Source: Acuticoccus yangtzensis | GTDB lineage: Bacteria; Pseudomonadota; Alphaproteobacteria; Rhizobiales; Amorphaceae | Direction of reading: 5' to 3' | Length of the DNA: 64,000 nt | Assembly (NCBI RefSeq): GCF_001927245.1 | Contig: NZ_MJUX01000001.1 | Location: 372,001 to 436,000 of the forward strand | Part shown: positions 1 to 64,000 of the stretch, piece after piece | Position numbering within the stretch: the stretch's first letter is position 1 | Layout: each line of letters opens with the position of its first letter | The notes under the pieces: generated by a model | Database searches by the model: none | The model's input: only the letters and a program-made list of their open reading frames with translations | What the model was told of the DNA's origin: nothing | Translations under genes and position numbers: made by a program

Positions 1-1000
1 AGGCGAGCGCGCAGAGGCCAGAGTTGGTGCAGATGTTCGACGTCGCCTTGTCGCGCCGGATGTGCTGCTCGCGGGTCGACAGCGTCAGCGCGAAGCCGCG
101 CTTGCCGTCCGCATCGGTCGTCTCGCCGGAGAGGCGGCCCGGCATCTGCCGCACGTGCTTCTTTGTCGTGGCGAACAGGCCCACATAAGGCCCGCCGAAA
201 TTGAGGGAGTTGCCGATGCCCTGGCCCTCACCCACCACGATGTCGGCGCCCATGGCCCCCGGCGGCTCGATCGCGCCCAGCGCCACAGGCTCGGTGAACA
301 CGGAGACAAGGAGCGCGCCCGCCTCGTGCGCCGCCTTGGCGATGGGGCGAAGGTCGACGAGGTGGCCATAAAAGGACGGCGATTGGACGACCACGCAGGC
401 GGTGTCCTTGTCGATCCGCGCCACGATGTCCTCGGTGCCCGTCCAGTCGGCGGGCGCCATGTCGAACGTTACGCCGGTGGAGACGGTGGCGATCACGTCG
501 CGGTATTGCGGGTGGATGCCGCCGGACACCACGGCCTTGCCGCGCTTGGTCAGGCGGGCGGCCATCATCACCGCCTCGGCGGCGGCGGTGGAGCCGTCGT
601 ACATCGAGGCGTTGGCGACCTCCATGCCGGTGAGGCGCGCCACCTGGGTCTGGAACTCGAACAGCACCTGCAGCGTGCCCTGGCTGATCTCGGCCTGATA
701 GGGCGTGTAGGAGGTCAGGAACTCCGAGCGCTGGATGAGGTGGTCCACCGTCGCCGGGACGTGGTGGCGGTAGGCCCCCGCGCCCAGGAAGAAGGGCCCG
801 TCCCCCGCCGCGTGGTTCTTGCGCGCCATCGCCGACAGGGCACGCTCCACCGCGATCTCGGACTGGCCCGCTGGCAGATCCATCGGTTCGGTGAAGAGCT
901 TGCCGGCGGGCACGTCGGCGAACAGGTCGTCGATCGCGCCGATGCCGATCTTTTTCAACATCAGCGCCCGGTCGTCAGCCGTCAGCGGATGATAACGCAT
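1..1000 (-). CDS. gcvPA: Glycine dehydrogenase (decarboxylating) subunit 1, partial (C-terminus outside window)
   Basis: N-terminal half of the split P-protein of the glycine cleavage system. With GcvPB it decarboxylates glycine using PLP and passes the aminomethyl group to lipoyl-GcvH. About 333 residues are visible, beginning [10 protein letters not shown], with the family stretches [18 protein letters not shown] and [15 protein letters not shown]; whole family members are about 450 residues, so the end lies left of the window. Two in-frame ATGs stand side by side (1003 and 1000); the AGGAG site is 2 nt from the first and 5 nt from the second, so I chose 1000. It is the last visible gene of the gcvT-gcvH-NUDIX-NTF2 run. 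A subunit-1 gene implies a separate gcvPB just outside. Confidence 0.93.
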
Positions 1001-1009
1001 CATTACTCC

Positions 1010-1435
1010 TTAAGGGGTCGAGGCGAGAGGTGAGACCGTGCTGCCGATGGCGGCGGCGACGAGGCCGGAGTCGAAGATCTCCTCGAACTCCACGACCAGG
1101 CCGTTCTCCACGGTGAAGAAGTGGGCAAGGCGCGTGTCGATCCGCGCCCCGGTGGCGCGGCCGGTGCCGGCGAAGCGGCAAATGGCGGCGACCTTGCCGC
1201 CGTCCGCGGCGATCCAGACGCAGGCGAAGGATTCGATGGCGAAGGCGGTGGCGATCGCCTGGATGCGTTCCAGCACCGCCTCCCGCCCGACGAAGCGGCC
1301 GCAGAAGACCCCGGACTGGTTGCCCTCGTGGCAGGTGTGGCAGATGCCCTCGCCCATCACGGCGGCGAGGCTTTCCACATCTCCCGCCGCGTAGGCGTCA
1401 TAGACGGACAGGACCAATTCCTTGGGGGTCTGCAT
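1010..1435 (-). CDS. NTF2-like / SnoaL-fold protein in the gcv operon
   Basis: Protein of 141 residues with the look of an NTF2/SnoaL cone-fold domain: an N-terminal helix (ELVLSVYDAYAAGD), a central variable part and a C-terminal sheet (ARIDTRLAHFFTVENGLV, then a VEFEEIFDS strand). Such folds serve as small hydrolases or isomerases or as ligand-binding modules; no catalytic assignment is possible. The middle holds a CHTCHEG stretch, an unusual Cys/His cluster. The ATG at 1435 has AAGGA 9 nt upstream. It sits 14 nt after the NUDIX gene and about 10 nt before gcvPA, so it is probably co-transcribed under the glycine riboswitch. It is not a known glycine cleavage component; its role there is unknown. 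Confidence 0.75.
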   Translation of the reverse strand: MQTPKELVLSVYDAYAAGDVESLAAVMGEGICHTCHEGNQSGVFCGRFVGREAVLERIQAIATAFAIESFACVWIAADGGKVAAICRFAGTGRATGARIDTRLAHFFTVENGLVVEFEEIFDSGLVAAAIGSTVSPLASTP

Positions 1436-1449
1436 GCGAAATGTCCTTG

Positions 1450-1896
1450 TTAAATGATCATATGTTCCAACGGGTCGTAGCGGGCGAGCGGCACCGCGGC
1501 GAAGGCGATGGCGGGCAGGCTGTCGGGCTTGAAGCGGATCGCCCCGAACTCGTCCGGGGCGAAGAAGCGTCGATCGGTGACGATGCGGTCGGGGTCCTGC
1601 CAGGCGGGGTCGATCGCCCCGCCCGTCACGTCGGCGCGGAAGAACAGCTCCACCTGGTGAAAGCCGGTGTCCGCGTTGTGGAACTCGTTGACGAGGGCGA
1701 GGCCGCCGACCGCGACCGTGAGGCCGGTCTCCTCGAACACCTCGCGGGCGAGGTTCTCGGTGAGGCTCGCCCCCTTCTCCACACCGCCCCCCGGCGCGCA
1801 CCACAGATCGCTTTTCCCATCCGGGTAGGCGTTGACGAGGAGGAGCCGGCCCTCCTCGACGATGAGGGCGCGCACGGCGAGGCGGGGCGATGTCAC
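1450..1896 (-). CDS. NUDIX hydrolase-like protein overlapping gcvH
   Basis: NUDIX-fold protein of 148 residues, expected to hydrolyse a nucleoside diphosphate linked to another moiety. The Nudix box lies at residues 37-59 and its REVFEE core (R51, E52, E55, E56) is intact, but the first glutamate of the Gx5Ex7REUxEExGU signature is replaced by alanine (A43), so activity could be altered. The start is GTG at 1896; its first four bases (GTGA) overlap the gcvH stop codon, which points to translational coupling. NUDIX genes are not a standard part of gcv operons. The substrate cannot be told from the sequence; housecleaning of an oxidised nucleotide is one guess. Confidence 0.85.
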
Positions 1897-2261
1897 GAGA
1901 TGGTCTTCAGGTACTCGTCATAGCCGGCCTGATCCATGAACTCGGACAGGTCGGCGGAGGCGGTCTTGATCTTGGCGAACCAGCCCGCGGCCTCGGGCGC
2001 CTCGTTGACGAGCTCGGGGGTGGCATCCAGCGTTTCGTTGACCTCGACCACCTCGCCCGCGACGGGGGCGTAGACGTCGGACGCGGCCTTCACGCTCTCC
2101 ACCACGGCGAAGGCGTCACCCTTGGCGACGGTCTTGCCGACTTCGGGAAGCTCCACGAAGGTGATGTCGCCGAGCTGCTCCTGGGCGTGATCGGTGATGC
2201 CCACGGTGAGGATGCCGTCCGCGTCCTCGATCCATTCGTGGTCCTTGGTGTAACGCTTCAT
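1893..2261 (-). CDS. gcvH: Glycine cleavage system H protein
   Basis: Lipoyl carrier protein of 122 residues, the usual length. It shuttles the aminomethyl group from the P-protein to GcvT and hydrogen to the L-protein. The lipoylated lysine is K58 in [13 protein letters not shown]. The start [10 protein letters not shown] matches the family N-terminus. One base separates the gcvT stop from this ATG, and the stop overlaps the following GTG by 4 nt, so the genes are tightly coupled. Confidence 0.97.
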
Positions 2262-2262
2262 C

Positions 2263-3387
2263 TCAGGTCTTTCGTTTGGCGCGCGATGGCACGAAGGGGA
2301 GCGGGGCGACGGTGACGGGCACCGCCTTCCCGCGGACGATTGCGGCAAGCTCCGTGCCGATCTCGTTGTGTCCGGCCTCGACGAACCCCATGGCGATGGG
2401 GCCGCCGACGGTGGGGCCGACACCGCCCGAGGTGACGATGCCGACGTCGCGCCCGTCCGCCTGCAGCACCGCACCGGCGCGGGCGGGAACGCGGCCCTCG
2501 ATCTTCAGGCCGACGCGCTTGCGGGCGGGTCCTTGGGCGGCTTCGGCGAGGATGCGCTCGGCGCCGAGGAAGCCCCCCTCCTCGCGGCGGCGCCTCGGCA
2601 TGATGAAGCCGATGTCGGCCTCGACAGGGCTGATCTCTTCGCTGAGGTCCTGGCCGTAGAGGCACAGCCCCGCCTCCAGGCGCAGCGTGTCGCGCGCACC
2701 GAGCCCGACCGGGGAAACCTTCGGGTTCTCGCACAGGGTGGTCCAGGCGGCGGGCGCGACGTCGCCGGGAAGCGAGATCTCGAACCCGTCTTCGCCGGTA
2801 TAGCCGCAGCGCGAGATCATCGCGTCGGCGCCGAAGGCCTCGCCATAGGCCGCCGTCATGAAGGTGAGCGCGGAAAGGTCGATGGAGACGAACGGGGCGA
2901 GCGCCGCCTCCGCCTCCGGACCCTGGATCGCGATCAGCGCCCGGTCGATCGGCGTGACGGTGACCTTCGGGTCGGCGTGGGCGGCGAAGTGGGCGGCCAC
3001 CGCGTCCCGCCGCGCACCGTTGACGACGAGGCGCATGTGGTCGCCGAAATTGGTGATGATGAGATCGTCGACCACACCGCCCGCCTCGTTGGTCAGCACC
3101 GAGTAACGGGCGGCGCCTTCCTTGAGGCCGTTGATGTTGGAGGGGGTCAGCCGTTCCAGCCAGGCCGCCGCGGCGCCGGGCTCGCTCTCGTCCAGCCGGA
3201 GCTGGCCCATGTGGGAGACGTCGAACAGGCCCGCCCCCTCGCGGCAGGCGGTGTGCTCGGCGATGATGCCGGCATATTGCAGCGGCATGGAATAGCCGGC
3301 GAAGGGCACCATGCGGGCGCCGGAGGCTTCGTGCGTTTCGGCGAGCGGCGTGCGCTTCAGCGGCGCGTCGTTGGCGGTGTCGGCCAC
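2263..3387 (-). CDS. gcvT: Glycine cleavage system aminomethyltransferase (T protein)
   Basis: Tetrahydrofolate-dependent aminomethyltransferase: it releases ammonia and makes 5,10-methylene-THF from aminomethyl-GcvH. The protein has 374 residues from the GTG at 3387. Recognisable stretches are [17 protein letters not shown], the [11 protein letters not shown] region, and [16 protein letters not shown] lies 6-7 nt before this GTG. The frame stays open to a GTG at 3453, but that codon falls inside the second riboswitch aptamer, so the shorter start is preferred. First gene of the operon. Confidence 0.95.
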
Positions 3388-3439
3388 AACATTCTCCCAG
3401 TCCACAAGGTCGCACGCCCGGCAGGACTGCCGAGATGTG

Positions 3440-3650
3440 CGCCCTTCTGTCACGGCACCTGAGAGATTTCCCGGCGTGCTGCCCGAACTGGGATCAGCGG
3501 GTGCCGGCTACTCCTTCGGTGGACGGCTGCTGCCGCCGCTTTCCAGAATGTCGTCGACGCGCGGTCCTTTTGCCTGAGAGTTTCCGGGCCGTTGCTCCTT
3601 CGGCGCCGCCCCCCCGTACCGGAGGCACGGTCTCTCCCGCGCGCCTCAGA
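3440..3650 (-). ncRNA. Tandem glycine riboswitch (gcvT motif) upstream of gcvT
   Basis: Two aptamers in tandem, read leftwards. Aptamer 1 runs roughly from 3650 to 3545 and starts with GCGCGGGAGAGACC; aptamer 2 runs from about 3542 to 3440. Each carries the conserved purine-rich GCCGAAGGAG or ACCGAAGGAG segment and ends in the hallmark CTCTCAGG (aptamer 1 CTCTCAGGCAAAAGGACCG; aptamer 2 CTCTCAGGTGCCGTGACAG). The family binds glycine cooperatively and switches on gcvT operons. Aptamer 2 ends about 50 nt before the gcvT GTG, leaving little room for a terminator, so control of translation initiation is likely; that last point is inference. Confidence 0.95.
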
Positions 3651-3678
3651 AGAATGTTCGGCCGGCCGCGAAAGTCAA
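3651..3678 (-). promoter_or_regulatory. Probable sigma-70-type promoter of the gcv operon
   Basis: On the minus strand a TTGACT (3678-3673) and a CATTCT (3656-3651) are separated by 16 nt, immediately upstream of the first riboswitch aptamer. The implied transcription start falls near the first aptamer bases, as expected for a leader riboswitch. Confidence 0.6.
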
Positions 3679-3735
3679 GGCGAGGCGCACGCCGTCCAGC
3701 CTTTTGCGCGCGGCCGGCGCGCCGAACGGCCCCGC

Positions 3736-4740
3736 TCAGGCGTCCACCGCCACACCGCGTCCGGCCGGCGCCGCGCCCAGAAGCCGCGCCCGCGCCGCGT
3801 CATATTCGCCCGCAAGACGCGCCACCAGAGCCGCCGCCGGGACCACCTCCTTCACCGCGCCGATCCCCTGGCCGGAGCCCCAGATCTCGGACCACGACTT
3901 CGGCTTCGACGATCCGGACCCGAAGTCCATGTTCGACGGGTCACTGGTCGGCAGATGGTCCGGATCCATCCCCTGCGCGGCGATCGACGGCTTCAGGTAG
4001 TTGCCCCACACGCCGGTGAAGAGGTCGGAATAGACGATGTCGTCCGCCCCGCCGGCGACGATCATCGCCTTGTAGGCGTCCGCCGCGCGCGCCTCGTCGG
4101 TGGCGATGAAGGCCGAGCCGATATAGGCCGCGTCCGCGCCCATCGCCTCGGCCGCCAGAACCGCGTCGCCGCGCGCGATGGCACCCGACAGCACCAGCGG
4201 CCCGTCGAACCACTGGCGGATCTCCTGCACCAGCGCGAACGGCGACAAGGTGCCCGCATGGCCGCCCGCACCGGCCGCCACGGCGATCAGACCGTCCGCC
4301 CCCTTCTCGATCGCCTTCTTGGCGAAGCGGTTGTTGATCACGTCATGAAGCACAGTGCCGCCCACCGAATGGGCCGCCTCGTTCACCTCCACCCGTGCCC
4401 CCAGCGAGGTGATCCACACCGGCACCTTCCACTTCACGCAGATCTCGATGTCCCGCTCCAGCCGCGCATTTGTGCGGTGGACGATCTGGTTGACCGCGAA
4501 GGGCGCGGCGGGCCGGTCCGGGTTCGCCTGGTTGTGGCGGTCCAGCTCCTCGGTGATGCGCTGCAGCCAAGCCTCCAGCATCACCGGCTCGCCCGCCTTC
4601 TCGCGCGCGTTCAGCGCCGGAAAGCTGCCGATGATGCCCGCCTTGCACTGGGCGATGACGAGATCCGGATTGGAGATGATGAAGAGCGGCGACCCGATGA
4701 CGGGAAGGCGCAGAGACTTCAGTGTTTCGCGGAATGGCAC
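3736..4740 (-). CDS. Nitronate monooxygenase family protein (FMN-dependent, NMO/NPD type)
   Basis: TIM-barrel flavoprotein of 334 residues related to nitronate monooxygenase (old name 2-nitropropane dioxygenase). Family features are the N-terminal LPVIGSPLFIISNPDLVIAQ, the FMN phosphate-binding region AAGAGGHAGTLSPFALV and GADAAYIGSAFIATDEA. It would oxidise alkyl nitronates such as propionate-3-nitronate, or act on a related substrate. The start is GTG at 4740 with GAGGAG about 9 nt upstream. It follows the MaoC-like gene by 81 nt in the same direction, so the two may be co-transcribed. The gcv promoter begins about 60 nt beyond its stop. Confidence 0.9.
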   Translation of the reverse strand: MPFRETLKSLRLPVIGSPLFIISNPDLVIAQCKAGIIGSFPALNAREKAGEPVMLEAWLQRITEELDRHNQANPDRPAAPFAVNQIVHRTNARLERDIEICVKWKVPVWITSLGARVEVNEAAHSVGGTVLHDVINNRFAKKAIEKGADGLIAVAAGAGGHAGTLSPFALVQEIRQWFDGPLVLSGAIARGDAVLAAEAMGADAAYIGSAFIATDEARAADAYKAMIVAGGADDIVYSDLFTGVWGNYLKPSIAAQGMDPDHLPTSDPSNMDFGSGSSKPKSWSEIWGSGQGIGAVKEVVPAAALVARLAGEYDAARARLLGAAPAGRGVAVDA

Positions 4741-4821
4741 GGCGTTTCGCTCCTCAATCGTGCCGCGATCCTCGCCCGCCCGCCCCGCCGCCGCAAGACC
4801 CGTGCTGTGGCACGCGACGTT

Positions 4822-5679
4822 TCAGACGGCATACTCGAACCGCCCGTTCGTCAACACCAGCGCATCCCGCTCGGGTACCCGCGCCTCGTAGGCGGCCACC
4901 CCCGGCGCAACGTCCCAGATGGCGAAAGCGAGCGTCTCCCCCGGCACCACCGGCGCCGAAAAACGCCCCTCCTGCGCCAGAACCCGCGCCGGATCGTTGC
5001 CGCACAGCGCCCTCATCAGCGCCCGGCAGGCCATGCCGAAGGTCGCCATACCGTGCAAGATCGGCCGCGGGAAACCGGACCGCGCGGCGCTCGCCGGATC
5101 GCTGTGCAGCGGGTTATAGTCGCCCGAAAGGCGGTAGATCAGCGCCTGCCCCGGCAAGGTCGCCAATGTCACCGTGCGGTCCGGCGCGCGCTCGGGGATC
5201 GGCTCGGCGGCCAGCGGCGCCGTGGTCTGCTTGCGCCCGAACCCGCCCTGGCCGCGCGAATAGGCCGACTGGCGCACCACCGCGTGGGCCTCGCCCGTCT
5301 CGGCGTCGACGATCGTGCGCTCGGTGACGATCAGCCCGCCCTTCCCCTTGTCGGCCACGTCCGTCACGCGCGTCTTCGCCGTCACCGTGCGCCCCGCCTC
5401 CAGCGGCCGCAGGATCCGCACCGCCTGCTCACCGTGGACGATGCGCGAATAGTCGACGCTGGTGCCCGGACGGCTCATCCAATGCGGCGCCATCGCCAGA
5501 ACGTTGGCGATCGCCGGCATCACCTTCAACTTCGTCTCGTCGACGAAGGCGAGCTCCTCCTCGTCCATCGGGTCCATGCCGTAGCCGAGGCCGAGCGCGT
5601 AGATGATGCAATCACGCCACCCCACCGCCTGGGTCACCTCGGGAAGGTCGATGGCAAGGAGAATGTCCGGGTCGAGCAT
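4822..5679 (-). CDS. MaoC-family enoyl-CoA hydratase (hydratase 2 type)
   Basis: Double hot-dog protein of 285 residues, the size and layout of (R)-specific enoyl-CoA hydratase 2. The hydratase-2 signature is intact in the C-terminal half (YRLSGDYNPLHSDPASA), with catalytic Asp187 and His192. The N-terminal half has the second hot-dog copy without the catalytic pair. It would hydrate trans-2-enoyl-CoA to (R)-3-hydroxyacyl-CoA. It is transcribed divergently from a CoA-transferase gene with 251 nt between them, suggesting an acyl-CoA pathway. The start MLDPDILLAIDLP fits the family. Confidence 0.88.
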   Translation of the reverse strand: MLDPDILLAIDLPEVTQAVGWRDCIIYALGLGYGMDPMDEEELAFVDETKLKVMPAIANVLAMAPHWMSRPGTSVDYSRIVHGEQAVRILRPLEAGRTVTAKTRVTDVADKGKGGLIVTERTIVDAETGEAHAVVRQSAYSRGQGGFGRKQTTAPLAAEPIPERAPDRTVTLATLPGQALIYRLSGDYNPLHSDPASAARSGFPRPILHGMATFGMACRALMRALCGNDPARVLAQEGRFSAPVVPGETLAFAIWDVAPGVAAYEARVPERDALVLTNGRFEYAV

Positions 5680-5930
5680 GAAAGGTCCAACATGAAGAGC
5701 GGCTTAGTGGCGGCCGAACTTAATCCAAGGGTTAGCTAACGGCCAGCGATCTGTGGCCGTTTGCGCCCCGTTGCGTACCGCGCGGCTTGCATGCCCGTTT
5801 GACCTCACATTACGTGAGACGGGCGTTCGCCGCTCCCGGCCGGCGCTCATCGTCCGACACGTCCCCGTCCGCGCCCGTCATGGCCGCCCGCGCGGGGCCG
5901 CCCAACCCGCCGCAAAGGGGCCGTCTTTCC

Positions 5931-7085
5931 ATGTTTCCGCTCGAAGGTATCAAGGTGCTCGACCTGTCGCGCGTTCTCGCGGGGCCGACCGCCACGCAGA
6001 CGCTCGCCGACCTCGGCGCGGAGGTGTGGAAAATCGAGGCGCCCGGCGCAGGCGACGACACACGCGGCTGGATGCCACCCCAGATCGGCGGCGAATCCAC
6101 CTACTTCATGGCCGCCAACCGCTCCAAGAAGTCCGTCGAGATCGACCTGAAGAACCCCGAGGGTCTGAAGACCGTCCTGGCGCTCGCCGCGCAGGCCGAC
6201 GTTCTGGTCGAGAATTTCCGCCTCGGCGCGCTGGACCGGATGGGCCTCGGCTACGAGGCGATCTCCAAGCTCAACCCCGCGATCGTCTACGCCTCGATCT
6301 CCGGCTACGGGCGTACCGGGCCGCGCGCGGCCGAGCCCGGCTACGACTTCGTCATCCAGGCCGAGAGCGGGCTGATGGCCATCACCGGCGAGCCGGACGG
6401 GCAGCCGATGAAGCTCGGCGTCGCCATCACCGATCTCGTCACCGGCATGAACACGGTGCAGGGCATCCTCGCCGCGCTGATCGCCCGCGGTCGCACCGGG
6501 CGCGGCCAGCATGTCGACATCTCGCTGTTCGACAGCGCCGTCGCAGCGCTCGCCAACGTCGCAACCGGGCACCTTCAGACCGGCGGCGGCTTCAAGCGCT
6601 TCGGCAACGCCCACCCGACCGTGGTGCCCTACCAGACCTTCGACACCGCCGACGGCACGCTCTGCCTCGCGGTGGGCAACGACAGTCAGTTCAGGAAGCT
6701 CTGCACCCTCGTCATGGAGCGGCCGGACATGGCGGAGGACGTGCGCTTCATCCGCAACCGGGACCGTGTGGAGCATCGCGGCGCGCTGATCCCGGCGCTG
6801 GCGGGCATCTTCTCCACCAAGCCCAACGCCCACTGGATCGCCGCGCTGAAGGCGGCGGGCGTTCCCTGCGGCGAGGTGCGCACCGTGGAACAGGTCTTCG
6901 ATTCGCCCGAGGTTGCGGCACGCAACATCGTGCTGGAGGTGCCGGACGCCAAGCACGGCACACTGCGCCTCGTCGCCTCCCCCTTGCGCCTGTCCGAGAC
7001 GCCGCCGCGCTTCCCCTCCGCCCCGCCGCGCCTCGGCGAGCACACCGAGGAGGTGCTGTCCGCCTACGTGAAGGTGCCGGGCTGA
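5931..7085 (+). CDS. CaiB/BaiF family (class III) CoA transferase
   Basis: Class III CoA transferase of 384 residues. The N-terminal LDLSRVLAGPTATQTLADLGAEV-type segment and the catalytic aspartate D139 (in GYDF, equivalent to the formyl-CoA transferase nucleophile) are present, and the C-terminal domain is complete. Members move CoA between carboxylic acids through aspartyl-CoA anhydrides. I chose ATG 5931 (MFPLEGIKVLD) because the family starts just before this strand and AAGGGG lies 11 nt upstream; an upstream ATG at 5787 adds 48 low-complexity residues. The acid substrate is unknown. It is divergent from the MaoC gene and convergent with the FAD oxidoreductase gene. Confidence 0.9.
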   Translation: MFPLEGIKVLDLSRVLAGPTATQTLADLGAEVWKIEAPGAGDDTRGWMPPQIGGESTYFMAANRSKKSVEIDLKNPEGLKTVLALAAQADVLVENFRLGALDRMGLGYEAISKLNPAIVYASISGYGRTGPRAAEPGYDFVIQAESGLMAITGEPDGQPMKLGVAITDLVTGMNTVQGILAALIARGRTGRGQHVDISLFDSAVAALANVATGHLQTGGGFKRFGNAHPTVVPYQTFDTADGTLCLAVGNDSQFRKLCTLVMERPDMAEDVRFIRNRDRVEHRGALIPALAGIFSTKPNAHWIAALKAAGVPCGEVRTVEQVFDSPEVAARNIVLEVPDAKHGTLRLVASPLRLSETPPRFPSAPPRLGEHTEEVLSAYVKVPG

Positions 7086-7151
7086 CCCAGGCACGGCGGT
7101 TCGTTCAGGCCGCCCCGCCGACCCAGGCATCTGGCCGCGGCCGGAGCCGGC

Positions 7152-8576
7152 TCAATCCGGCAGGACCTTGCCGGGGTTGAGGATCCCGGCCGGGTCCATC
7201 GCCGCCTTCAAGGCGCGCATCATGGCGAGTTCCACCGGGGCGCGGGCGCGCGTCAGCTCGGCCCGCCGCAACCGGCCGACGCCGTGCTCGGCGGTGATCG
7301 ACCCGTTGTGCGCCATCACGATGTCGTGGACGATCCGGTTGATCGCCTCGGTCTCGCCCTTCCAGGCCGCATCCGTCCAATCCACCGGACGGATGGGGTT
7401 ATAGTGCAGGTTGCCGTCCCCCGCGTGGCCGAAGGTGCAGTGGCGCACGCCGGGATAAGCCGCCTCCATCGCCGCATCCGCCTCCGCCACGAAGGCGTCG
7501 ATCGACGACACAGGCACCGACACGTCGTGCTTCACCCCGGCGCCGGTTTTCTGCTGCACCTCGGCCTGGTCCTCGCGGATCCGCCAAAGCTGCGCCGCCT
7601 GGGCCTCTGACGCGGCAATTACCGCGTCGGTGATCAATCCCTCCTCGAGCAGTGCCCCCAGCGCCTCCTCGAGACGCTCGGACAGCGGCGGCTCGGCGCG
7701 CGGCCCGTCCGCCTGGATGAGCACGCGCCAGCCCGCCCCCGGCAGCGGATCGGCATGACCCATCGTCTCCTGTGCAAAGCGGAAAGTGTTGGCGTTCATC
7801 AGCTCGAACGCGGAGAGGAGCTCGCCCAGCGCCGCGCGCAGCCGGGTCAGAAGCTCCACCGCGGCCGTGGGGGTGTCGACCGCCACCAGCGCAACGCCCC
7901 GGTCCACGGGGCGCGGGAACAGCCGCAACGTCGCCGCGGTGATGATGCCGAGCGTGCCTTCAGAACCGATGAAGATCTGCTTCATATCATAACCGGCGTT
8001 GTCCTTGCGCAGGCCGCGCAGTCCGTCCCACACCTCGCCGTCCGCCGTCACCACCTCGAGGCCCAGGCACAGCGCCCGCGCGCTGCCGTAGCGCAGCACC
8101 TGCACCCCGCCCGCGTTGGTCGCGAGGTTGCCGCCGATCTGGCACGTGCCCTCCGCCGCCAGCGACAGGGGAAAATAGCGGTCCGCCTCCGCGGCCAGAT
8201 TCTGCACCTCGAGTAGCGTCACCCCCGCCTCCACGGTGATGGTGTCGTTGAGCGGGTCCAACGCCCGCACCCGCTTCAGCCGCGTGGTGGACATCACCAC
8301 CTCGTCGCCGGTGGCGTGGGGCTGGCCGCCGCCGGTCAGCCCCGTGTTGCCGCCCTGGGGGACGATCGGCGTCCCCGTCTCGGCGCAGATCTTCACCAGC
8401 GCCGCCAGCCGCTCGGTCGTGTCGGGGCGCAGCACCAGCGGCGTCTTGCCGGCCCAATTGTCGCGCCAGGACACGCAATAAGGTTCGGTGTCCGGCCCCT
8501 CGATCCAGCCGCCCGGTCCGGCGGCCTCCTTCAAGCGGGCGAGGGTGGCGGATTGGATCGGGGCGTGGATGGTCAT
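7152..8576 (-). CDS. FAD-binding 2-hydroxyacid dehydrogenase (GlcD / D-2-hydroxyglutarate dehydrogenase type)
   Basis: Flavoprotein of 474 residues with a PCMH-type FAD domain (GGNTGLTGGG, GGNLATNAGG, GSEGTLGIITAA) and a FAD-oxidase C-terminal domain with GHAGDGNLHYN and EHGVGR. These residues are shared by D-lactate dehydrogenase (cytochrome), glycolate oxidase subunit GlcD and D-2-hydroxyglutarate dehydrogenase. No GlcE or GlcF partner is nearby, so a stand-alone D-2-hydroxyacid dehydrogenase passing electrons to the respiratory chain is more likely than a glycolate oxidase complex. ATG 8576 gives the expected N-terminus; the ribosome-binding site is weak. Confidence 0.9.
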   Translation of the reverse strand: MTIHAPIQSATLARLKEAAGPGGWIEGPDTEPYCVSWRDNWAGKTPLVLRPDTTERLAALVKICAETGTPIVPQGGNTGLTGGGQPHATGDEVVMSTTRLKRVRALDPLNDTITVEAGVTLLEVQNLAAEADRYFPLSLAAEGTCQIGGNLATNAGGVQVLRYGSARALCLGLEVVTADGEVWDGLRGLRKDNAGYDMKQIFIGSEGTLGIITAATLRLFPRPVDRGVALVAVDTPTAAVELLTRLRAALGELLSAFELMNANTFRFAQETMGHADPLPGAGWRVLIQADGPRAEPPLSERLEEALGALLEEGLITDAVIAASEAQAAQLWRIREDQAEVQQKTGAGVKHDVSVPVSSIDAFVAEADAAMEAAYPGVRHCTFGHAGDGNLHYNPIRPVDWTDAAWKGETEAINRIVHDIVMAHNGSITAEHGVGRLRRAELTRARAPVELAMMRALKAAMDPAGILNPGKVLPD

Positions 8577-8725
8577 GTCTTAGTCTCGGCGCCGCGGGGC
8601 GGCTTCTGTTCGGTTCGTCAGGGTGCAACATGCCACGCCAGGGCCTCGTCGTCAGGGCGCGTTGCGTCGTCGCCCGGAATTCGATGGCGCCGGGCGGCGA
8701 GAGGTGCATCATCGCGCCGTCGCCG

Positions 8726-10015
8726 TCAGATGGCGCCCATGCACGAGGGGCGGCGTTCGAGAGGCCGCGCGACGGGGACGGGGGCGGGCGCCGGATCCGC
8801 CGCGGCGAAGGCATCCAGTGCGGCAAGGCGGGTGCGGGCGAGGCCCGCGATCTGCCGCGCCGGTGGCCCCGCCGCATCCGCCAGACCCGCGAGGCGGCTC
8901 CAATAGGCGGCGTTGGCGGCGATGATCTCGGCCTCGACATGGGGAAGAGCGTCCGCCGCTGCCGCATTCGAATGGCACAAGGCCGACGCGCGCAGCACGA
9001 AGGCGAGCACGCGGCGGAACGCGGCCCGGTGGCGCGCGGCGGGGATCACCAGCTTGGAGAGCCGCACCTCCCCCGCCTTCCCCGCCGACGCCTGGCCGAT
9101 GAAGCCGCGCAACGGCGCCACGTCCGGCGGCAGAGGCCCACGGTAGGCGCCGCCGGACGCCGTCACCGTCAGCCGCCGTCCTGCGGCAAGCCCGACCGAC
9201 ACCGGCACCGAGCCGACGAAGTCCGGCGCCGGGTCGACGAACCCGTAGAAGAGCAGAGTTTCCAAGGCGTCATATAGGTTGTAGCGGACGAAGACTTCGC
9301 CCGACGCGGCGGGCGCAGCGCTCACCGTGAGGGCCACCGGCGCCGCCATCTCGTCGACACTGAAGGGCTCCGCGCCGAGATGGTGATTGATGCAGTCGAC
9401 GATCGGCAAGAGCACGCTGACGGGTCCCGCCGCCTCCTGCCTGCCCGCGGCCCCGCCCGGCCCGGCAAGCTCGGGCCGCAGCGCGAACATGCGCGCGTTG
9501 AAGAAGGTGGTGAGGGCCAGCGCATCCTCACCCTCCACCGTTCCCGCCCGCTCCATCAGGCTGCGGAACTGGCGCACCTTCACCGCCCCCGCACGCGCGG
9601 CGAGGAGGTGGTCCAGCAACGCACCGTGGTCCTTCAGCGCCAGAAGCGGCGACTGGCGGCGCCACGACCCCAGCTTGCCGCACGCATTATAGAGCGCGAC
9701 CATGTGGCCGAGGATCTCCGCCTGCAGCGGCGTCGCCGCACCGTCCGCCTTGGCGGAGAGATGATCCCCCTCCGCCCGCAGGCTGAAATCGCGCATCCGC
9801 GGCATGGCGGCGACGGGTACGCTGAGCTGGCGGCCGGCGGTGGAAGCGGCAGCGCCGCTCTTCACCGCCAGGTCACCGCCGTGCGCGGTGATGGAAAGGG
9901 CGGGGTCGAACCACCCGCCCGCGTCGGCCACGCGCGCTGCGATCGCCGTGAGATGCTCGGCCGCCGCGCCGTCGCCGTGGATGTGAGGGAGTGTCATGCT
10001 GTGAGGCAGTGTCAT
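8726..10015 (-). CDS. SET-domain-like protein (RuBisCO LSMT / SETD6-like architecture), tentative
   Basis: Protein of 429 residues. I recognise the SET family of the RuBisCO-large-subunit-methyltransferase type from the middle part: LLPIVDCINHH (N210, H211), corresponding to the SET NHxx motif, then FVRYNLYDALETLLFYGFVD with the YG pair at 257-258, spaced as in plant LSMT, SETD3 and SETD6. SET enzymes transfer methyl groups from S-adenosylmethionine to lysine or histidine. The C-terminal 150 residues are helical and could be the substrate-binding domain. The ATG at 10015 has GAGGAG 7 nt upstream; a second in-frame ATG at 9997 lies in a near-repeat of the first six codons. The gene begins 26 nt after the repetitive gene, so they are probably one operon. 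The match is by motif only. Confidence 0.55.
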   Translation of the reverse strand: MTLPHSMTLPHIHGDGAAAEHLTAIAARVADAGGWFDPALSITAHGGDLAVKSGAAASTAGRQLSVPVAAMPRMRDFSLRAEGDHLSAKADGAATPLQAEILGHMVALYNACGKLGSWRRQSPLLALKDHGALLDHLLAARAGAVKVRQFRSLMERAGTVEGEDALALTTFFNARMFALRPELAGPGGAAGRQEAAGPVSVLLPIVDCINHHLGAEPFSVDEMAAPVALTVSAAPAASGEVFVRYNLYDALETLLFYGFVDPAPDFVGSVPVSVGLAAGRRLTVTASGGAYRGPLPPDVAPLRGFIGQASAGKAGEVRLSKLVIPAARHRAAFRRVLAFVLRASALCHSNAAAADALPHVEAEIIAANAAYWSRLAGLADAAGPPARQIAGLARTRLAALDAFAAADPAPAPVPVARPLERRPSCMGAI

Positions 10016-10041
10016 GGGGCGTCTCCTCGGCTGGCTGGCGG

Positions 10042-10803
10042 TCACATGAAGGCGATGGGATCGGGCGCCTCGCCCTCGAACCCCGCCGGCGCGTAGGTCC
10101 ATTCCACCATCGCCCCGTTCTGCCCGGTGTAGGTCCACTCCACGGCGGCATCCTGGCTATAGGTCCACTCGACCAGGGCCCCGTCCGGCGTCTTGTAGGT
10201 CCATTCCAGCACGTCGCTTCCGGCGAGCTTGGCGGCGCCTTCGAACACGGCGCCGTCCTGCGACCGATAGGTCCATTCGAGGACGTCCTCGCCGACGGAG
10301 AACAAGAATGCGATGTCCGGCTCGCCGTCCTTCGCCTCCCCGTCGATCCCGTCGAGCTTGAGGTAGAAGTCGACCGCCTCGGTCCCGTCACCGTCCAGCT
10401 TCAGGTAGAGGTCGATGTCCGGGGTGCCGTCCTTCGCCTCCCCTTCGACCCCGTCGAGCTTGAGGTAGAAGTCGACCGCCTCGGTCCCGTCGCCGTCCAG
10501 CTTGAGGTAGAGGTCGATATCCGGGGTGCCGTCCTTCGACTCCCCGTCGACCCCGTCGAGCTTGAGGTAGAAGTCCACCGCCTCGGTCCCGTCGCCGTCC
10601 AGCTTGAGGTAGAGGTCGATGTCGGGGACGCCGTCCTTCGACTCCCCGTCGAATTTAAAGTAAAAGTCGGGGGAAGAACCGCGGCCTCCTCCGATCAAGA
10701 AGTCGAGATCGGAGAGCTGGAGAATGTTCGCGTCGAAATGTCCGCCGTTTGCTTTCGGCAGTGCGAACGCGGCCCCATCGTCACGGAAGTTGAACTTGTT
10801 CAT
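10042..10803 (-). CDS. Highly repetitive acidic protein with YLKLDG and EWTY motifs
   Basis: Unrecognised 253-residue protein. Residues 1-44 form a non-repetitive head (MNKFNFRDDGAAFALPKANG, then an ILQLSDLDFLIGGG stretch). Residues 45-161 hold seven copies of D-[FL]-Y-[FL]-K-[FL]-D-G: one at 46-53 and six inside three near-identical 34-residue repeats (60-93, 94-127, 128-161). Four KDG tripeptides follow the YLKLDG pairs. Residues 174-237 hold five EWTY motifs spaced 10-24 residues apart. There is no cysteine, and no signal peptide or membrane segment is visible. ATG 10803 follows a weak GGGTG site. It lies directly upstream of the SET-like gene. Repeated lysine motifs next to a putative lysine methyltransferase suggest enzyme and substrate, or a multi-core modified peptide; this is inference. 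Confidence 0.75.
   Translation of the reverse strand: MNKFNFRDDGAAFALPKANGGHFDANILQLSDLDFLIGGGRGSSPDFYFKFDGESKDGVPDIDLYLKLDGDGTEAVDFYLKLDGVDGESKDGTPDIDLYLKLDGDGTEAVDFYLKLDGVEGEAKDGTPDIDLYLKLDGDGTEAVDFYLKLDGIDGEAKDGEPDIAFLFSVGEDVLEWTYRSQDGAVFEGAAKLAGSDVLEWTYKTPDGALVEWTYSQDAAVEWTYTGQNGAMVEWTYAPAGFEGEAPDPIAFM
10321..10626 (-). repeat. Three tandem 102-bp in-frame repeats
   Basis: Three consecutive 102-bp units encode the 34-residue repeats of the repetitive protein (residues 60-161). Units differ only by a few bases (for example VDGESKDG against VEGEAKDG). The high DNA identity suggests recent duplication or ongoing copy-number change by slippage or recombination. Confidence 0.92.
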
Positions 10804-10889
10804 GTTACACCCATTGCATCGTGGCCGGGGTGGCCTTCCCGAAAGATCGAGAAGCCACACCGCCAAACAATGGGAGCGGGCGCCGCGCT

Positions 10890-10934
10890 GTGATGACGAT
10901 CACCCCGCCTCGCCCGAGACGTGACGGGCGTCAC
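10890..10934 (-). promoter_or_regulatory. Two CRP/FNR-like palindromes upstream of the repetitive gene
   Basis: Two 14-bp inverted repeats, GTGAT-GACG-ATCAC (10890-10903) and GTGAC-GGGC-GTCAC (10921-10934), have centres 31 bp apart, about three helical turns. Both fit the CRP/FNR-family form [TC]GTGA-N6-TCACC. They lie 87-131 bp upstream of the repetitive gene's start and after the SHOCT gene's stop. A helix-phased pair is what a dimeric regulator would use; which regulator is unknown. Confidence 0.45.
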
Positions 10935-10952
10935 CGGAAACCGCGTTGCCGG

Positions 10953-11846
10953 TCAGAGGCGGGAGAGAAGCTCCGCCTTCTTGGTCTGGAACTCCTCGTC
11001 GGTGAGGACGCCCGCCTTGTGGAGCGCCGCCAGCCGTTCGATCAGGCCGATCACGTCACCGCCGGGTCGGGCCTCGGAGGAAGGCGCGGCCGGCGGCTGT
11101 GATGGCGGCGGGGCGGGTGCGGCCTGCGGCTCGGTCGTCCACGGCGCGGCATCGAGCGGCGGAGCGGGCTGCGGCTCGGGCGCCCACGGTGCGGGCTGCG
11201 GCTGAGGCGGAACGTCCTGCTGCGGTGCCGCCGCCTGCGGTGCGGCCATCTGCGCAGACGCGCCCGCCTGCGCAGATGCACCCCCGGCGATCGACGCCTG
11301 GGGCAGCGAAGACAGCGCATATTGGCCATATTGGCTGGAGAAGGAGATCCCCGCGAAGGGATCGCCAGGACCGGACTGCTGCTGCCCCCAGCCGCCGATC
11401 TGGTGGTCCTGCGTGTCGAGCAGGATCACCGGGCCGCCGTTGCCGGGGTCGAAGGCGATGCGCCGCGCGTTCGGAAAGTAGGCGTAGCGCACGCTGTTCT
11501 GCCCGCCGGTGGACGAGGGCTGGCCCAGCTCCGACGGCCACCAGGCCCCGCCGCCGAAGCTCTGCGGCACTTGAAACAGCACCGTCCCCGCCATGATGTT
11601 GGACAACTCGGCGCACAGATTGTCCACCTGCGCCTTCAGGCCGTGGTTGAACATGTCGCCGACCATGGTCATGCCGCCCATCATCCACTGGCCGGAGCCG
11701 CCGAGCTCGGGGATGTTGAACTGCGCCATGGTGCCGCCGCCGCGGGCCACCGCCCGCGCCATTTCCTCCACCGCGCCCGTCGACAGGCCGTAACGCGCGG
11801 CGATGTCGCCCAGGATCCGGTGGGCATCTCCCGTCAGGTCGCTCAT
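10953..11846 (-). CDS. SHOCT domain-containing protein
   Basis: Protein of 297 residues. Residues 1-170 form a compact domain rich in Gly and Met (AQFNIPELGGSGQWMMGGM), residues 180-255 are a low-complexity Ala/Pro/Gln linker, and the last 35 residues form a SHOCT module (DVIGLIERLAALHKAGVLTD, ending KKAELLSRL), a short helical segment thought to mediate oligomerisation. ATG 11846 has GGGGGA 7 nt upstream, better than the upstream ATG at 11903. No enzyme motif is visible. It precedes the repetitive gene by 149 nt on the same strand; the CRP-like palindromes in that gap suggest separate control of the next genes. Confidence 0.8.
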   Translation of the reverse strand: MSDLTGDAHRILGDIAARYGLSTGAVEEMARAVARGGGTMAQFNIPELGGSGQWMMGGMTMVGDMFNHGLKAQVDNLCAELSNIMAGTVLFQVPQSFGGGAWWPSELGQPSSTGGQNSVRYAYFPNARRIAFDPGNGGPVILLDTQDHQIGGWGQQQSGPGDPFAGISFSSQYGQYALSSLPQASIAGGASAQAGASAQMAAPQAAAPQQDVPPQPQPAPWAPEPQPAPPLDAAPWTTEPQAAPAPPPSQPPAAPSSEARPGGDVIGLIERLAALHKAGVLTDEEFQTKKAELLSRL

Positions 11847-11976
11847 CGCAGGTCCCCCTTGGGCGCCATGGGCGCCGCGTTTCGCCATAAGCGCGCATGA
11901 CATTTATCGCCACGTGCAGCAAGGCCGTGCGAGCGGCCGCGAGGCCCCCGCTTCGCCCGCACTTGCCGCGGGCATG

Positions 11977-12010
11977 AAAAAGCCCCCGGCGCCGGCGGCA
12001 CCGGAGGCTT
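11977..12010 (-). terminator. Rho-independent terminator after pnp
   Basis: On the minus strand a GC-rich hairpin with arms AAGCCTCCGG and CCGGGGGCTT is followed by TTTT. It lies 158-191 nt beyond the pnp stop, after the 34-bp repeats, and ends the rimP-pnp transcription unit. Confidence 0.8.
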
Positions 12011-12060
12011 CGTGTGACGCGCGAACCCTGCCGCCGCGCAATGCGGCGGGTTCGCAGGCC

Positions 12061-12182
12061 GCCGCTTATTCGGCGGCGTCCTTCAGGCTGGGGCGCCGCC
12101 TATTCCGCGGCGTCCTTCACGCTGGGGCGCCGCTTATTCCGCGGCGTCCCTCACGCTGGGCCGCGGCTTATTCAGCCGCGTC
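12061..12182 (-). repeat. 34-bp tandem repeat at the 3' end of pnp (3.6 copies)
   Basis: Counting leftwards from the last codons of pnp, units occupy 12182-12149, 12148-12115, 12114-12081 and a partial 12080-12061. Each unit starts GACGC[CG]GC and carries AATA[AG]GC with inverted GCCGC/GCGGC arms, so every unit is a small stem-loop, and the pnp stop TAA lies inside the first. It looks like repeated duplication of the gene's tail together with its stop codon. Confidence 0.93.
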
Positions 12183-14288
12183 CTTGGCGATCTCGGTGCC
12201 GGTCTCCTGGTCGACGACCTTCATGGAGAGGCGCACCTTGCCGCGCTCGTCGAAGCCCATCAGCTTGACCCAGACCTTCTGGCCTTCCTTCACCACGTCG
12301 GAGGACTTCTCCGGGCGGCCGTTGGTCATCTGCGAGATGTGGACCAGACCGTCACGCGGGCCGAAGAAGTTCACGAAGGCGCCGAAGTCGACGACCTTCA
12401 CGACCGTGCCCTCGTAGATCATGCCCACTTCCGGCTCGGCGGTGATGCCGCGGATCCAGTTCAGCGCGGCCTTGATGGCCTTGCCGTCGGAGGACGCGAT
12501 CTTCACCGTGCCGTCGTCGGAGATGTCGACCTTGGCGCCGGTCTTCTCGACGATCTCGCGGATGACCTTGCCACCGGAGCCGATCACTTCGCGGATCTTG
12601 TCGACCGGGATGTTGATGACCTCGATGCGCGGCGCATATTCGCCGAGCTCGGCGCGAGCCTCGCCCAGCGCCTTGCCCATCTCGCCCAGGATGTGGACGC
12701 GGCCGTCCTTCGCCTGGCCGAGCGCGACCTTCATGATCTCTTCGGTGATGCCGTCGATCTTGATGTCCATCTGCAGCGAGGTGATGCCGTTCATGGAACC
12801 GGCCACCTTGAAGTCCATGTCGCCGAGGTGATCCTCGTCGCCCAGGATGTCGCTGAGGACGGCGAACTTGTCGCCTTCCTTGATGAGACCCATCGCGATG
12901 CCCGCGACCGGAGCCTTCAGCGGCACGCCCGCGTCCATCATCGCCAGCGAGGAACCGCAGACGGTGGCCATGGAGGAGGAGCCGTTCGACTCGGTGATCT
13001 CCGACACGAGGCGGGTCGTGTAGGGGAAGTCGTGGTGCGCAGGCAGCATCGGGTGAACCGCGCGCCAGGCGAGCTTGCCGTGGCCGATCTCGCGGCGGCC
13101 GGGGGAGCCCATGCGGCCCGTCTCGCCCACCGAGTAGGGCGGGAAGTTGTAGTGCAGCATGAAGGTCTCCTTGCGGGTGCCTTCAAGCAGATCGACGAAC
13201 TGCTCGTCGTCGCCGGTGCCGAGCGTCGCCACCACCAGCGCCTGCGTCTCGCCACGGGTGAAGAGCGCGGAGCCGTGGGCGCGCGGCAGGATGCCGACCT
13301 CGGCCATGATCGGACGGACCGTCTTCAGGTCGCGCCCGTCGATGCGGGTGCCGTCGTCCAGAATCTGGCCGCGGACGATGGAGGCCTCCACCTTCTTGAA
13401 GACGTCGCCGGCCTGCTGCTTGGTCGGCGCGCCCTCGGCGTCGGTGACGAACTCGGCCATCACGCGGGCCTTCACGTCGTCGATCGCGGCGCGGCGGTCG
13501 GCCTTCTCGCGGATCGCGTAGGCCTTCTTCAGGTCGGCCTTGGCGAAGGCGGTGATCTTCTCGGTCAGCGCGCTGCGGTCTTCCGGCTGGAACTCGCGCG
13601 GCTCCTTGGCGGCCTTCTCGGCGAGGCGGATGATCGCGTCGATCACCGGCTGGAACTCGCGGTGACCGAACATCACCGCGCCCAGCATGATGTCCTCGGA
13701 GAGCTCCTTGGCCTCGGACTCCACCATCAGGACGGCTTCGTCGGTGCCGGCGACGACGAGATCGAGGAGCGTATCCTCCATCTGGTCGAGCGTCGGGTTC
13801 AGGACATACTCACCGTCGATATAACCGACGCGGGCGCCGCCGATCGGGCCCATGAAGGGAACGCCCGACAGGGTCAGCGCCGCGGAGGCCGCGACCATCG
13901 CCAGAACGTCAGGCTGGGTCTCGAGGTCGTGGGCCAGCGTGGTGATGATGACCTGGGTGTCGTTCTTGTAGCCTTCCACGAAGAGCGGGCGGATCGGCCG
14001 GTCGATCAGGCGCGACGTCAGCGTCTCATGCTCGGACGGGCGGCCTTCGCGCTTGAAGAAGCCGCCGGGGATCTTGCCGGCCGCAAACGCCTTTTCCTGG
14101 TAGTTCACCGTCAGCGGGAAGAAGTCGAAGCCGGGCTTGGGCTCCTTCTCGGACACGACGGTCGCGAGGACGGTGGTCTCGCCGTAGGTGGCGAGGACGG
14201 CGCCATCGGCCTGACGGGCGATCTTGCCGGTTTCGAGGGTGAGCGTGCGTCCGCCCCACTCGATGGATTCTTTTTGGATATCGAACAT
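12168..14288 (-). CDS. pnp: Polyribonucleotide nucleotidyltransferase (PNPase)
   Basis: Phosphorolytic 3'-5' exoribonuclease of 706 residues, a normal length. Order: RNase PH domain 1 (from residue 1; [13 protein letters not shown]), an all-helical linker, RNase PH domain 2 ([32 protein letters not shown] near the active site), a KH domain ([15 protein letters not shown]) and an S1 domain ([20 protein letters not shown]). It works in RNA turnover, probably in a degradosome. ATG 14288 begins [13 protein letters not shown], the family start. It follows rpsO, as in most proteobacteria. Its last codons are repeated downstream as 34-bp units. Confidence 0.98.
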
Positions 14289-14699
14289 CGTTGTTCTTGC
14301 CTTTCATGCGTGTCCGGCGCTGGCGGGCAAGACGGCGAGAGGCTCGGCCCCGCGGGCCTTCGAGGCGGCCCTGAGGGTCGAGCGTCCGGCAATCCTGCCC
14401 CACCTGAAGAGCCGGTGGCCCCGGGGGCCGGGCGGCACATCATCGCCACCCGTTCGTCGTCGTTCGTCCTCCCCCGCGGCCTGCTGTGGTGCCGCTTCGG
14501 GGACGGTGTCCGGCCCGGATTCGACCGAGCCGGTCCCGGCCCGTTTTCGGGTCCGGGGTTCATCGCCGGCGCTGGTCCGGGCGGTGCCGGCCGGCGGTCC
14601 TGACGATGGTTGGCCCGACGATGCGGGCCGGTGCTCCTCGCCTCAACCGGGGCGAGACGATCGCGATAGGGCCACGATGGACGGGCCGACAATCGCGAC
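14289..14699. other. rpsO-pnp intergenic region, no gene seen
   Basis: This 411-bp stretch shows no convincing reading frame on either strand. It is very GC-rich with several hairpins, the clearest at 14536-14556 (arms CCGGCCCG and CGGGTCCGG around TTTT). In Escherichia coli the pnp leader here contains an RNase III-cleaved hairpin used for autoregulation; whether this hairpin does the same is inference. Confidence 0.6.
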
Positions 14700-14724
14700 G
14701 GGAAAGGCCGCCCGAAGGCGGCCC
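14700..14724 (-). terminator. Terminator after rpsO
   Basis: On the minus strand GGCCGCC-TTCG-GGCGGCC is followed by TTTCC, starting 7 nt beyond the rpsO stop. A stable UUCG-capped hairpin with a short T run suggests partial termination before pnp. Confidence 0.75.
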
Positions 14725-14730
14725 ATCAGA

Positions 14731-15000
14731 TCAGCGGCGCAGGCCGAGACGGCCGATGATGGACTGGTAGCGCTCGACGTCCTTGCCCTTCACATAGTCG
14801 AGAAGGTGACGGCGCTGGGACACCAGCTTCAGAAGACCGCGACGCGAGTGGTTGTCCTTCGCGTGGGTCTTGAAGTGCTCGGTCAGATTGATGATGCGCT
14901 CGGTCAGAAGCGCGATCTGCACCTCGGGCGAACCGGTGTCGCCTTCCTTGGTCGCATACTCTTTGATGAGCTCCTGGCGGCGCTCTGCAGTGATCGACAT
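14731..15000 (-). CDS. rpsO: 30S ribosomal protein S15
   Basis: Small basic ribosomal protein of 89 residues, the standard length, that binds 16S rRNA helices at the central domain. The sequence [17 protein letters not shown], the [16 protein letters not shown] loop and the RRHLLDYV segment are typical. ATG 15000 lies about 10 nt after an AGGAGA site. It lies between the truB side of the operon and pnp. Confidence 0.98.
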
Positions 15001-15194
15001 CGGTGTCTCCTATGTCACGAGGGATGCGCGGCGAGCCGGGATGTCGTCCAGCAAGCGCACGGGTCGGCCATGTCAGCGATACGCGAGACGGCCGCGTTCG
15101 CCAACACATAATGAGCGCATGGCGCCTGTTTTAGAGGCGTCATGCGCAAATGACGGCCGGTCGGGGCCGCTGCCCCTCGGCCGAAGCGGCCGTG

Positions 15195-15512
15195 TCAGAC
15201 GCAGACGAGATGGCGCGTCCACACCCAGCCGTAATAAATGCTGGACCCCGGCGCCGCAAGCCGCACCCAAAGGTCGGCCACCGGATCGAAGGGCACATCC
15301 AGAATTTCGACTGCGAGGCCGCTCGGCAGGGTGCCGTAGGTCGTCGTGCGCGGGGCGCGGTGATACTCGATCGGCGCGCCCAGGATGCAGGCATAGGGCC
15401 GGACTGCCGCCGCCGCGGGCGGTGCGGGAACGTAAAGATCCGCCGCACCGGCCGGGAAGGCCGCGGCAACGAGGCTGAGGCACGCAAGAATGCGCGTGAG
15501 AAGGCGACGCAT
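15195..15512 (-). CDS. Small exported SH3-like protein, unrecognised
   Basis: From ATG 15512 the protein has 105 residues: a signal peptide (MRRLLTRILACLSLVAAAFP, cleavage near AGA-ADL) followed by a mature domain of about 82 residues rich in short strands (RTTTYGTLPSGLAVEILD, then the DLWVRLAAPGSSIYYGWV segment). The periodicity resembles a bacterial SH3 domain, which often binds cell wall or other proteins; this is a guess from pattern. The upstream frame to 15605 lacks a signal-like start. It lies between truB and rpsO in the same direction, an insertion relative to the usual neighbours. Confidence 0.6.
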   Translation of the reverse strand: MRRLLTRILACLSLVAAAFPAGAADLYVPAPPAAAAVRPYACILGAPIEYHRAPRTTTYGTLPSGLAVEILDVPFDPVADLWVRLAAPGSSIYYGWVWTRHLVCV

Positions 15513-15655
15513 GGATGGCTCCGGTCTGACGGTGGTGGCCCACTGGTCGAACCACGGGCGGCCGGATCCTATCGCCCGGACCTTGGCCGAGCGCAGCGTC
15601 GCCACACCCTGCCGCGGCGGATGCCGCGCCCTTCAGGACGCGGCACCCGAGGGCG

Positions 15656-16753
15656 TCAGTGCGCCTCGTCGGCTCCGCTCGTCAGCTCCGTATGCTCATC
15701 GCGCTCCGGACGCGGGGTCGGCATGATGGTGATGCGGCGGCGCGGCGCCTTGAAGACACGCACCGGGCGCAATTCGCCCGCCTCGGCGCGGCACAGGGCG
15801 ACGAGCTTGCCCCCCTCCATCGCGCAGATCTCGGAGTTTTCCTCCAGCGCAGGATCGCCCGGACGCAGCAGCGCCCCCTGGCCGCGGCGCAGACGCCCGG
15901 CCGCGTTGCGATCCACCACGATCTCGGGAAGGCCGAGAAGCGCGTCGGACGGTTCGCGCAGCACCTCGTCGATCGCCGCCTGCGGGTCCACCGCCTCTTC
16001 ACGCAGATCGTCCAGCGTGATCATGTCCTCGGCATGGAACGGGCCGACACGGGTGCGGCGCAGAGCGGTCACGTGACCATAGGTGCCGAGCGCCTCGCCC
16101 AGATCGCGGGCGATGGAGCGCACATAGGTGCCCTTGCCGCAATCGCAGACGAGCGTCACCTCGTCCTCGGCCGGCTCGCCCAGGATGGCGAGGCGCGTCA
16201 CCGTGACGATGCGCGGTTTCAGCTCCACCACCTCGCCGCCGCGGGCAAGGTCATAGGCGCGTTGACCGTCCACCTTGATCGCCGAATAACGCGGCGGAAC
16301 CTGGCTGATCTCGCCGACGAAGGCCGGCAGCGCCGCCTCGATCTCGGCGCGGGTCGGGCGCTTGTCGGAGGTGGCGATCACCTCGCCCTCGGTGTCGTCG
16401 GTCGCGGTCGCCGCGCCCCACTTCACCGTGAACTCGTAGGTCTTTGCACCGTCCACCACGAAGGGGACGGTCTTCGTCGCCTCACCGAAGGCGAGCGGCA
16501 GAAGGCCGGTCGCGATCGGGTCGAGGGTGCCCGCGTGGCCGGCCTTCTCGGGGCTGAAGAGGCGCTTCACCGCCGACAGCGCCTGCGTCGAGGTCAGGCC
16601 CGACGGCTTGTCGAGGACGATCCAGCCGTCGAGCTGGTTCTTCGGCTTGCCGCGGCGGCGCTGCTGGCCTTTACCGCGGGTGCGCTGCGGCGAGGGGGCG
16701 CTCTCGCGCTCCAGGTCGAAGGTCCTCACCACGCGGCTGGTCTCCCGTCTCAT
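15656..16753 (-). CDS. truB: tRNA pseudouridine(55) synthase
   Basis: Makes pseudouridine-55 in the T-arm of tRNAs. It has 365 residues, longer than the usual 300-320 because of a basic N-terminal extension (about 40 residues, rich in Arg and Gln) and a polar C-terminal tail. The catalytic aspartate lies in KAGHAGTLDPIATGLL; PPRYSAIKVDGQRAYDLAR and CGKGTYVRSIARDLG are the other conserved blocks. It starts 18 nt after rbfA. The ribosome-binding site is weak, and a later start cannot be excluded because the fold proper begins at LDGWIVLDKPSGLTS. Confidence 0.95.
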   Translation of the reverse strand: MRRETSRVVRTFDLERESAPSPQRTRGKGQQRRRGKPKNQLDGWIVLDKPSGLTSTQALSAVKRLFSPEKAGHAGTLDPIATGLLPLAFGEATKTVPFVVDGAKTYEFTVKWGAATATDDTEGEVIATSDKRPTRAEIEAALPAFVGEISQVPPRYSAIKVDGQRAYDLARGGEVVELKPRIVTVTRLAILGEPAEDEVTLVCDCGKGTYVRSIARDLGEALGTYGHVTALRRTRVGPFHAEDMITLDDLREEAVDPQAAIDEVLREPSDALLGLPEIVVDRNAAGRLRRGQGALLRPGDPALEENSEICAMEGGKLVALCRAEAGELRPVRVFKAPRRRITIMPTPRPERDEHTELTSGADEAH

Positions 16754-16771
16754 CGTACTTCGCTCACTCGT

Positions 16772-17254
16772 TTATTGGTTGCCGCCTGACGTCCGATCGT
16801 CCGCGGCGGGGGTCGCCGGGGAGTCGGTGCCGGATGCATGGGGGATGTCCGTTGCGCGGGGGGTGCCGGCATCGCCGCCCCCCTCTTCCGCACCGAGATC
16901 GCGTGCGACCTCGGGCTCGGCCAGCGCGTCGCGCATGCGGTCGTCATCGTCGAACCGCGTGTCGAGGCGGAAGCGCAACTCGGGCATGTATTTCAGTTGG
17001 CGGATCTGCCGCGAAAGCTGGCCGCGCAGGGGCTTGGCCTGACGCGCGAGGGCTTTCACGATGACGTCCGCGTTCGCGCCGCCGAGCGGCATGACGAATA
17101 CCGTGGCGATCTTCAGATCCGGCGTCATGCGCACTTCGGGCACGGTGATGGGTTGGCGGTCGATATCGGGATCGTAGGTCCCGCCGCGCATGAGAATATC
17201 GGATAGCGCGTGGCGGACGAGCTCGCCCACGCGCAGCTGGCGTTGTGATTGCAT
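16772..17254 (-). CDS. rbfA: Ribosome-binding factor A
   Basis: 30S maturation factor with a KH-type fold that binds near helix 1 of 16S rRNA; needed for late 17S processing and cold growth. It has 160 residues: the conserved fold covers residues 5-110 (RVGELVRHALSDIL, VRMTPDLKIATVFV, LKYMPELRFRLDTRFD) and a disordered acidic/Thr-rich tail follows. It lies between two small genes of unknown function and truB. Confidence 0.96.
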   Translation of the reverse strand: MQSQRQLRVGELVRHALSDILMRGGTYDPDIDRQPITVPEVRMTPDLKIATVFVMPLGGANADVIVKALARQAKPLRGQLSRQIRQLKYMPELRFRLDTRFDDDDRMRDALAEPEVARDLGAEEGGGDAGTPRATDIPHASGTDSPATPAADDRTSGGNQ

Positions 17255-17305
17255 GGTCTTCGCACTTTTGTCGGCCGGGATCGGACCGGCGTCGTTCAGT
17301 CTGGC

Positions 17306-17536
17306 CTATCGAGAGCGTTCACGTTCGAGCAGACGGATAATCAGCTCGTGTTGCGCCTCGATCTTTCTCATTCGTTCAAGGAGTTCGTTGAGGTCTTTGC
17401 GATCCCGAGCTTGCCCGTGGACCAGCCTGTCAATCGTCCGCTCGAAACGGACGATGTTGCGCGCGAACCGGAAGATCCGGTCGCGCACAACCGGCCATGA
17501 GAGGCCGAGATCCGACGGATCAGGCCCCTCCGCCAT
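17306..17536 (-). CDS. Small helical protein between infB and rbfA, unrecognised
   Basis: From ATG 17536 the product has 76 residues (MAEGPDPSDLGLSWPVVRDR onward). It is almost wholly helical and charged; residues 20-76 read as a coiled coil (FERTIDRLVHGQARDRKDL, then LLERMRKIEAQHELIIRLL). Its start overlaps the previous gene's stop by 17 nt, typical of coupled genes. No family is recognised. Position between infB and rbfA suggests co-expression with translation factors, not necessarily a shared function. Confidence 0.6.
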   Translation of the reverse strand: MAEGPDPSDLGLSWPVVRDRIFRFARNIVRFERTIDRLVHGQARDRKDLNELLERMRKIEAQHELIIRLLERERSR

Positions 17537-17888
17537 GCTCGGTCGCACGTGCGGCAAAGGCCCGGCGGCCGTCGTCGACCTGATCGAGGATCGCGTCCCA
17601 CGCGTCGAGCTTGCCCTCGAGCGTCGCCGATACGCGGTCCATCTCGTCGACCAACGCATCGTTCATCGCCGGATCGGAACCCGGCGATGAGAGCGATGCG
17701 TCGTCGAGGTCGAGCGCCATCAAAGCGGCATCGAGAAGCTGCGAGCACAGGACCTCACCGTCGTCGGCGGCTTCGGATCGCGCAAACTCGATCAGGCTCA
17801 CGAGAATTTCCCGGTTCGTCAGGCTGCCCGAGCGAACGGGCAGGACGATGGCATTCTCGATCGACGGCGTCTGCTCAACGGAACGCAT
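17520..17888 (-). CDS. Acidic helical protein between infB and rbfA, unrecognised
   Basis: Protein of 122 residues from ATG 17888, acidic, with a helical body (LTNREILVSLIEFARSEAAD, then a LCSQLLDAALMALDLDD helix) and a short Gly-rich end. It shows no membrane segment, cofactor motif or known domain. It lies 43 nt downstream of infB and overlaps the next small gene by 17 nt. Codon use and GC content resemble the neighbours, so it is probably a lineage-specific insertion in the operon and not recent import. Confidence 0.65.
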   Translation of the reverse strand: MRSVEQTPSIENAIVLPVRSGSLTNREILVSLIEFARSEAADDGEVLCSQLLDAALMALDLDDASLSSPGSDPAMNDALVDEMDRVSATLEGKLDAWDAILDQVDDGRRAFAARATEHGGGA

Positions 17889-17931
17889 AGGCCCCTCCGA
17901 AACTCAACCGATGATGGCACGCCGCCGGCCC

Positions 17932-21017
<3,086 letters not shown>

Positions 21018-21021
<4 letters not shown>

Positions 21022-21644
21022 ATAGCAATTGGTCCTGCGAACCGGAGTTCGTCGGGTTGATCAGAATGCGTATCGCTCTGCGTGCCGCCAAAGTGGTACA
21101 CGCGCAAGCGCGAAGCATCCAGGATAAAGAGTTCAGCTAGTCGACCAGGCGCGAGTGCGGCATGAACCACACGTTCCCGACCCAAAGTGCGTTCCAGCTC
21201 GGCTGAATCGAACACGTCGACCACGTCTAGCTTGTTATGGAGATCGAAGGCCTTCTTGGCAAGCGCTTCGACCTTACGTCGGCCGTCGACGGCCGCGTCG
21301 GACGCGAAAACGAGCCCGCGAATGCGGCCCGCGGCCACCTCCGCCCTCACCTTTTCGAACCCTGCGGTCACCAGACCGGCCTTGTGGGCGAACGCCAGAC
21401 GCTCCAGCGCCGCCCGCCGCAGCAGATGACCCACCTGCTCCGGCAACGTGTCGGGCGCCTCCACCTGCGCCTTGAAGCCGCGGGAAAAGACCCGCTTCTT
21501 CACCGCCTCGGCGATGCGTTCCGCCGAAGCCTCCACCCAGACACCGCGTCCGGGCAGTTTACGCCTGACATCCGGCACGACGACACCGTCGGGGGAGAGC
21601 ACGAAACGAATCATCGTCTCGGGCGTCCCCTTACGGCGCGTCAC
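21018..21644 (-). CDS. ylxR: YlxR-family RNA-binding protein (DUF448) with C-terminal L7Ae-like domain
   Basis: Protein of 208 residues or more. Residues 1-75 form the YlxR fold ([20 protein letters not shown], then the LPGRGVWV signature); the C-terminal half ([20 protein letters not shown] and [16 protein letters not shown]) looks like a ribosomal L7Ae/L30e-type RNA-binding fold, the usual alphaproteobacterial pairing. The only standard start codon in frame is GTG 21644, but the conserved lead-in [10 protein letters not shown] begins before it, and a CTG at 21686 with GGAGAG 6 nt upstream would restore it. The real start is therefore uncertain. Lies between nusA and infB; may act with them in transcription or translation. 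Confidence 0.88.
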
Positions 21645-21682
21645 CAGGCAGGTGCGCTGCGGAGATTTTGGCGCGCGCGCCG

Positions 21683-23503
21683 TCAGGATGCACTCTCCAA
21701 AGGCTTTTCGTCGTCGTCGCCCTCTTCGCCGGCATCGTCGTCACCGGCATCGTCTTCGCCAGCGTCGGCCTCGGCGAGATCGGCGTCGGCCGGATCGTCC
21801 TCGGCCAGTTCCACGTCGGCCGCCTCGTCGCCGGCCAGATCGTCGCTGTCCAGATCGGCATCGCCCAGATCGGCGTCGGCCAGCTCGGCGGCGGCCAGAT
21901 CCTCGTCGTCCAGCGCCTCGGCGTCCAGATCGTCGCCCGCGTCGCCGACGAGGTCGTCTTCGCTGATCCAGCCGGCGACGACGCGCGCGGTCATGATCAT
22001 CTGTTCCGCATCGGCGCGCGACACGCCGAACTCGGCGAGCGGGCCGGTGTGACGAATAGTCTCCGAGCCGCGCTTCTCCACCCAGCCGACGAGATCGTCA
22101 GGCACGGAGCCCGCGAAATCCTCGAGAGACTTCACGTCGTCCTTGCCGAGCGCCACCATCATCGCGGTGGTGATCCCCGGAACCTCGCGCAGATCGTCCT
22201 CGACGCCGAGCGCCCGGCGCTCCTCGTCGTTCAGACGCTCACGCTCGTCCAAGTTATCGCGGGCGCGGGCCTGGATTTCCTCGGCCGTCTCCTCGTCGAA
22301 CCCTTCGATCGAGGCGATCTCGTCGAGGTCCACATAGGCGACCTCCTCCATGGAGGTGAAGCCCTCGGAGGCGAGAAGCTGACCCACCACTTCGTCGACG
22401 TTCAGACCGTCGACGAAAAGCTGGGTGCGCTCGTTGAATTCCTTCTGGCGCCGCTCGGACTCTTCCTGCTCGGTCAGGATGTCGATGTCCCAGCCGGTGA
22501 GCTGCGAGGCGAGGCGCACGTTCTGGCCGCGGCGGCCGATGGCGAGCGAGAGCTGCTCGTCCGGCACCACCACCTCGATGCGCTCCGAATCCTCGTCCAG
22601 CACCACCTTGGCGACTTCCGCCGGCTGCAGCGCGTTGACGATGAACGTCGCGGCATCGGGCGACCAGGGGATGATGTCGATCTTCTCGCCCTGCAGCTCC
22701 TGCACCACGGCCTGCACGCGGCTGCCGCGCATACCGACGCAGGCGCCCACGGGGTCGATGGAGGAATCGCGGCTGATCACGGCGATCTTGGCGCGGCTGC
22801 CCGGATCGCGGGCGACCGACTTCACCTCGATCACGCCGTCATAGATTTCCGGCACCTCCTGGCGGAACAGGCAAGCGGTGAACTGGGGATGCGTGCGGGA
22901 CAGGAAGATCTGCGGCCCGCGCGGCTCGCGGCGCACGTCCATCACGTAGGCGCGGATGCGGTCGCCGGGACGGAACACCTCGCGCGGGATGAGCTGATCG
23001 CGCCGGCAGATCGCCTCGCCGCGGCCGAGATCGACGATCACGTTACCGTATTCGGCGCGCTTGACGATGCCGTTGATGATGTCGCCGACGCGGTCCTTGT
23101 ACTCGTCATATTGCCGGTCGCGCTCGGCCTCGCGCACCTTCTGCACGATGACCTGCTTGGCCGACTGGGTGGCGACGCGGCCGAACTCGATCGGCGGCAG
23201 CGGATCGGCGATGAAGTCGCCCACCTGCGCGGCCGGGTTCTTCGCGAGCGCGTCCTTCAGCTCGATCTGTGTCGCCGGATTTTCCAATTCCTCGACCACG
23301 AGGAGCAGGCGCTGCAGCCGCGTCTCGCCGGTCTTCGGATTGATCTCGGCGCGGATCTCGGTCTCCTGGCCGTAGCGGGCGCGGGCAGCCTTCTGGATCG
23401 CGTCTTCCATCGCCTCGATGACGATGCCGCGGTCGATCTGCTTTTCGCGCGCCACCGCATCGGCGATCTGCAACAATTCCAGCTTGTTCGCGCTGACTGC
23501 CAT
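21683..23503 (-). CDS. nusA: Transcription termination/antitermination protein NusA
   Basis: RNA polymerase-binding elongation factor of 606 residues. Order: N-terminal domain ([19 protein letters not shown]), S1 domain ([18 protein letters not shown]), KH1/KH2 ([18 protein letters not shown] and [18 protein letters not shown]), two helix-hairpin-helix repeats, and an Asp/Glu/Ala-rich tail of about 75 residues whose A-D-L-x-x pattern resembles pentapeptide repeats. ATG 23503 ([12 protein letters not shown]) matches the family start; an upstream ATG at 23635 adds a non-conserved stretch. Second gene of the rimP operon. Confidence 0.97.
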
Positions 23504-23679
23504 ACCGTTTCCGTCCCACTCTGACCACGCGTCGGCGCGGTCCTTGATCCATCTGGCCGCGCGTCGGCACGGTCTCTGATCCGTCTGGCCGGACCCTTCC
23601 GGGGCCGCGACCGTCGATCCGCTGCTTCGCCGCAACGGGCGCCGCGATCCCTTGAAGGGTCGCGGCCGGCCCCGTACGG

Positions 23680-24231
23680 CTAGTTCAGCTCCGCATTCTT
23701 GCCCGCCTTCAGCGACTGGGCGATCAACGCGTCGGTCAGGACCAGACGCGCGTCGGACAATTCACCGAGCGGAACGAACACTTTCTCTCCACCGAGCTCG
23801 GACAGACGCAGATGCACATTGTCCCCGTCGAGGCCGAGGATGATGCCGCGCCAGCGGCGGCGACCGTCGACCGGAATCGCGGTCTCCAACTTGGCCTCGT
23901 TGCCGGACCAGCGCTCGAAATCCTCCCGGCGGACCAACGGACGGTCGATGCCGGGCGACGACACTTCGAGATGATACGCCTTGGAGATCGGATCGTCGAC
24001 ATCGAGGGCGGGAGAAACAGCATGGCTGATCGCCTCGCAGTCCTCGATGTTCAGCGTCCCGTCGGGCCTTTCGGCCATGATCTGCACCGTGCAGCCGTTC
24101 TGCGCCGTGATGCGTACGCGCACCAGACGATAGCCGAGACCATCGAGGCTCGGAATCACGATCTTCGCGACACGCGCCTCGAGGCCGGTTTCGGTCAATA
24201 TCCGGTCGTCGTCCAAAGAAACCTCGCTCAT
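23680..24231 (-). CDS. rimP: Ribosome maturation factor RimP
   Basis: 30S assembly factor needed for uS19/uS12 incorporation. From ATG 24231 it has 183 residues: an N-terminal domain ([42 protein letters not shown] cut here as typical) and a C-terminal Sm-like domain ([20 protein letters not shown] is the family signature). An upstream ATG at 24312 adds 27 Cys/Ala-rich residues that do not look conserved. First gene of the rimP-nusA-ylxR-infB run, so the operon promoter should lie in 24232-24344. Confidence 0.96.
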
Positions 24232-24344
24232 CCCGGCGCATCCCGCCCGGCATTCGCACCGCGCGAGCAGGCTGCCGGAAACGCCGAATGGGCCGGCCCC
24301 CGAAGGCGCCAACCCGGTTGAGATCTGTAACCTGAGTGTCGGGC

Positions 24345-24878
24345 CTAAATAGCGTGGCGCTGCGGCGCGTGCAAGGCCCCGCCGCCGGCGACCGAGGCGA
24401 AGGCGTCCACCACGTAATCATAGACCTCGCGCTTGAACGGCACGACGAGGCCCGGCACCTCGGCGAGCGGCGCCCACTGCCAGTGCGAGAACTCCACGCT
24501 GTGACCGTCGGGCGGCTCGGCCACGTTGATCTCGCTCTCGTCGCCGGTGAAGCGGAAGGCGAACCAGCGCTGCGCTTGACCGCGATAGCGCCCCTTCCAC
24601 GAGGCGACGTCCTTCGGCAGATCGTAGTGCAACCAGCCCTCGATCTCGCCGATCGGGGTGATCGACGTCACGCTGGTTTCCTCGAACAGCTCGCGGCGCG
24701 CGGCCGACATGGCGTCCTCGCCGTGGTCGATCCCGCCCTGCGGCATCTGCCACGAGTAGCTCGGCACCACCCCGCGCGAGGCGCGCTTGCCGAGGAACAC
24801 CTCGCCCGCCTGCGAAAACAGCGCGATGCCCACGCACAGCCGGTACCCCTTGCGAGGCGTTTGCCCATAGGTCTCCAT
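24345..24878 (-). CDS. rppH: RNA pyrophosphohydrolase
   Basis: NUDIX enzyme of 177 residues that removes pyrophosphate from mRNA 5' ends, starting RNase E-dependent decay. The Nudix box is complete ([20 protein letters not shown]), and the flanking [10 protein letters not shown] and the late HWQWAPL region match RppH rather than other NUDIX families. Its ATG shares one base with the stop of the preceding peroxidase gene (TGATG), so the two are translationally coupled. It is convergent with nothing; rimP begins 113 nt further on. Confidence 0.93.
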
Positions 24879-25510
24879 CAGAACCCCGTCGTCCTGAGCG
24901 CGGCTTCGACCGCGCCCATCACCTGCGGCGAGCGCGGCGACACGTAGGACGCGAAGGTCCCCGCGATGCGTCCGTCACGCCCGATCAGGATCTTGTGAAA
25001 ATTCCAGCCCGGCACAGCCGCGCGCCCGCCCGCACGCCGCGCCCAGGCAAACAGAGGATGCGCGCCCGACCCCGTCACCGGCGCCTTCTGCAGCATCGGG
25101 AAGGAGACCTTATAGCGGCTGGTACAAAAGTTCGCGATATCGGCGTCGCTGCCCGGCTCCTGGCCGCCGAAGTCGTTCGACGGCACCGCCAGAACCGTGA
25201 GGCCGAGGCCGCGATAGGCCGCGTTCAACGCCTCCAGCCCCTCATATTGCGGCGTAAAGGCACAGCGCGATGCGGTGTTGACGAGGAGAACGACACGGCC
25301 CGCCAGCGCCGCCGCGTCGAACGGCTCACCGTCGATCCCGGTCAGCCGCTGGTCCTCCCAGACCAGCGCCGCGCCACCGCGCGGCGACGCGGCACCCGCC
25401 ACGTCCGCCAGCGACCGCGCCGCCATGGTGAGGCCGACCGCCGACGCCGCGACGGCGAGCGCGGCCACTTTGACGATGGCCGCCGGTTTGGGGGCGATGG
25501 GACCCCGCAT
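24878..25510 (-). CDS. Membrane-anchored or exported glutathione peroxidase
   Basis: Thiol peroxidase of the glutathione peroxidase family, 210 residues. Residues 8-32 are hydrophobic (AIVKVAALAVAASAVGLTMA), a signal peptide or anchor that places the enzyme in the periplasm, which is unusual because most bacterial homologues are cytosolic. The catalytic residue is Cys83 in NTASRCAFTPQY; the GWNFHKILI motif holds the active-site Trp/Asn. It reduces hydroperoxides with a thiol or thioredoxin-like donor. I chose ATG 25510 because AGGAG lies about 6 nt upstream; the frame extends to 25543. Overlaps rppH by one base. Confidence 0.88.
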   Translation of the reverse strand: MRGPIAPKPAAIVKVAALAVAASAVGLTMAARSLADVAGAASPRGGAALVWEDQRLTGIDGEPFDAAALAGRVVLLVNTASRCAFTPQYEGLEALNAAYRGLGLTVLAVPSNDFGGQEPGSDADIANFCTSRYKVSFPMLQKAPVTGSGAHPLFAWARRAGGRAAVPGWNFHKILIGRDGRIAGTFASYVSPRSPQVMGAVEAALRTTGF

Positions 25511-25527
25511 GCACGCTCCTTCGATTG

Positions 25528-26235
25528 TCAGGGGGCGAGCCACGTTCGGCTCGGACTGTCACCATAGCACAATAAGGCACGCCGATGCCCGCCCGCGCAG
25601 AGAAATAACCAGTCGATGCTGGCGATGTGAACCATGACGGGGAGAAAGTTGGCAAAGCTCTGCCGGTCGTCCAGCGGCGGAGCGGAAAGCGCCGCGCCCG
25701 CCCCGCTCTCCTCGGTGTTCTCAGCCCCCACGCCGCCCTCTGGCCCGAGCGCCGCACTGGGCGCGACGGGCTGGCCGTAGCAGCTCTTGGAGAAGGCGCG
25801 CATCTCGCTCCACAACCGCGCCGCCAGCGGATCGCCATAATGAAGCTGCACCCGCCCCTTGAGGCGCACCTGCACCTTCGCCTCATGGTCGTAAAGGAGC
25901 AGGCTGCAGCGCGGGTCGGCCTTGAAGGCGGCCACCTTGGGGGAGCGCCGATCCGTGTTGAAACGAACGGCGCGGGCCGCCCTGTCCGCATCGCGCAGGA
26001 TGACCGTTCGCACCTCCGGAAATCCGCCGGAGCCGAAAGAGCCGAGACTCATCCTGTGGAAGGCGGCGTGGCGCGAGCGGGCGCCCTCCTCCAGCATCGC
26101 CCAGGCCGCAGCCTCCACCGCATCGAGCGAGCGGGCGTCGGCGGGCGAATTGGCGGCGTGCGAACCAGCAGCGGGCGAACAGGCAGCGGGCGAACCGGCG
26201 GCGCCCGTGGCGGTTCCGGCCGCGTCACCGCTCAT
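25528..26235 (-). CDS. Pyridoxamine 5'-phosphate oxidase-like flavin-binding protein
   Basis: Split-barrel FMN-binding protein of 235 residues. The first 40 residues are Ala-rich and disordered. The fold follows with the RTVILRDADRAARAVRFNTD and SLLLYDHEAKVQVRLKGRV strands typical of the PNPOx-like family, which includes true PdxH, haem-degrading and F420/FMN oxidoreductases. The C-terminal residues needed for pyridoxine phosphate in PdxH are not evident, so the specific reaction is open. It ends 17 nt before the peroxidase start, so the peroxidase and rppH may be read from this unit. Confidence 0.82.
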   Translation of the reverse strand: MSGDAAGTATGAAGSPAACSPAAGSHAANSPADARSLDAVEAAAWAMLEEGARSRHAAFHRMSLGSFGSGGFPEVRTVILRDADRAARAVRFNTDRRSPKVAAFKADPRCSLLLYDHEAKVQVRLKGRVQLHYGDPLAARLWSEMRAFSKSCYGQPVAPSAALGPEGGVGAENTEESGAGAALSAPPLDDRQSFANFLPVMVHIASIDWLFLCAGGHRRALLCYGDSPSRTWLAP

Positions 26236-26300
26236 CGCCTCTCACCGCCGCCGGGGTGGACCGAGCCTCTTGAAGGGCGCATCAGTCCCCGCCCCACGGC

Positions 26301-27125
26301 TCAATCACGGCTCTGCACGCGGTCGATCACCCGGCCGGCCTTCATGAACGCCTGCCCCACCATCGAGCGGGCGAGGGCCACGGGGGCGAGCGTGGCCGAG
26401 GAGACCGGGCCGATCATCACCGTGGTCTGCCGCCCCAGCGCGCTCAGGGTCTGGCGGGCCACCTTGTCCGGCGCCATCGCCCCCGGCATCCCCGCCCCCT
26501 TGTAGCCGGCCCGCGCGCCGAAATCGGTACGCACCGGCCCCGGACAGGCGCACAGGATGTCGATCGGCTCGCCGTCCATCTCAGCCGCCAGCGCCTCGGT
26601 AAAGGACAACACCAGCGCCTTCGCCGCCGCATAGGTGGCAAAGGTCGGCACCGGCACGAAGGCGGTGGAGGACGACACGTTGATGAGGCCGGCCCGCGTG
26701 CCGCTCTGCGCCGCACGCTCGATCATCGCCGGCATCAGCGCATGGGTCAGCGCCAGCAGCGCCTCCACGTCGATGCGCAGCGTGTCGCGGTGGCGGGCGA
26801 AGTCCACCTCCGTGAAGCGCCCCACGGCCCCCACTCCGGCGTTGTTGATCACGAGGTCGCAGCCCGCCGCATTGGCCGCCCGCACCACCGCGTCGACGCC
26901 CTCCTCGGTGGCGAGATCGGCCGTGACGATCCGCGCGCGGCTGCCGAACTCAGCCTCCAGCGCGGCGAGCTTCTCCGGATCGCGGCCGGTCAGAACGAGG
27001 TCGGTGGTCGCCGGCAAGGCGCGGGCGAACGCCTCGCCGAGGCCGCCGGTGGCCCCGGTGACGAGCGCCGCGCGCGGGGCGGGCCGCTCGGGACGGAGTC
27101 TGTCTTTGAGGCGGTCATGCATCAT
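26301..27125 (-). CDS. Short-chain dehydrogenase/reductase
   Basis: Classical SDR of 274 residues: cofactor motif TGATGGLG near residue 24, NNAG at about 94-97, catalytic Ser in INVSSST and YxxxK in TYAAAKALV. It reduces or oxidises a carbonyl/hydroxyl with NAD(P)H; the substrate is unknown. The end (TLAPVALARSMVGQAFMKAG) is amphipathic and might touch the membrane. The double ATG at 27125/27122 is preceded by GGAGGA about 11 nt upstream. It follows gltA after the gltA terminator. Confidence 0.88.
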   Translation of the reverse strand: MMHDRLKDRLRPERPAPRAALVTGATGGLGEAFARALPATTDLVLTGRDPEKLAALEAEFGSRARIVTADLATEEGVDAVVRAANAAGCDLVINNAGVGAVGRFTEVDFARHRDTLRIDVEALLALTHALMPAMIERAAQSGTRAGLINVSSSTAFVPVPTFATYAAAKALVLSFTEALAAEMDGEPIDILCACPGPVRTDFGARAGYKGAGMPGAMAPDKVARQTLSALGRQTTVMIGPVSSATLAPVALARSMVGQAFMKAGRVIDRVQSRD

Positions 27126-27189
27126 GGGACGAGTGTCCTCCGAGGGGCCGGTGGGTGTCGAGGTCTTTCATAGGGCGGCCGTTCCCAAC

Positions 27190-27220
27190 GCAAAACGCGC
27201 CGCCCGTGGGGCGGCGCGTC
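27190..27220 (-). terminator. Rho-independent terminator after gltA
   Basis: On the minus strand a 10-bp perfect GC stem, CGCGCCGCCC with GGGCGGCGCG around CAC, is followed by TTTTG. It lies about 45 nt past the gltA stop. Confidence 0.88.
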
Positions 27221-27262
27221 GCATTCTGTCGCAGCCGGCGGGCGGCAGCGCCCGTGTCAGCC

Positions 27263-28555
27263 TCAGCGCTGGGCAATCGGCATATATTCGCGCTTGGGCG
27301 AGCCGGTGTAGAGCTGGCGCGGACGGCCGATGCGCTGCGCCGGATCCTCGACCATCTCCTTCCACTGGGCGATCCAGCCGACGGTGCGGGCGAGCGCGAA
27401 GAGCACCGTGAACATCGTCGTCGGGAAGCCGAGCGCACGCAGGGTGATGCCCGAGTAGAAGTCGATGTTCGGGTACAGCTTCTTCTCGACGAAGTAGGGA
27501 TCGTTCAGCGCGATCTTCTCCAGCTCCATCGCCACTTCGAGGAGCGGATCGTCCTTGATGCCGAGCTCGCTCAGCACTTCATGGCAGGTCTTCTGCATGA
27601 TGCGCGCGCGCGGGTCGTAGTTCTTGTAGACCCGGTGACCGAAGCCCATCAGGCGGAACGGATCGTTCTTGTCCTTGGCGCGGTCGATGAACTCGGGGAT
27701 CCGGTCGGCGGTGCCGATCTGATCCAGCATGTTGAGCGCCGCTTCGTTGGCGCCGCCATGGGCCGGGCCCCACAGGCAGGCGATGCCGGCCGCGATACAG
27801 GCGAACGGGTTCGCCCCCGACGAGCCCGCCAGACGCACGGTCGAGGTGGACGCGTTCTGCTCGTGATCGGCGTGGAGGATGAAGATGCGGTCCATGGCGC
27901 GCGCCAGAACCGGGTTCACCTTGTACTCTTCGCACGGGACCGCGAAGCACATCCGCAGGAAGTTCGCCGAATAGTCGAGGTCGTTCTGCGGGTAAACGAA
28001 CGGCTGGCCGATCGAATACTTGTAGGCCCAGGCCGCGATGGTCGGCATCTTCGCGACCATGCGGATCGAGGCGATCTCGCGGGCCTGCGGGTCCGTGATG
28101 TCGGTCGAGTCGTGGTAGAAGGCCGACAGCGCGCCGACGCATCCCACCATCACCGCCATCGGGTGCGCATCGCGCCGGAAGCCCGAATAGAAGCGGTTCA
28201 TCTGCTCGTGGATCATCGTGTGACGGGTCACACGGTTCACGAAGTCCTGCTTCTGGCTCATCGTCGGCAATTCGCCGTAGAGGAGGAGATAGCAGGACTC
28301 CAGGAAGTCCCCGTGCTCGGCCAACTGCTCGATCGGGTAACCGCGATACAGAAGGACGCCCGCATCACCGTCGATATAGGTGATCTTCGACTCGCACGAT
28401 GCGGTCGAGGTAAAGCCCGGATCGTAAGTGAACATCCCGGTGTCCTTGTAGAAGGACGAGATGTTGACGACGGACGGGCCTTCCGTGCCCGGCATGACGT
28501 CATAATTTACGGCGTCCGAACCGACGTTGAATTGTGCTTGGGAGTCTGTGGTCAT
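27263..28555 (-). CDS. gltA: Citrate synthase
   Basis: TCA-cycle enzyme joining oxaloacetate and acetyl-CoA, 430 residues, the normal size for the hexameric, NADH-regulated type. Active-site regions: [14 protein letters not shown] (catalytic His), [13 protein letters not shown] and the signature [14 protein letters not shown], plus Asp in the PNIDFYSG segment. ATG 28555 begins [12 protein letters not shown]. It has its own leader with an inverted repeat next to a TATGAT hexamer and its own terminator, so it is probably a single-gene unit. Confidence 0.97.
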
Positions 28556-28594
28556 CCGTCGGCCTCGCTTTCATTCGCCCGCAAAACAGGCAGC

Positions 28595-28621
28595 ATCATA
28601 AGACCGGATCGCAATCCGGTC
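28595..28621 (-). promoter_or_regulatory. Candidate gltA promoter element with a 20-bp inverted repeat
   Basis: A perfect inverted repeat, arms GACCGGAT (28602-28609) and ATCCGGTC (28614-28621) around CGCA, abuts a TATGAT hexamer read leftwards (28600-28595), 40 nt before the gltA ATG. No good -35 hexamer is seen at 17 nt, so the palindrome may bind an activator or repressor. Function is inference. Confidence 0.45.
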
Positions 28622-28950
28622 CCCTTCTGATCTGTCTCCCTTGCCAGTATCCCAGCTGTCCCCGCCCATCAAGCGCCCTGATCATGATCTGGAAATCAGA
28701 TATGTGGCATGCCAATCGAACGCCGGGACCGAACACCCGCGGCCCCACCGGGCCCCGCGGCCGATCGCAACTCCCGCGCACGAGGCCATAGCGATTGTCT
28801 ATGGCCCCGCGCCCTATGCGCCGGACCACCATCGCCGGCGCCTTGCCGCCAACGCCGCGTCGCGCGGAACGTCAGCCGCGCATCGCGGGAACCGAAACAC
28901 CACGTCGCAGTGAATGGGAGCGCCGGCCGGCCGCGCTGCCGGCCCGATGC
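28622..28950. other. gltX-gltA intergenic region, no gene seen
   Basis: No convincing reading frame. It begins with the gltA upstream region and ends with a GC hairpin (GCCGGC and its complement around 28921-28942) just past the gltX stop, a possible weak terminator without a T run. Confidence 0.5.
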
Positions 28951-30381
28951 TCAAGCCTCGGCCTGGTCCTTGATCCGGCCCAGGGATTCGGCACGACCCA
29001 GCGCCACGAGAACGTCGAAGATGCCGGGCGACGTCGCCGCGCCGACCAGCGCGGCACGCAGCGGCTGCGCCACCTTGCCGAGCTTCACCCCCGCCTCGTC
29101 GGCATAGCGGCGGACTTCGCTCTCCAGCCCGTCCGCCCCCCACGGATCCACCACGGACAGCCGCTCGTGCAGCCGCGCCAGATGCGTGCGAGCGTCCCCC
29201 GCGAGAAGCTTCTGCGCCTTCTCGTCCATCGCGAGAGGCCGCTCCGCCCACAGGAAGCGCGCCGCGTCCAGAAGCTCGGCCATGGTCTTGGCACGCTCGG
29301 CAAGGCCCGGAACCAGGATCTCGAGCTTGGCCCGCGCGCCCGCGTCCAGCGCCGCCTCGATCGCCGCAGCGTCCTCCTGCGCCGCGATCACCGGGCCGAG
29401 CGCGGCCATCAGCCGGTCCGGCGTCGCCTCACGCATATAATGGCCGTTCATGTTCTCCAGCTTCGTGAAGTCGAAGCGGGACGGCGAGCGGCCGACCGCG
29501 GCCAGGCTGAAGAGCTCCGTCATCTCGCGCGTGGAGAAGAACTCGTCGTCCCCGTGCGCCCAGCCGAGCCGCACGAGATAATTGCGCAGCGCCTCCGGCA
29601 GATAGCCCATCGCCCTGTAGGCGTCGACGCCGAGCGCACCGTGCCGCTTGGAGAGCTTCGCCCCGTCCGGCCCGTGGATCAGCGGGATGTGCGCCATCTC
29701 GGGCACCTCCCACCCTAGCGCCTTGTAGATCAGCGCCTGGCGGGCGGCATTCGTCAGGTGGTCGTCACCGCGGATGATGTGGGTCACGCCCATGTCGTGA
29801 TCGTCCACCACCACGGCCAGCATGTAGGTGGGCGTCCCGTCCGAGCGCAGGATGATGAGATCGTCGAGGTTCTCGTTGGCGAATCGCACCTCGCCTTGCA
29901 CCATGTCGGGGATCACCGTGTCGCCGGTCAGCGGCGCCTTCAGGCGAATCACCGGGTCGACGCCGGCCGGCGCCTCGGACGGGTCCTTGTCGCGCCACGT
30001 CCCGTCATATTTCGGCGCGCGGCCCTCGGCTGCGGCCTTCTCGCGCATCGCCTGCAGCTCTTCGGGCGTGGTGTAGCAGCGGTAGGCCATGCCCTTGGCC
30101 ACCAGCTCGTGCGCAACCTCGGCGTGCCGCGCCGCGCGGGCGGACTGGTAGACGATCTCGCCGTCACCCTCGAGCCCGAGCCACGAAAGGCCGTCGAGGA
30201 TCGCGTCGATCGCCTCGGCGGTGGAGCGGGCGCGGTCGGTGTCCTCGATCCTGAGGCGCATCTCGCCGCCGTGGTGGCGGGCGAACAGCCAGTTGAAGAG
30301 CGCCGTACGGGCGCCGCCGATATGGAGGAAGCCGGTCGGCGACGGTGCGAACCGCGTCACCACCTTGGATTGAGAGGTCAT
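28951..30381 (-). CDS. gltX: Glutamate--tRNA ligase
   Basis: Class I aminoacyl-tRNA synthetase of 476 residues charging tRNA-Glu (and often tRNA-Gln in alphaproteobacteria, followed by GatCAB). The HIGH-like motif is in [20 protein letters not shown] and KMSKS-like KLSKR in [14 protein letters not shown]; the anticodon-binding C-terminal domain is complete. I chose ATG 30381 ([15 protein letters not shown]); a GTG at 30390 is possible. It is divergent from comEC. Confidence 0.97.
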
Positions 30382-30567
30382 CTGAAGCACGCTAATATGA
30401 GGCTGTCGGCGATGGTACTAGCGGGATGACCCCGCCCGCGTCGACCCTTTCGGGAGAGGGAAGATGCGCTTCGCTGGCCGCCACCGCCACTTCGCCGGAC
30501 CGCTCCGGTGTCCGCGCCCCGCTCTCACGCATGTGGAGCGTTGCGGAGCGGGCCAGGCGCTGCGGCC

Positions 30568-30825
30568 ATGACGCCGCCTCTCGATCCCTTCGCGAACCTC
30601 TCGGCCGCGGCGGCGACCGACCCCGCCGCTCTCGCCGCAGCCGTCTGGCGCCGCAGCAGGCCTCCTCGGCGAGAGCGCGCGCCGCCGAACCCGGCGAACG
30701 CCCCCGGCAGCGGCGGCAGCGGAACCGGCAGCAGCGGCGGAACCGGCAGTAGCACCGGCGCCACCGAAGGTCCGGTCCGCACACCGCGCCGGCCGGGACC
30801 GCGCAGCGTGCCGGACCGGCGGTGA
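30568..30825 (+). CDS. Possible small Gly/Ser/Pro-rich protein upstream of comEC
   Basis: An 85-residue frame from ATG 30568 (MTPPLDPFANLSAAAATDPA onward) becomes low-complexity Gly/Ser/Thr and then Arg/Pro. Its stop TGA overlaps the comEC GTG in the arrangement GTGA, the same 4-base coupling seen elsewhere in this window. No family, signal or membrane segment is seen. It could equally be an untranslated GC-rich leader; the rest of the 440-bp gltX-comEC gap has no other candidate. Confidence 0.3.
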   Translation: MTPPLDPFANLSAAAATDPAALAAAVWRRSRPPRRERAPPNPANAPGSGGSGTGSSGGTGSSTGATEGPVRTPRRPGPRSVPDRR

Positions 30826-32978
30826 GCCTCGTCATCCCCCGCCCGCGGGCCGCGTCCGGCGTCGCCGCATGGTTCGCCGCATGTGCCGCCCACGACCTCG
30901 CCTTCGGACGGTTTCAGCTCTGGCTGCCGGTCCTCACCGTCGCGGGCATCTTCGTCGCCGCCGAACTCCCGTTCGCCGTGCCGCCCGCGCTCAGCGGGGC
31001 CGCGCTCGCCGTGCTCCTCGGCCTGCGCTTCGCCGCCGGACGCACGGCCCTCTTCGCCGTCACCGCGCCGCCCCTCCTCGCCGCCGCCGCGTTGACGGCG
31101 GGGCTCCTGGCGCTCGGCCTGCAGGAGCGTTTCGGCGGAACGCCCGTCATCACCCACCAGCAGACCGCCGACATCACCGGCCTCGTCGTCTCAGCGGAGG
31201 GGCGCGGCGAGGGGCGGGACAGCGTCGTCGTCGCCCTCACCGCCGCCACGCTGGACGGGCCGGTGCCGCGGCGCATCCGCGTGTCGGTGCGCGGAGGCGG
31301 CCCCTTCCCGGCGGGGGCGACGGTGACCGGCAAGGTGCGCCTCTTCCCGCTTCAGGGGCCGGTCTATCCGGGCGGCTACGATTCCAGCCGCCGCCTCTTC
31401 TTCGACGGGATCGGCGCCACCGGCTTCAGCTATGGCGCGCTCACCGTCACCCGCCCGCCGGACCGGAGCGCCGCCGCGCTGGCCGACGCGCTGCGCCGCA
31501 CGGTCGAGTCACGCATCACGGCCGCTCTCGCCCCCTCCGCCGACACCTCCGCTGCCAACTCCGCAGAACCCCGCCCCGCTGCCGAGCCCTCCCCCGCCGG
31601 AGCCGCCTTCGCCACCGCCCTCCTGGTGGGCAAGCGCGGCGACATGGCACCGGAGGACGTCGAGGCGCTTCGGGTGTCGGGCCTCGGCCACATCCTGGCG
31701 ATCTCGGGGCTGCACATGGCGCTGGTGGCAGGCTCGGTGTTCGCCGCGGTGCGCTTCGTCCTCGCCGCGTGGCCCGCCGTGGCGCTGCGCCATCCGATCC
31801 GCAAATGGGCCGCCGTCGCTGGCGTCATGGCGGCCACCTTCTACCTCGTCCTGTCGGGCGGATCGGTCGCCACCATCCGCGCCTATGTCATGCTGATGGT
31901 GGGCCTCGCCGCCATCCTCGTCGACCGGCCGGCGCTCACCATGCGCACCATCGCCGTCGCCGCGGCGGTGGTGATCACGGTGGACCCGATCTCGGTCACC
32001 GAGCCCTCGTTCCAGATGTCCTTTCTGGCGGTCACCGCGCTCGTCGGCTTCTACGAATGGTGGTCGCGCAGGCGGATCCGCGTCGGCACCGGGCTGACGC
32101 GGCCGGTCGCGGCCTTCCTGATCGGCCTCGCCCTCACATCCCTCATCGCCGGCCTCGCGACGGCGCCCGCCTCGGCCTACCATTTCCACAGGCTCGCCCC
32201 GCTCGGCCTCCCGGCCAATCTCGCGGCCATGCCGATCTTCACCTTCATCGTGATGCCGGCCGGGGTGATCGGCCTCGCCGTGATGCCGCTCGGCCTCGAA
32301 GCGCTGCCGCTGACGGTGATGCGCTGGGGGCTGGACCTCGTCCTCGCCATCGCCCACGCCGCCACGGAGGCGACGGGGGACGCGGGGCTCACAGGCGCCA
32401 TCCCGCCGGCGGCGGCGGTCCTCACCGCGCTCGGCCTCGTGTGGCTCGCGATCTTCACCGCGCCGTGGCGTCTCCTCGGCCTCGGCGCCATCGCGGCGGG
32501 CCTCGCCCTCGCCCCGCACGGACCGCGTTACGACGCGCTCGTCGCCGAAGACGGCCTCACCATCGCCGCCCGCGGCCCGGACGGCCGCCTTACCATGATG
32601 GGGGACACGGACGGCTTCGTGGCCACCCTATGGCTGAAGGCCGACGCCGACCCACGCACCAACGGGAAAAGCACCGACGCGGACGGAGCCCCTTCTTGCG
32701 ACCCGGTCGGCTGCACGCTGCCGCTCGGCGACGGCCGGCTCGCCCGTCCACACTCGGCCCGCGCCGTCACCGAGGATTGCGCCCTCGCCGAGGTCGTCGT
32801 CTCCGTGCTGCGCCTCCCCGTCTGCGCCGCGCCCGGCGTCGTCGATCGCACGGTGCTGCGGCACCACGGCGCCACGGCGCTCACCCGCGGACCGGACGGA
32901 ACGTGGCACACCACCACCGCCCGGCCGAACGGCCCCACCCGCGCATGGCAGATCCCCGCCGACCTCGGCTACGACTGA
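30822..32978 (+). CDS. comEC: ComEC/Rec2-type DNA uptake channel protein
   Basis: Polytopic inner-membrane protein of 718 residues thought to carry single-stranded DNA across the inner membrane in transformation. An N-terminal membrane segment and soluble DUF4131/OB-like domain (about 60-230) are followed by the Competence domain with the LGHILAISGLHMALVAGSVF motif and several membrane helices to about residue 580, then a soluble C-terminal stretch of about 130 residues. No clear metallo-beta-lactamase motif is present in that tail, a common alphaproteobacterial form. The start is GTG 30822. No other competence genes are nearby. Confidence 0.9.
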   Translation: MSLVIPRPRAASGVAAWFAACAAHDLAFGRFQLWLPVLTVAGIFVAAELPFAVPPALSGAALAVLLGLRFAAGRTALFAVTAPPLLAAAALTAGLLALGLQERFGGTPVITHQQTADITGLVVSAEGRGEGRDSVVVALTAATLDGPVPRRIRVSVRGGGPFPAGATVTGKVRLFPLQGPVYPGGYDSSRRLFFDGIGATGFSYGALTVTRPPDRSAAALADALRRTVESRITAALAPSADTSAANSAEPRPAAEPSPAGAAFATALLVGKRGDMAPEDVEALRVSGLGHILAISGLHMALVAGSVFAAVRFVLAAWPAVALRHPIRKWAAVAGVMAATFYLVLSGGSVATIRAYVMLMVGLAAILVDRPALTMRTIAVAAAVVITVDPISVTEPSFQMSFLAVTALVGFYEWWSRRRIRVGTGLTRPVAAFLIGLALTSLIAGLATAPASAYHFHRLAPLGLPANLAAMPIFTFIVMPAGVIGLAVMPLGLEALPLTVMRWGLDLVLAIAHAATEATGDAGLTGAIPPAAAVLTALGLVWLAIFTAPWRLLGLGAIAAGLALAPHGPRYDALVAEDGLTIAARGPDGRLTMMGDTDGFVATLWLKADADPRTNGKSTDADGAPSCDPVGCTLPLGDGRLARPHSARAVTEDCALAEVVVSVLRLPVCAAPGVVDRTVLRHHGATALTRGPDGTWHTTTARPNGPTRAWQIPADLGYD

Positions 32979-33117
32979 CCCCCACGCCACCACCCACACG
33001 CGAGCCACCCCGCGCGGCCTCCGCACCCCACAGCCGGCACCCCACCACCTGCGAGGCGTCCACGCATCTCGGGTCCCCTCAGCCTGATCGCCGGAGCCGC
33101 CATCGCGCAAATCCGTT

Positions 33118-33198
33118 GGCGGAGACGGTGGTGCCTTGCCAAGGAGCCGCAGGCCGGCTTTAGCCGCTTGTCCTTGGGAAGGTGCCGCCGTCTCTGCC
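33118..33198. repeat. Long imperfect inverted repeat between comEC and lpxB
   Basis: Two 28-bp arms (33118-33145 and 33171-33198) are complementary at 23 of 28 positions, most exceptions being G-U-compatible, and flank a 25-bp loop. The first arm begins GGCGGAGACGG, the second reads TCCTTGGGAAGG. Located between convergent comEC and lpxB, it could be a bidirectional transcription-stop structure without T runs, or a remnant of a small repeat element. Confidence 0.75.
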
Positions 33199-33272
33199 AT
33201 GCGGTGCAGCGTGATGGCGGTTCCGGTGGTCAGGCGGGCCCTGATCGCTGGTGGGCAGGAGCCCGCCGGAGG

Positions 33273-34457
33273 CTACGGCCGCGCGCCCAGACCCTGCGGC
33301 ACCATCTCCAGCACCGCGCCCGCGGCGGCATCGGCGGGCGAGGTGTCGACGCTCATCGCGGCGGTAAACGCATCGAACACGCGCGATTGCGCCTCCCGCT
33401 CGGGCGATCCGTCCACCAGCAGAGGGCCGAGGGCGGCAGCGAGGCGCTCGGCCGTCACCTCGTCCTCCAGAAAGGCGGGGATGTCGTTGCGGCCGACGAC
33501 GATGTTGGCGAGCACCATCGACGGGGCGGTGACGATGCGCACCAGGGGATTGATCCACTTCACGAAGCGCCCGACGAGATCGAGCTTGTAGGCCACCACC
33601 ATCGGGATGCGCGCGGCGGCGAGCTCCATCGTCACCGTGCCGGAGGCAGCGAGGGCGGCCCGCGCGCGGCCGAAGACGGCAGCCTTTTCGCCCCCGTCGC
33701 GCAGGGTGACCGGCACCGGCCAGGCCGCGGCCAGCTCTGCGATCCGCGCGCGCAGATGCGGCACGGCGAGAAGCTCGACGGGGCACGGCGGCGCCACCCG
33801 GCCGAGCGCCTCGCCGAAGACGGGCATCAGGTCCTCGATCTCGCGGCGGCGGCTTCCGGGGAGCACCAGCAGCGTCTCGCCGGTCGGCGCGATCGCCCGC
33901 ATCCTCTCGAACAGAGGATGGCCGACATAGACGCAGCGCGGCCCGCCGAGGCGCTCGTGCACCGCGGGCTCGAACGGGAAGAGCGCCATGACGAGGTCGA
34001 CATAAGGGCGCATCGCCCGCGCGCGCCCCGGCCGCCACGCCCACACGGTGGGGCTGACATAGTTGACGATCGGCACGTCCGGCAGAGCGCGGCGCACGCG
34101 CTTGGCCACACGGTGCGTGAATTCGGGCGAATCGACGATGACGAAGACGTCGGGGCGGAAGGCGATCACCGCATCCGCCGCCTCGCGGATGCGCGCCAGC
34201 AGGCGGGGAAGCTGGCGGATGATGGCGTCGATCCCCATCACCGAAACCTCCTCCTGGGCGAAAATGGGCGTCAGCCCGGCGGCGGTCATGTCCTCCGCGC
34301 CGATGCCGCACCATTGGATCTCGCGCCGCGCGGCCAGGGCCTGCATCAGCGCCCCGCCGAGCCGGTCGCCGGAGGGCTCGCCGGCGATGATCGCGATCTT
34401 CAGCGGCCGCCCGTCCGCGGCGGCGGTCTCTCCGCCGGCATTCACCGCGCCGGTCAT
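33273..34457 (-). CDS. lpxB: Lipid-A-disaccharide synthase
   Basis: GT-B glycosyltransferase of 394 residues (family GT19) joining UDP-2,3-diacylglucosamine and lipid X into the lipid A disaccharide, at the inner face of the inner membrane. Conserved blocks: IIAGEPSGDRLGGALMQAL, SPEFTHRVAKRVR, VGHPLFERM, LPGSRRREIEDLMPVF and AASGTVTMELAAARIPM. ATG 34457 overlaps the lpxI stop by 4 nt (ATGA). Last gene of the tsf-lpxB run. Confidence 0.97.
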   Translation of the reverse strand: MTGAVNAGGETAAADGRPLKIAIIAGEPSGDRLGGALMQALAARREIQWCGIGAEDMTAAGLTPIFAQEEVSVMGIDAIIRQLPRLLARIREAADAVIAFRPDVFVIVDSPEFTHRVAKRVRRALPDVPIVNYVSPTVWAWRPGRARAMRPYVDLVMALFPFEPAVHERLGGPRCVYVGHPLFERMRAIAPTGETLLVLPGSRRREIEDLMPVFGEALGRVAPPCPVELLAVPHLRARIAELAAAWPVPVTLRDGGEKAAVFGRARAALAASGTVTMELAAARIPMVVAYKLDLVGRFVKWINPLVRIVTAPSMVLANIVVGRNDIPAFLEDEVTAERLAAALGPLLVDGSPEREAQSRVFDAFTAAMSVDTSPADAAAGAVLEMVPQGLGARP

Positions 34458-35332
34458 TGCGCCACCACGAAGACGCCGACCTTGTCGGCGGCGCGCGCGA
34501 CGGCGGCGCGCTCGGCGACGATGGTGCGCCCGGCCTCAATGGCGATGCCGCCGAGCCCGGCCTTCACCACACCGGCGAGGGTGGCGGCGCCGATCACCGG
34601 AACGTCGGTGCGCATCTCCTGACCCCGTTTGGCGCGTTTGACGAGGACGCCCGCCCCCTTCGCGGCGCGGAAGCGGCGGCGGGCGCGCACCTCGGCCACA
34701 CGGTCCAGCATCGCATCGGTCCCCTCCGCGCCCTCGACGGCGACGATCCGGCCTTCCACCACAACCACCCCCTGCCCCACGTCGAACGGCGCCGACGCCT
34801 CCAGATATTGCACGCCCATGGCGATATCGGCCGCATGGGCCGAGCCCGGAAGGCATCGCCCGACCGGGCCCGGCGCGGCCAGAAGCTCCGGCACCGCCTC
34901 CGCCACGGACACCACGCGAAACCCCTCCTCCTCGATCATCGCGACGAGGTTGCGCACGATGGTATCGTCCCCGCCCACGACGGACCGCACGATGCGCGGC
35001 AGAAGACGCAGCGTCTCGAGGTCGGGGACCATGGCGGCGAAGTCCGGCCTCGTGCTGACGGTGCCGAGAAGAAGGACGTCCCGCACCTTCGCGTCGAGGG
35101 CGAGGCGGCGCAGACGGCCGAGTTGTCCGTAGGAAAAGCGGTGCGCGGCGATGCCGGGGCCGAGTTGCGGCACGGGGTCCGCCTCGTGGTCGATGGCGAA
35201 GACGACGACCGGGCGGCGCGGCGCGATGGCGGCGGCCGCCTCCCACGGAAGCCCGCCGGCGCCGGCGACGATGCCGAGCGGCCCCTCAGCCCCATGCGTC
35301 GTGGTCGCGGCACCGTCAACCATGGCGGGCAT
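34454..35332 (-). CDS. lpxI: UDP-2,3-diacylglucosamine diphosphatase LpxI
   Basis: Alphaproteobacterial substitute for LpxH; cleaves UDP-2,3-diacylglucosamine to lipid X and UMP. From ATG 35332 it has 292 residues: an N-terminal domain (PLGIVAGAGGLPWEAAAAI) and a C-terminal catalytic domain (DIAMGVQYLEASAPFDVGQ, VVVEGRIVAVEGAEGTDAML, then the VPVIGAATL segment). ATG 35323, three codons later, is an alternative. The start lies immediately next to the 33-bp tandem repeat. Between lpxA and lpxB, as in rhizobia. Confidence 0.94.
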   Translation of the reverse strand: MPAMVDGAATTTHGAEGPLGIVAGAGGLPWEAAAAIAPRRPVVVFAIDHEADPVPQLGPGIAAHRFSYGQLGRLRRLALDAKVRDVLLLGTVSTRPDFAAMVPDLETLRLLPRIVRSVVGGDDTIVRNLVAMIEEEGFRVVSVAEAVPELLAAPGPVGRCLPGSAHAADIAMGVQYLEASAPFDVGQGVVVVEGRIVAVEGAEGTDAMLDRVAEVRARRRFRAAKGAGVLVKRAKRGQEMRTDVPVIGAATLAGVVKAGLGGIAIEAGRTIVAERAAVARAADKVGVFVVAQ

Positions 35333-35464
35333 CGGCCGCCCCGGCCTCACGCGCCGCCGGGAAGGCGGCCAACCCGGCCTCACGCGCCACCGGGAGGGCC
35401 GCCGCCCCGGCCTCTCGCGCCGCCGGGAGGGCGGCCAACCCGGCCATTCGCGCCGCCGGGGCGG
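35333..35464 (-). repeat. 33-bp tandem repeat (4 units) between lpxA and lpxI
   Basis: Four head-to-tail units at 35333-35365, 35366-35398, 35399-35431 and 35432-35464. Each reads CGGCC[AG][AC]CCCGGCC on the plus strand, then [TC]xCGCGCC[GA]CCGGG. Units 1/3 and 2/4 are most alike, hinting at a 66-bp higher-order duplication. The unit is 11 codons long and stays open in the lpxI frame, so it could be an unstable N-terminal extension; more likely it is untranslated. Confidence 0.93.
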
Positions 35465-35473
35465 CGCGGCGCC

Positions 35474-36334
35474 TCATGCCTCGTCGTCGGCGTCCGCGTC
35501 GCCGGTCTGGTCGAGCGGGCCGTCATGGCGCGGGTCACGGCGGGTCGACATGTAGGGGCGGCGCGGGGCCTGGTCGATGAAGGCGAGGATGCGGTCGACC
35601 ACGGGATCACCCGCCATCGCCTCGCGCAGCTTCTCGGTACGGTCCTCGAACTTGCCGTGCTCGTCGAACAGCATGGCATAGGCGGCGCGCATCTTGGCGA
35701 CGGCCGCACGGTCGAAGCCGCGCCGCTTCAGACCGATGAGGTTCAGCGTCTGGATCCACGCCTTGCGACCCGTGGCGTAAGCGTAGGGCACCACGTCGTT
35801 GGTGACGCCGGCGAGGCCCGCCACGAAGGCGAAGGCGCCGATACGTGAGCGCTGCAGCACCGCCGTCTGCCCGCCGATCAGAACGAAATCGTCGAGCTGG
35901 CAGTGGCCGCCCAGGAGGACGTGGTTGGAGAGGACGACCCCGTTGCCGAGCGTGCAATCATGTCCGACATGGGAGCCGATCATGAAATAGCAGTTGTCGC
36001 CGATGACGGTGCGGCCGTGCCCCTTGGCGGTGCCGACGTTCATCGTGACGAGCTCGCGCACCGTGCAGTCGGCGCCGATGACGAGTTCGGTCGGCTCGTC
36101 CTTATAGGAAAAGTCCTGCGGTCCCTCGCCGACGACCGCCCCCGGATAGAGCCGGGTGCGCGGGCCGATCGTGGTATGGCCCGAGACCACCACGTTGGCG
36201 CCGATCTGAACCCCCTCGGCGAGAACCACATGGGGGCCGATGACGGCGTTGGGGCCGATCTTCACGCCATCGGCGATCTGTGCACCATCCTCGACGATGG
36301 CCGTCGGGTGGCGCGCTGCCAGGGAGGTTTGGGC
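35474..36334 (-). CDS. lpxA: Acyl-ACP--UDP-N-acetylglucosamine O-acyltransferase
   Basis: First lipid A enzyme: moves a 3-hydroxyacyl group from ACP to UDP-GlcNAc. Left-handed parallel beta-helix with hexapeptide repeats from residue 10 (AIVEDGAQIADGVKIGPNAV) and catalytic His in GSHVGHDCTLGNGV; a C-terminal helical part follows, extended by an acidic tail (DQTGDADADDEA) beyond the family norm. No ATG is in frame near the start; I chose TTG 36334 (286 residues) with AGTAGG just upstream. A TTG at 36355 is the alternative. Overlaps or abuts fabZ. Confidence 0.94.
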   Translation of the reverse strand, partial: AQTSLAARHPTAIVEDGAQIADGVKIGPNAVIGPHVVLAEGVQIGANVVVSGHTTIGPRTRLYPGAVVGEGPQDFSYKDEPTELVIGADCTVRELVTMNVGTAKGHGRTVIGDNCYFMIGSHVGHDCTLGNGVVLSNHVLLGGHCQLDDFVLIGGQTAVLQRSRIGAFAFVAGLAGVTNDVVPYAYATGRKAWIQTLNLIGLKRRGFDRAAVAKMRAAYAMLFDEHGKFEDRTEKLREAMAGDPVVDRILAFIDQAPRRPYMSTRRDPRHDGPLDQTGDADADDEA

Positions 36335-36341
36335 CAAATGC

Positions 36342-36857
36342 CTACTCTTGTACAATCATGGCGGAGACGTCCGCCTCGGCCACCAGGGTGCCGGACACGA
36401 TCGCATCGCCATGGAAGCGCCAGATGTTGCCGCGCTGGCGTTCCTTCTTCATGTGATATTCGATCACGTCGCCGGGGCGGACCGGCTTCCTGAACTTCGC
36501 CTTGTCGACGGTCATCAGGTAGACGAGGCGCGGCTTCTCACGGCCCTCGGCGTGCATGCACAGCACCCCCGCCGTCTGCGCCATACCCTCGATCATCAAA
36601 ACGCCCGGCATCACCGGCTCACCCGGAAAGTGACCCATGAACTGCGGTTCATTGTAGGTCACATTTTTGATGCCGATGCCCGAACGGTCGCCGTCGATGT
36701 CGATCACGCGGTCGATCATCAGGAACGGATAGCGGTGCGGCAAGAGCGTCAGAATGTCGGTCAGCTCGGCCGTCGCCAGCGTTTTCAGCGTCCCCCCAGG
36801 GGTCCCCCCATTGTCCATCACGTCGTCCGCGCTCGTCAAAGAAGTCTCATCCACCAT
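36342..36857 (-). CDS. fabZ: 3-hydroxyacyl-[ACP] dehydratase FabZ
   Basis: Hot-dog dehydratase of fatty-acid elongation, 171 residues from ATG 36857. Catalytic His is in [14 protein letters not shown] and catalytic Glu in [14 protein letters not shown]. It competes with LpxA/LpxD for 3-hydroxyacyl-ACP, which fits its place between them. Neither ATG 36857 nor ATG 36818 (158 residues, closer to usual length) has a strong ribosome-binding site; 36857 lies 11 nt after the lpxD stop. Confidence 0.95.
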
Positions 36858-36868
36858 AGAAGGGGCGC

Positions 36869-37918
36869 TTAGGAATTTGAAGTTGTCGCGGCGCGAATGA
36901 GCCGGAGGAACGCCTTGCGCTCCTTGATCCACTGCATCGCATCCATGGCCGGAGAGCCGCCCCAGGTCGCTCCGTCCGGCACGTCCTCGCTCACCGCCGA
37001 GTAGCCGGCGATCATCGCCCCGGTGCCGATCGTCACACCGTCGCGCACGCCGACGCCGCCGCCGAGCGTCACGTGGTCGCCCAAGGTCACCGAGCCGGCG
37101 ATGCCGACGGTGCCCGCGATCACGCAGTGGCAGCCGGTGACGACGTTGTGGGCGATCTGCACCAGGTTGTCGATCTTGGTGCCCTTGCCGATCACCGTGT
37201 CGCGCCGCGAGCCGCGGTCCACGCACGAGTTGGCGCCGATCTCCACATCGTCCTGAATGACCACGGCGCCGACCTGCGGCACCTTGCGGTAGGCGTCGGG
37301 CGTGCGGGCGAGGCCGAAACCGTCCTGGCCGATGCGGCAGCCGGGGTGAATGATCACCCGGTCGCCGATATGGGCGCACTGAATGGTGGTGTTGGCGCCG
37401 ATCACCGTGTTGCGGCCGATGGTGCAGCCGGGGCCGATGACGACGTTGGGGCCGATCACCGAGCCACGGCCGATCTCCACGCCGCGGGAGATCACCGCGA
37501 AAGCCTCGACGATGACGTTCGCCTCCAGCCCCTCGCTGTCCTCGACGATGGCGCTGGCCGCGATCTCGCCGCCGGAACGGGAGGTCAGCGGGCGCGGGCG
37601 CATGGCGGAGGGGTGGAAGAGCCCCGCGGCCAGACCGAAGGCGTTGCCGGCATGCTTGGTGAACAGCGCGACGCAACCTTCCGGCACGATGTCCTTGAAG
37701 CGCGGGTCGACGAACACCGCCCCGGCCTTCGTCGTCTCGAGGTCCTTGCGCCGCTTGGCGTCGCGCACGAACGAGATGTGCTCCGGCCCCGCCGTGTCGA
37801 GCGGCATGATGTCGGACATGATCCGCTCACGCGCGGCAGGATCGGAAACCTGAGCGCCGACGGCGTCGGCGACGTGGCCGAGCTGCTGCGGTTCTGCGGG
37901 CGGGAAAAATCGGTTCAT
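36869..37918 (-). CDS. lpxD: UDP-3-O-(3-hydroxyacyl)glucosamine N-acyltransferase
   Basis: Third lipid A step: adds the second 3-hydroxyacyl chain. It has 349 residues: N-terminal uridine-binding domain ([28 protein letters not shown]), then the hexapeptide beta-helix ([20 protein letters not shown], with catalytic His region [13 protein letters not shown]) and C-terminal helix. ATG 37918 begins [10 protein letters not shown]. It follows bamA after a terminator-like hairpin, so the lpx genes may be read both by read-through and from their own promoter in 37919-37992. Confidence 0.96.
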
Positions 37919-37992
37919 GAGTCTGGTCGCTGATCGGCGGATCGGGGGGTGTTAGACCGCAAGACCCCCAAAGGGCAACTCCGCAGGCATAG

Positions 37993-38022
37993 GAAAAGCG
38001 CCGCCGGGGGGCCGGCGGCGCT
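37993..38022 (-). terminator. Rho-independent terminator after bamA
   Basis: On the minus strand a 11-bp stem AGCGCCGCCGG with CGGCGGCGCT around a C run is followed by TTTTCC, 25 nt beyond the bamA stop. Confidence 0.85.
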
Positions 38023-38046
38023 CAATCACGTCAACTTATATGTGGA

Positions 38047-40389
38047 TCAGAAGCGGGTGCCGCCGGACAGACGGAAGATCTGCGTCTGATCCGCGTCCTC
38101 TTCCAGCACCGGCACCGCGACGTCGGCGCGGATGGGGCCGAAGGGCGATTTCCACGTCAGGCCCACGCCGACCGAGGCGCGCAGCGCGAAGTCGTCCGAC
38201 AGAACCGTCCCCGAGCCGCCGTTGCGCGCCACGATGTCCGGATCCACGCCCCACAGCGAACCGGCGTCCGCGAAGGCCGCACCGGCGAGACCGATCTCCG
38301 GCGGGATGAACGGGATCGGGAAGGAGGCTTCCGCGGTACCCGCCACATAGAACCGGCCGCCGAGAGCGTCGCCGCTGAGGGCGTCACGCGGACCGATACC
38401 GGCCGAGGAGAAGCCGCGCACCTTGGTGCCGCCCAGGAAGAACTGGTCCTGGATGCGCAGGTCGTCGTTGAGAGCGGCCATCGCACCGCCTTCGAGGGCG
38501 AAGAAGCCGACCACACCCGCCGCCGGAAGGACTTCGCGGTAGGCACGGGCCTTCGCGGTGCCGCGGACGAAGAAGGCGTCGCCGCCGAGACCCGCGAACT
38601 CACCCTTGATCTGGCCATAGTAGCCGTCGCGCGGGTTAAACTGGTCGTCCAGCGAGTTGTAGGTCAGCGAGGTGCCGATCAGCGAGGTCAGACGGCTGCC
38701 TTCGGAGTCGCAGACCGAGCGCGAGATGTAGCCGGCCGCGCAGTCGCCCGCGTCCACGTCAACCTCGCGGTTGAAGAGGGTGTAGAAGACCTGGGCCGAC
38801 GTCTCTTCGGTCAGCGGGACACCGAGGCGCAGCGTGCCGCCGGTCTCGTTCATGTTGTAGTCGGAGTCGTCGGTCTCTTCCGAACGGGTGGCGAAGAGGT
38901 CGATGCCGCCCGACACGCGGTAGCCGAAGAGGTAAGGCTCGGTGAAGGACAGGTCGATCGACTGATCTTCCAGACCGCCGGAGACGGCGCCCTTCAGATA
39001 CTGGCCACGGCCCAGGAAGTTGCGCTCTTCGATCGACAGCTCGCCGATGATGCCGCGGTCGGTGGAGTAGCCGAAGCCGACCGAGATCTTACCCGTCGCC
39101 TGCTCCTGAACGTAGACCGTGATCACCACCCGGTCCGGCGCCGAACCCGGCGTGGTCGCGATGCGCACGTTCTCGAAGAAGCCCAGCGCGCGCAGACGGC
39201 GCTCCGCCCGGTCGATGAGGACGCGGTTATAGGCGTCGCCCTCGGCGATATCGAACTCGCGCCGGATGACGTAGTCGCGGGTGGTCGTGTTGCCCTCGAT
39301 CTCGATGCGCTCGATGTAGGCCTGGATGCCCTGGTCGACGCGGTAGACGACGTCGATCTTGTTCGTCTCGAAGTTGCGCTCGCCGACCGGGGTCACGTCC
39401 GCGAAGGGGTAGCCCTGCCGGTTCGCCGCAAGGGTGAGGTCCTCGATCGACTTCTCGATCTTCTCGGCCGAATAGCGCTTGCCCGGACGGCTCTCGACAC
39501 GGCGCTCGAGCTGCTCGGGGTCGAGGTCGGACAAGGTGGTGTCGACCCGCACGTCGCCGAATTCGTACTGCGCGCCCTCGTCGAGCGTGAAGGTGATGAA
39601 GAACTCGTTGCGCTCGCGGTCATAGTCCGCGACGGCCGACAGAAGGCGGAAATCGGCGAAACCGCGGTTGAAGTAGAAGCGGCGGATCAGCTCCTGGTCG
39701 GCCTGCAGACGGTCCGGATCATAGACGTCGGTCGTGCGCAGGAAGCCCAGCAGCCCGCTTTCCTTCGTGCGGATCACGTCGCGCAGACGCGCGTCGGAGA
39801 AGGAGCGGTTGCCGACGAAGGTGATGCGGCCGACGTTGGCCTTGGCGCCCTCGTCGATCATGAAGATGAGGTCGACGCGGCCTTCGCCCCGGTCGATGAT
39901 CTGCGGCTCCACGGAGGCGCGATAGTTGCCGCGCCGGCGATAGGCTTCGAGGATTGTCTGAACGTCCGACTGCACTTGGCTGCGGCTGAAGGTGGAGCGC
40001 GACCGGCTCTGCACGATGGCGTCGAGACGCTCGTCGTTCAGGCCGCGGTTGCCCTCGAAGGACACGCGGTTGATCGTGCCGTTCTCCGTCACCGTCACCA
40101 CCAGGGACGAACCGGACTGGGTGATGGCGACGTTGGCGAAGAGGCCCGTCGCGAAGAGCGCGTCGATGCTCTCGTCGACCTGTGCCGGACCGAAGGCCTG
40201 GCCCGGCCGGACGGTGACATAGGCCCGGACGGTTTCGTCCGAGACCCGGCTGTTGCCGTTCACCACAATGCTGGAGACCACAGCGGCGAAGGCCGGAGCA
40301 GCAGCAGTGACCAGACCGGCCGTCAATACAAGTGACAGAACGGCGGCGCGAAGGAGGTTTTGCATCATGGTGCCCGGACGAAAGAACAT
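38047..40389 (-). CDS. bamA: Outer membrane protein assembly factor BamA
   Basis: Outer-membrane Omp85 protein that inserts beta-barrel proteins. It has 780 residues from ATG 40389: a signal peptide (LLRAAVLSLVLTAGLVTAAA, ending APAFA), five POTRA domains (VVSSIVVNGNSRVSDETVRA is POTRA1; TFVGNRSFSDARLRDVI is POTRA3) and a 16-stranded barrel ending in phenylalanine (FRLSGGTRF). The barrel motif VRGF is visible (TKVRGFSSAGIGP). ATG 40389 has GAGG 8 nt upstream; ATG 40368 would place the signal peptide nearer the start. Follows rseP, the common pairing. Confidence 0.97.
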   Translation of the reverse strand: MFFRPGTMMQNLLRAAVLSLVLTAGLVTAAAPAFAAVVSSIVVNGNSRVSDETVRAYVTVRPGQAFGPAQVDESIDALFATGLFANVAITQSGSSLVVTVTENGTINRVSFEGNRGLNDERLDAIVQSRSRSTFSRSQVQSDVQTILEAYRRRGNYRASVEPQIIDRGEGRVDLIFMIDEGAKANVGRITFVGNRSFSDARLRDVIRTKESGLLGFLRTTDVYDPDRLQADQELIRRFYFNRGFADFRLLSAVADYDRERNEFFITFTLDEGAQYEFGDVRVDTTLSDLDPEQLERRVESRPGKRYSAEKIEKSIEDLTLAANRQGYPFADVTPVGERNFETNKIDVVYRVDQGIQAYIERIEIEGNTTTRDYVIRREFDIAEGDAYNRVLIDRAERRLRALGFFENVRIATTPGSAPDRVVITVYVQEQATGKISVGFGYSTDRGIIGELSIEERNFLGRGQYLKGAVSGGLEDQSIDLSFTEPYLFGYRVSGGIDLFATRSEETDDSDYNMNETGGTLRLGVPLTEETSAQVFYTLFNREVDVDAGDCAAGYISRSVCDSEGSRLTSLIGTSLTYNSLDDQFNPRDGYYGQIKGEFAGLGGDAFFVRGTAKARAYREVLPAAGVVGFFALEGGAMAALNDDLRIQDQFFLGGTKVRGFSSAGIGPRDALSGDALGGRFYVAGTAEASFPIPFIPPEIGLAGAAFADAGSLWGVDPDIVARNGGSGTVLSDDFALRASVGVGLTWKSPFGPIRADVAVPVLEEDADQTQIFRLSGGTRF

Positions 40390-40509
40390 GGACGGGACGG
40401 AGCCTCGCGTTTCTCGAGGTCGCCGAACCGCTGACGACCCACGACAGCTATGATCCGCCGGGCCTTACCAAACAAGGCAAAGGGAGGGACGAGGTGCCCC
40501 TTTGGGCCG

Positions 40510-40533
40510 GACCGTTGCGCGGACGCAACGGTC
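40510..40533 (-). other. Stem-loop in the rseP-bamA gap
   Basis: A perfect 10-bp stem (GACCGTTGCG with CGCAACGGTC, loop CGGA on the plus strand) lies in the 177-bp gap between rseP and bamA. There is no T run on either side, so it is not a classical terminator; it may be an mRNA-stability or processing element. Confidence 0.5.
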
Positions 40534-40566
40534 GGCCGGGGTGCGTCAGGGCACCCGAAGGCTGTG

Positions 40567-41697
40567 TCAGGAGGTGAGGAACAACAGGTCGTTGAAGGTC
40601 GCGAAGAACATCAACAGCAGCACCAGGCCGAGGCCGATGCGGAAACCGACGTCCTGCGCGCGCAACGACAACGGCCGCCCCCTCACCGCCTCGATGGCGT
40701 AGAAGAGGAGGTGTCCGCCATCCAGCATCGGGATCGGCATCAGATTGATGAGGCCGATGGAGATGGACAGCATCGCCGCCAGGCCGAACAGCGCCATGAA
40801 GCCGATGGACGCCATGTCGCCGGAGATCTTTGCGACACGCAGCGGGCCGCCGAACTGCTTGGCGCTCTGCTCACCCGTCAGCACCCCGGCGATCACCTCC
40901 ACGGTGCGCTTGGTGATGTAAGCGGTTTCCTGCGTCCCCGCGACCAGCGCTCCGACGGGCCCGAAGGTCTCGCGCCTGATGTCCTCCGGGCTGGTGCGGT
41001 TCTCGATGCCCAGGAATCCGGCCGTATAGGGCGTGCCGAAATCGTCGGTCAGGTTGCGCTGCTCGGGGGTGGCGTGCAGCACCACCTCCTCCCCGCCCCG
41101 CTCGACGGTGAAGGCAAGGTCGCGCCCCGCAGCGCTCGACACGGTGCGCAGAACGTCGACGAAGGCGTTCACCTGGCGCCCGTCGATCGCGACGATGACG
41201 TCGCCCGGCTGGAACCCGGCGGCCGCGGCGGGGCTGTCGGGCCGCACGCCGGTCACAGCCGCATCCACCGAAGGACGGCCGACCATCAGGAAGGCGGCGG
41301 CGAAGATGAGAATGGCCAGGATGAAGTTGGCCGCCGGGCCGGCGGCGACGATCGCCGCGCGCTGCCACACCGGCTTCAGGTAGAAGCTCGTGCGCCGCTC
41401 CTCCTCGCTCATCGCCTCGATGGCGTCGTGATCCGGCACGGAGGCGGCATTGTCGTCACCGGCGAATTTCACGTAGCCGCCCAGCGGGATGGCCGCAATG
41501 CGCCAGCGTGTGCCGCGCTTGTCGTTCCAGCCGATCAGCTCCGGCCCGAACCCGAGCGAGAAGGCGTCGATCGCCACATTGCACCAGCGGGCCACGAGGA
41601 AGTGACCCATCTCGTGAATGAAAATGATGATCCCCAGAACGAAGAGGAAAGGCGGGATGTAGGCGACAACGTCCCAGATCCAGCTCAGAATTTGCAC
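40567..41697 (-). CDS. rseP: Site-2 zinc metalloprotease RseP (MmpA-type)
   Basis: Inner-membrane protease of regulated intramembrane proteolysis; cuts anti-sigma factors or, in Caulobacter, PodJ. From GTG 41697 it has 376 residues: zinc motif HEMGH (H28, E29, H32) in the first membrane helix, a single PDZ domain (about 130-215; AAGFQPGDVIVAIDGRQVNA), and the second metal motif MPIPMLDGGHLLFY near 320. The frame stays open to a TTG at 41733, but the GTG has GGGAG about 10 nt upstream and fits family length. Confidence 0.94.
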   Translation of the reverse strand: MQILSWIWDVVAYIPPFLFVLGIIIFIHEMGHFLVARWCNVAIDAFSLGFGPELIGWNDKRGTRWRIAAIPLGGYVKFAGDDNAASVPDHDAIEAMSEEERRTSFYLKPVWQRAAIVAAGPAANFILAILIFAAAFLMVGRPSVDAAVTGVRPDSPAAAAGFQPGDVIVAIDGRQVNAFVDVLRTVSSAAGRDLAFTVERGGEEVVLHATPEQRNLTDDFGTPYTAGFLGIENRTSPEDIRRETFGPVGALVAGTQETAYITKRTVEVIAGVLTGEQSAKQFGGPLRVAKISGDMASIGFMALFGLAAMLSISIGLINLMPIPMLDGGHLLFYAIEAVRGRPLSLRAQDVGFRIGLGLVLLLMFFATFNDLLFLTS

Positions 41698-41766
41698 GTC
41701 GAATCCACTCCCGAAGCCAGGGTCAGGCGCCAACCCAGACCATACGAGTCAAAGCTTTGCCAGAGG

Positions 41767-42927
41767 TCAGGCCGCGCTGCACGTCAAAGTGAGGCCCTCG
41801 GCAACATGCCGCGCCTCCGCGTCGATCGCCTCGACATCGTCGAGACTGGTCGCCGGCCCGGCCCGATGCGCCAGCGCCTCCAGACTATCACCGACCACGC
41901 GGCTGATGTCCAGGAACCCGATCCTAGAGGCCAGGAAGGCCGCGACGGCGACCTCGTTCGCCGCATTCAGAATATTGGTGGCGTGGCCGCCCGCGCCAAG
42001 GGCCTCGCGCGTCAGGCGCAGCGCGGGAAAGCGGGCCTCGTCCGGGGCTTCGAAGGTCAGCGGCCCCGCCGTCACGAGGTCCAGCGGCGAGACCGGCGCC
42101 GCGCCGCGCTCAGGATAATAAAGACAATGCGCCACAGGGGTGACCATCGACGGGTTGGACATGTGAGCGAGCACGGACCCGTCCGCATATTCCACCATGC
42201 CGTGAACGATGGACTGGGGATGCACAACCACACCGATCCGCTCGATGCCGACCGGGAAGAGGTGGTGCGCCTCGATCACCTCGAGGCCCTTGTTCATCAT
42301 CGACGCGGAATCGATGGTGATCTTCGCCCCCATCGACCAGTTCGGGTGCTTCAGCGCGTCCTTCGGCGTCGCCCGCGTCATCGCATCGTAGGACCAGGTG
42401 CGGAAAGGCCCGCCGGACGCGGTGAGGACGATCCGCCGGATCGCCCCCAGCGCGTCGTTCTCGAACACCTGGAAGATGGCGTTATGCTCGGAATCGACCG
42501 GCAGAACCGTCGCCCCCGCGGCCGCCGCGCGCGGCATGACGATCTCACCCGCCGCGACGAGGCATTCCTTGTTGGCAAGGCAGATGGTGCGCCCCGCGTC
42601 GACCGCCGCCAATGTCGGGCGCAGCGCCGCGAAGCCGGGGATCGCGACGATGACGCGGTCCGCCTCCATCGCCGCCAGCGCCTCCATGGCGGCGGGGCCG
42701 GCGTCCGAGGCGAGGCCGAGCGGGCCGAGGCGCGCCTTCAACGCGCCGCCGGCCGCGGCATCGGCGAGCACCGTCATCTCGGGGCGGAATTTCTCGGCGA
42801 TCGCGGCAAGGCCCGCCGCATCGCGCCCCGCCGCGACGCCGACGAGATCGAAGCCCCCCGCCTCGATCGCCTGAAGCGCCGACTGGCCGACCGAACCCGT
42901 CGCGCCGAGGAGAACGACGCGCGTCAC
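41767..42927 (-). CDS. dxr: 1-deoxy-D-xylulose-5-phosphate reductoisomerase
   Basis: MEP-pathway enzyme making 2-C-methyl-D-erythritol 4-phosphate with NADPH and a divalent metal. It has 386 residues: Rossmann motif LLGATGSVGQSALQAIEAGG, substrate/metal region VDSEHNAIFQ, flexible loop and SASMMNKGLEVIEAHHLF, and HPQSIVHGMVEYADGS. The start GTG 42927 overlaps the cdsA stop by 4 nt (GTGA). Its product feeds isoprenoids including the substrate of the neighbouring UppS. Confidence 0.96.
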   Translation of the reverse strand: MTRVVLLGATGSVGQSALQAIEAGGFDLVGVAAGRDAAGLAAIAEKFRPEMTVLADAAAGGALKARLGPLGLASDAGPAAMEALAAMEADRVIVAIPGFAALRPTLAAVDAGRTICLANKECLVAAGEIVMPRAAAAGATVLPVDSEHNAIFQVFENDALGAIRRIVLTASGGPFRTWSYDAMTRATPKDALKHPNWSMGAKITIDSASMMNKGLEVIEAHHLFPVGIERIGVVVHPQSIVHGMVEYADGSVLAHMSNPSMVTPVAHCLYYPERGAAPVSPLDLVTAGPLTFEAPDEARFPALRLTREALGAGGHATNILNAANEVAVAAFLASRIGFLDISRVVGDSLEALAHRAGPATSLDDVEAIDAEARHVAEGLTLTCSAA

Positions 42928-43889
42928 AGCCGCCCCATCATCGAAAGGAACCCGCCCGCCGCGGTGTCCGCCGAGGCGACGGCACCGATCAGCATCGTCA
43001 CCAGCGAGGCGGCGATCAACCCGTCGACACGGTCCATCACACCGCCGTGGCCGGGGATGAGGCTTCCCGCGTCCTTGATCGCGAAGCGCCGCTTGGCGGC
43101 CGACTCCAAAAGGTCGCCGCCGATCGACGCGACCGCCACCAGCGCGGCGGCGAACAGCCCCGCCAGCGACCACGGCGCGTCCAGCAGCGACAGAACGAAC
43201 GCGCCGCACAGCGCGCCGCAGACGAGCCCGCCGATCGCCCCCGACCAGGTCTTGGACGGCGACACCCTGCGCCACAGCTTCGGCCCGCCCATCTTGCGGC
43301 CGACGAAGAAGGCGGCCGTGTCGGTGGTCCAGGCGATCAGGAGCACGAAGACGACGGCACCGAAGCCGTCCGCCCCCTTGCGCAGCTCGATCATCGCGAT
43401 GATCGCCGCGCCGGCATAGAGCACCCCCGCCCCCACCCACCGAGGCGAAACGGGATGCCGCCCCATGGCCGCCACCGCCGCCACCAGCACCGCCCCCGCT
43501 GCGAGCGCGCCCACCGCCGCGGGGAGCGACAACGTCACCGCGACGATGGTGAGGGCGCACTGGACGAGGTAGGCGCCCCACAGGACGGCGCGCCGGTCGT
43601 GGCCGCCCACCATCCTCAGCCACTCGTCCTGCACCAGGAGCGCGGTTAGGAGGACGATGCCGGCAAAGGCGATCTCGCCCAGCCACAAGGCACCGATCAC
43701 GAGCGGGATCAGCACCGCCGCCGACAGAAGCCTCAGCTTCATCTCGCGCTGGAACAGGAACCGCGCACGCAGCTTGCGCACACGGGCGCGGATGCCTGCG
43801 GGGGGAACATCAGGCCGGGGCCGTTCGCCACGGCGGGCCCAGAAGGGGCGACGGCCGGAACCCAACCCATCGCTGCGCCTGGCGATCAT
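42924..43889 (-). CDS. cdsA: Phosphatidate cytidylyltransferase
   Basis: Inner-membrane enzyme making CDP-diacylglycerol from phosphatidate and CTP. It has 321 residues with about eight membrane helices from residue 52 on. The family signature SAAKRRFAIKDAGSLIPGHG followed by GVMDRVD is complete, including the metal-binding Asp pair. The first 49 residues are Arg-rich and precede MKLRLLSAAVLIP; if a start at that methionine (43742) is used the protein has 272 residues. Lies between uppS and dxr. Confidence 0.93.
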   Translation of the reverse strand: MIARRSDGLGSGRRPFWARRGERPRPDVPPAGIRARVRKLRARFLFQREMKLRLLSAAVLIPLVIGALWLGEIAFAGIVLLTALLVQDEWLRMVGGHDRRAVLWGAYLVQCALTIVAVTLSLPAAVGALAAGAVLVAAVAAMGRHPVSPRWVGAGVLYAGAAIIAMIELRKGADGFGAVVFVLLIAWTTDTAAFFVGRKMGGPKLWRRVSPSKTWSGAIGGLVCGALCGAFVLSLLDAPWSLAGLFAAALVAVASIGGDLLESAAKRRFAIKDAGSLIPGHGGVMDRVDGLIAASLVTMLIGAVASADTAAGGFLSMMGRL

Positions 43890-44034
43890 TTGTTCTTCAC
43901 CATCATCGCTCGGCCGCCGTCATCGTCCGGCGACCTCGTGTTGCGGCGGCCGCTCCGGCCCTTCAGCCCCCCCGGCGCCGCGATCGCCCAGCCGAGACGA
44001 TCATCACCTGACCTTGGCCACGGACCGGCAATCG

Positions 44035-44814
44035 TCAAGGCTTGGCGATCGTCACGGGCACGGCGCCGAAGCGGCGCTGGCGCGTCGCGTAGTCGGCGAG
44101 CGCCTCGTCCAGGTGTGCCGCTCCGAAATCAGGCCACAGCGTCGCCGGAAAGGCATACTCGGCATAGGCCGACTGCCAGAGGAGAAAGTTGGAGATCCGC
44201 TGTTCGCCGCTGGTGCGGATGACGAGATCGGGATCGGGCAAGGCGGCCGTGTCGAGGTAGGCGGCGAGGGTGTCCTCGTTCACCGCCTCGGGGGCGATCT
44301 GTCCGGCGGCGACGGCGAAGGCGAGCTTGCGCGCCGCGCGGGCCAACTCGTCCCGCCCGCCATAGTTGAACGCCAGGACCAGACGCAGCCCGTCGTTCAG
44401 GCGGGTGCGCGCCTCGGCCTCTTCGATCAGGCCGACGATGTCCTTGTCGATATCGTCTCGCCCGCCGATCACCTGGATCTGCACGTTGTTGGCGATCAGA
44501 TCCTCGAGGTCCGAGCGGATGAAGCGCCGCAGCAGCGACATCAGCTCGTTCACTTCCGCCTTGGGCCGGTTCCAATTCTCGCGGCTGAAGGCGAACAGGG
44601 TCAAAACCTCGATGCGCCGCTCGCCGGCATGGCGAACGACACGGCGCACGGCTTCGATCCCCTTGCGGTGACCCAGCGTCCGCGGCAAACCGCGCCGGTT
44701 CGCCCAGCGCCCGTTGCCGTCCATGATGATGGCCACGTGGCGCGGCAGACCGCCAGGGGCCGAAGGTTCTTCGGGGACGGGGACCGCCGCGTTCGCCAAG
44801 GGATCAGATCTCAC
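44035..44814 (-). CDS. uppS: Isoprenyl transferase (undecaprenyl diphosphate synthase)
   Basis: cis-Prenyltransferase of 259 residues that makes the C55 carrier for peptidoglycan and O-antigen. Catalytic Asp is in HVAIIMDGNGRWANRRG; LGHRKGIEAVRRVVRHAGE and the late DPDLVIRTSGEQRISNFLLW motif (isopentenyl diphosphate binding) are intact. The start is GTG 44814, 13 nt after the frr stop, with a poor ribosome-binding site. Confidence 0.96.
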   Translation of the reverse strand: MRSDPLANAAVPVPEEPSAPGGLPRHVAIIMDGNGRWANRRGLPRTLGHRKGIEAVRRVVRHAGERRIEVLTLFAFSRENWNRPKAEVNELMSLLRRFIRSDLEDLIANNVQIQVIGGRDDIDKDIVGLIEEAEARTRLNDGLRLVLAFNYGGRDELARAARKLAFAVAAGQIAPEAVNEDTLAAYLDTAALPDPDLVIRTSGEQRISNFLLWQSAYAEYAFPATLWPDFGAAHLDEALADYATRQRRFGAVPVTIAKP

Positions 44815-44827
44815 GCGAGGTGTGCCC

Positions 44828-45370
44828 TTAAATCTGAGAAATCTCGGCTTCTTTCTGCGCGACGGTCGAGTCGATCTCGGCGATCTTCTCGTCGGTCAAT
44901 TTCTGCACGCGGTCCGAGGTCTGACGCTGCTCGTCTTCCGACAGGTCGGACTTCTTGACCATTTCCATACCGTCACGGCGGACATGGCGCACGGCCACGC
45001 GCGCCTGCTCGGCATATTTGTGCGCGACCTTGATGAGGTCCTTGCGGCGCTCGGCGTTCAGCTCGGGGATGGGAATGCGCATCAGCGTGCCTTCCACCAC
45101 CGGGTTGAGGCCCAGCGAGGATTCGCGGATCGCCTTCTCCACGGCCTGCGCCATCGAGCGGTCCCACACCTGCACGGTGATCATGCGCGGCTCGGGCACG
45201 GAGACGGTAGCGACCTGGTTCAGCGGCATGTGCGAGCCATAGGCGGCGACCTGAACGGGCTCCAGCATGGAGGCGCTCGCCCGGCCGGTCCGCAGACCGC
45301 CAAGTTCGGTTTTCAGGACCCCGATCGCGCCGTCCATTCTCCGCTTCAGATCGTCAAGGTCCACGCTCAT
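44828..45370 (-). CDS. frr: Ribosome recycling factor
   Basis: With EF-G it splits the post-termination ribosome. It has 180 residues, close to the standard 185, with the L-shaped three-helix-bundle sequence [40 protein letters not shown] and [19 protein letters not shown] 45370 begins [13 protein letters not shown] hairpin with terminator character lies between pyrH and this gene. Confidence 0.97.
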
Positions 45371-45452
45371 CTCAATTCCCCTCGCCCGCTCGATCGCAGG
45401 TTTCGCATCACAGACCGCCGGACGGCGGCGCAGTCCGGCGCTTTCCTAGCAA

Positions 45453-45484
45453 GACGGCCCCGCGCAAACAACGCTGGGGCCGTC
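45453..45484 (-). terminator. Hairpin after pyrH (possible partial terminator)
   Basis: On the minus strand GACGGCCCC pairs perfectly with GGGGCCGTC around a 14-nt loop and is followed by TTGC, 8 nt past the pyrH stop. The T run is short, so termination is probably incomplete and frr may still be read through. Confidence 0.6.
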
Positions 45485-45491
45485 CCGTTCC

Positions 45492-46274
45492 TCAATCGGC
45501 GACGATGGTGCTCGTTCCTTCGCCGCGCACCACCTTCGGCAGCGCGCCATGATCCTGGATCGAAAACACCACGATCGGCAGTCCATTGTCACGCGCCAGT
45601 GCGATCGCCGCGGCGTCCATCACGCCGAGATTTTTCGCCAGCGCCTCCTGGTGGCCGACACGCTCATAGCGTGTGGCCGAGGGGTCGCGGTTGGGGTCGG
45701 CGGTGTAGACACCGTCGACCTGCGTACCCTTCAGGAGAACGTCGCACCCCATTTCCACCGCCCGCAGCACCGCCGCGGTGTCGGTGGTGAAGAAGGGATG
45801 GCCCGTCCCCGCCGCGAACAGCACCACGCGGCCCTCGGCCATGTGCTGGATCGCCCCGCGGTGGGTGAAGCGGTCGCAGATCACCGGCACGTCGATCGCC
45901 GAGAGAACCACCGCCTCGGTGCCGAGCGCGCGAAGCTGGGCGGCGACGGCGACGGCGTTCATCACCGTCGCCAACATGCCCATCTGGTCGCCCGCCACGC
46001 GGTCCACCGCCGTCAACGCCAGGTTGGCGCCGCGCAGGAAGTTGCCGCCGCCGATGACCAGGCCCACTTCGCGGCCCTGGTTCACCACTTCGACGATCTC
46101 GGCGCAGATGCGCTGCAAGGTCGGCTGCGAGATGCCGTGGGCGCCGTCGCCCATCAGCGCCTCGCCCGACACCTTGAGCAGAACCCGCTTCCATTCGGAC
46201 GGCGGCTTCTGCGGCGACAGCGCCACGTCGCCGGCGCGGCGGTCCGTTCTGAGCGGCTCGTCAGGACCCGCCAC
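45492..46274 (-). CDS. pyrH: UMP kinase
   Basis: Hexameric amino-acid-kinase-fold enzyme making UDP from UMP with ATP. It has 260 residues; the first 27 are a non-conserved extension before KRVLLKVSGEALMGDGAHGI. GLVIGGGNFLRGANL, the AIDVPVICDRF region and KGTQVDGVYTADPNRDPSA are typical. The start GTG 46274 lies two bases after the tsf stop, so translation is coupled. Confidence 0.96.
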   Translation of the reverse strand: MAGPDEPLRTDRRAGDVALSPQKPPSEWKRVLLKVSGEALMGDGAHGISQPTLQRICAEIVEVVNQGREVGLVIGGGNFLRGANLALTAVDRVAGDQMGMLATVMNAVAVAAQLRALGTEAVVLSAIDVPVICDRFTHRGAIQHMAEGRVVLFAAGTGHPFFTTDTAAVLRAVEMGCDVLLKGTQVDGVYTADPNRDPSATRYERVGHQEALAKNLGVMDAAAIALARDNGLPIVVFSIQDHGALPKVVRGEGTSTIVAD

Positions 46275-46276
46275 GT

Positions 46277-47200
46277 TTAGCGGCCCGCAGCAGCGGCAAC
46301 CTCGGCGGCGAAGTCGGACTCTTCCTTCTCGATGCCCTCGCCGAGCACGAAGCGCACGAAGCCGGTGACGGCGATCGGCGCACCGACCTCGCCTTCAGCC
46401 TCTTTCACCGCCTGCTCGACCGTCAGGTCCGGGTTCACGACGAAGGACTGCTTCAGGAGCACCACTTCCTCGTAGAACTTGCGCATACGGCCTTCCACCA
46501 TCTTCTCGATGATGTTTTCCGGCTTGCCGGAGGCGCGGGCCTGGTCCGAATAGACCGCCTTCTCACGCTCGGCCGCCTCGGCCGGAACTTCGTCCGGGGT
46601 CAGCGCCAGCGGGCCGACGGCGGCGATGTGCATGGCGATCTTGCGGCCGAGCTCGTCCAGCTTCTCGACGTCGCCGGAGGACTTCATGCCGACCAGAATG
46701 CCGATCTTGCCGAGATTGGGCGCGACCGCATTGTGGATGTAGGTCGACACGACGCCTTCCGGCACCTCGAGCATGGCCGTGCGGCGCAGGTTGAGGTTCT
46801 CGCCGATGGTGGCGACGGACTCGGTCACCTCGTCGCCGACGGTGCGGCCGGTGCCGGGGAAGGGACGGGCCTTCAGCGCGTCGATGTCGCCGCCGGCCTC
46901 GGTCGCCTCTGCGGCGATCGCCTTCACCAGCGTCTGGAAGACCTCGTTGCGGCCGACGAAGTCGGTCTCGGAGTTGACCTCGACGAGGGCGGCCTTGGTG
47001 CCCTCGCTGGAGGCGCCGATCAGCCCCTCGGCCGCCACGCGGTCCGCCTTCTTGGCAGCCTTGGACAGACCCTTCTTGCGCAGCCAGTCGACGGCGGCTT
47101 CCATGTCGCCGCCGGTCTCGTTCAGCGCCGTCTTGCAGTCCATCATGCCGACGCCGGTTTTCTCGCGGAGCGCCTTTACCATCTGCGCCGTGATCGTCAT
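46277..47200 (-). CDS. tsf: Elongation factor Ts
   Basis: Nucleotide exchange factor for EF-Tu, 307 residues from ATG 47200. N-terminal UBA-like domain ([20 protein letters not shown]), the TDFVGRN motif that inserts into EF-Tu, two core subdomains and a dimerisation region. AGGA lies about 9 nt upstream; the frame extends to 47251 without conserved sequence. The gene normally upstream, rpsB, is absent; a carbonic anhydrase gene lies there instead, after a 268-bp gap that must hold the tsf promoter. Confidence 0.96.
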
Positions 47201-47468
47201 TCTATTCTGTCCTGAATGCTCGGGAGTGGTGCTTCGAATCCGCACCCTCATCTGCGATCGAGCGGCCGCTGTCGACCCCTCAACCCAATTTTTCGGAATT
47301 GTGGGACACGGTGGCCCTGCTTCGACACGACCGGCCCCGCGCTTGGGCGTTACCTAGTCATGATCGGGGCAAAGGGGAAGCCCATGACGCCCGCGAATGC
47401 GCAGCGTCCACGGCGTCTCGCCGCCCTCTTCCCCCGACCATTCTCGAATGGCGAACCCTTTGCGGGCG

Positions 47469-48086
47469 TTAAACCTGAAACACCTGCACGTCATTTTCGC
47501 TGGAGCGCTGGACGACGCGGTTGAGAACGCCGGTCGCCAGCGAATAGACGACGCCGTGCAGCAAGAGGCCCTGACCGCGCGCCCAGGCGTTGCGCACGAT
47601 CGTCGTGTGAGCGACGTTGCGCACCTGCTCGACCACGTTCAACTCGCACAGACGGTCGAAGCGCTTGTCGCCCGTCAGCCCCTCCAGCTCCTCGGAGTGC
47701 AGCCGCTTCACCAGGCGGATGTGGTTCAGCCAGTTGTCGATCAGCCCGTGATCTTTGTCGGATTCCGACGCACGGATACCGCCGCACCCATAATGGCCGC
47801 AGACGATGACATGCTTCACCCGCAACACCTCGACCGCATATTGCAGCACCGAGAGGAAGTTGAGGTCCGACGGCGACACCACGTTGGCGATGTTGCGGTG
47901 AACGAACACCTCGCCCGGCGGCAGGTCCATCAGCTGGTTGGCCGGAACGCGGCTGTCCGAACAGCCGATCCAGAACCAGTCCGGCGTCTGCTGCAGCGAC
48001 AGACGCTTGAAGAACTCCGGATCTTCATCCGTGACGCGGTCGGCCCACGCCTGGTTGCGCTCGCAAAGCTTGTCGATGTCGTTCAT
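47469..48086 (-). CDS. Beta-class carbonic anhydrase
   Basis: Zinc enzyme of 205 residues interconverting CO2 and bicarbonate. Zinc ligands and partners are Cys42, Asp44 and Arg46 in GCSDSRVPAN, and His98 and Cys101 in HVIVCGHYGCGG. The start ATG 48086 (MNDIDKLCERNQAWADRV) matches the bacterial Can/CynT-type N-terminus. No cyanase is nearby, so it likely supplies bicarbonate to carboxylases. Confidence 0.94.
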   Translation of the reverse strand: MNDIDKLCERNQAWADRVTDEDPEFFKRLSLQQTPDWFWIGCSDSRVPANQLMDLPPGEVFVHRNIANVVSPSDLNFLSVLQYAVEVLRVKHVIVCGHYGCGGIRASESDKDHGLIDNWLNHIRLVKRLHSEELEGLTGDKRFDRLCELNVVEQVRNVAHTTIVRNAWARGQGLLLHGVVYSLATGVLNRVVQRSSENDVQVFQV

Positions 48087-48197
48087 GTGCGGAAACTCGT
48101 AAGGGTGGGGATTGGATAATGGTCGCCTCGCCGCAGCGCAACACGGGGCGTCGCCGGGCACCTATTCGCCGCGCTCACGGGTGCGCACACCGCCGCG

Positions 48198-50225
48198 TCA
48201 GGCCGCATCGGCGAGCCCGCGGCCGCGCAGCAGCGCCTCCACCCCCGGCATCCGCCCGCGGAACCGCGTGTAGAGCGTGTCCGCCTCCACCGTGCCGCCG
48301 ACGGAGAGGATGTTGGCCTCCAGCCGCGCCGCCACATCCGAGTCGAACGGGTCGCCCGCCTCGGTGAAAGCGTCGAAGGCGTCGGCGTCCATCACCTCGG
48401 ACCACATGTAGCTGTAGTAGCCGGCCGAATAGCCGTCGCCGGAGAAGACGTGGGCGAAATGGGGCGTCGCGTGGCGCATGCGGATGGCGTGCGGCAGGCC
48501 GATCGCGTCCAGTACCTCGGCCTGGCGCTGCATCGGGTCGGCCGGGGCCGGACCGTCGTGGAATTCCAGGTCCACCAGCGCGCTGGCGAGGTACTCCACC
48601 GTCTGAAAGCCCATGTCGAAGATCCGCGCGCCGAGAAGCCGGTCGCGCATCTCGTCCGGCATCGGCTCGCCGGTCTCGGCATGGCGCGCGAACTCGGTCA
48701 GCACGTCCGGCACCTCGAGCCAATGCTCGTAAAGCTGGCTCGGCAGCTCCACGAAATCGCGCGCCACCGAGGTGCCGGAAACGGACTCGTAGGTCACGTC
48801 CGACAGCATCCCATGCAGCGCGTGGCCGAACTCGTGGAACAAGGTTCGCGCATCGTCGTAGCTCAGCAGCGCCTTCTCGCCCGCAGGCGGCTTGGCGAAA
48901 TTGCACACGTTGAGGACGATGGGCCGCTGCTCGCCCCCCAGGGTGCGCTGCCCGCGCAGCCCCGTGCACCACGCGCCGGACCGCTTGCCGCCGCGGTTGA
49001 AGTAGTCGCCCGCGAACAGCGCCATGTGCCGCCCGCCGCGCGTCACCTCCCACACCTTCACGTCCGGGTGCCACACCGGCACGTCGACCGGGGTGAAGGT
49101 GAGGCCGAAGAGCCGCCCCGCGCAGGCGAATGCGGCGTCGATCATGTTGTCCAGCGACAGGAAGGGTTTCAGCGCCGCCTCGTCCAGATCATGCTCGGCC
49201 TGGCGGCGCTTCTCGGCATAATAGCGCCAGTCCCACGGCTCCAGCCGGCCCTGGTGACCGTCGGCGTGCAGCATCGTCTCCAAAACGGCGGCATCGGCCT
49301 CCGCGGCCGCCCGCGCCGGCGCCCAAACGCGCATCAGGAGATCACGCACCGCCTCCGGCGTCTTCGCCATCTGCGTTTCGAGCTTGTAGGCGGCGAAATT
49401 GTCGTAACCCAACAGCGCCGCCCGCTCGGCCCGCAGCGCCAGCGTCTCGGCGGCTATGGCGCGGTTGTCCGTCGCCCCGCCATTGGCCCCGCGCGCACCC
49501 CACGCCTCGAACGCGCGGCGGCGCAGGTCACGGTCGGGGCTGAACTGCAGGAACGGAACGATCAACGAGCGCGACAGGGTGACGACCGGACCGCCCGCCC
49601 CCTTCTCCTCGCCCGCCGCCCGCGCCGCAGCCTGGACGAAGCCCGGCAGCGGCGCCAGGTCCGCCTCCGACAGAGGCATCGACCAGCCGCGCTCGTCGGC
49701 CAAAAGGTTCTGCGTGAACTCCGTCCCCAGAACCGCCAGCCGCTCCTTCACGGCGGCGAGCCGCTCGGCCGCCTCCCCCGTCAGCTCGGCGCCGGAGCGC
49801 ACGAAATTGCGCCGCGTCAGCTCCAGCACCCGCGCCTGCTCGTCCGTCAGGCCGAGATCCTCGCGGCGCTGCCACAGATCGTCGATCCGCTGGAACAGCG
49901 CCCGGTTGCGCGTCACCTCCGACGAATAGGCGGCGAGCTTGGGCGAGAAGGCGCGCTGCATCGCCTCCCGCTCGGGATTGGAATCGGTGGAGGCGAGGGT
50001 GAAGAAGGGCGCCAGCACCCGGCCGAGCCCGTCGTCCGCCAGTTCCAGCGCCTCGATCGTGTTGGCGAAGGTCGGCGCCTCGTCGTTCTGCGCAATCGCC
50101 GCGACGGCCGCCCGCGCCTCGTCCAGCGCCGCCTCGAAGGCGGGGGCGATGTCGGCATCGCTGATCCGGTCGAAGGGCGGCATCCCGAACGGCGTGTCGG
50201 GGGCGGCGAGAAGCGGGTTCGTCAT
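48198..50225 (-). CDS. M3-family zinc oligopeptidase (oligopeptidase A / Dcp type)
   Basis: Thimet-like metallopeptidase of 675 residues with the zinc motif HEFGH (His464, Glu465, His468) in LFHEFGHALHGML and the distal Glu in the SGTSVARDFVELPSQLYEHW region. It cuts short peptides, including signal-peptide fragments, in the cytoplasm. Length and N-terminus (NPLLAAPDTPFGMPPFDRIS) fit oligopeptidase A and peptidyl-dipeptidase Dcp, which motif reading cannot separate. ATG 50225. It precedes the carbonic anhydrase by 111 nt on the transcribed strand's downstream side. Confidence 0.93.
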   Translation of the reverse strand: MTNPLLAAPDTPFGMPPFDRISDADIAPAFEAALDEARAAVAAIAQNDEAPTFANTIEALELADDGLGRVLAPFFTLASTDSNPEREAMQRAFSPKLAAYSSEVTRNRALFQRIDDLWQRREDLGLTDEQARVLELTRRNFVRSGAELTGEAAERLAAVKERLAVLGTEFTQNLLADERGWSMPLSEADLAPLPGFVQAAARAAGEEKGAGGPVVTLSRSLIVPFLQFSPDRDLRRRAFEAWGARGANGGATDNRAIAAETLALRAERAALLGYDNFAAYKLETQMAKTPEAVRDLLMRVWAPARAAAEADAAVLETMLHADGHQGRLEPWDWRYYAEKRRQAEHDLDEAALKPFLSLDNMIDAAFACAGRLFGLTFTPVDVPVWHPDVKVWEVTRGGRHMALFAGDYFNRGGKRSGAWCTGLRGQRTLGGEQRPIVLNVCNFAKPPAGEKALLSYDDARTLFHEFGHALHGMLSDVTYESVSGTSVARDFVELPSQLYEHWLEVPDVLTEFARHAETGEPMPDEMRDRLLGARIFDMGFQTVEYLASALVDLEFHDGPAPADPMQRQAEVLDAIGLPHAIRMRHATPHFAHVFSGDGYSAGYYSYMWSEVMDADAFDAFTEAGDPFDSDVAARLEANILSVGGTVEADTLYTRFRGRMPGVEALLRGRGLADAA

Positions 50226-50365
50226 GGCTCACGTCCTGTCGGCAACTCACCGACAGCTAATCACCCCAGGCCGGAAAGACCAGTGACCCCGCGTCTGCTT
50301 GCCGCCGGGCTGATCTTAACCCGCCGCGCAATGCCTTGAGCGCGCTCGCGCCGCCTCAGCCGCGC

Positions 50366-52693
50366 CTATTCCGCGGCCGCCTCGAACGTGATCGGCTTGC
50401 GCGCCCTCAACTGCTGGATGATGTCGGACGGCGTCAGCGGAAGGTGGTGGACGAAGCCCGGAATGCCGATCGCATCGTCGATCGCCGCGGCCACCGCGGG
50501 GGCCATGCCGGTCAGCCCGCCATCGGCCGCACCCTTCACGCCCAGCACGTTGGCCGGGCTCGGCGAATCCTCCACCAGCATCACGTGCACCGTGGGCGCC
50601 TCGCGCGCCGTCGGCAGCGCGAAATCGGCGAAATTCACCCGCAGCGGATCGCCCGATTCGGTGACCCCCAGGGTGGTCGACAGCGCGCTCGCCATTCCCT
50701 GCACCACGCCGCCGACGATCTGCGCCTCGACCAGCCCCGGATTGATCGCATTGCCGACATCGTAGCCGACATAAACTTCCGGCACGCGGATGAAGCCTGT
50801 GTCCTTGTCGATCTCCGTCACAGCGACGACGAGGCCATAGGGCGCCGTCATCATCGACGTGGTGACGAAGCCCTCAGCCTCCAGCCCGGCGCCGCGCGGA
50901 CCCGTCCGCATGGTGCGCCCCGGCTCCATCGCCGCGGCGAGATCGCCGAGGTCCAAGATGGTGCCGAAGTGCCGGTCCGCCTGCTTGATGCGCCCGGCCT
51001 GGATCGTCAGCTTCTCCGCCGGGATCGACAGCATCGCCGCCGCCGCGGACAGGATCTTCTCGCGCAGCGTCTCCGCCGCGTGCTGCGCCGCCGTCCCCAC
51101 CATCACCGAGGAGCGGGCGAGCTGGCTTCCGGCCGCGAACGGAATGCGCACCGTCTCGCCGGTGGTCACGCGCACCGAGGCATAGTCCACGCCGACGATA
51201 TCGGCGACGATCTGCGCCAGAAGCGTGACGAGGCCCTGCCCCTCCTCCACCGCTCCGGTGATCACCTCCACCGTGCCGCGCCGATCCACCGTCAGCTTGA
51301 CGTGCTCGTAACCCGCGGGCGCCGACGCATCGACGACGAAGGCCGCGCCGACGCCGACGAGCTCGCCCTGGGCGCGGCGGTGCTGCGCCCGGCGGCGGAT
51401 GACGTCGAGCGAAAAGCGCCGCGTGGTCTGGTCCACCAGGCTCTGATAGCGCCCCGAATCCAGCGTCACACGGCAGCCGAGCGCCTCGGTGCCGCGCTCG
51501 AAAGGCATCGCCCCCGGCTCGATCAGGTTGCGCCGGCGCACCTCCATCGGGTCGATGCCCGTGCGGTGCGCGATCTCGTCCATCAGCCGCTCGCGGATAT
51601 AGGCGGCCTCCGCCCGCCCCGCGCCGCGGAAGGTGCCCGCCGGGGTCTTGTTGGTCAGCCGCAGGTGGGCCTCGGCGCGCAAAGCGTCCATCCGGTAAGG
51701 GCCGGGCAGCATGGCGGCGACGAGGTCGGCCACCATCGTCCCCTCGGCGCGCACATAGGCGCCCTGGTCGATCACCACGTCCACGTCCAGCGCCAGCAGC
51801 CGGGCGGAGGAATCGATCGCGGCGCGCGCCGTCGCGCGAATGTCGCGCGCCTGACCCGCGGCGATCATGTGCTCGCGCCGGTCCTCCACCCACTTCACCG
51901 GGCGCTCCAGCAGGCGCGCCCCATAACAGGCGAGGATGTCCTCGGACGCGAGCTCGCCCTTGGCGCCGAATCCGCCGCCCACATGCGGCGTGCGCCACAC
52001 CACCGCGCTGCGCGGCAGGTCCAGCATCGCCGCCAGCGCGTCGCGGTTCCAATGCGCCGCACGCCCCGGACCCCACACCGAAAGCACACCGCGCGCATCG
52101 TCCCAGTCGGCGACGATGCCGCGCGTCTCCATCGGCATCGCCGCATCACGCGCCCAGGTGACATGCACCTCGACGATCCGGTCCGCCTCGTGGAACGCCG
52201 CGTTGAGATCGCCGAAACTCTTGGTGACGCTCGCCGCCGCGTTGCCGCGCAGAGGATCGGCCGGGTTCGCCTCCACCGCACGCGGCACCGTCTGCGCCTC
52301 GAGCGGGGCGAGCTCCAGACCGACCAGCTCGGCCGCGTCCTCCGCCGCCGCCGCACTCTCAGCGAACACCGCCGCCACCGGCTCGCCGACATAGCGCACC
52401 ATGGTGGAGGCGAGCACGGGTTGCAAAAAGCGGTCGAGCGCCGGGGCCGGCGCCAGACGCACGCCGAGCGGGCGAAGGTGCGAAACCTCCTCCGCGGTCA
52501 GGATCGCGACGACGCCGGGGACGTGATAGGCCTCCGACATATCCACGTTGATGAGCTTCGCGCAGGCGACGTTCGAGCGCACGACACGCATGTGAAGCTG
52601 GCGCGGAATGTCGATGTCGGCGACGAAGCGGCCGCGCCCTTCCAGGTGAACGCTGTCGTCGAGACGGGGCAGAGCGCGGCCGACATGCTTCAT
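50366..52693 (-). CDS. Molybdenum hydroxylase large subunit (CoxL / xanthine dehydrogenase family)
   Basis: Molybdopterin-cytosine-dinucleotide-binding catalytic subunit of 775 residues. It starts at ATG 52693 (MKHVGRALPRLDDSVHLEGR), overlapping the small subunit's stop by 4 nt (ATGA). Domain order is aldehyde-oxidase a/b hammerhead (about 20-130) then the Mo-binding domains; VGGGFGAKGE binds the dithiolene. The active-site loop reads GTFRGAGRAEAAY; true CO dehydrogenase (form I) has AYRCSFR, so this is a form II-like or other hydroxylase with unknown substrate. With the next two genes it makes an M-S-L enzyme. Confidence 0.93.
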   Translation of the reverse strand: MKHVGRALPRLDDSVHLEGRGRFVADIDIPRQLHMRVVRSNVACAKLINVDMSEAYHVPGVVAILTAEEVSHLRPLGVRLAPAPALDRFLQPVLASTMVRYVGEPVAAVFAESAAAAEDAAELVGLELAPLEAQTVPRAVEANPADPLRGNAAASVTKSFGDLNAAFHEADRIVEVHVTWARDAAMPMETRGIVADWDDARGVLSVWGPGRAAHWNRDALAAMLDLPRSAVVWRTPHVGGGFGAKGELASEDILACYGARLLERPVKWVEDRREHMIAAGQARDIRATARAAIDSSARLLALDVDVVIDQGAYVRAEGTMVADLVAAMLPGPYRMDALRAEAHLRLTNKTPAGTFRGAGRAEAAYIRERLMDEIAHRTGIDPMEVRRRNLIEPGAMPFERGTEALGCRVTLDSGRYQSLVDQTTRRFSLDVIRRRAQHRRAQGELVGVGAAFVVDASAPAGYEHVKLTVDRRGTVEVITGAVEEGQGLVTLLAQIVADIVGVDYASVRVTTGETVRIPFAAGSQLARSSVMVGTAAQHAAETLREKILSAAAAMLSIPAEKLTIQAGRIKQADRHFGTILDLGDLAAAMEPGRTMRTGPRGAGLEAEGFVTTSMMTAPYGLVVAVTEIDKDTGFIRVPEVYVGYDVGNAINPGLVEAQIVGGVVQGMASALSTTLGVTESGDPLRVNFADFALPTAREAPTVHVMLVEDSPSPANVLGVKGAADGGLTGMAPAVAAAIDDAIGIPGFVHHLPLTPSDIIQQLRARKPITFEAAAE

Positions 52694-53175
52694 TGCGCCG
52701 CCACCTTCAGGCTCGCCTGCGCCTCTTGCATCGCCCGCACGATCGGCTGGTAGCCGGTGCAGCGGCACAGGTTCATTTCAGCCACCTCGGCGATTTCCGC
52801 CGCGCTCATGTCCGGCTTGCGCGTCAGTGCCCCCGCCGCCAGCATCAGGAAGCCCGAGGTGCAGAAACCGCACTGCACCGCGAAATGCTCGCGCATCGCC
52901 GCCTTCAGCGCCTCCAGCGTCTTCCACTCGCGCACACCTTCGATGGTGGTCACCTCGCGCCCGTGCGCCTGCACCGCGAACTGCAGGCAGGCGCGCACCG
53001 GCTCGCCATCGACGAGCACCGTGCAGGCGCCGCAAATGCCCTCCTCGCAGCCCGTGCGGGTGCCGGTGAGGCCGCACTCCTCGCGCAGCGCATCGGCCAA
53101 CGTGGTGCGCGGCTCAACGACGAGGTCACGGGCCTCGCCGTTCACCTCCATCGACATTTGCATCTTCGTGCTCAT
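52690..53175 (-). CDS. Molybdenum hydroxylase [2Fe-2S] small subunit (CoxS-like)
   Basis: Iron-sulfur subunit of 161 residues carrying electrons between the Mo and FAD subunits. The plant-type cluster is bound by Cys43, 48, 51 and 63, and the helical-domain cluster by Cys102, 105, 137 and 139 (QCGFCTSGFLML and NLCRCTGYQPI). All eight cysteines are present. It overlaps the large subunit start by 4 nt and follows the FAD subunit by 10 nt. Confidence 0.96.
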   Translation of the reverse strand: MSTKMQMSMEVNGEARDLVVEPRTTLADALREECGLTGTRTGCEEGICGACTVLVDGEPVRACLQFAVQAHGREVTTIEGVREWKTLEALKAAMREHFAVQCGFCTSGFLMLAAGALTRKPDMSAAEIAEVAEMNLCRCTGYQPIVRAMQEAQASLKVAAQ

Positions 53176-53185
53176 GGCCTCTCCC

Positions 53186-54070
53186 TCATGGCCGTTCGGC
53201 AGAATCGAGAGGACGGCGAAGCGAGCGTTCCAGCGCCCGCGCCACCGCAGTGCGCGTCAAGGCGCGGCGCCACACCGGGTCGGCGAACTCGTCGTCCATC
53301 GGCTGCACCAGATCGGCCACCGCCTCCGACACCTCGCGGAACAGCCGCTTGGACGGCGGACGATGGTTCAGCAGCGCCTCCGCCTCGGGAATGCGCCGCG
53401 GCACCGCCTCCACCGCGCCGATGCCGAGACGCACGTCGCTCATCTCGTCCTCGTCCTCGTCGTAGACGACCAGTGCCATGGCGAGGGCGAAGCTGCCGGC
53501 GCGGGGCGTCACCTCGTAGAACCCGTGCCGCGCATAGGCCGGCAGCAGCGGGATCTGCACCTCCACCAGCATCTCGTCATCAGCGAGCGCCGTGGTCTGG
53601 ATCGTCTCGAAGAAGTCCGCCGCCTCGATGGCGCGGCCGCCGCGCCCGGCCGAGCGGGCGACCATCTCCGCCCCCAGGACCACACTCGCGAGGCACCACT
53701 CCGATGCGGGCTCGGCCTGGGCGATTGCGCCGCAGAAGGTGCCGCGCAGCCGCACCGGCAGCGTCGAGACGTGGTGCGACAGGTCCGCCATCAGAAGGCC
53801 CAGCGGCCCGTCGACCGCACCGCCCGCGAAGTCGATGTGGCGCATCAGCGGCGGAATCCTGAGCCGCCCGCCGGAGATGGTGGGACGCTCGGCCTGGCCG
53901 ATGCGGTTGATGTCGATGATGTGGGCCGGGCGTGCGTGACGCGCCGTCATCGCCGGAACGAGGCTTTGCCCGCCGGCCAGAATGCGCGACTCCACACCAT
54001 GCCTAGCGAGAATCTTCAGCGCCTCGTCGATCGTCTGTGGCGCGTGATAATCGAATGCCGCCGCCCGCAC
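53186..54070 (-). CDS. Molybdenum hydroxylase FAD-binding medium subunit (CoxM-like)
   Basis: FAD subunit of 294 residues; takes electrons from the Fe-S clusters. FAD motifs: ILAGGQSLVPAMTARHARP and the second block LRGTFCGAIAQAEPASEW, where the family has a TIGG-NxAxADP pattern, here altered to TFCGAIAQAEPA. The start is GTG 54070 (VRAAAFDYHAPQTIDEAL) with AAGGGGA 5 nt upstream; the frame extends to 54181 with Arg-rich sequence. First gene of the M-S-L set, whose promoter should lie in 54071-54363. Confidence 0.92.
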   Translation of the reverse strand: MRAAAFDYHAPQTIDEALKILARHGVESRILAGGQSLVPAMTARHARPAHIIDINRIGQAERPTISGGRLRIPPLMRHIDFAGGAVDGPLGLLMADLSHHVSTLPVRLRGTFCGAIAQAEPASEWCLASVVLGAEMVARSAGRGGRAIEAADFFETIQTTALADDEMLVEVQIPLLPAYARHGFYEVTPRAGSFALAMALVVYDEDEDEMSDVRLGIGAVEAVPRRIPEAEALLNHRPPSKRLFREVSEAVADLVQPMDDEFADPVWRRALTRTAVARALERSLRRPLDSAERP

Positions 54071-54363
54071 AGAGTCCCCTTTTCGCGCCCCTGGTGACGG
54101 CACAGGCTCCTGCCCGCGCCGCGGTCTGCGACGGACTCTGCCCACCCCGGCCGCACGCCCGCAAGCGCACCGGGCCTCCACGGGCGCCGGACGATATGGT
54201 TATCAAAGCCTTTCTGTCATGCGCGGCGGCCGGCCGGGTGGATCAGCCCAGCGATTTGAGGTCCGCCACTGGAACCGGCAGCCCGGCCAAGTCACTCGAA
54301 TGTCTGGATGAGCCGATCCATGAGACAGCGCACCCGGAGGTTCGATCCGCTCGGATCGCGGAC

Positions 54364-55380
54364 CTAGAGGCGATGACCGCTCCGGCTGCGCTTGGTGGCG
54401 AGATAATGCGCATTCTCCGGCGTCACTGTGCCGATGATCGGCACCGGCTCCACGCTGATTCCCTGCGCCTCCAGCCCCGCCGCCTTGGTCGGGTTGTTGG
54501 TCATCAGCCTGATCGCACCGAGGCCGAGCTGCGACAGCACGTTCCCCGCCGCCGCATAGTCGCGCTCGTCGTCGTGGAAGCCGAGGGCGATGTTCGCATC
54601 CACCGTGTCGAGCCCCTTGTCCTGCAGCGCATAGGCCCTCAGCTTGTTGGCAAGGCCGATGCCGCGGCCCTCCTGCGCCGTATAGAGCAGCACCCCGCCG
54701 TCGGACGCGATGCGGCTCAGCGCCAGCCTGAGCTGCGCCCCGCAGTCGCACTTCAGCGAGCCGAGAATGTCGCCGGTCACGCACGCCGAGTGGACCCGCA
54801 CCAAGGCCCCGCGGTCGATATCGCCGACCGCAACCGCCGTCACCGTGCCGCCGATGGCGTTGCGGAAGGCGGTCACCTTCGCCGTCGCGCCCGCCGCCAG
54901 CGGCACCTGCGCGCTCGCGATCGGCCTCTGCGTCGCCGCCAGGGCGTGGCGGAAGGCGAGAACGTCCCCCGCATGGCAGGCGAGCGTTCCGGGCGCGGCC
55001 TTGGCGGCGTCGCCCAGCGTCATCGCCGGGACCCGCTCGGCCATCTTGGCGAGCTCCGTCGCCGCGCTCGCCAACGAGCCGCCGCGCTGCTGCCGGCCGA
55101 CCGGCGCCGCATCGGCCATCGCCAGCGCCTCCAGCACGGCGCGGTCCGCCTCCGCCTCCACCACCGCCGGCGCACTGTCGAGGCCGAGATAGGCCGCCCG
55201 CGCCGCCGTGATCGCAAGCCGCCCTGAGACGACCGGACCACCGTCGATGGGCGACGCCAGCACCGCCTGCACCCCGTCCCGGATCACCACCGGCCGCCCC
55301 GCCGCAATCTCGCCGATCGCCCTATGAACGGCGATGAAACCGGGGTCGGTCGGGATCAGACGGGGGGTCATGTCAATCAT
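54364..55380 (-). CDS. ribA: GTP cyclohydrolase II (riboflavin synthesis), with N-terminal extra domain
   Basis: First committed riboflavin step: opens GTP to the diaminopyrimidine. From ATG 55380 it has 338 residues. The C-terminal domain (about 150-338) is canonical: zinc cysteines in CVTGDILGSLKCDCGAQL, then YTAQEGRGIGLANKLRAYAL and DTVDANIALGF. The N-terminal 145 residues are not the RibB fold but a domain common in rhizobial RibA (RPVVIRDGVQAVLASPIDGG). The frame runs on to 55500 without conserved sequence. No FMN riboswitch is seen upstream. Confidence 0.93.
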   Translation of the reverse strand: MIDMTPRLIPTDPGFIAVHRAIGEIAAGRPVVIRDGVQAVLASPIDGGPVVSGRLAITAARAAYLGLDSAPAVVEAEADRAVLEALAMADAAPVGRQQRGGSLASAATELAKMAERVPAMTLGDAAKAAPGTLACHAGDVLAFRHALAATQRPIASAQVPLAAGATAKVTAFRNAIGGTVTAVAVGDIDRGALVRVHSACVTGDILGSLKCDCGAQLRLALSRIASDGGVLLYTAQEGRGIGLANKLRAYALQDKGLDTVDANIALGFHDDERDYAAAGNVLSQLGLGAIRLMTNNPTKAAGLEAQGISVEPVPIIGTVTPENAHYLATKRSRSGHRL

Positions 55381-55656
55381 CGGACGGGCGTTCTCATGGT
55401 CGAGGGCGTGCCAATCATCTGGCCCGCTTCGCCGGAGGGTGCAAGCACCGCCCCCGCGCAAGAGCACCGCTGCAGCCTCAGGCAGGCTCCTGCTCATCAA
55501 CGATCAGGGGGACTGCCTCATCACGGGAACCACCATCACGCTGCATCCCGCGGCCGCGCCGCGAAGGCCGTGACGCGCGAGCGCCTCACGGGATGGTGAG
55601 TCGTGGTCGTTTCAGTCCCATGACAATCGAGGGCGGGTGACGTAGGGATCGCTGAA

Positions 55657-56940
55657 ATGCGAGGAGAGTTTCACTTGGATAGTCGCACCGGCCCGCTTCA
55701 GGGCCTCCTGGTCCTCGACATGAGCCGCATTCTGGCTGGACCCTCCGCCACCCAGCTCCTCGGCGACCTCGGCGCCGAGGTCATCAAGATCGAGCGCGCA
55801 GGCGTCGGCGACGACACCCGCAAGTGGGGGCCTCCCTTCGTCACCGGACCGGACGGCGAAACCACCACCGAGAGCGCCTACTACCTCGCCGCCAACCGCA
55901 ACAAACGCTCCCTCGCCCTCGACCTCGCGGCACCCGAGGGGCAGGCGATCATCCACCGCATCGCCGCCCGCGCCGACTTCGCCATCGAAAACTTCAAGGT
56001 CGGCGACGCGGCGCGCTACGGCGTCGACTATGCCGCCCTGTCGGCGATCAATCCGGCCATCATCTTCGCGTCGATCACCGGCTACGGCCAGACCGGGCCG
56101 CTCGCCCACCTCGCCGGTTACGACGTGCTCGCCCAAGCCCGCGGCGGCATCATGAGCGTCACCGGCGAGCCGGACTCCGCAGGCGGCTCGCCGATGAAGG
56201 TCGGCGTCGGCATCGCCGACATCATGACCGGCATGTACACCGCCGTCGCCATGCTGGCGGCGCTGGAAAGCCGCCGCGCCACCGGCAAGGGCCAGGCGAT
56301 CGACACCTCGCTGTTCGACTGTCAGCTCGCCTGGCTCGCCAACCTCGGCACCTCGCATCTTTTGACCGGCGCCACCCCCGGCCGGCTCGGCAACGGCCAC
56401 CCGACCATCGTCCCCTACAACGCCTATCAGGCCGCGGACGGGCCGTTCATGTTCGCCGTCGGCAACGACCGGCAGTTCGCCCGCCTCTGCGCGCTGGGCG
56501 GCGAGCCCGAGCTGGCGCACGACCCGCGCTTCACCACCAACGCCGCGCGCGTCGCCAACCGCGAGGCGTGCGACGCCGCCGTCGCCCGCCTCGCCCTGCG
56601 CAAGACCAAGGCCGAATGGGCCGCGGCGCTCGACCCCGCGGGCGTTCCGGCCGGGCCGATCAACACCGTCGCCGAAGCTTTCGCCGAGCCGCAGGCCATC
56701 GCCCGCGGCGCCCGCGTGTCGCAGCCCTACGCGCATTCCGAATCGGGCACCGTGGAGACCATCGGCAACCCGATCAAATATTCGGACACCGAGGTGACCT
56801 ACCGCCGCCCGCCCCCGGTGCGCGGCGAACACACCGGCGAAATCCTCGCCGAATTCGGCTACTCGGCCGCCGAGATCGACGACCTCGCCGCGCGCGGGAT
56901 CGTCGAGCGCGCGGCCGCCACGGCGCACGAGGCGGCCTGA
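55657..56940 (+). CDS. CaiB/BaiF family CoA transferase, paired with a ThDP enzyme
   Basis: Class III CoA transferase of 427 residues (about 40% of its positions look like the copy at 5931-7085). Asp156 in HLAGYDVLAQA is the catalytic aspartate; the LLVLDMSRILAGPSATQLLG opening and late VRGEHTGEILAEFGYS are typical of formyl/succinyl-CoA transferases. ATG 55657 lies 9 nt after AGGGA, but a TTG at 55675 with GAGGAG 8 nt upstream is an equally good start. It ends 3 nt before the ThDP enzyme gene, so the two act together. Confidence 0.9.
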   Translation: MRGEFHLDSRTGPLQGLLVLDMSRILAGPSATQLLGDLGAEVIKIERAGVGDDTRKWGPPFVTGPDGETTTESAYYLAANRNKRSLALDLAAPEGQAIIHRIAARADFAIENFKVGDAARYGVDYAALSAINPAIIFASITGYGQTGPLAHLAGYDVLAQARGGIMSVTGEPDSAGGSPMKVGVGIADIMTGMYTAVAMLAALESRRATGKGQAIDTSLFDCQLAWLANLGTSHLLTGATPGRLGNGHPTIVPYNAYQAADGPFMFAVGNDRQFARLCALGGEPELAHDPRFTTNAARVANREACDAAVARLALRKTKAEWAAALDPAGVPAGPINTVAEAFAEPQAIARGARVSQPYAHSESGTVETIGNPIKYSDTEVTYRRPPPVRGEHTGEILAEFGYSAAEIDDLAARGIVERAAATAHEAA

Positions 56941-56943
56941 GCC

Positions 56944-58551
56944 ATGCAGAACGCCGACATCATCGCCAGGAAACTCGCCGCCCTCGGCTGCGCCCACGCC
57001 TTCGGCATCCCCGGCGGCGAAACGCTCGCCATCATGGACGCGCTCGACCGCGCCGGCATCGCCTTCACCCTGACCAAACACGAGAACGTCGCCGGCTTCA
57101 TGGCGGAAGGCACGTGGCATGCGACCGGCGCGCCGGGCATCCTCGTCGCCACCATCGGCCCCGGCGTCGCCAACGCGGTCAACGTCATCGCCAACGCGCA
57201 CCAGGACAGGGTGCCGCTGATCGTCCTCACCGGCTGCGTCACCGCGCACGAGGCCGACACCTACACGCACCAGGTTTTCGACCACCGCGCACTTCTCGCC
57301 CCCGTCGTGAAGGGCACCTTCACCGCGGCGCCCGAAAGCCTCGCCCGCGTGGTCGACAAGGCGATCACCCTCGCCCTGACCGGCCAGCCCGGCCCGGTCC
57401 ACATCGACGTTCCGGTCGCCGTCGCCGAGGCCGAGGCACCGGGCGACATCGCCTCGCCCCCCGGCATCGGCTCGCGCTTCCAGCCGGTCGAGGGGCCGGA
57501 GATGGTGCGGGCGCGCAAGTGGATCGCCGAGGCCGAGCGGCCGATCGCCATCGCCGGGGTGGATGCGCTGAACGACGACGCGGCCGCCGAAGTGGCCGCC
57601 TTCGTGAAGGCCATCGGCGCCCCGCTGATCACCACCTACAAGGGCAAGGGGCTGATCGACGAGTCGGCGCCCCAGGCGCTCGGCGGTGCGGGCCTCTCCC
57701 CCAAGGCCGACGCGCTCCTGATGCCGCTGCTGCAGCAGTCCGACTGCATCGTCCTCATCGGCTACGACCCGATCGAGATGCGCGCACCGTGGCGCGAGCC
57801 GTGGGGCGACGATGCGCGGGTGATCGACCTCACCCCGGTGGTGCGCCAGCACGGCATGTACGGTGTCGGGGCAACGCTCTACGGTTCGGTGAAGGCGACG
57901 CTCGCCCTCTTGATGGCCGCCACCCCGACGCATCCGACCTGGCCGGGGGGCGAGCCGCGCGCCGTCCGCGAGGCGCTCGCCGCGGCCTTCGCCCCGGAGG
58001 AGAGCGGATGGGGCCCTGCCGCCGCCTTCCACGCGATGCGCGCGGCGATGCCGGCGAACACCGTCGCGACCGTTGATTCCGGCGCGCACCGGATCCTGTT
58101 CAGCCAGGTCTGGCGCTGCGGCGCGCCGCGCACGCTGCTGCAATCCTCGGCGCTGTGCACCATGGGCTGCGCCGTTCCACTGGCGGCAGGGCACAGTATG
58201 GCGGCGCCGGAGACGCCGGTCCTCGCCGTCGTCGGCGATGCGGGGCTCGAGATGACGCTGGGCGACCTCGCCACCATCCGTGACGCGAAGCTCTCCGTCC
58301 CGATTCTGGTGCTGGTGGACGAGAGTCTGGCGCTGATCGAGATGAAGCAGCGGGCGGGGCAGCGCCCCAATCTCGGCGTCGACTTCGCCGGCACCGACTT
58401 TCCGGCACTCGCCGCCGCCATGGGCGGTCACGGCGTGTGGGTCGACGATACCGAAACGCTCTCGCGCGAGGCAGAGGCCGCTCTGGGACGCGGCACCTTC
58501 ACGCTGCTGTGCGCCCGGATCGGCCGCCGCGCCTATGACGGGCGCATCTGA
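56944..58551 (+). CDS. Thiamine-diphosphate-dependent enzyme (acetolactate-synthase superfamily)
   Basis: ThDP enzyme of 535 residues with the three domains of the family: PYR domain with catalytic Glu47 (LTKHENVAGFMAEG), central domain, and PP domain. The cofactor motif is GDAG at 431-434 followed 24-27 residues later by LVDES, where the metal-binding Asn of ordinary acetolactate synthases is Asp. No FAD/quinone-binding features are seen. Neighbouring class III CoA transferase recalls oxalate (frc-oxc) or sulfoacetaldehyde-type pathways, but diagnostic residues for these are lacking; substrate unknown. Confidence 0.85.
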   Translation: MQNADIIARKLAALGCAHAFGIPGGETLAIMDALDRAGIAFTLTKHENVAGFMAEGTWHATGAPGILVATIGPGVANAVNVIANAHQDRVPLIVLTGCVTAHEADTYTHQVFDHRALLAPVVKGTFTAAPESLARVVDKAITLALTGQPGPVHIDVPVAVAEAEAPGDIASPPGIGSRFQPVEGPEMVRARKWIAEAERPIAIAGVDALNDDAAAEVAAFVKAIGAPLITTYKGKGLIDESAPQALGGAGLSPKADALLMPLLQQSDCIVLIGYDPIEMRAPWREPWGDDARVIDLTPVVRQHGMYGVGATLYGSVKATLALLMAATPTHPTWPGGEPRAVREALAAAFAPEESGWGPAAAFHAMRAAMPANTVATVDSGAHRILFSQVWRCGAPRTLLQSSALCTMGCAVPLAAGHSMAAPETPVLAVVGDAGLEMTLGDLATIRDAKLSVPILVLVDESLALIEMKQRAGQRPNLGVDFAGTDFPALAAAMGGHGVWVDDTETLSREAEAALGRGTFTLLCARIGRRAYDGRI

Positions 58552-58647
58552 AGCGGCAATCGCACCGACGAAGCGCGGCGGGGTCCGCCGCGCCGCCGCA
58601 CGCCCCGCCTGCAAAGGCGCATCGGCCCGGCCGGTGAAGGCCCGCCG

Positions 58648-59910
58648 CTACACCCGCCGCAGCGTGAGATATCGCGGCGTGCGGCCTTCGCGGTAGGCCT
58701 TCGCCTCGTAGCGCGTCCCCGGCCAGCCCTCCCAGGGCGCCGCGTCGTCCGCCTCCAGCAGGAACGCCGCGTGGTTGGCCACGTGGGCGCGCGTCCACTC
58801 CACATAATGCGCGATGTCGGATGCGAAACGCACCACACCGCCCGGCACGGTCACCCGCGCGAGGCGGTCCAGACCGTCCTCGGAGATGAACCGCCGCTTC
58901 CAGTGGCGCTGCTTGTGCCAGGGGTCGGGATAGAGCACATCGGTGCGCTCCAGCGCGGCATCCGGCAGCCAGTCCAGCACCCGCCGGGCATCGCCCATAT
59001 AAAGCCGCACATTGTCGAGCCCCTCCGCCTCGACGGCGGCGGCGGTGCGCATCATCCCCGTCTCGAACGGCTCCACGCCGATGAGCCCCGCCCCCGGCGC
59101 GGTGCGCGCATGGTGGAGCAGATGCTCACCGCCGCCGAACCCGACCTCCAGCCGCAAGGGCCGCCCGCCGAACAGCGTCGCCGGATCCGCCGGTGCCTCG
59201 AGGTCCAGCGCCAGCCGGTCATAGGCCGGGCTCACCTTGTGGCGATGCACCCGGCGGCGGCCGTAGAGCCCGTCCACCGGCGTCTTCTGCGCCCGCCCCA
59301 GCAGCGGCTTCTCGAAATGGATGCGCTCGAACGCCGACATGCCGCTGCGCCGCGCCTCGCGGAACCCCAGCGAAACGTAGAACTCGCGGTTCCGGGGGAC
59401 GCGGGCGGTGGTGTAGAGCGTCAGCATCGCCGCCCCGGCGCGCCGCGCCTCGCGCTCCATCCGGCGCATCAGCGCACGGCCGACGCCGCAGCCGGCCGCG
59501 TCCGGCGCCACCGCGACGACCTCGATGTCGATCGCAGCGTCCGGCCCCGTCTGCGGCTCCTCGGCCGCGTGGGCGACCAGCACACCGCATTGCCGCCCGT
59601 CCATCTCCGCCACCAGCACGGTGCGGTGGGCGATGGCATCGGCGACATCCAACGACAACGGCTCCGGCGGACGCCCGATGATCGCCTCACGCCCCTCGAA
59701 GGCGGCGGCGATGATCGCCTTCAACACCGGCGCATCATCGGCCGCGGCGGGGCGGATGAGAATGTCGGGCGCACGCGCGGCGGCACCCTTGTCGACCCGC
59801 GCGCCACCACGCGCCGGGCCGCCGCGGGCCGCCGATGCGGGAACGCCCGCGGACTCCTCCGCGGGCGCAAATGGGGTGCCCGCGGCCTTCACCGCGGGCT
59901 CGTCTGTCAT
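58648..59910 (-). CDS. trmB: GNAT acetyltransferase fused to tRNA (guanine-N7)-methyltransferase (TrmB)
   Basis: Two-domain protein of 420 residues; ordinary TrmB has about 210-240. After an Ala-rich, disordered 45-residue start, residues 50-200 form a GNAT fold (acetyl-CoA loop VVAVAPDAAGCGVGRALM at 131-148, then TTARVPRNREFYVSLGF). Residues 225-420 are TrmB: SAM motif LEVGFGGGEHL near 254, catalytic/tRNA region YPDPWHKQRHWKRR at 327-340, and the terminal PGTRYEAKAYREGR. It makes m7G46 in tRNA; the acetyltransferase substrate is unknown. No frameshift or stop separates the parts. ATG 59910 lies 22 nt past metK's stop; GTG 59919 is an alternative. Confidence 0.9.
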   Translation of the reverse strand: MTDEPAVKAAGTPFAPAEESAGVPASAARGGPARGGARVDKGAAARAPDILIRPAAADDAPVLKAIIAAAFEGREAIIGRPPEPLSLDVADAIAHRTVLVAEMDGRQCGVLVAHAAEEPQTGPDAAIDIEVVAVAPDAAGCGVGRALMRRMEREARRAGAAMLTLYTTARVPRNREFYVSLGFREARRSGMSAFERIHFEKPLLGRAQKTPVDGLYGRRRVHRHKVSPAYDRLALDLEAPADPATLFGGRPLRLEVGFGGGEHLLHHARTAPGAGLIGVEPFETGMMRTAAAVEAEGLDNVRLYMGDARRVLDWLPDAALERTDVLYPDPWHKQRHWKRRFISEDGLDRLARVTVPGGVVRFASDIAHYVEWTRAHVANHAAFLLEADDAAPWEGWPGTRYEAKAYREGRTPRYLTLRRV

Positions 59911-59932
59911 CCGGCTCACGTCGGACCCAGCG

Positions 59933-61108
59933 TCAGGCGTTGCTCTTGAGAGCCTCGACAAGATCGGTCTTTTCCCAGGAGAAGCCGCCATCGGCCTCCG
60001 GCTCACGGCCGAAGTGGCCATAGGCGGCGGAACGCTCGTAGATCGGGCGGTTGAGCTGCAGGGCTGTGCGGATGCCGCGCGGCGACAGGTCCATCGACTT
60101 CGCGATCGCCTGCTCGATCCCCTCGTCCGTCATGCCGTTCTTCAGGGTGCCGTGCGTGTCGACGTAGATCGACAGAGGCTGCGACACGCCGATGGCATAG
60201 GCGAGCTGGATCGTGCACTTCTCGGCCATGTCCGCGGCGACGACGTTCTTGGCGAGATAGCGCGCGGCGTAGGCGGCCGAACGGTCCACCTTCGTCGGAT
60301 CCTTGCCGGAGAAGGCGCCGCCGCCGTGCGGGGCCGCACCGCCATAGGTGTCGACGATGATCTTGCGCCCCGTCAGGCCGCAGTCGCCGTCCGGCCCGCC
60401 GATGACGAACTTGCCCGTCGGGTTGACGTACCAGACCGTCTCGTCGGACAGCCACTCGGCCGGCATCACCTGGCGGATGTAGGGCTCCACCAGCGCCCGC
60501 ACGTCCTCGGACGTCATCGACTCGTCCATGTGCTGCGTCGACAGCACGATGGAGGTGCACGCGACCGGCTGGCCGTTCTGGTAACGCAGGGTCACCTGGC
60601 TCTTGGCGTCGGGGCCGAGCTGGGCCGCTTCACCGCTGTGGCGCACCTTGGCGAGCAGCTTCAGGATCTCGTGCGAATAGTGGATCGGCGCCGGCATCAG
60701 GACAGGCGTCTCGTTGCAGGCATAACCGAACATGATGCCCTGGTCGCCCGCGCCTTCGTCCTTGTTGCCCGCCGCGTCGACGCCCTGGGCGATGTGCGCG
60801 GACTGGGCGTGCAGGTGAACCGCGACGTCCGCGGTCTCCCAGTGGAAACCATCCTGCTCGTAGCCGATGGCCTTGATCGCCTTGCGGGCGACCTCTTCGA
60901 TCTTCGCCGGGGTGATCGAGTCGGGGCCGCGGGTTTCGCCGGCGATCACGACACGGTTGGTGGTCGCCAGGGTTTCGCAGGCGACGCGCGCCTCGGGCAT
61001 CTCGCCGAGGAAGAGGTCGACGACCGCATCGGAAATGCGATCACACACCTTGTCGGGGTGCCCTTCAGAGACGGACTCACTGGAGAACAGGTAGGATTGC
61101 CGCGCCAA
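59933..61108 (-). CDS. metK: S-adenosylmethionine synthetase
   Basis: Makes AdoMet from methionine and ATP. It has 391 residues from TTG 61108, whose product start (f)[20 protein letters not shown] matches the rhizobial family exactly; GGAAAG lies 8 nt upstream. Signatures [12 protein letters not shown] and [19 protein letters not shown] are intact. The frame stays open to an ATG at 61162 and TTG 61171, but those 18-21 residues are not conserved. Upstream lies a 241-bp leader with repeated TCAAA-N2-TTTGA elements. Confidence 0.96.
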
Positions 61109-61110
61109 TG

Positions 61111-61332
61111 TCAAAACTTTCCGGGTTTTGGGCTCCGCCGCCCTGGGGAAGGGATGGTTCATGCCGAACAAGGCACAACCGCGCCAATTCCGCGAAAGGG
61201 GTCCTCGCGGACGGCGCTCTCATCAACCAGATCCCCTATCCGGCGTCAACATTGTGACGGGTTTTCAAAACTTTGAGCACGAATGGCAAGCGACACTTCC
61301 GAGCATCGCCTGTATGGCGCTCAAACCTTTGA
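61111..61332 (-). promoter_or_regulatory. Repeated TCAAA-N2-TTTGA elements in the metK leader
   Basis: Two perfect 12-bp palindromes lie at 61265-61276 (TCAAA-AC-TTTGA) and 61321-61332 (TCAAA-CC-TTTGA), centres 56 bp apart. A third copy missing the last two bases (TCAAAACTTT then CC) lies at 61111-61122, overlapping the metK ribosome-binding region. The XRE-family gene next to it starts at 61793, and such regulators bind short palindromes, so these may be its operators at metK. No known SAM riboswitch could be recognised here. Confidence 0.45.
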
Positions 61333-61349
61333 AATCAAGACGCCTTAAT

Positions 61350-61793
61350 TCATGGCCGCTGCCCATCGGCGAGCGTCTCCACGAGGTCGATGATCCGGCG
61401 GCGGATGCGGGCATCGGCGATGCGGCTGAAGGCGCGGGCCAGGGCATGCGCTTCGCCCGAGGGGACATGCGGCAGGTCGAACGCCGGGCTGTGATCCTCG
61501 GCGAAGCCGTAGTCCATGTTTCGCTCGGACTCCGGGTGGGACTCCTTCGCGTCCTCGAAGAAATAGGCCACGGGGACCGCCAAGATACGCGCAATTTCCT
61601 GCAACCGGCTCGCGCCGATGCGGTTTGCACCCTTCTCGTACTTCTGCACTTGCTGGAATGTGACTCCGAGCTGATCACCCAGCTTCTCTTGAGTCATGCC
61701 GACCATGGTTCGGCGCAGTTTCAGTCGACTACCGACATGAATATCAATCGGATTCGGCTGTTTTCGCGGCGCCATGACCTCAACCTGTTTCAT
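61350..61793 (-). CDS. XRE-family helix-turn-helix transcriptional regulator
   Basis: DNA-binding protein of 147 residues with a Cro/C1-type HTH at about 20-78 (LKLRRTMVGMTQEKLGDQLG, then the FQQVQKYEKGANRIGASRL segment) and a C-terminal helical region (RIADARIRRRIIDLVETLAD) likely for dimerisation. It closely resembles the small regulators next to metK in rhizobia. ATG 61793 has GAGG 6 nt upstream; ATG 61775 (MAPRKQPNPIDIHVGS) is an alternative. It is read in the same direction as lnt and metK. Confidence 0.92.
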   Translation of the reverse strand: MKQVEVMAPRKQPNPIDIHVGSRLKLRRTMVGMTQEKLGDQLGVTFQQVQKYEKGANRIGASRLQEIARILAVPVAYFFEDAKESHPESERNMDYGFAEDHSPAFDLPHVPSGEAHALARAFSRIADARIRRRIIDLVETLADGQRP

Positions 61794-61951
61794 ATTACGC
61801 CTCTGTCGCAATGCTATTTATCAGCGATGGCGCTCGACGATGCCGATGCTCCAGCGGTGTTGCAGGAGCCGGACAACCTCTACCCTACCTAGTTGCGCTG
61901 CCTCAAGTTAAAAGTGTTATTCGTGAATTGCGTGAGGGTCAGATTGACCGC

Positions 61952-63541
61952 TCACTTAGGTGCACGAAACAAACCACTTCTTGCAGAGACGGCGCCAAAC
62001 ACAACCCATGCGAGCAATAAGGCCATGGAACACGTAAACAGAGCATGACCAAATTGCGCGAAAAAGGTCGCGACTGGCTCATGTAATATCCCGTCGCGAA
62101 AATCCATACTATTTAAAGAAATTTCATAATTGAACCGTCCGTAGGGGTCGACAATGCCGGAAATCCCCGTATTTGCAACACGAACGGTCGAAAGCCCCTC
62201 CTCGATCGAGCGCAGCACGACGTGCCGCAGATGCTGGTAGGGCCCCGGCGTGTCCCCGAACCAGGCATCGTTCGTCACATTCAGGACCCATTTCGCGCCA
62301 GGATTGCGCCGTCCCTGGTAGAAAATCGCCTCGTAGCAAATGAGCGGCCTAGCCGCCGGCAAACCCGGCAGATTCAGCACGTCGCGAACACGTCCCGCCG
62401 AAAATTGATTCTCCCCTGCCGCGAGAGCACCCAGCCCTATACGTGAAAGGACAGCGCTAAACGGGACATATTCGCCAAACGGGACGAGGTGCGCTTTGTC
62501 ATACTGTTCTACAATAGAGCCAGCGTCATCAATGACAAGAATGCTGTTTGTGGCCCTCTGGCCCTCCGCCGTCTGTTCCAGCGTGATCGCGCCCGCCACC
62601 AGGGTCCGCCCCGGCCCCAGCGCCCGCGCGATGTCGTATTGGGCAGCGCTCGGTGTGCGGTACACGAAAGGCATCGCCGTCTCGGGCCAGATGACGAGAT
62701 CCGGCCGCGTGCCGTCCTCGCCCGGCGCTTCGGTCAGGCCGAGCAAGGTCGCCCAGATGCGCGCGCGCGCCTCCGGCTCCCACTTCTCCCGCTGCGGGAT
62801 GGACGGTTGCACCAACCGCAGGCGCCCCCCCTCCATCGGCACCGCCTCATCGGTCAGGCGCGCGGCGCCGTAGACCCAAACCCCCGCCGTCAGCACCAGG
62901 ATGAGCCCGGCCGATACAACCCGCCGCGCGAGAAGGAGCGCCGGGACCGTCCCCAGCATCACCGCCAGCGGCGCGAGCCCCGCCACCCCCGCCACCGCGA
63001 CCCCCTGGGCGAGCGGCAACGAGGACGAGAGCTGCACCGCAGGTACGTTCCAGGGAAATCCGGTGAAGAGGATGCCGCGCAGCCACTCGGTGAGGGCGAG
63101 CGTGCCGGCGAGGCTCACGGTGCGCGAGGTGAATCCGGGCGGCGCCAGACCCGCCAGCGCCACCGCGAGCGCATGGAACGGAGCCAGCAGCAGCGGCAGA
63201 CCCACCACCGCCAGCGGCAGCAGCACCGCATAACGGTCCGCATCGACGAGGAACGCCGCGCCGATCCACCACAACCCGGCCAGGTGATAGCCGAAGCCGA
63301 ACGCCGCGCCGAGCAACGCCCGGCGGCGCAAGCGCGCCCCCACGGCCGCGCCGTCGTCGACGACAGCCCCCAGCGCCGCGAGCACCGAATAGGCCGCGAT
63401 CGCCGGTAAGACGTCGAACGGCGGAAGCGTCAGAGAAAGAGCGGCGCCGGCGAGTGCGGCGGCGGTGAGGCGGGGGAAAGGCCGGCGGAGCGGGCGCGCC
63501 ACCCTCTCCCGCCAGCCGGCTTCGGTGTCACGCATGGCCAT
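61952..63541 (-). CDS. lnt: Apolipoprotein N-acyltransferase
   Basis: Inner-membrane enzyme adding the third acyl chain to lipoproteins. It has 529 residues: several membrane helices in the first 210 residues, then a nitrilase domain with catalytic Glu (VIWPETAMPFVYR), Lys (YDKAHLVPFGEYVPF) and Cys (RPLICYEAIFYQGR), and a last membrane helix (ALFTCSMALLLAWVVFGAVS). The final third (61952 to about 62500) is clearly richer in A+T than the rest, an oddity within one gene. ATG 63541 or 63535. Confidence 0.95.
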   Translation of the reverse strand: MAMRDTEAGWRERVARPLRRPFPRLTAAALAGAALSLTLPPFDVLPAIAAYSVLAALGAVVDDGAAVGARLRRRALLGAAFGFGYHLAGLWWIGAAFLVDADRYAVLLPLAVVGLPLLLAPFHALAVALAGLAPPGFTSRTVSLAGTLALTEWLRGILFTGFPWNVPAVQLSSSLPLAQGVAVAGVAGLAPLAVMLGTVPALLLARRVVSAGLILVLTAGVWVYGAARLTDEAVPMEGGRLRLVQPSIPQREKWEPEARARIWATLLGLTEAPGEDGTRPDLVIWPETAMPFVYRTPSAAQYDIARALGPGRTLVAGAITLEQTAEGQRATNSILVIDDAGSIVEQYDKAHLVPFGEYVPFSAVLSRIGLGALAAGENQFSAGRVRDVLNLPGLPAARPLICYEAIFYQGRRNPGAKWVLNVTNDAWFGDTPGPYQHLRHVVLRSIEEGLSTVRVANTGISGIVDPYGRFNYEISLNSMDFRDGILHEPVATFFAQFGHALFTCSMALLLAWVVFGAVSARSGLFRAPK

Positions 63542-63586
63542 CGTCTGTCATGGAAAATCTGCCGGGTCCTCGGGGGCCCGCTCGCG

Positions 63587-63612
63587 AAAAAGGGGCAGCC
63601 GCGCCGCCCCTT
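63587..63612 (-). terminator. Rho-independent terminator after the CorC/HlyC gene
   Basis: On the minus strand AAGGGGC pairs with GCCCCTT around a 9-nt GC loop and is followed by TTTC, 8 nt past the stop codon. It separates this gene from lnt. Confidence 0.7.
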
Positions 63613-63619
63613 CCGCTGA

Positions 63620-64000
63620 TCATCGCGCGGTCTGCGCGTCCTCTCCATCGTCCGCGTCGTGCGCCGAATGGATGGTGACCTTGACGCGCACGATGCGCCT
63701 CATGTCCGCCTCAAGAACCTCGAACTCGACGCCCGGAAGCTGGTCGGAGGTGACGATCTCGCCGCGCACCGGCACCCGGCCCAGAAGCGCGAAGACCACG
63801 CCGCCGAGGGTGTCGACGTCCTCGAAGAGGTCCGTGTCGGGGAAGCGAACCCCCGCCTCCTCCTGGAAATCGTCGACGTCCACCCGCGCATCGGCGATCC
63901 ACGCCCCGTCGTCGGTGCGGGTCATCGTCGGCTCGTCCGGCCAGTCGTACTCGTCCTCGATGTCGCCGACGACGGTCTCGATCAGGTCCTCCAGCGACAC
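63620..64000 (-). CDS. CorC/HlyC-family (CBS-domain) protein, partial (N-terminus outside window)
   Basis: The C-terminal 126 residues of a hemolysin-like/CorC protein: the end of the second CBS domain (SLEDLIETVVGDIEDEYD) and the transporter-associated domain (WIADARVDVDDFQEEAG, then a GVVFALLGRVPVRGEIV segment). The family takes part in cobalt/magnesium efflux or, as YbeX, in ribosome or RNA metabolism. The acidic tail (DADDGEDAQTAR) is short. Its place beside lnt fits the ybeY-corC-lnt-metK order of rhizobia. Confidence 0.92.
   Translation of the reverse strand: MSLEDLIETVVGDIEDEYDWPDEPTMTRTDDGAWIADARVDVDDFQEEAGVRFPDTDLFEDVDTLGGVVFALLGRVPVRGEIVTSDQLPGVEFEVLEADMRRIVRVKVTIHSAHDADDGEDAQTAR

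Follow-up and report, generated by a model that had tools for sequence, protein, structure and literature searches.

A putative SET-fold methyltransferase gene next to a strand-repeat protein gene in Acuticoccus yangtzensis

Layout of the locus and the strand-repeat protein

The window (64,000 nucleotides of A. yangtzensis contig NZ_MJUX01000001.1, positions 372,001 to 436,000) carries on its reverse strand three neighboring genes, encoding a SHOCT-domain protein, a strand-repeat protein, and a SET-like protein. The features of the locus are as follows.

8726..10015 (-): SET-fold protein methyltransferase candidate, 429 aa (AF2 model, structure and profile comparison)
9242..9298 (-): C-SET motif EVFVRYNLYDALETLLFYG, residues 240-258 (E240, Y245, D249, and Y257 in 21/21 aligned genes; G258 in 19/21)
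9383..9388 (-): Asn210-His211 of the D-x-x-N-H motif (N in 21/21 and H in 20/21 aligned genes)
9815..9919 (-): N-terminal SET strands, residues 33-67, G-x-L-x-V then VP (21-gene alignment)
10023..10028 (-): GAGGAG, likely ribosome-binding site (sequence)
10042..10803 (-): strand-repeat protein, 253 aa (ORF call, motif count)
10093..10278 (-): five EWTY motifs, residues 176-237 (script count)
10311..10652 (no strand): 102-bp tandem DNA repeat, 3.4 copies, 93% matches (DNA repeat scan)
10348..10668 (-): seven D[FL]Y[FL]K[FL]DG strands, residues 46-152 (script count, shuffles)
10953..11846 (-): SHOCT-domain protein, 297 aa (Pfam SHOCT, 2.4e-8)

The SHOCT gene lies 149 nt upstream of the repeat gene, whose stop codon is separated from the SET start by 26 nt; a script count reproduced this distance from an earlier sequence-only reading. 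The GAGGAG within the gap stands 7 nt before the SET ATG. Start codons further upstream exist for all three open reading frames, and their GC3 (0.85-0.87, longest ORFs) falls inside the range of the other called genes of the window. Rfam gives nothing across positions 7000-15500, and promoter and terminator scans perform no better than chance.

The repeat protein has a pI of 4.05, no Cys, 15 Lys, and 12 Tyr. The sequence-only reading described it exactly: seven D[FL]Y[FL]K[FL]DG motifs (starting at residues 46, 63, 77, 97, 111, 131, and 145), three near-identical 34-residue repeats (beginning at residues 58, 92, and 126, with few positions varying among them), and five EWTY motifs (starting at residues 176, 200, 212, 222, and 234). 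A Lys occupies the same position in each of the seven motif strands. Among 100,000 shuffled versions of the sequence, neither the strand motif nor EWTY was seen more than once, and in the six frames of the window neither EWTY nor the strand motif (F/L/I/V allowed at its variable places) is found elsewhere. Of 297 genomes sampled from the order, three carry tandem EWTY, and these three belong to one genus; the protein has no match among plasmids. A viral-contig match (L076) turned out to be a low-complexity ETKTDG protein.

The structural model of the repeat protein is weak (pLDDT 58) and contains 15 strands and no helix of four or more residues, so that an all-beta protein is predicted at low confidence. 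A fold search with this model gives nothing at E < 0.001, its top rows being OspA, lectins, and retinoic/fatty-acid-binding proteins. Designed CTPR proteins match the 34-residue repeat with E-values down to 1.7e-10; as this score sums weak stretches of about 8-22 bits and the weak model shows strands, the TPR reading was set aside. No secretion signal is seen by eye. Residues 28-39, LQLSDLDFLIGG, might form a double-glycine leader, an idea that likewise comes from inspection by eye.

The repeated unit bears some resemblance to Hcp, and the repeat protein could be a type VI secretion decoy or accessory derived from copied N-terminal Hcp strands, with the SET gene unrelated. The nine PDB matches of the 34-residue unit, all with E-values of 0.12-1.4, include four named Hcp or hemolysin-coregulated; EvpC and PA0085, also among the matches, are Hcp proteins as well. 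In a stretch of 17 residues, 14 are identical to Hcp of a congener (G005), a value equalled in none of 2000 shuffles, and an EWTY protein is also present in both Hcp-bearing genomes of the family. The likeness is nevertheless limited to the first strand and loop (AVDFxLKLxGVxGESKD): the repeat protein repeats that element alone, and the remainder of Hcp is unmatched. Moreover, no Hcp was found in the window's own genome, Pfam T6SS_HCP (PF05638) scores 13.8 bits, below its cut-off of 23.5, and the EWTY proteins of the congeners are weakly or not Hcp-like (shuffles scoring as high: 15/2000 for G005 and 1072/2000 for G006). This reading is very improbable.

Fold and signature residues of the SET-like protein

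Pfam, NCBIfam, PHROGs, and PADLOC offer no usable name for the SET-like protein. The sequence-only reading had called for a profile search and a structure prediction. The 429-aa protein has no match to Pfam SET at E-values up to 1; its AF2 model (pLDDT 80.1, pTM 0.79) aligns with SETD6 at Z 15.1 over 304 residues in VIA-align, with SETD3 at 12.3-13.1, and with RuBisCO LSMT at up to 11.8. Foldseek places SETD3 first (E 7.7e-5). A profile of 11 family members matches SETD6 (E 2.1e-6), and one of these members matches Pfam SET (E 0.0014). The assignment relies on profile and structure comparison. By its predicted model, the protein is a SET-fold protein of the SETD6/SETD3/RuBisCO-LSMT class with the signature residues kept. 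At E up to 1, the 11 members match seven Pfam families, and Rubis-subs-bind is not one of them; the structural alignments reach model residues 406-429.

The NH and YG motifs of RuBisCO-LSMT-type SET proteins, noticed already from the sequence, are present and near-invariant across the 21 aligned genes. Within the C-SET motif, we take Y245 to be the catalytic-type Tyr and Y257-G258 to be the Tyr-Gly pair, while the N-terminal strands (residues 33-67) presumably form the AdoMet side, after LSMT and SETD6. The resemblance to this class comprises the overall fold over residues 19-408, D-x-x-N-H, and E-x-F-x-x-Y...YG. The window protein differs in being bacterial, in an identity of about 10-15%, in matching neither SET nor Rubis-subs-bind of Pfam, and in a shortened N-SET glycine motif; some of its bacterial relatives, in addition, are fused to TPR and sulfotransferase domains.

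PAP7/pTAC14 of the plastid RNA polymerase may be a pseudo-enzyme serving as a binding scaffold, and the SET protein could be a scaffold of the same kind. The glycine-rich AdoMet motif is shrunk to G-x-L-x-V, its first Gly (G47) being kept in 17/21 genes and the second being absent from the window protein, and chains of PAP7/pTAC14 and the plastid RNA polymerase appear among the profile and structure matches. Against this stands the conservation of N210, E240, Y245, D249, and Y257 in every aligned gene and of H211 in all but one, which suggests an active site under selection. A pseudo-enzyme is improbable.

Relatives of the SET protein and their gene neighborhoods

Relatives of the SET protein are rare. 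Single-sequence searches of genome contigs, viral contigs, and plasmids revealed none, and a viral scan with an 11-row SET alignment was equally empty. A single-sequence search of the order yielded one relative (G150), and an alignment including it then recovered more. Weak matches in three genomes (G132, G200, and G003; E 0.0055-0.0098), inside frames of 527-555 aa, were dropped. The nearest relative is from Ectothiorhodospira (40% over 387 columns), and the window protein clusters with sequences that do not belong to its class (94/100), the inner order not being fixed.

The sequence-only reading had proposed an enzyme with its dedicated substrate and had named co-occurrence of the two genes elsewhere as a test. 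At the 18 other SET loci, neither the strand motif nor EWTY occurs in the stretches examined, and the pairing is seen in this genome alone. Single-sequence search detects no SET gene in G005 and G006, both of which encode EWTY proteins. A conserved enzyme-substrate pair is thus disfavored. Other elements of the proposal are supported: the SET fold with its signature residues, the operon-like spacing, and the position of the subfamily next to surface-protein genes in several lineages. The SHOCT protein, earlier suggested as an assembly partner, is unlikely to play that role, as two plasmid SHOCT loci examined (of 32 records matched) contain neither repeat motif nor the SET motif string; its gene is probably independent of the other two. 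A RiPP reading of the repeat protein was also rejected, the SET protein being the sole modifying enzyme recognised alongside and no co-occurrence being seen.

It is quite possible that the SET protein acts on another cell or surface protein, the repeat protein being independent and genus-specific and a horizontally acquired SET gene having landed behind it. Besides the lack of pairing elsewhere and the SET-free EWTY congeners, this is suggested by the single-sequence SET match in this genome alone among eight of the genus and by the Ectothiorhodospira relative and the out-of-class grouping. What speaks against it is that the SET gene has a ribosome site of its own and starts 26 nt after the most unusual gene in the stretch, and that SET and structural-protein genes are adjacent in several relatives, too.

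Four SET loci adjoin a gene for flagellin, an Slr4 S-layer protein, or a DUF4402 protein. In two of them, from Billgrantia and Halomonas (L006 and L007), the SET domain forms the C-terminal part of a roughly 1,660-aa protein that also has TPR, sulfotransferase, and methyltransferase domains, and the fusion gene is flanked by two flagellin genes; at L040, an Slr4 S-layer gene (E 2.5e-42) and a TPR-SET gene are 257 nt apart, and a DUF4402 gene adjoins SET at L019. At three more loci (L039, L073, and L074), TPR-SET adjoins an unnamed secreted family that shows no likeness to Slr4 by Pfam, BLAST, or profile. A sulfotransferase lies within 5 kb at 9/19 SET loci; the other 10 have none in the examined stretch, some stretches being ended by the contig end. 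Around the window's SET gene, no sulfotransferase occurs in 8.7-10 kb on either side, and no flagellin or S-layer gene is recognised by eye in the window. Three Halomonas-type flagellins counted are low in Lys (1.1-1.5%). A role as surface-protein methylase is the best reading of the subfamily, as suggested by these gene neighborhoods.

Proposed function and known systems

We tentatively propose (probability about 0.4) that the protein is an AdoMet-dependent protein methyltransferase of the SETD6/SETD3/LSMT class, from a rare bacterial subfamily acting on abundant structural or surface proteins. Its gene would most likely be the second in a two-gene unit behind the strand-repeat gene, and the enzyme would methylate lysines of a repeat protein that is itself structural. 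Candidate targets are lysines that recur from repeat to repeat, within either the Y-x-K-x-D-G strands or the KDG loops; methylating them might mask the charge of a beta-sheet protein that is very acidic and would stack. A broader version is more doubtful: an as yet undescribed SET-type system methylating lysines of bacterial surface-layer or filament proteins, often together with sulfation and guided by TPR domains, would here have been re-aimed at the multi-site beta-repeat protein encoded upstream.

The most-studied bacterial SET proteins are effectors against host chromatin. To our knowledge, the lysine methylases so far described for surface proteins (FliB and the Rickettsia OmpB enzymes, the latter with a different fold) are not of the SET kind. 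Should the subfamily recur with S-layer, flagellin, and sulfotransferase genes, SET enzymes would gain an everyday role in bacteria, along with a set of substrates that can be tested. Among the literature matches listed, none concerns a SET subfamily with such genes; subscription papers lie mostly outside the search.

In the available accounts, the secreted effectors NUE and RomA are likewise bacterial SET-domain methylases, but they target host chromatin, whereas the relatives described here adjoin bacterial surface-protein, sulfotransferase, or housekeeping genes. FliB, a flagellin lysine methyltransferase, shares the proposed job, lysine methylation in a protein that forms a surface filament; its reaction is [4Fe-4S]-mediated (PMC8598068), in contrast to the SET fold of the window protein. 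The position of an Slr4 S-layer gene behind type II secretion genes is a known arrangement, and the main texts of its two descriptions mention no methyltransferase, SET domain, or sulfotransferase (PMC7821379, PMC11094555). At L040, the Slr4 gene similarly stands behind genes read as type II secretion, with the TPR-SET neighbor as an addition.

The three-gene stretch and its SET-like product

The locus comprises three genes, whose flanks were named with Pfam:
10953-11846, minus strand: gene of the SHOCT-domain protein, first in transcription order
10042-10803, minus strand: gene of the strand-repeat protein, second
8726-10015, minus strand: gene of the SET-like protein, third
12168-14288: pnp, on one flank
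7152-8576: FAD-linked oxidase, on the other flank

The repeat in the strand-repeat gene is a tandem array of 102-bp units at the DNA level, and the gene product is very acidic (pI 4.05; 15 Lys, 12 Tyr, one His and no Cys). A recount confirmed the motif counts, repeats, lengths and 26-nt intergenic gap given in the sequence-only reading, the motifs being far beyond chance. The gap, upstream of the SET gene, carries GAGGAG 7 nt ahead of the start codon.

The proposed SET-like identity of the third product is upheld by profile, structure and signature residues, with no match to Pfam SET and no NCBIfam name for the protein. With a profile of 11 members, no solved chain other than SETD6 (E 2.1e-6) scored below E 0.1, PAP7/pTAC14 being next at E 0.16. 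The AlphaFold2 model (pLDDT 80.1, pTM 0.79) matched SETD3 in Foldseek (E 7.7e-5), and VIA-align scored SETD6 at Z 15.1 (rmsd 4.5, 304 residues), SETD3 at 12.3-13.1, LSMT at up to 11.8 and SMYD proteins far lower, at about 5. Across 21 aligned genes, drawn from 19 loci, Asn210, Glu240, Tyr245, Asp249 and Tyr257 are invariant and His211 is present in 20; by analogy with LSMT and SETD6, these would be the residues for AdoMet binding and catalysis. The N-SET region has a reduced glycine motif.

Occurrence and neighbourhoods of SET relatives

SET matches are sparse: 1/10 genomes of the family (the window's own), 2/397 sampled genomes of the order, 6/385 of the class and 3/398 of the phylum, own genome counted in each, and 8/177 in the family of G1053, a further genome. 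Three of 35 candidate stretches in genome_contigs were confirmed (Ectothiorhodospira, Billgrantia and Halomonas); these sets overlap. Single-sequence searches of genome_contigs, viral_contigs and plasmids gave no relative, nor did a viral scan with an 11-row alignment. A more divergent relative (L020:9350-10270, genome G703) covers 90 profile positions at E 1.5e-5 and carries YLDFVNHK and SYG motifs.

Neighbourhoods were scanned at 19 SET loci (L-numbered stretches), reaching at most 10 kb to either side and in several cases stopping sooner at a contig end. Relatives adjoin structural surface proteins and sulfotransferases in several lineages. A profile search found a sulfotransferase at nine loci (L004, L006, L007, L016, L017, L019, L039, L073 and L074), the nearest 0-4.7 kb from the SET gene. 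The profile was made from six of these loci, which therefore match by construction, but Pfam Sulfotransfer_3 had named all six beforehand; L007, L039 and L073 stood outside the building set. The window's genome has 11 Sulfotransfer_3 matches in 5.04 Mb, which puts the expectation at about 0.04 per 20 kb by this single-genome control. The loci cannot be treated as independent, as L016/L017/L018, L039/L040, L068/L072/L073/L074 and L069/L070 each share a genus. At L017:8710-11088 and L018:1909-4329 (genomes G632 and G399), the SET genes form tandem pairs with an adjoining sulfatase gene.

Surface genes were identified by reading and by Pfam on selected proteins, and a named structural gene stands beside SET at four of the 19 loci. 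In Billgrantia/Halomonas (L006:4188-9176 and L007:4194-9179), SET forms the C-terminal end of a 1662- or 1661-residue protein whose gene is flanked by two flagellin genes. Pfam names TPR, Sulfotransfer_3 and Methyltransf_23 in the L006 protein, as well as both flagellins; the L007 assignments rest on similarity. The downstream flagellin has 29-31 Tyr, against 2 in the upstream flagellin of L006, which may fit tyrosine sulfation. A TPR-SET gene at L040:7655-11241 lies 257 nt from an Slr4 S-layer gene (E 2.5e-42), and at L019 a DUF4402 gene adjoins SET. A porin (Pfam) about 1.2 kb from SET at L004 was left out of this count. At L039:8643-15511, L073:9265-12854 and L074:5571-14039, TPR-SET adjoins one secreted family, with sulfotransferases present; as the family has no Pfam name and shows no tie to Slr4 by BLAST or profile, "S-layer" is there a positional guess. 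Apparent type II secretion genes come before these gene groups at L040, L039, L073 and L074, which are possible surface-protein modification islands. Neither a sulfotransferase nor a surface gene was seen within the stretches of nine loci (the window, L005, L018, L020 and L068-L072).

Substrate or chance neighbour

Bacterial SET proteins are known, also from free-living species (PMC3980110), and those studied in detail among the matches listed are secreted effectors. Surface lysine methylation is described for FliB (PMC8598068) and for Rickettsia OmpB (PMC10450907). Titles and abstract openings of the matches listed do not link SET proteins with S-layers, flagellin or sulfotransferases.

The SET protein would methylate lysines in a structural protein, in this genome the strand-repeat protein. 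The SET fold with intact signature residues, the tight spacing of its gene behind the strand-repeat gene and the neighbourhoods of relatives are consistent with this. The strongest fact against this substrate is that the pairing was seen at no other of the 19 SET loci, and the idea of a conserved enzyme-substrate pair is not sustained. Almost as likely is the rival reading that the SET gene arrived by transfer and came to lie downstream of a repeat gene with which it has no connection. The closest row to the window's SET gene is that of Ectothiorhodospira (40% over 387 columns). The gene clusters (94/100, inner order open) with that row, the two Halomonas-type rows and genomes outside its class, other rows of its own class falling outside; this suggests horizontal transfer.

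The SHOCT protein is an unlikely partner: two plasmid SHOCT stretches (Acuticoccus and R. rhizogenes) contain neither repeat motif and no SET motif string, a string that recovers 18/18 known SET loci. SHOCT is probably an independent gene; Rhizobium accounts for 16 of the 32 plasmid records with relatives, and the closest relative sits on a plasmid of Acuticoccus (74.7% over 61%).

The strand-repeat protein and its likeness to Hcp

Among 297 genomes sampled from the order, three have tandem EWTY, all of a single genus (G000 and the congeners G005 and G006), and the reversed control pattern gave 0 in every row. In the two congeners, short acidic EWTY-repeat proteins without Cys stand alone at unrelated places (L033:441-719 and L034:7563-7988, both minus strand), with 92 residues in G005 and, from an ATG chosen within a 141-residue frame, 76 in G006. 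The sulfotransferase profile had no match at the two EWTY-protein loci. Neither congener gave a SET match in a single-sequence search, which was sensitive enough for the 27%-identical gene of G150, a genome of the same order, and could miss more distant genes.

A search with one 34-residue unit gave nine PDB chains, at E 0.12-1.4. Four of them bear the name Hcp (the type VI secretion tube protein) or hemolysin-coregulated, and two more, EvpC and PA0085, are also Hcp proteins. The five free-standing ones align at residues 2-24. A 17-residue part of the unit (repeats at window 10348-10668) is identical to G005 Hcp at 14 positions (0/2000 shuffles as high), the shared part being the N-terminal strand of the congener Hcp (L022:1114-1596, minus strand). 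The EWTY protein of G005 is weakly Hcp-like (15/2000 shuffles as high) and that of G006 is not (1072/2000). Hcp was found in two of ten genomes of the family; these are the EWTY-bearing congeners, and the window's own genome gave no match.

A single-sequence AlphaFold2 model of the strand-repeat protein has 15 strands, and its pLDDT of 58 (about 66-82 in the EWTY part) is too weak to name a fold. The segment LQLSDLDFLIGG (window 10687-10722, minus strand; residues 28-39) resembles a double-glycine leader. C-terminal acidic and hydrophobic residues are common to the congener EWTY proteins (GDEFF, LPDLF) and the window protein (PIAFM).
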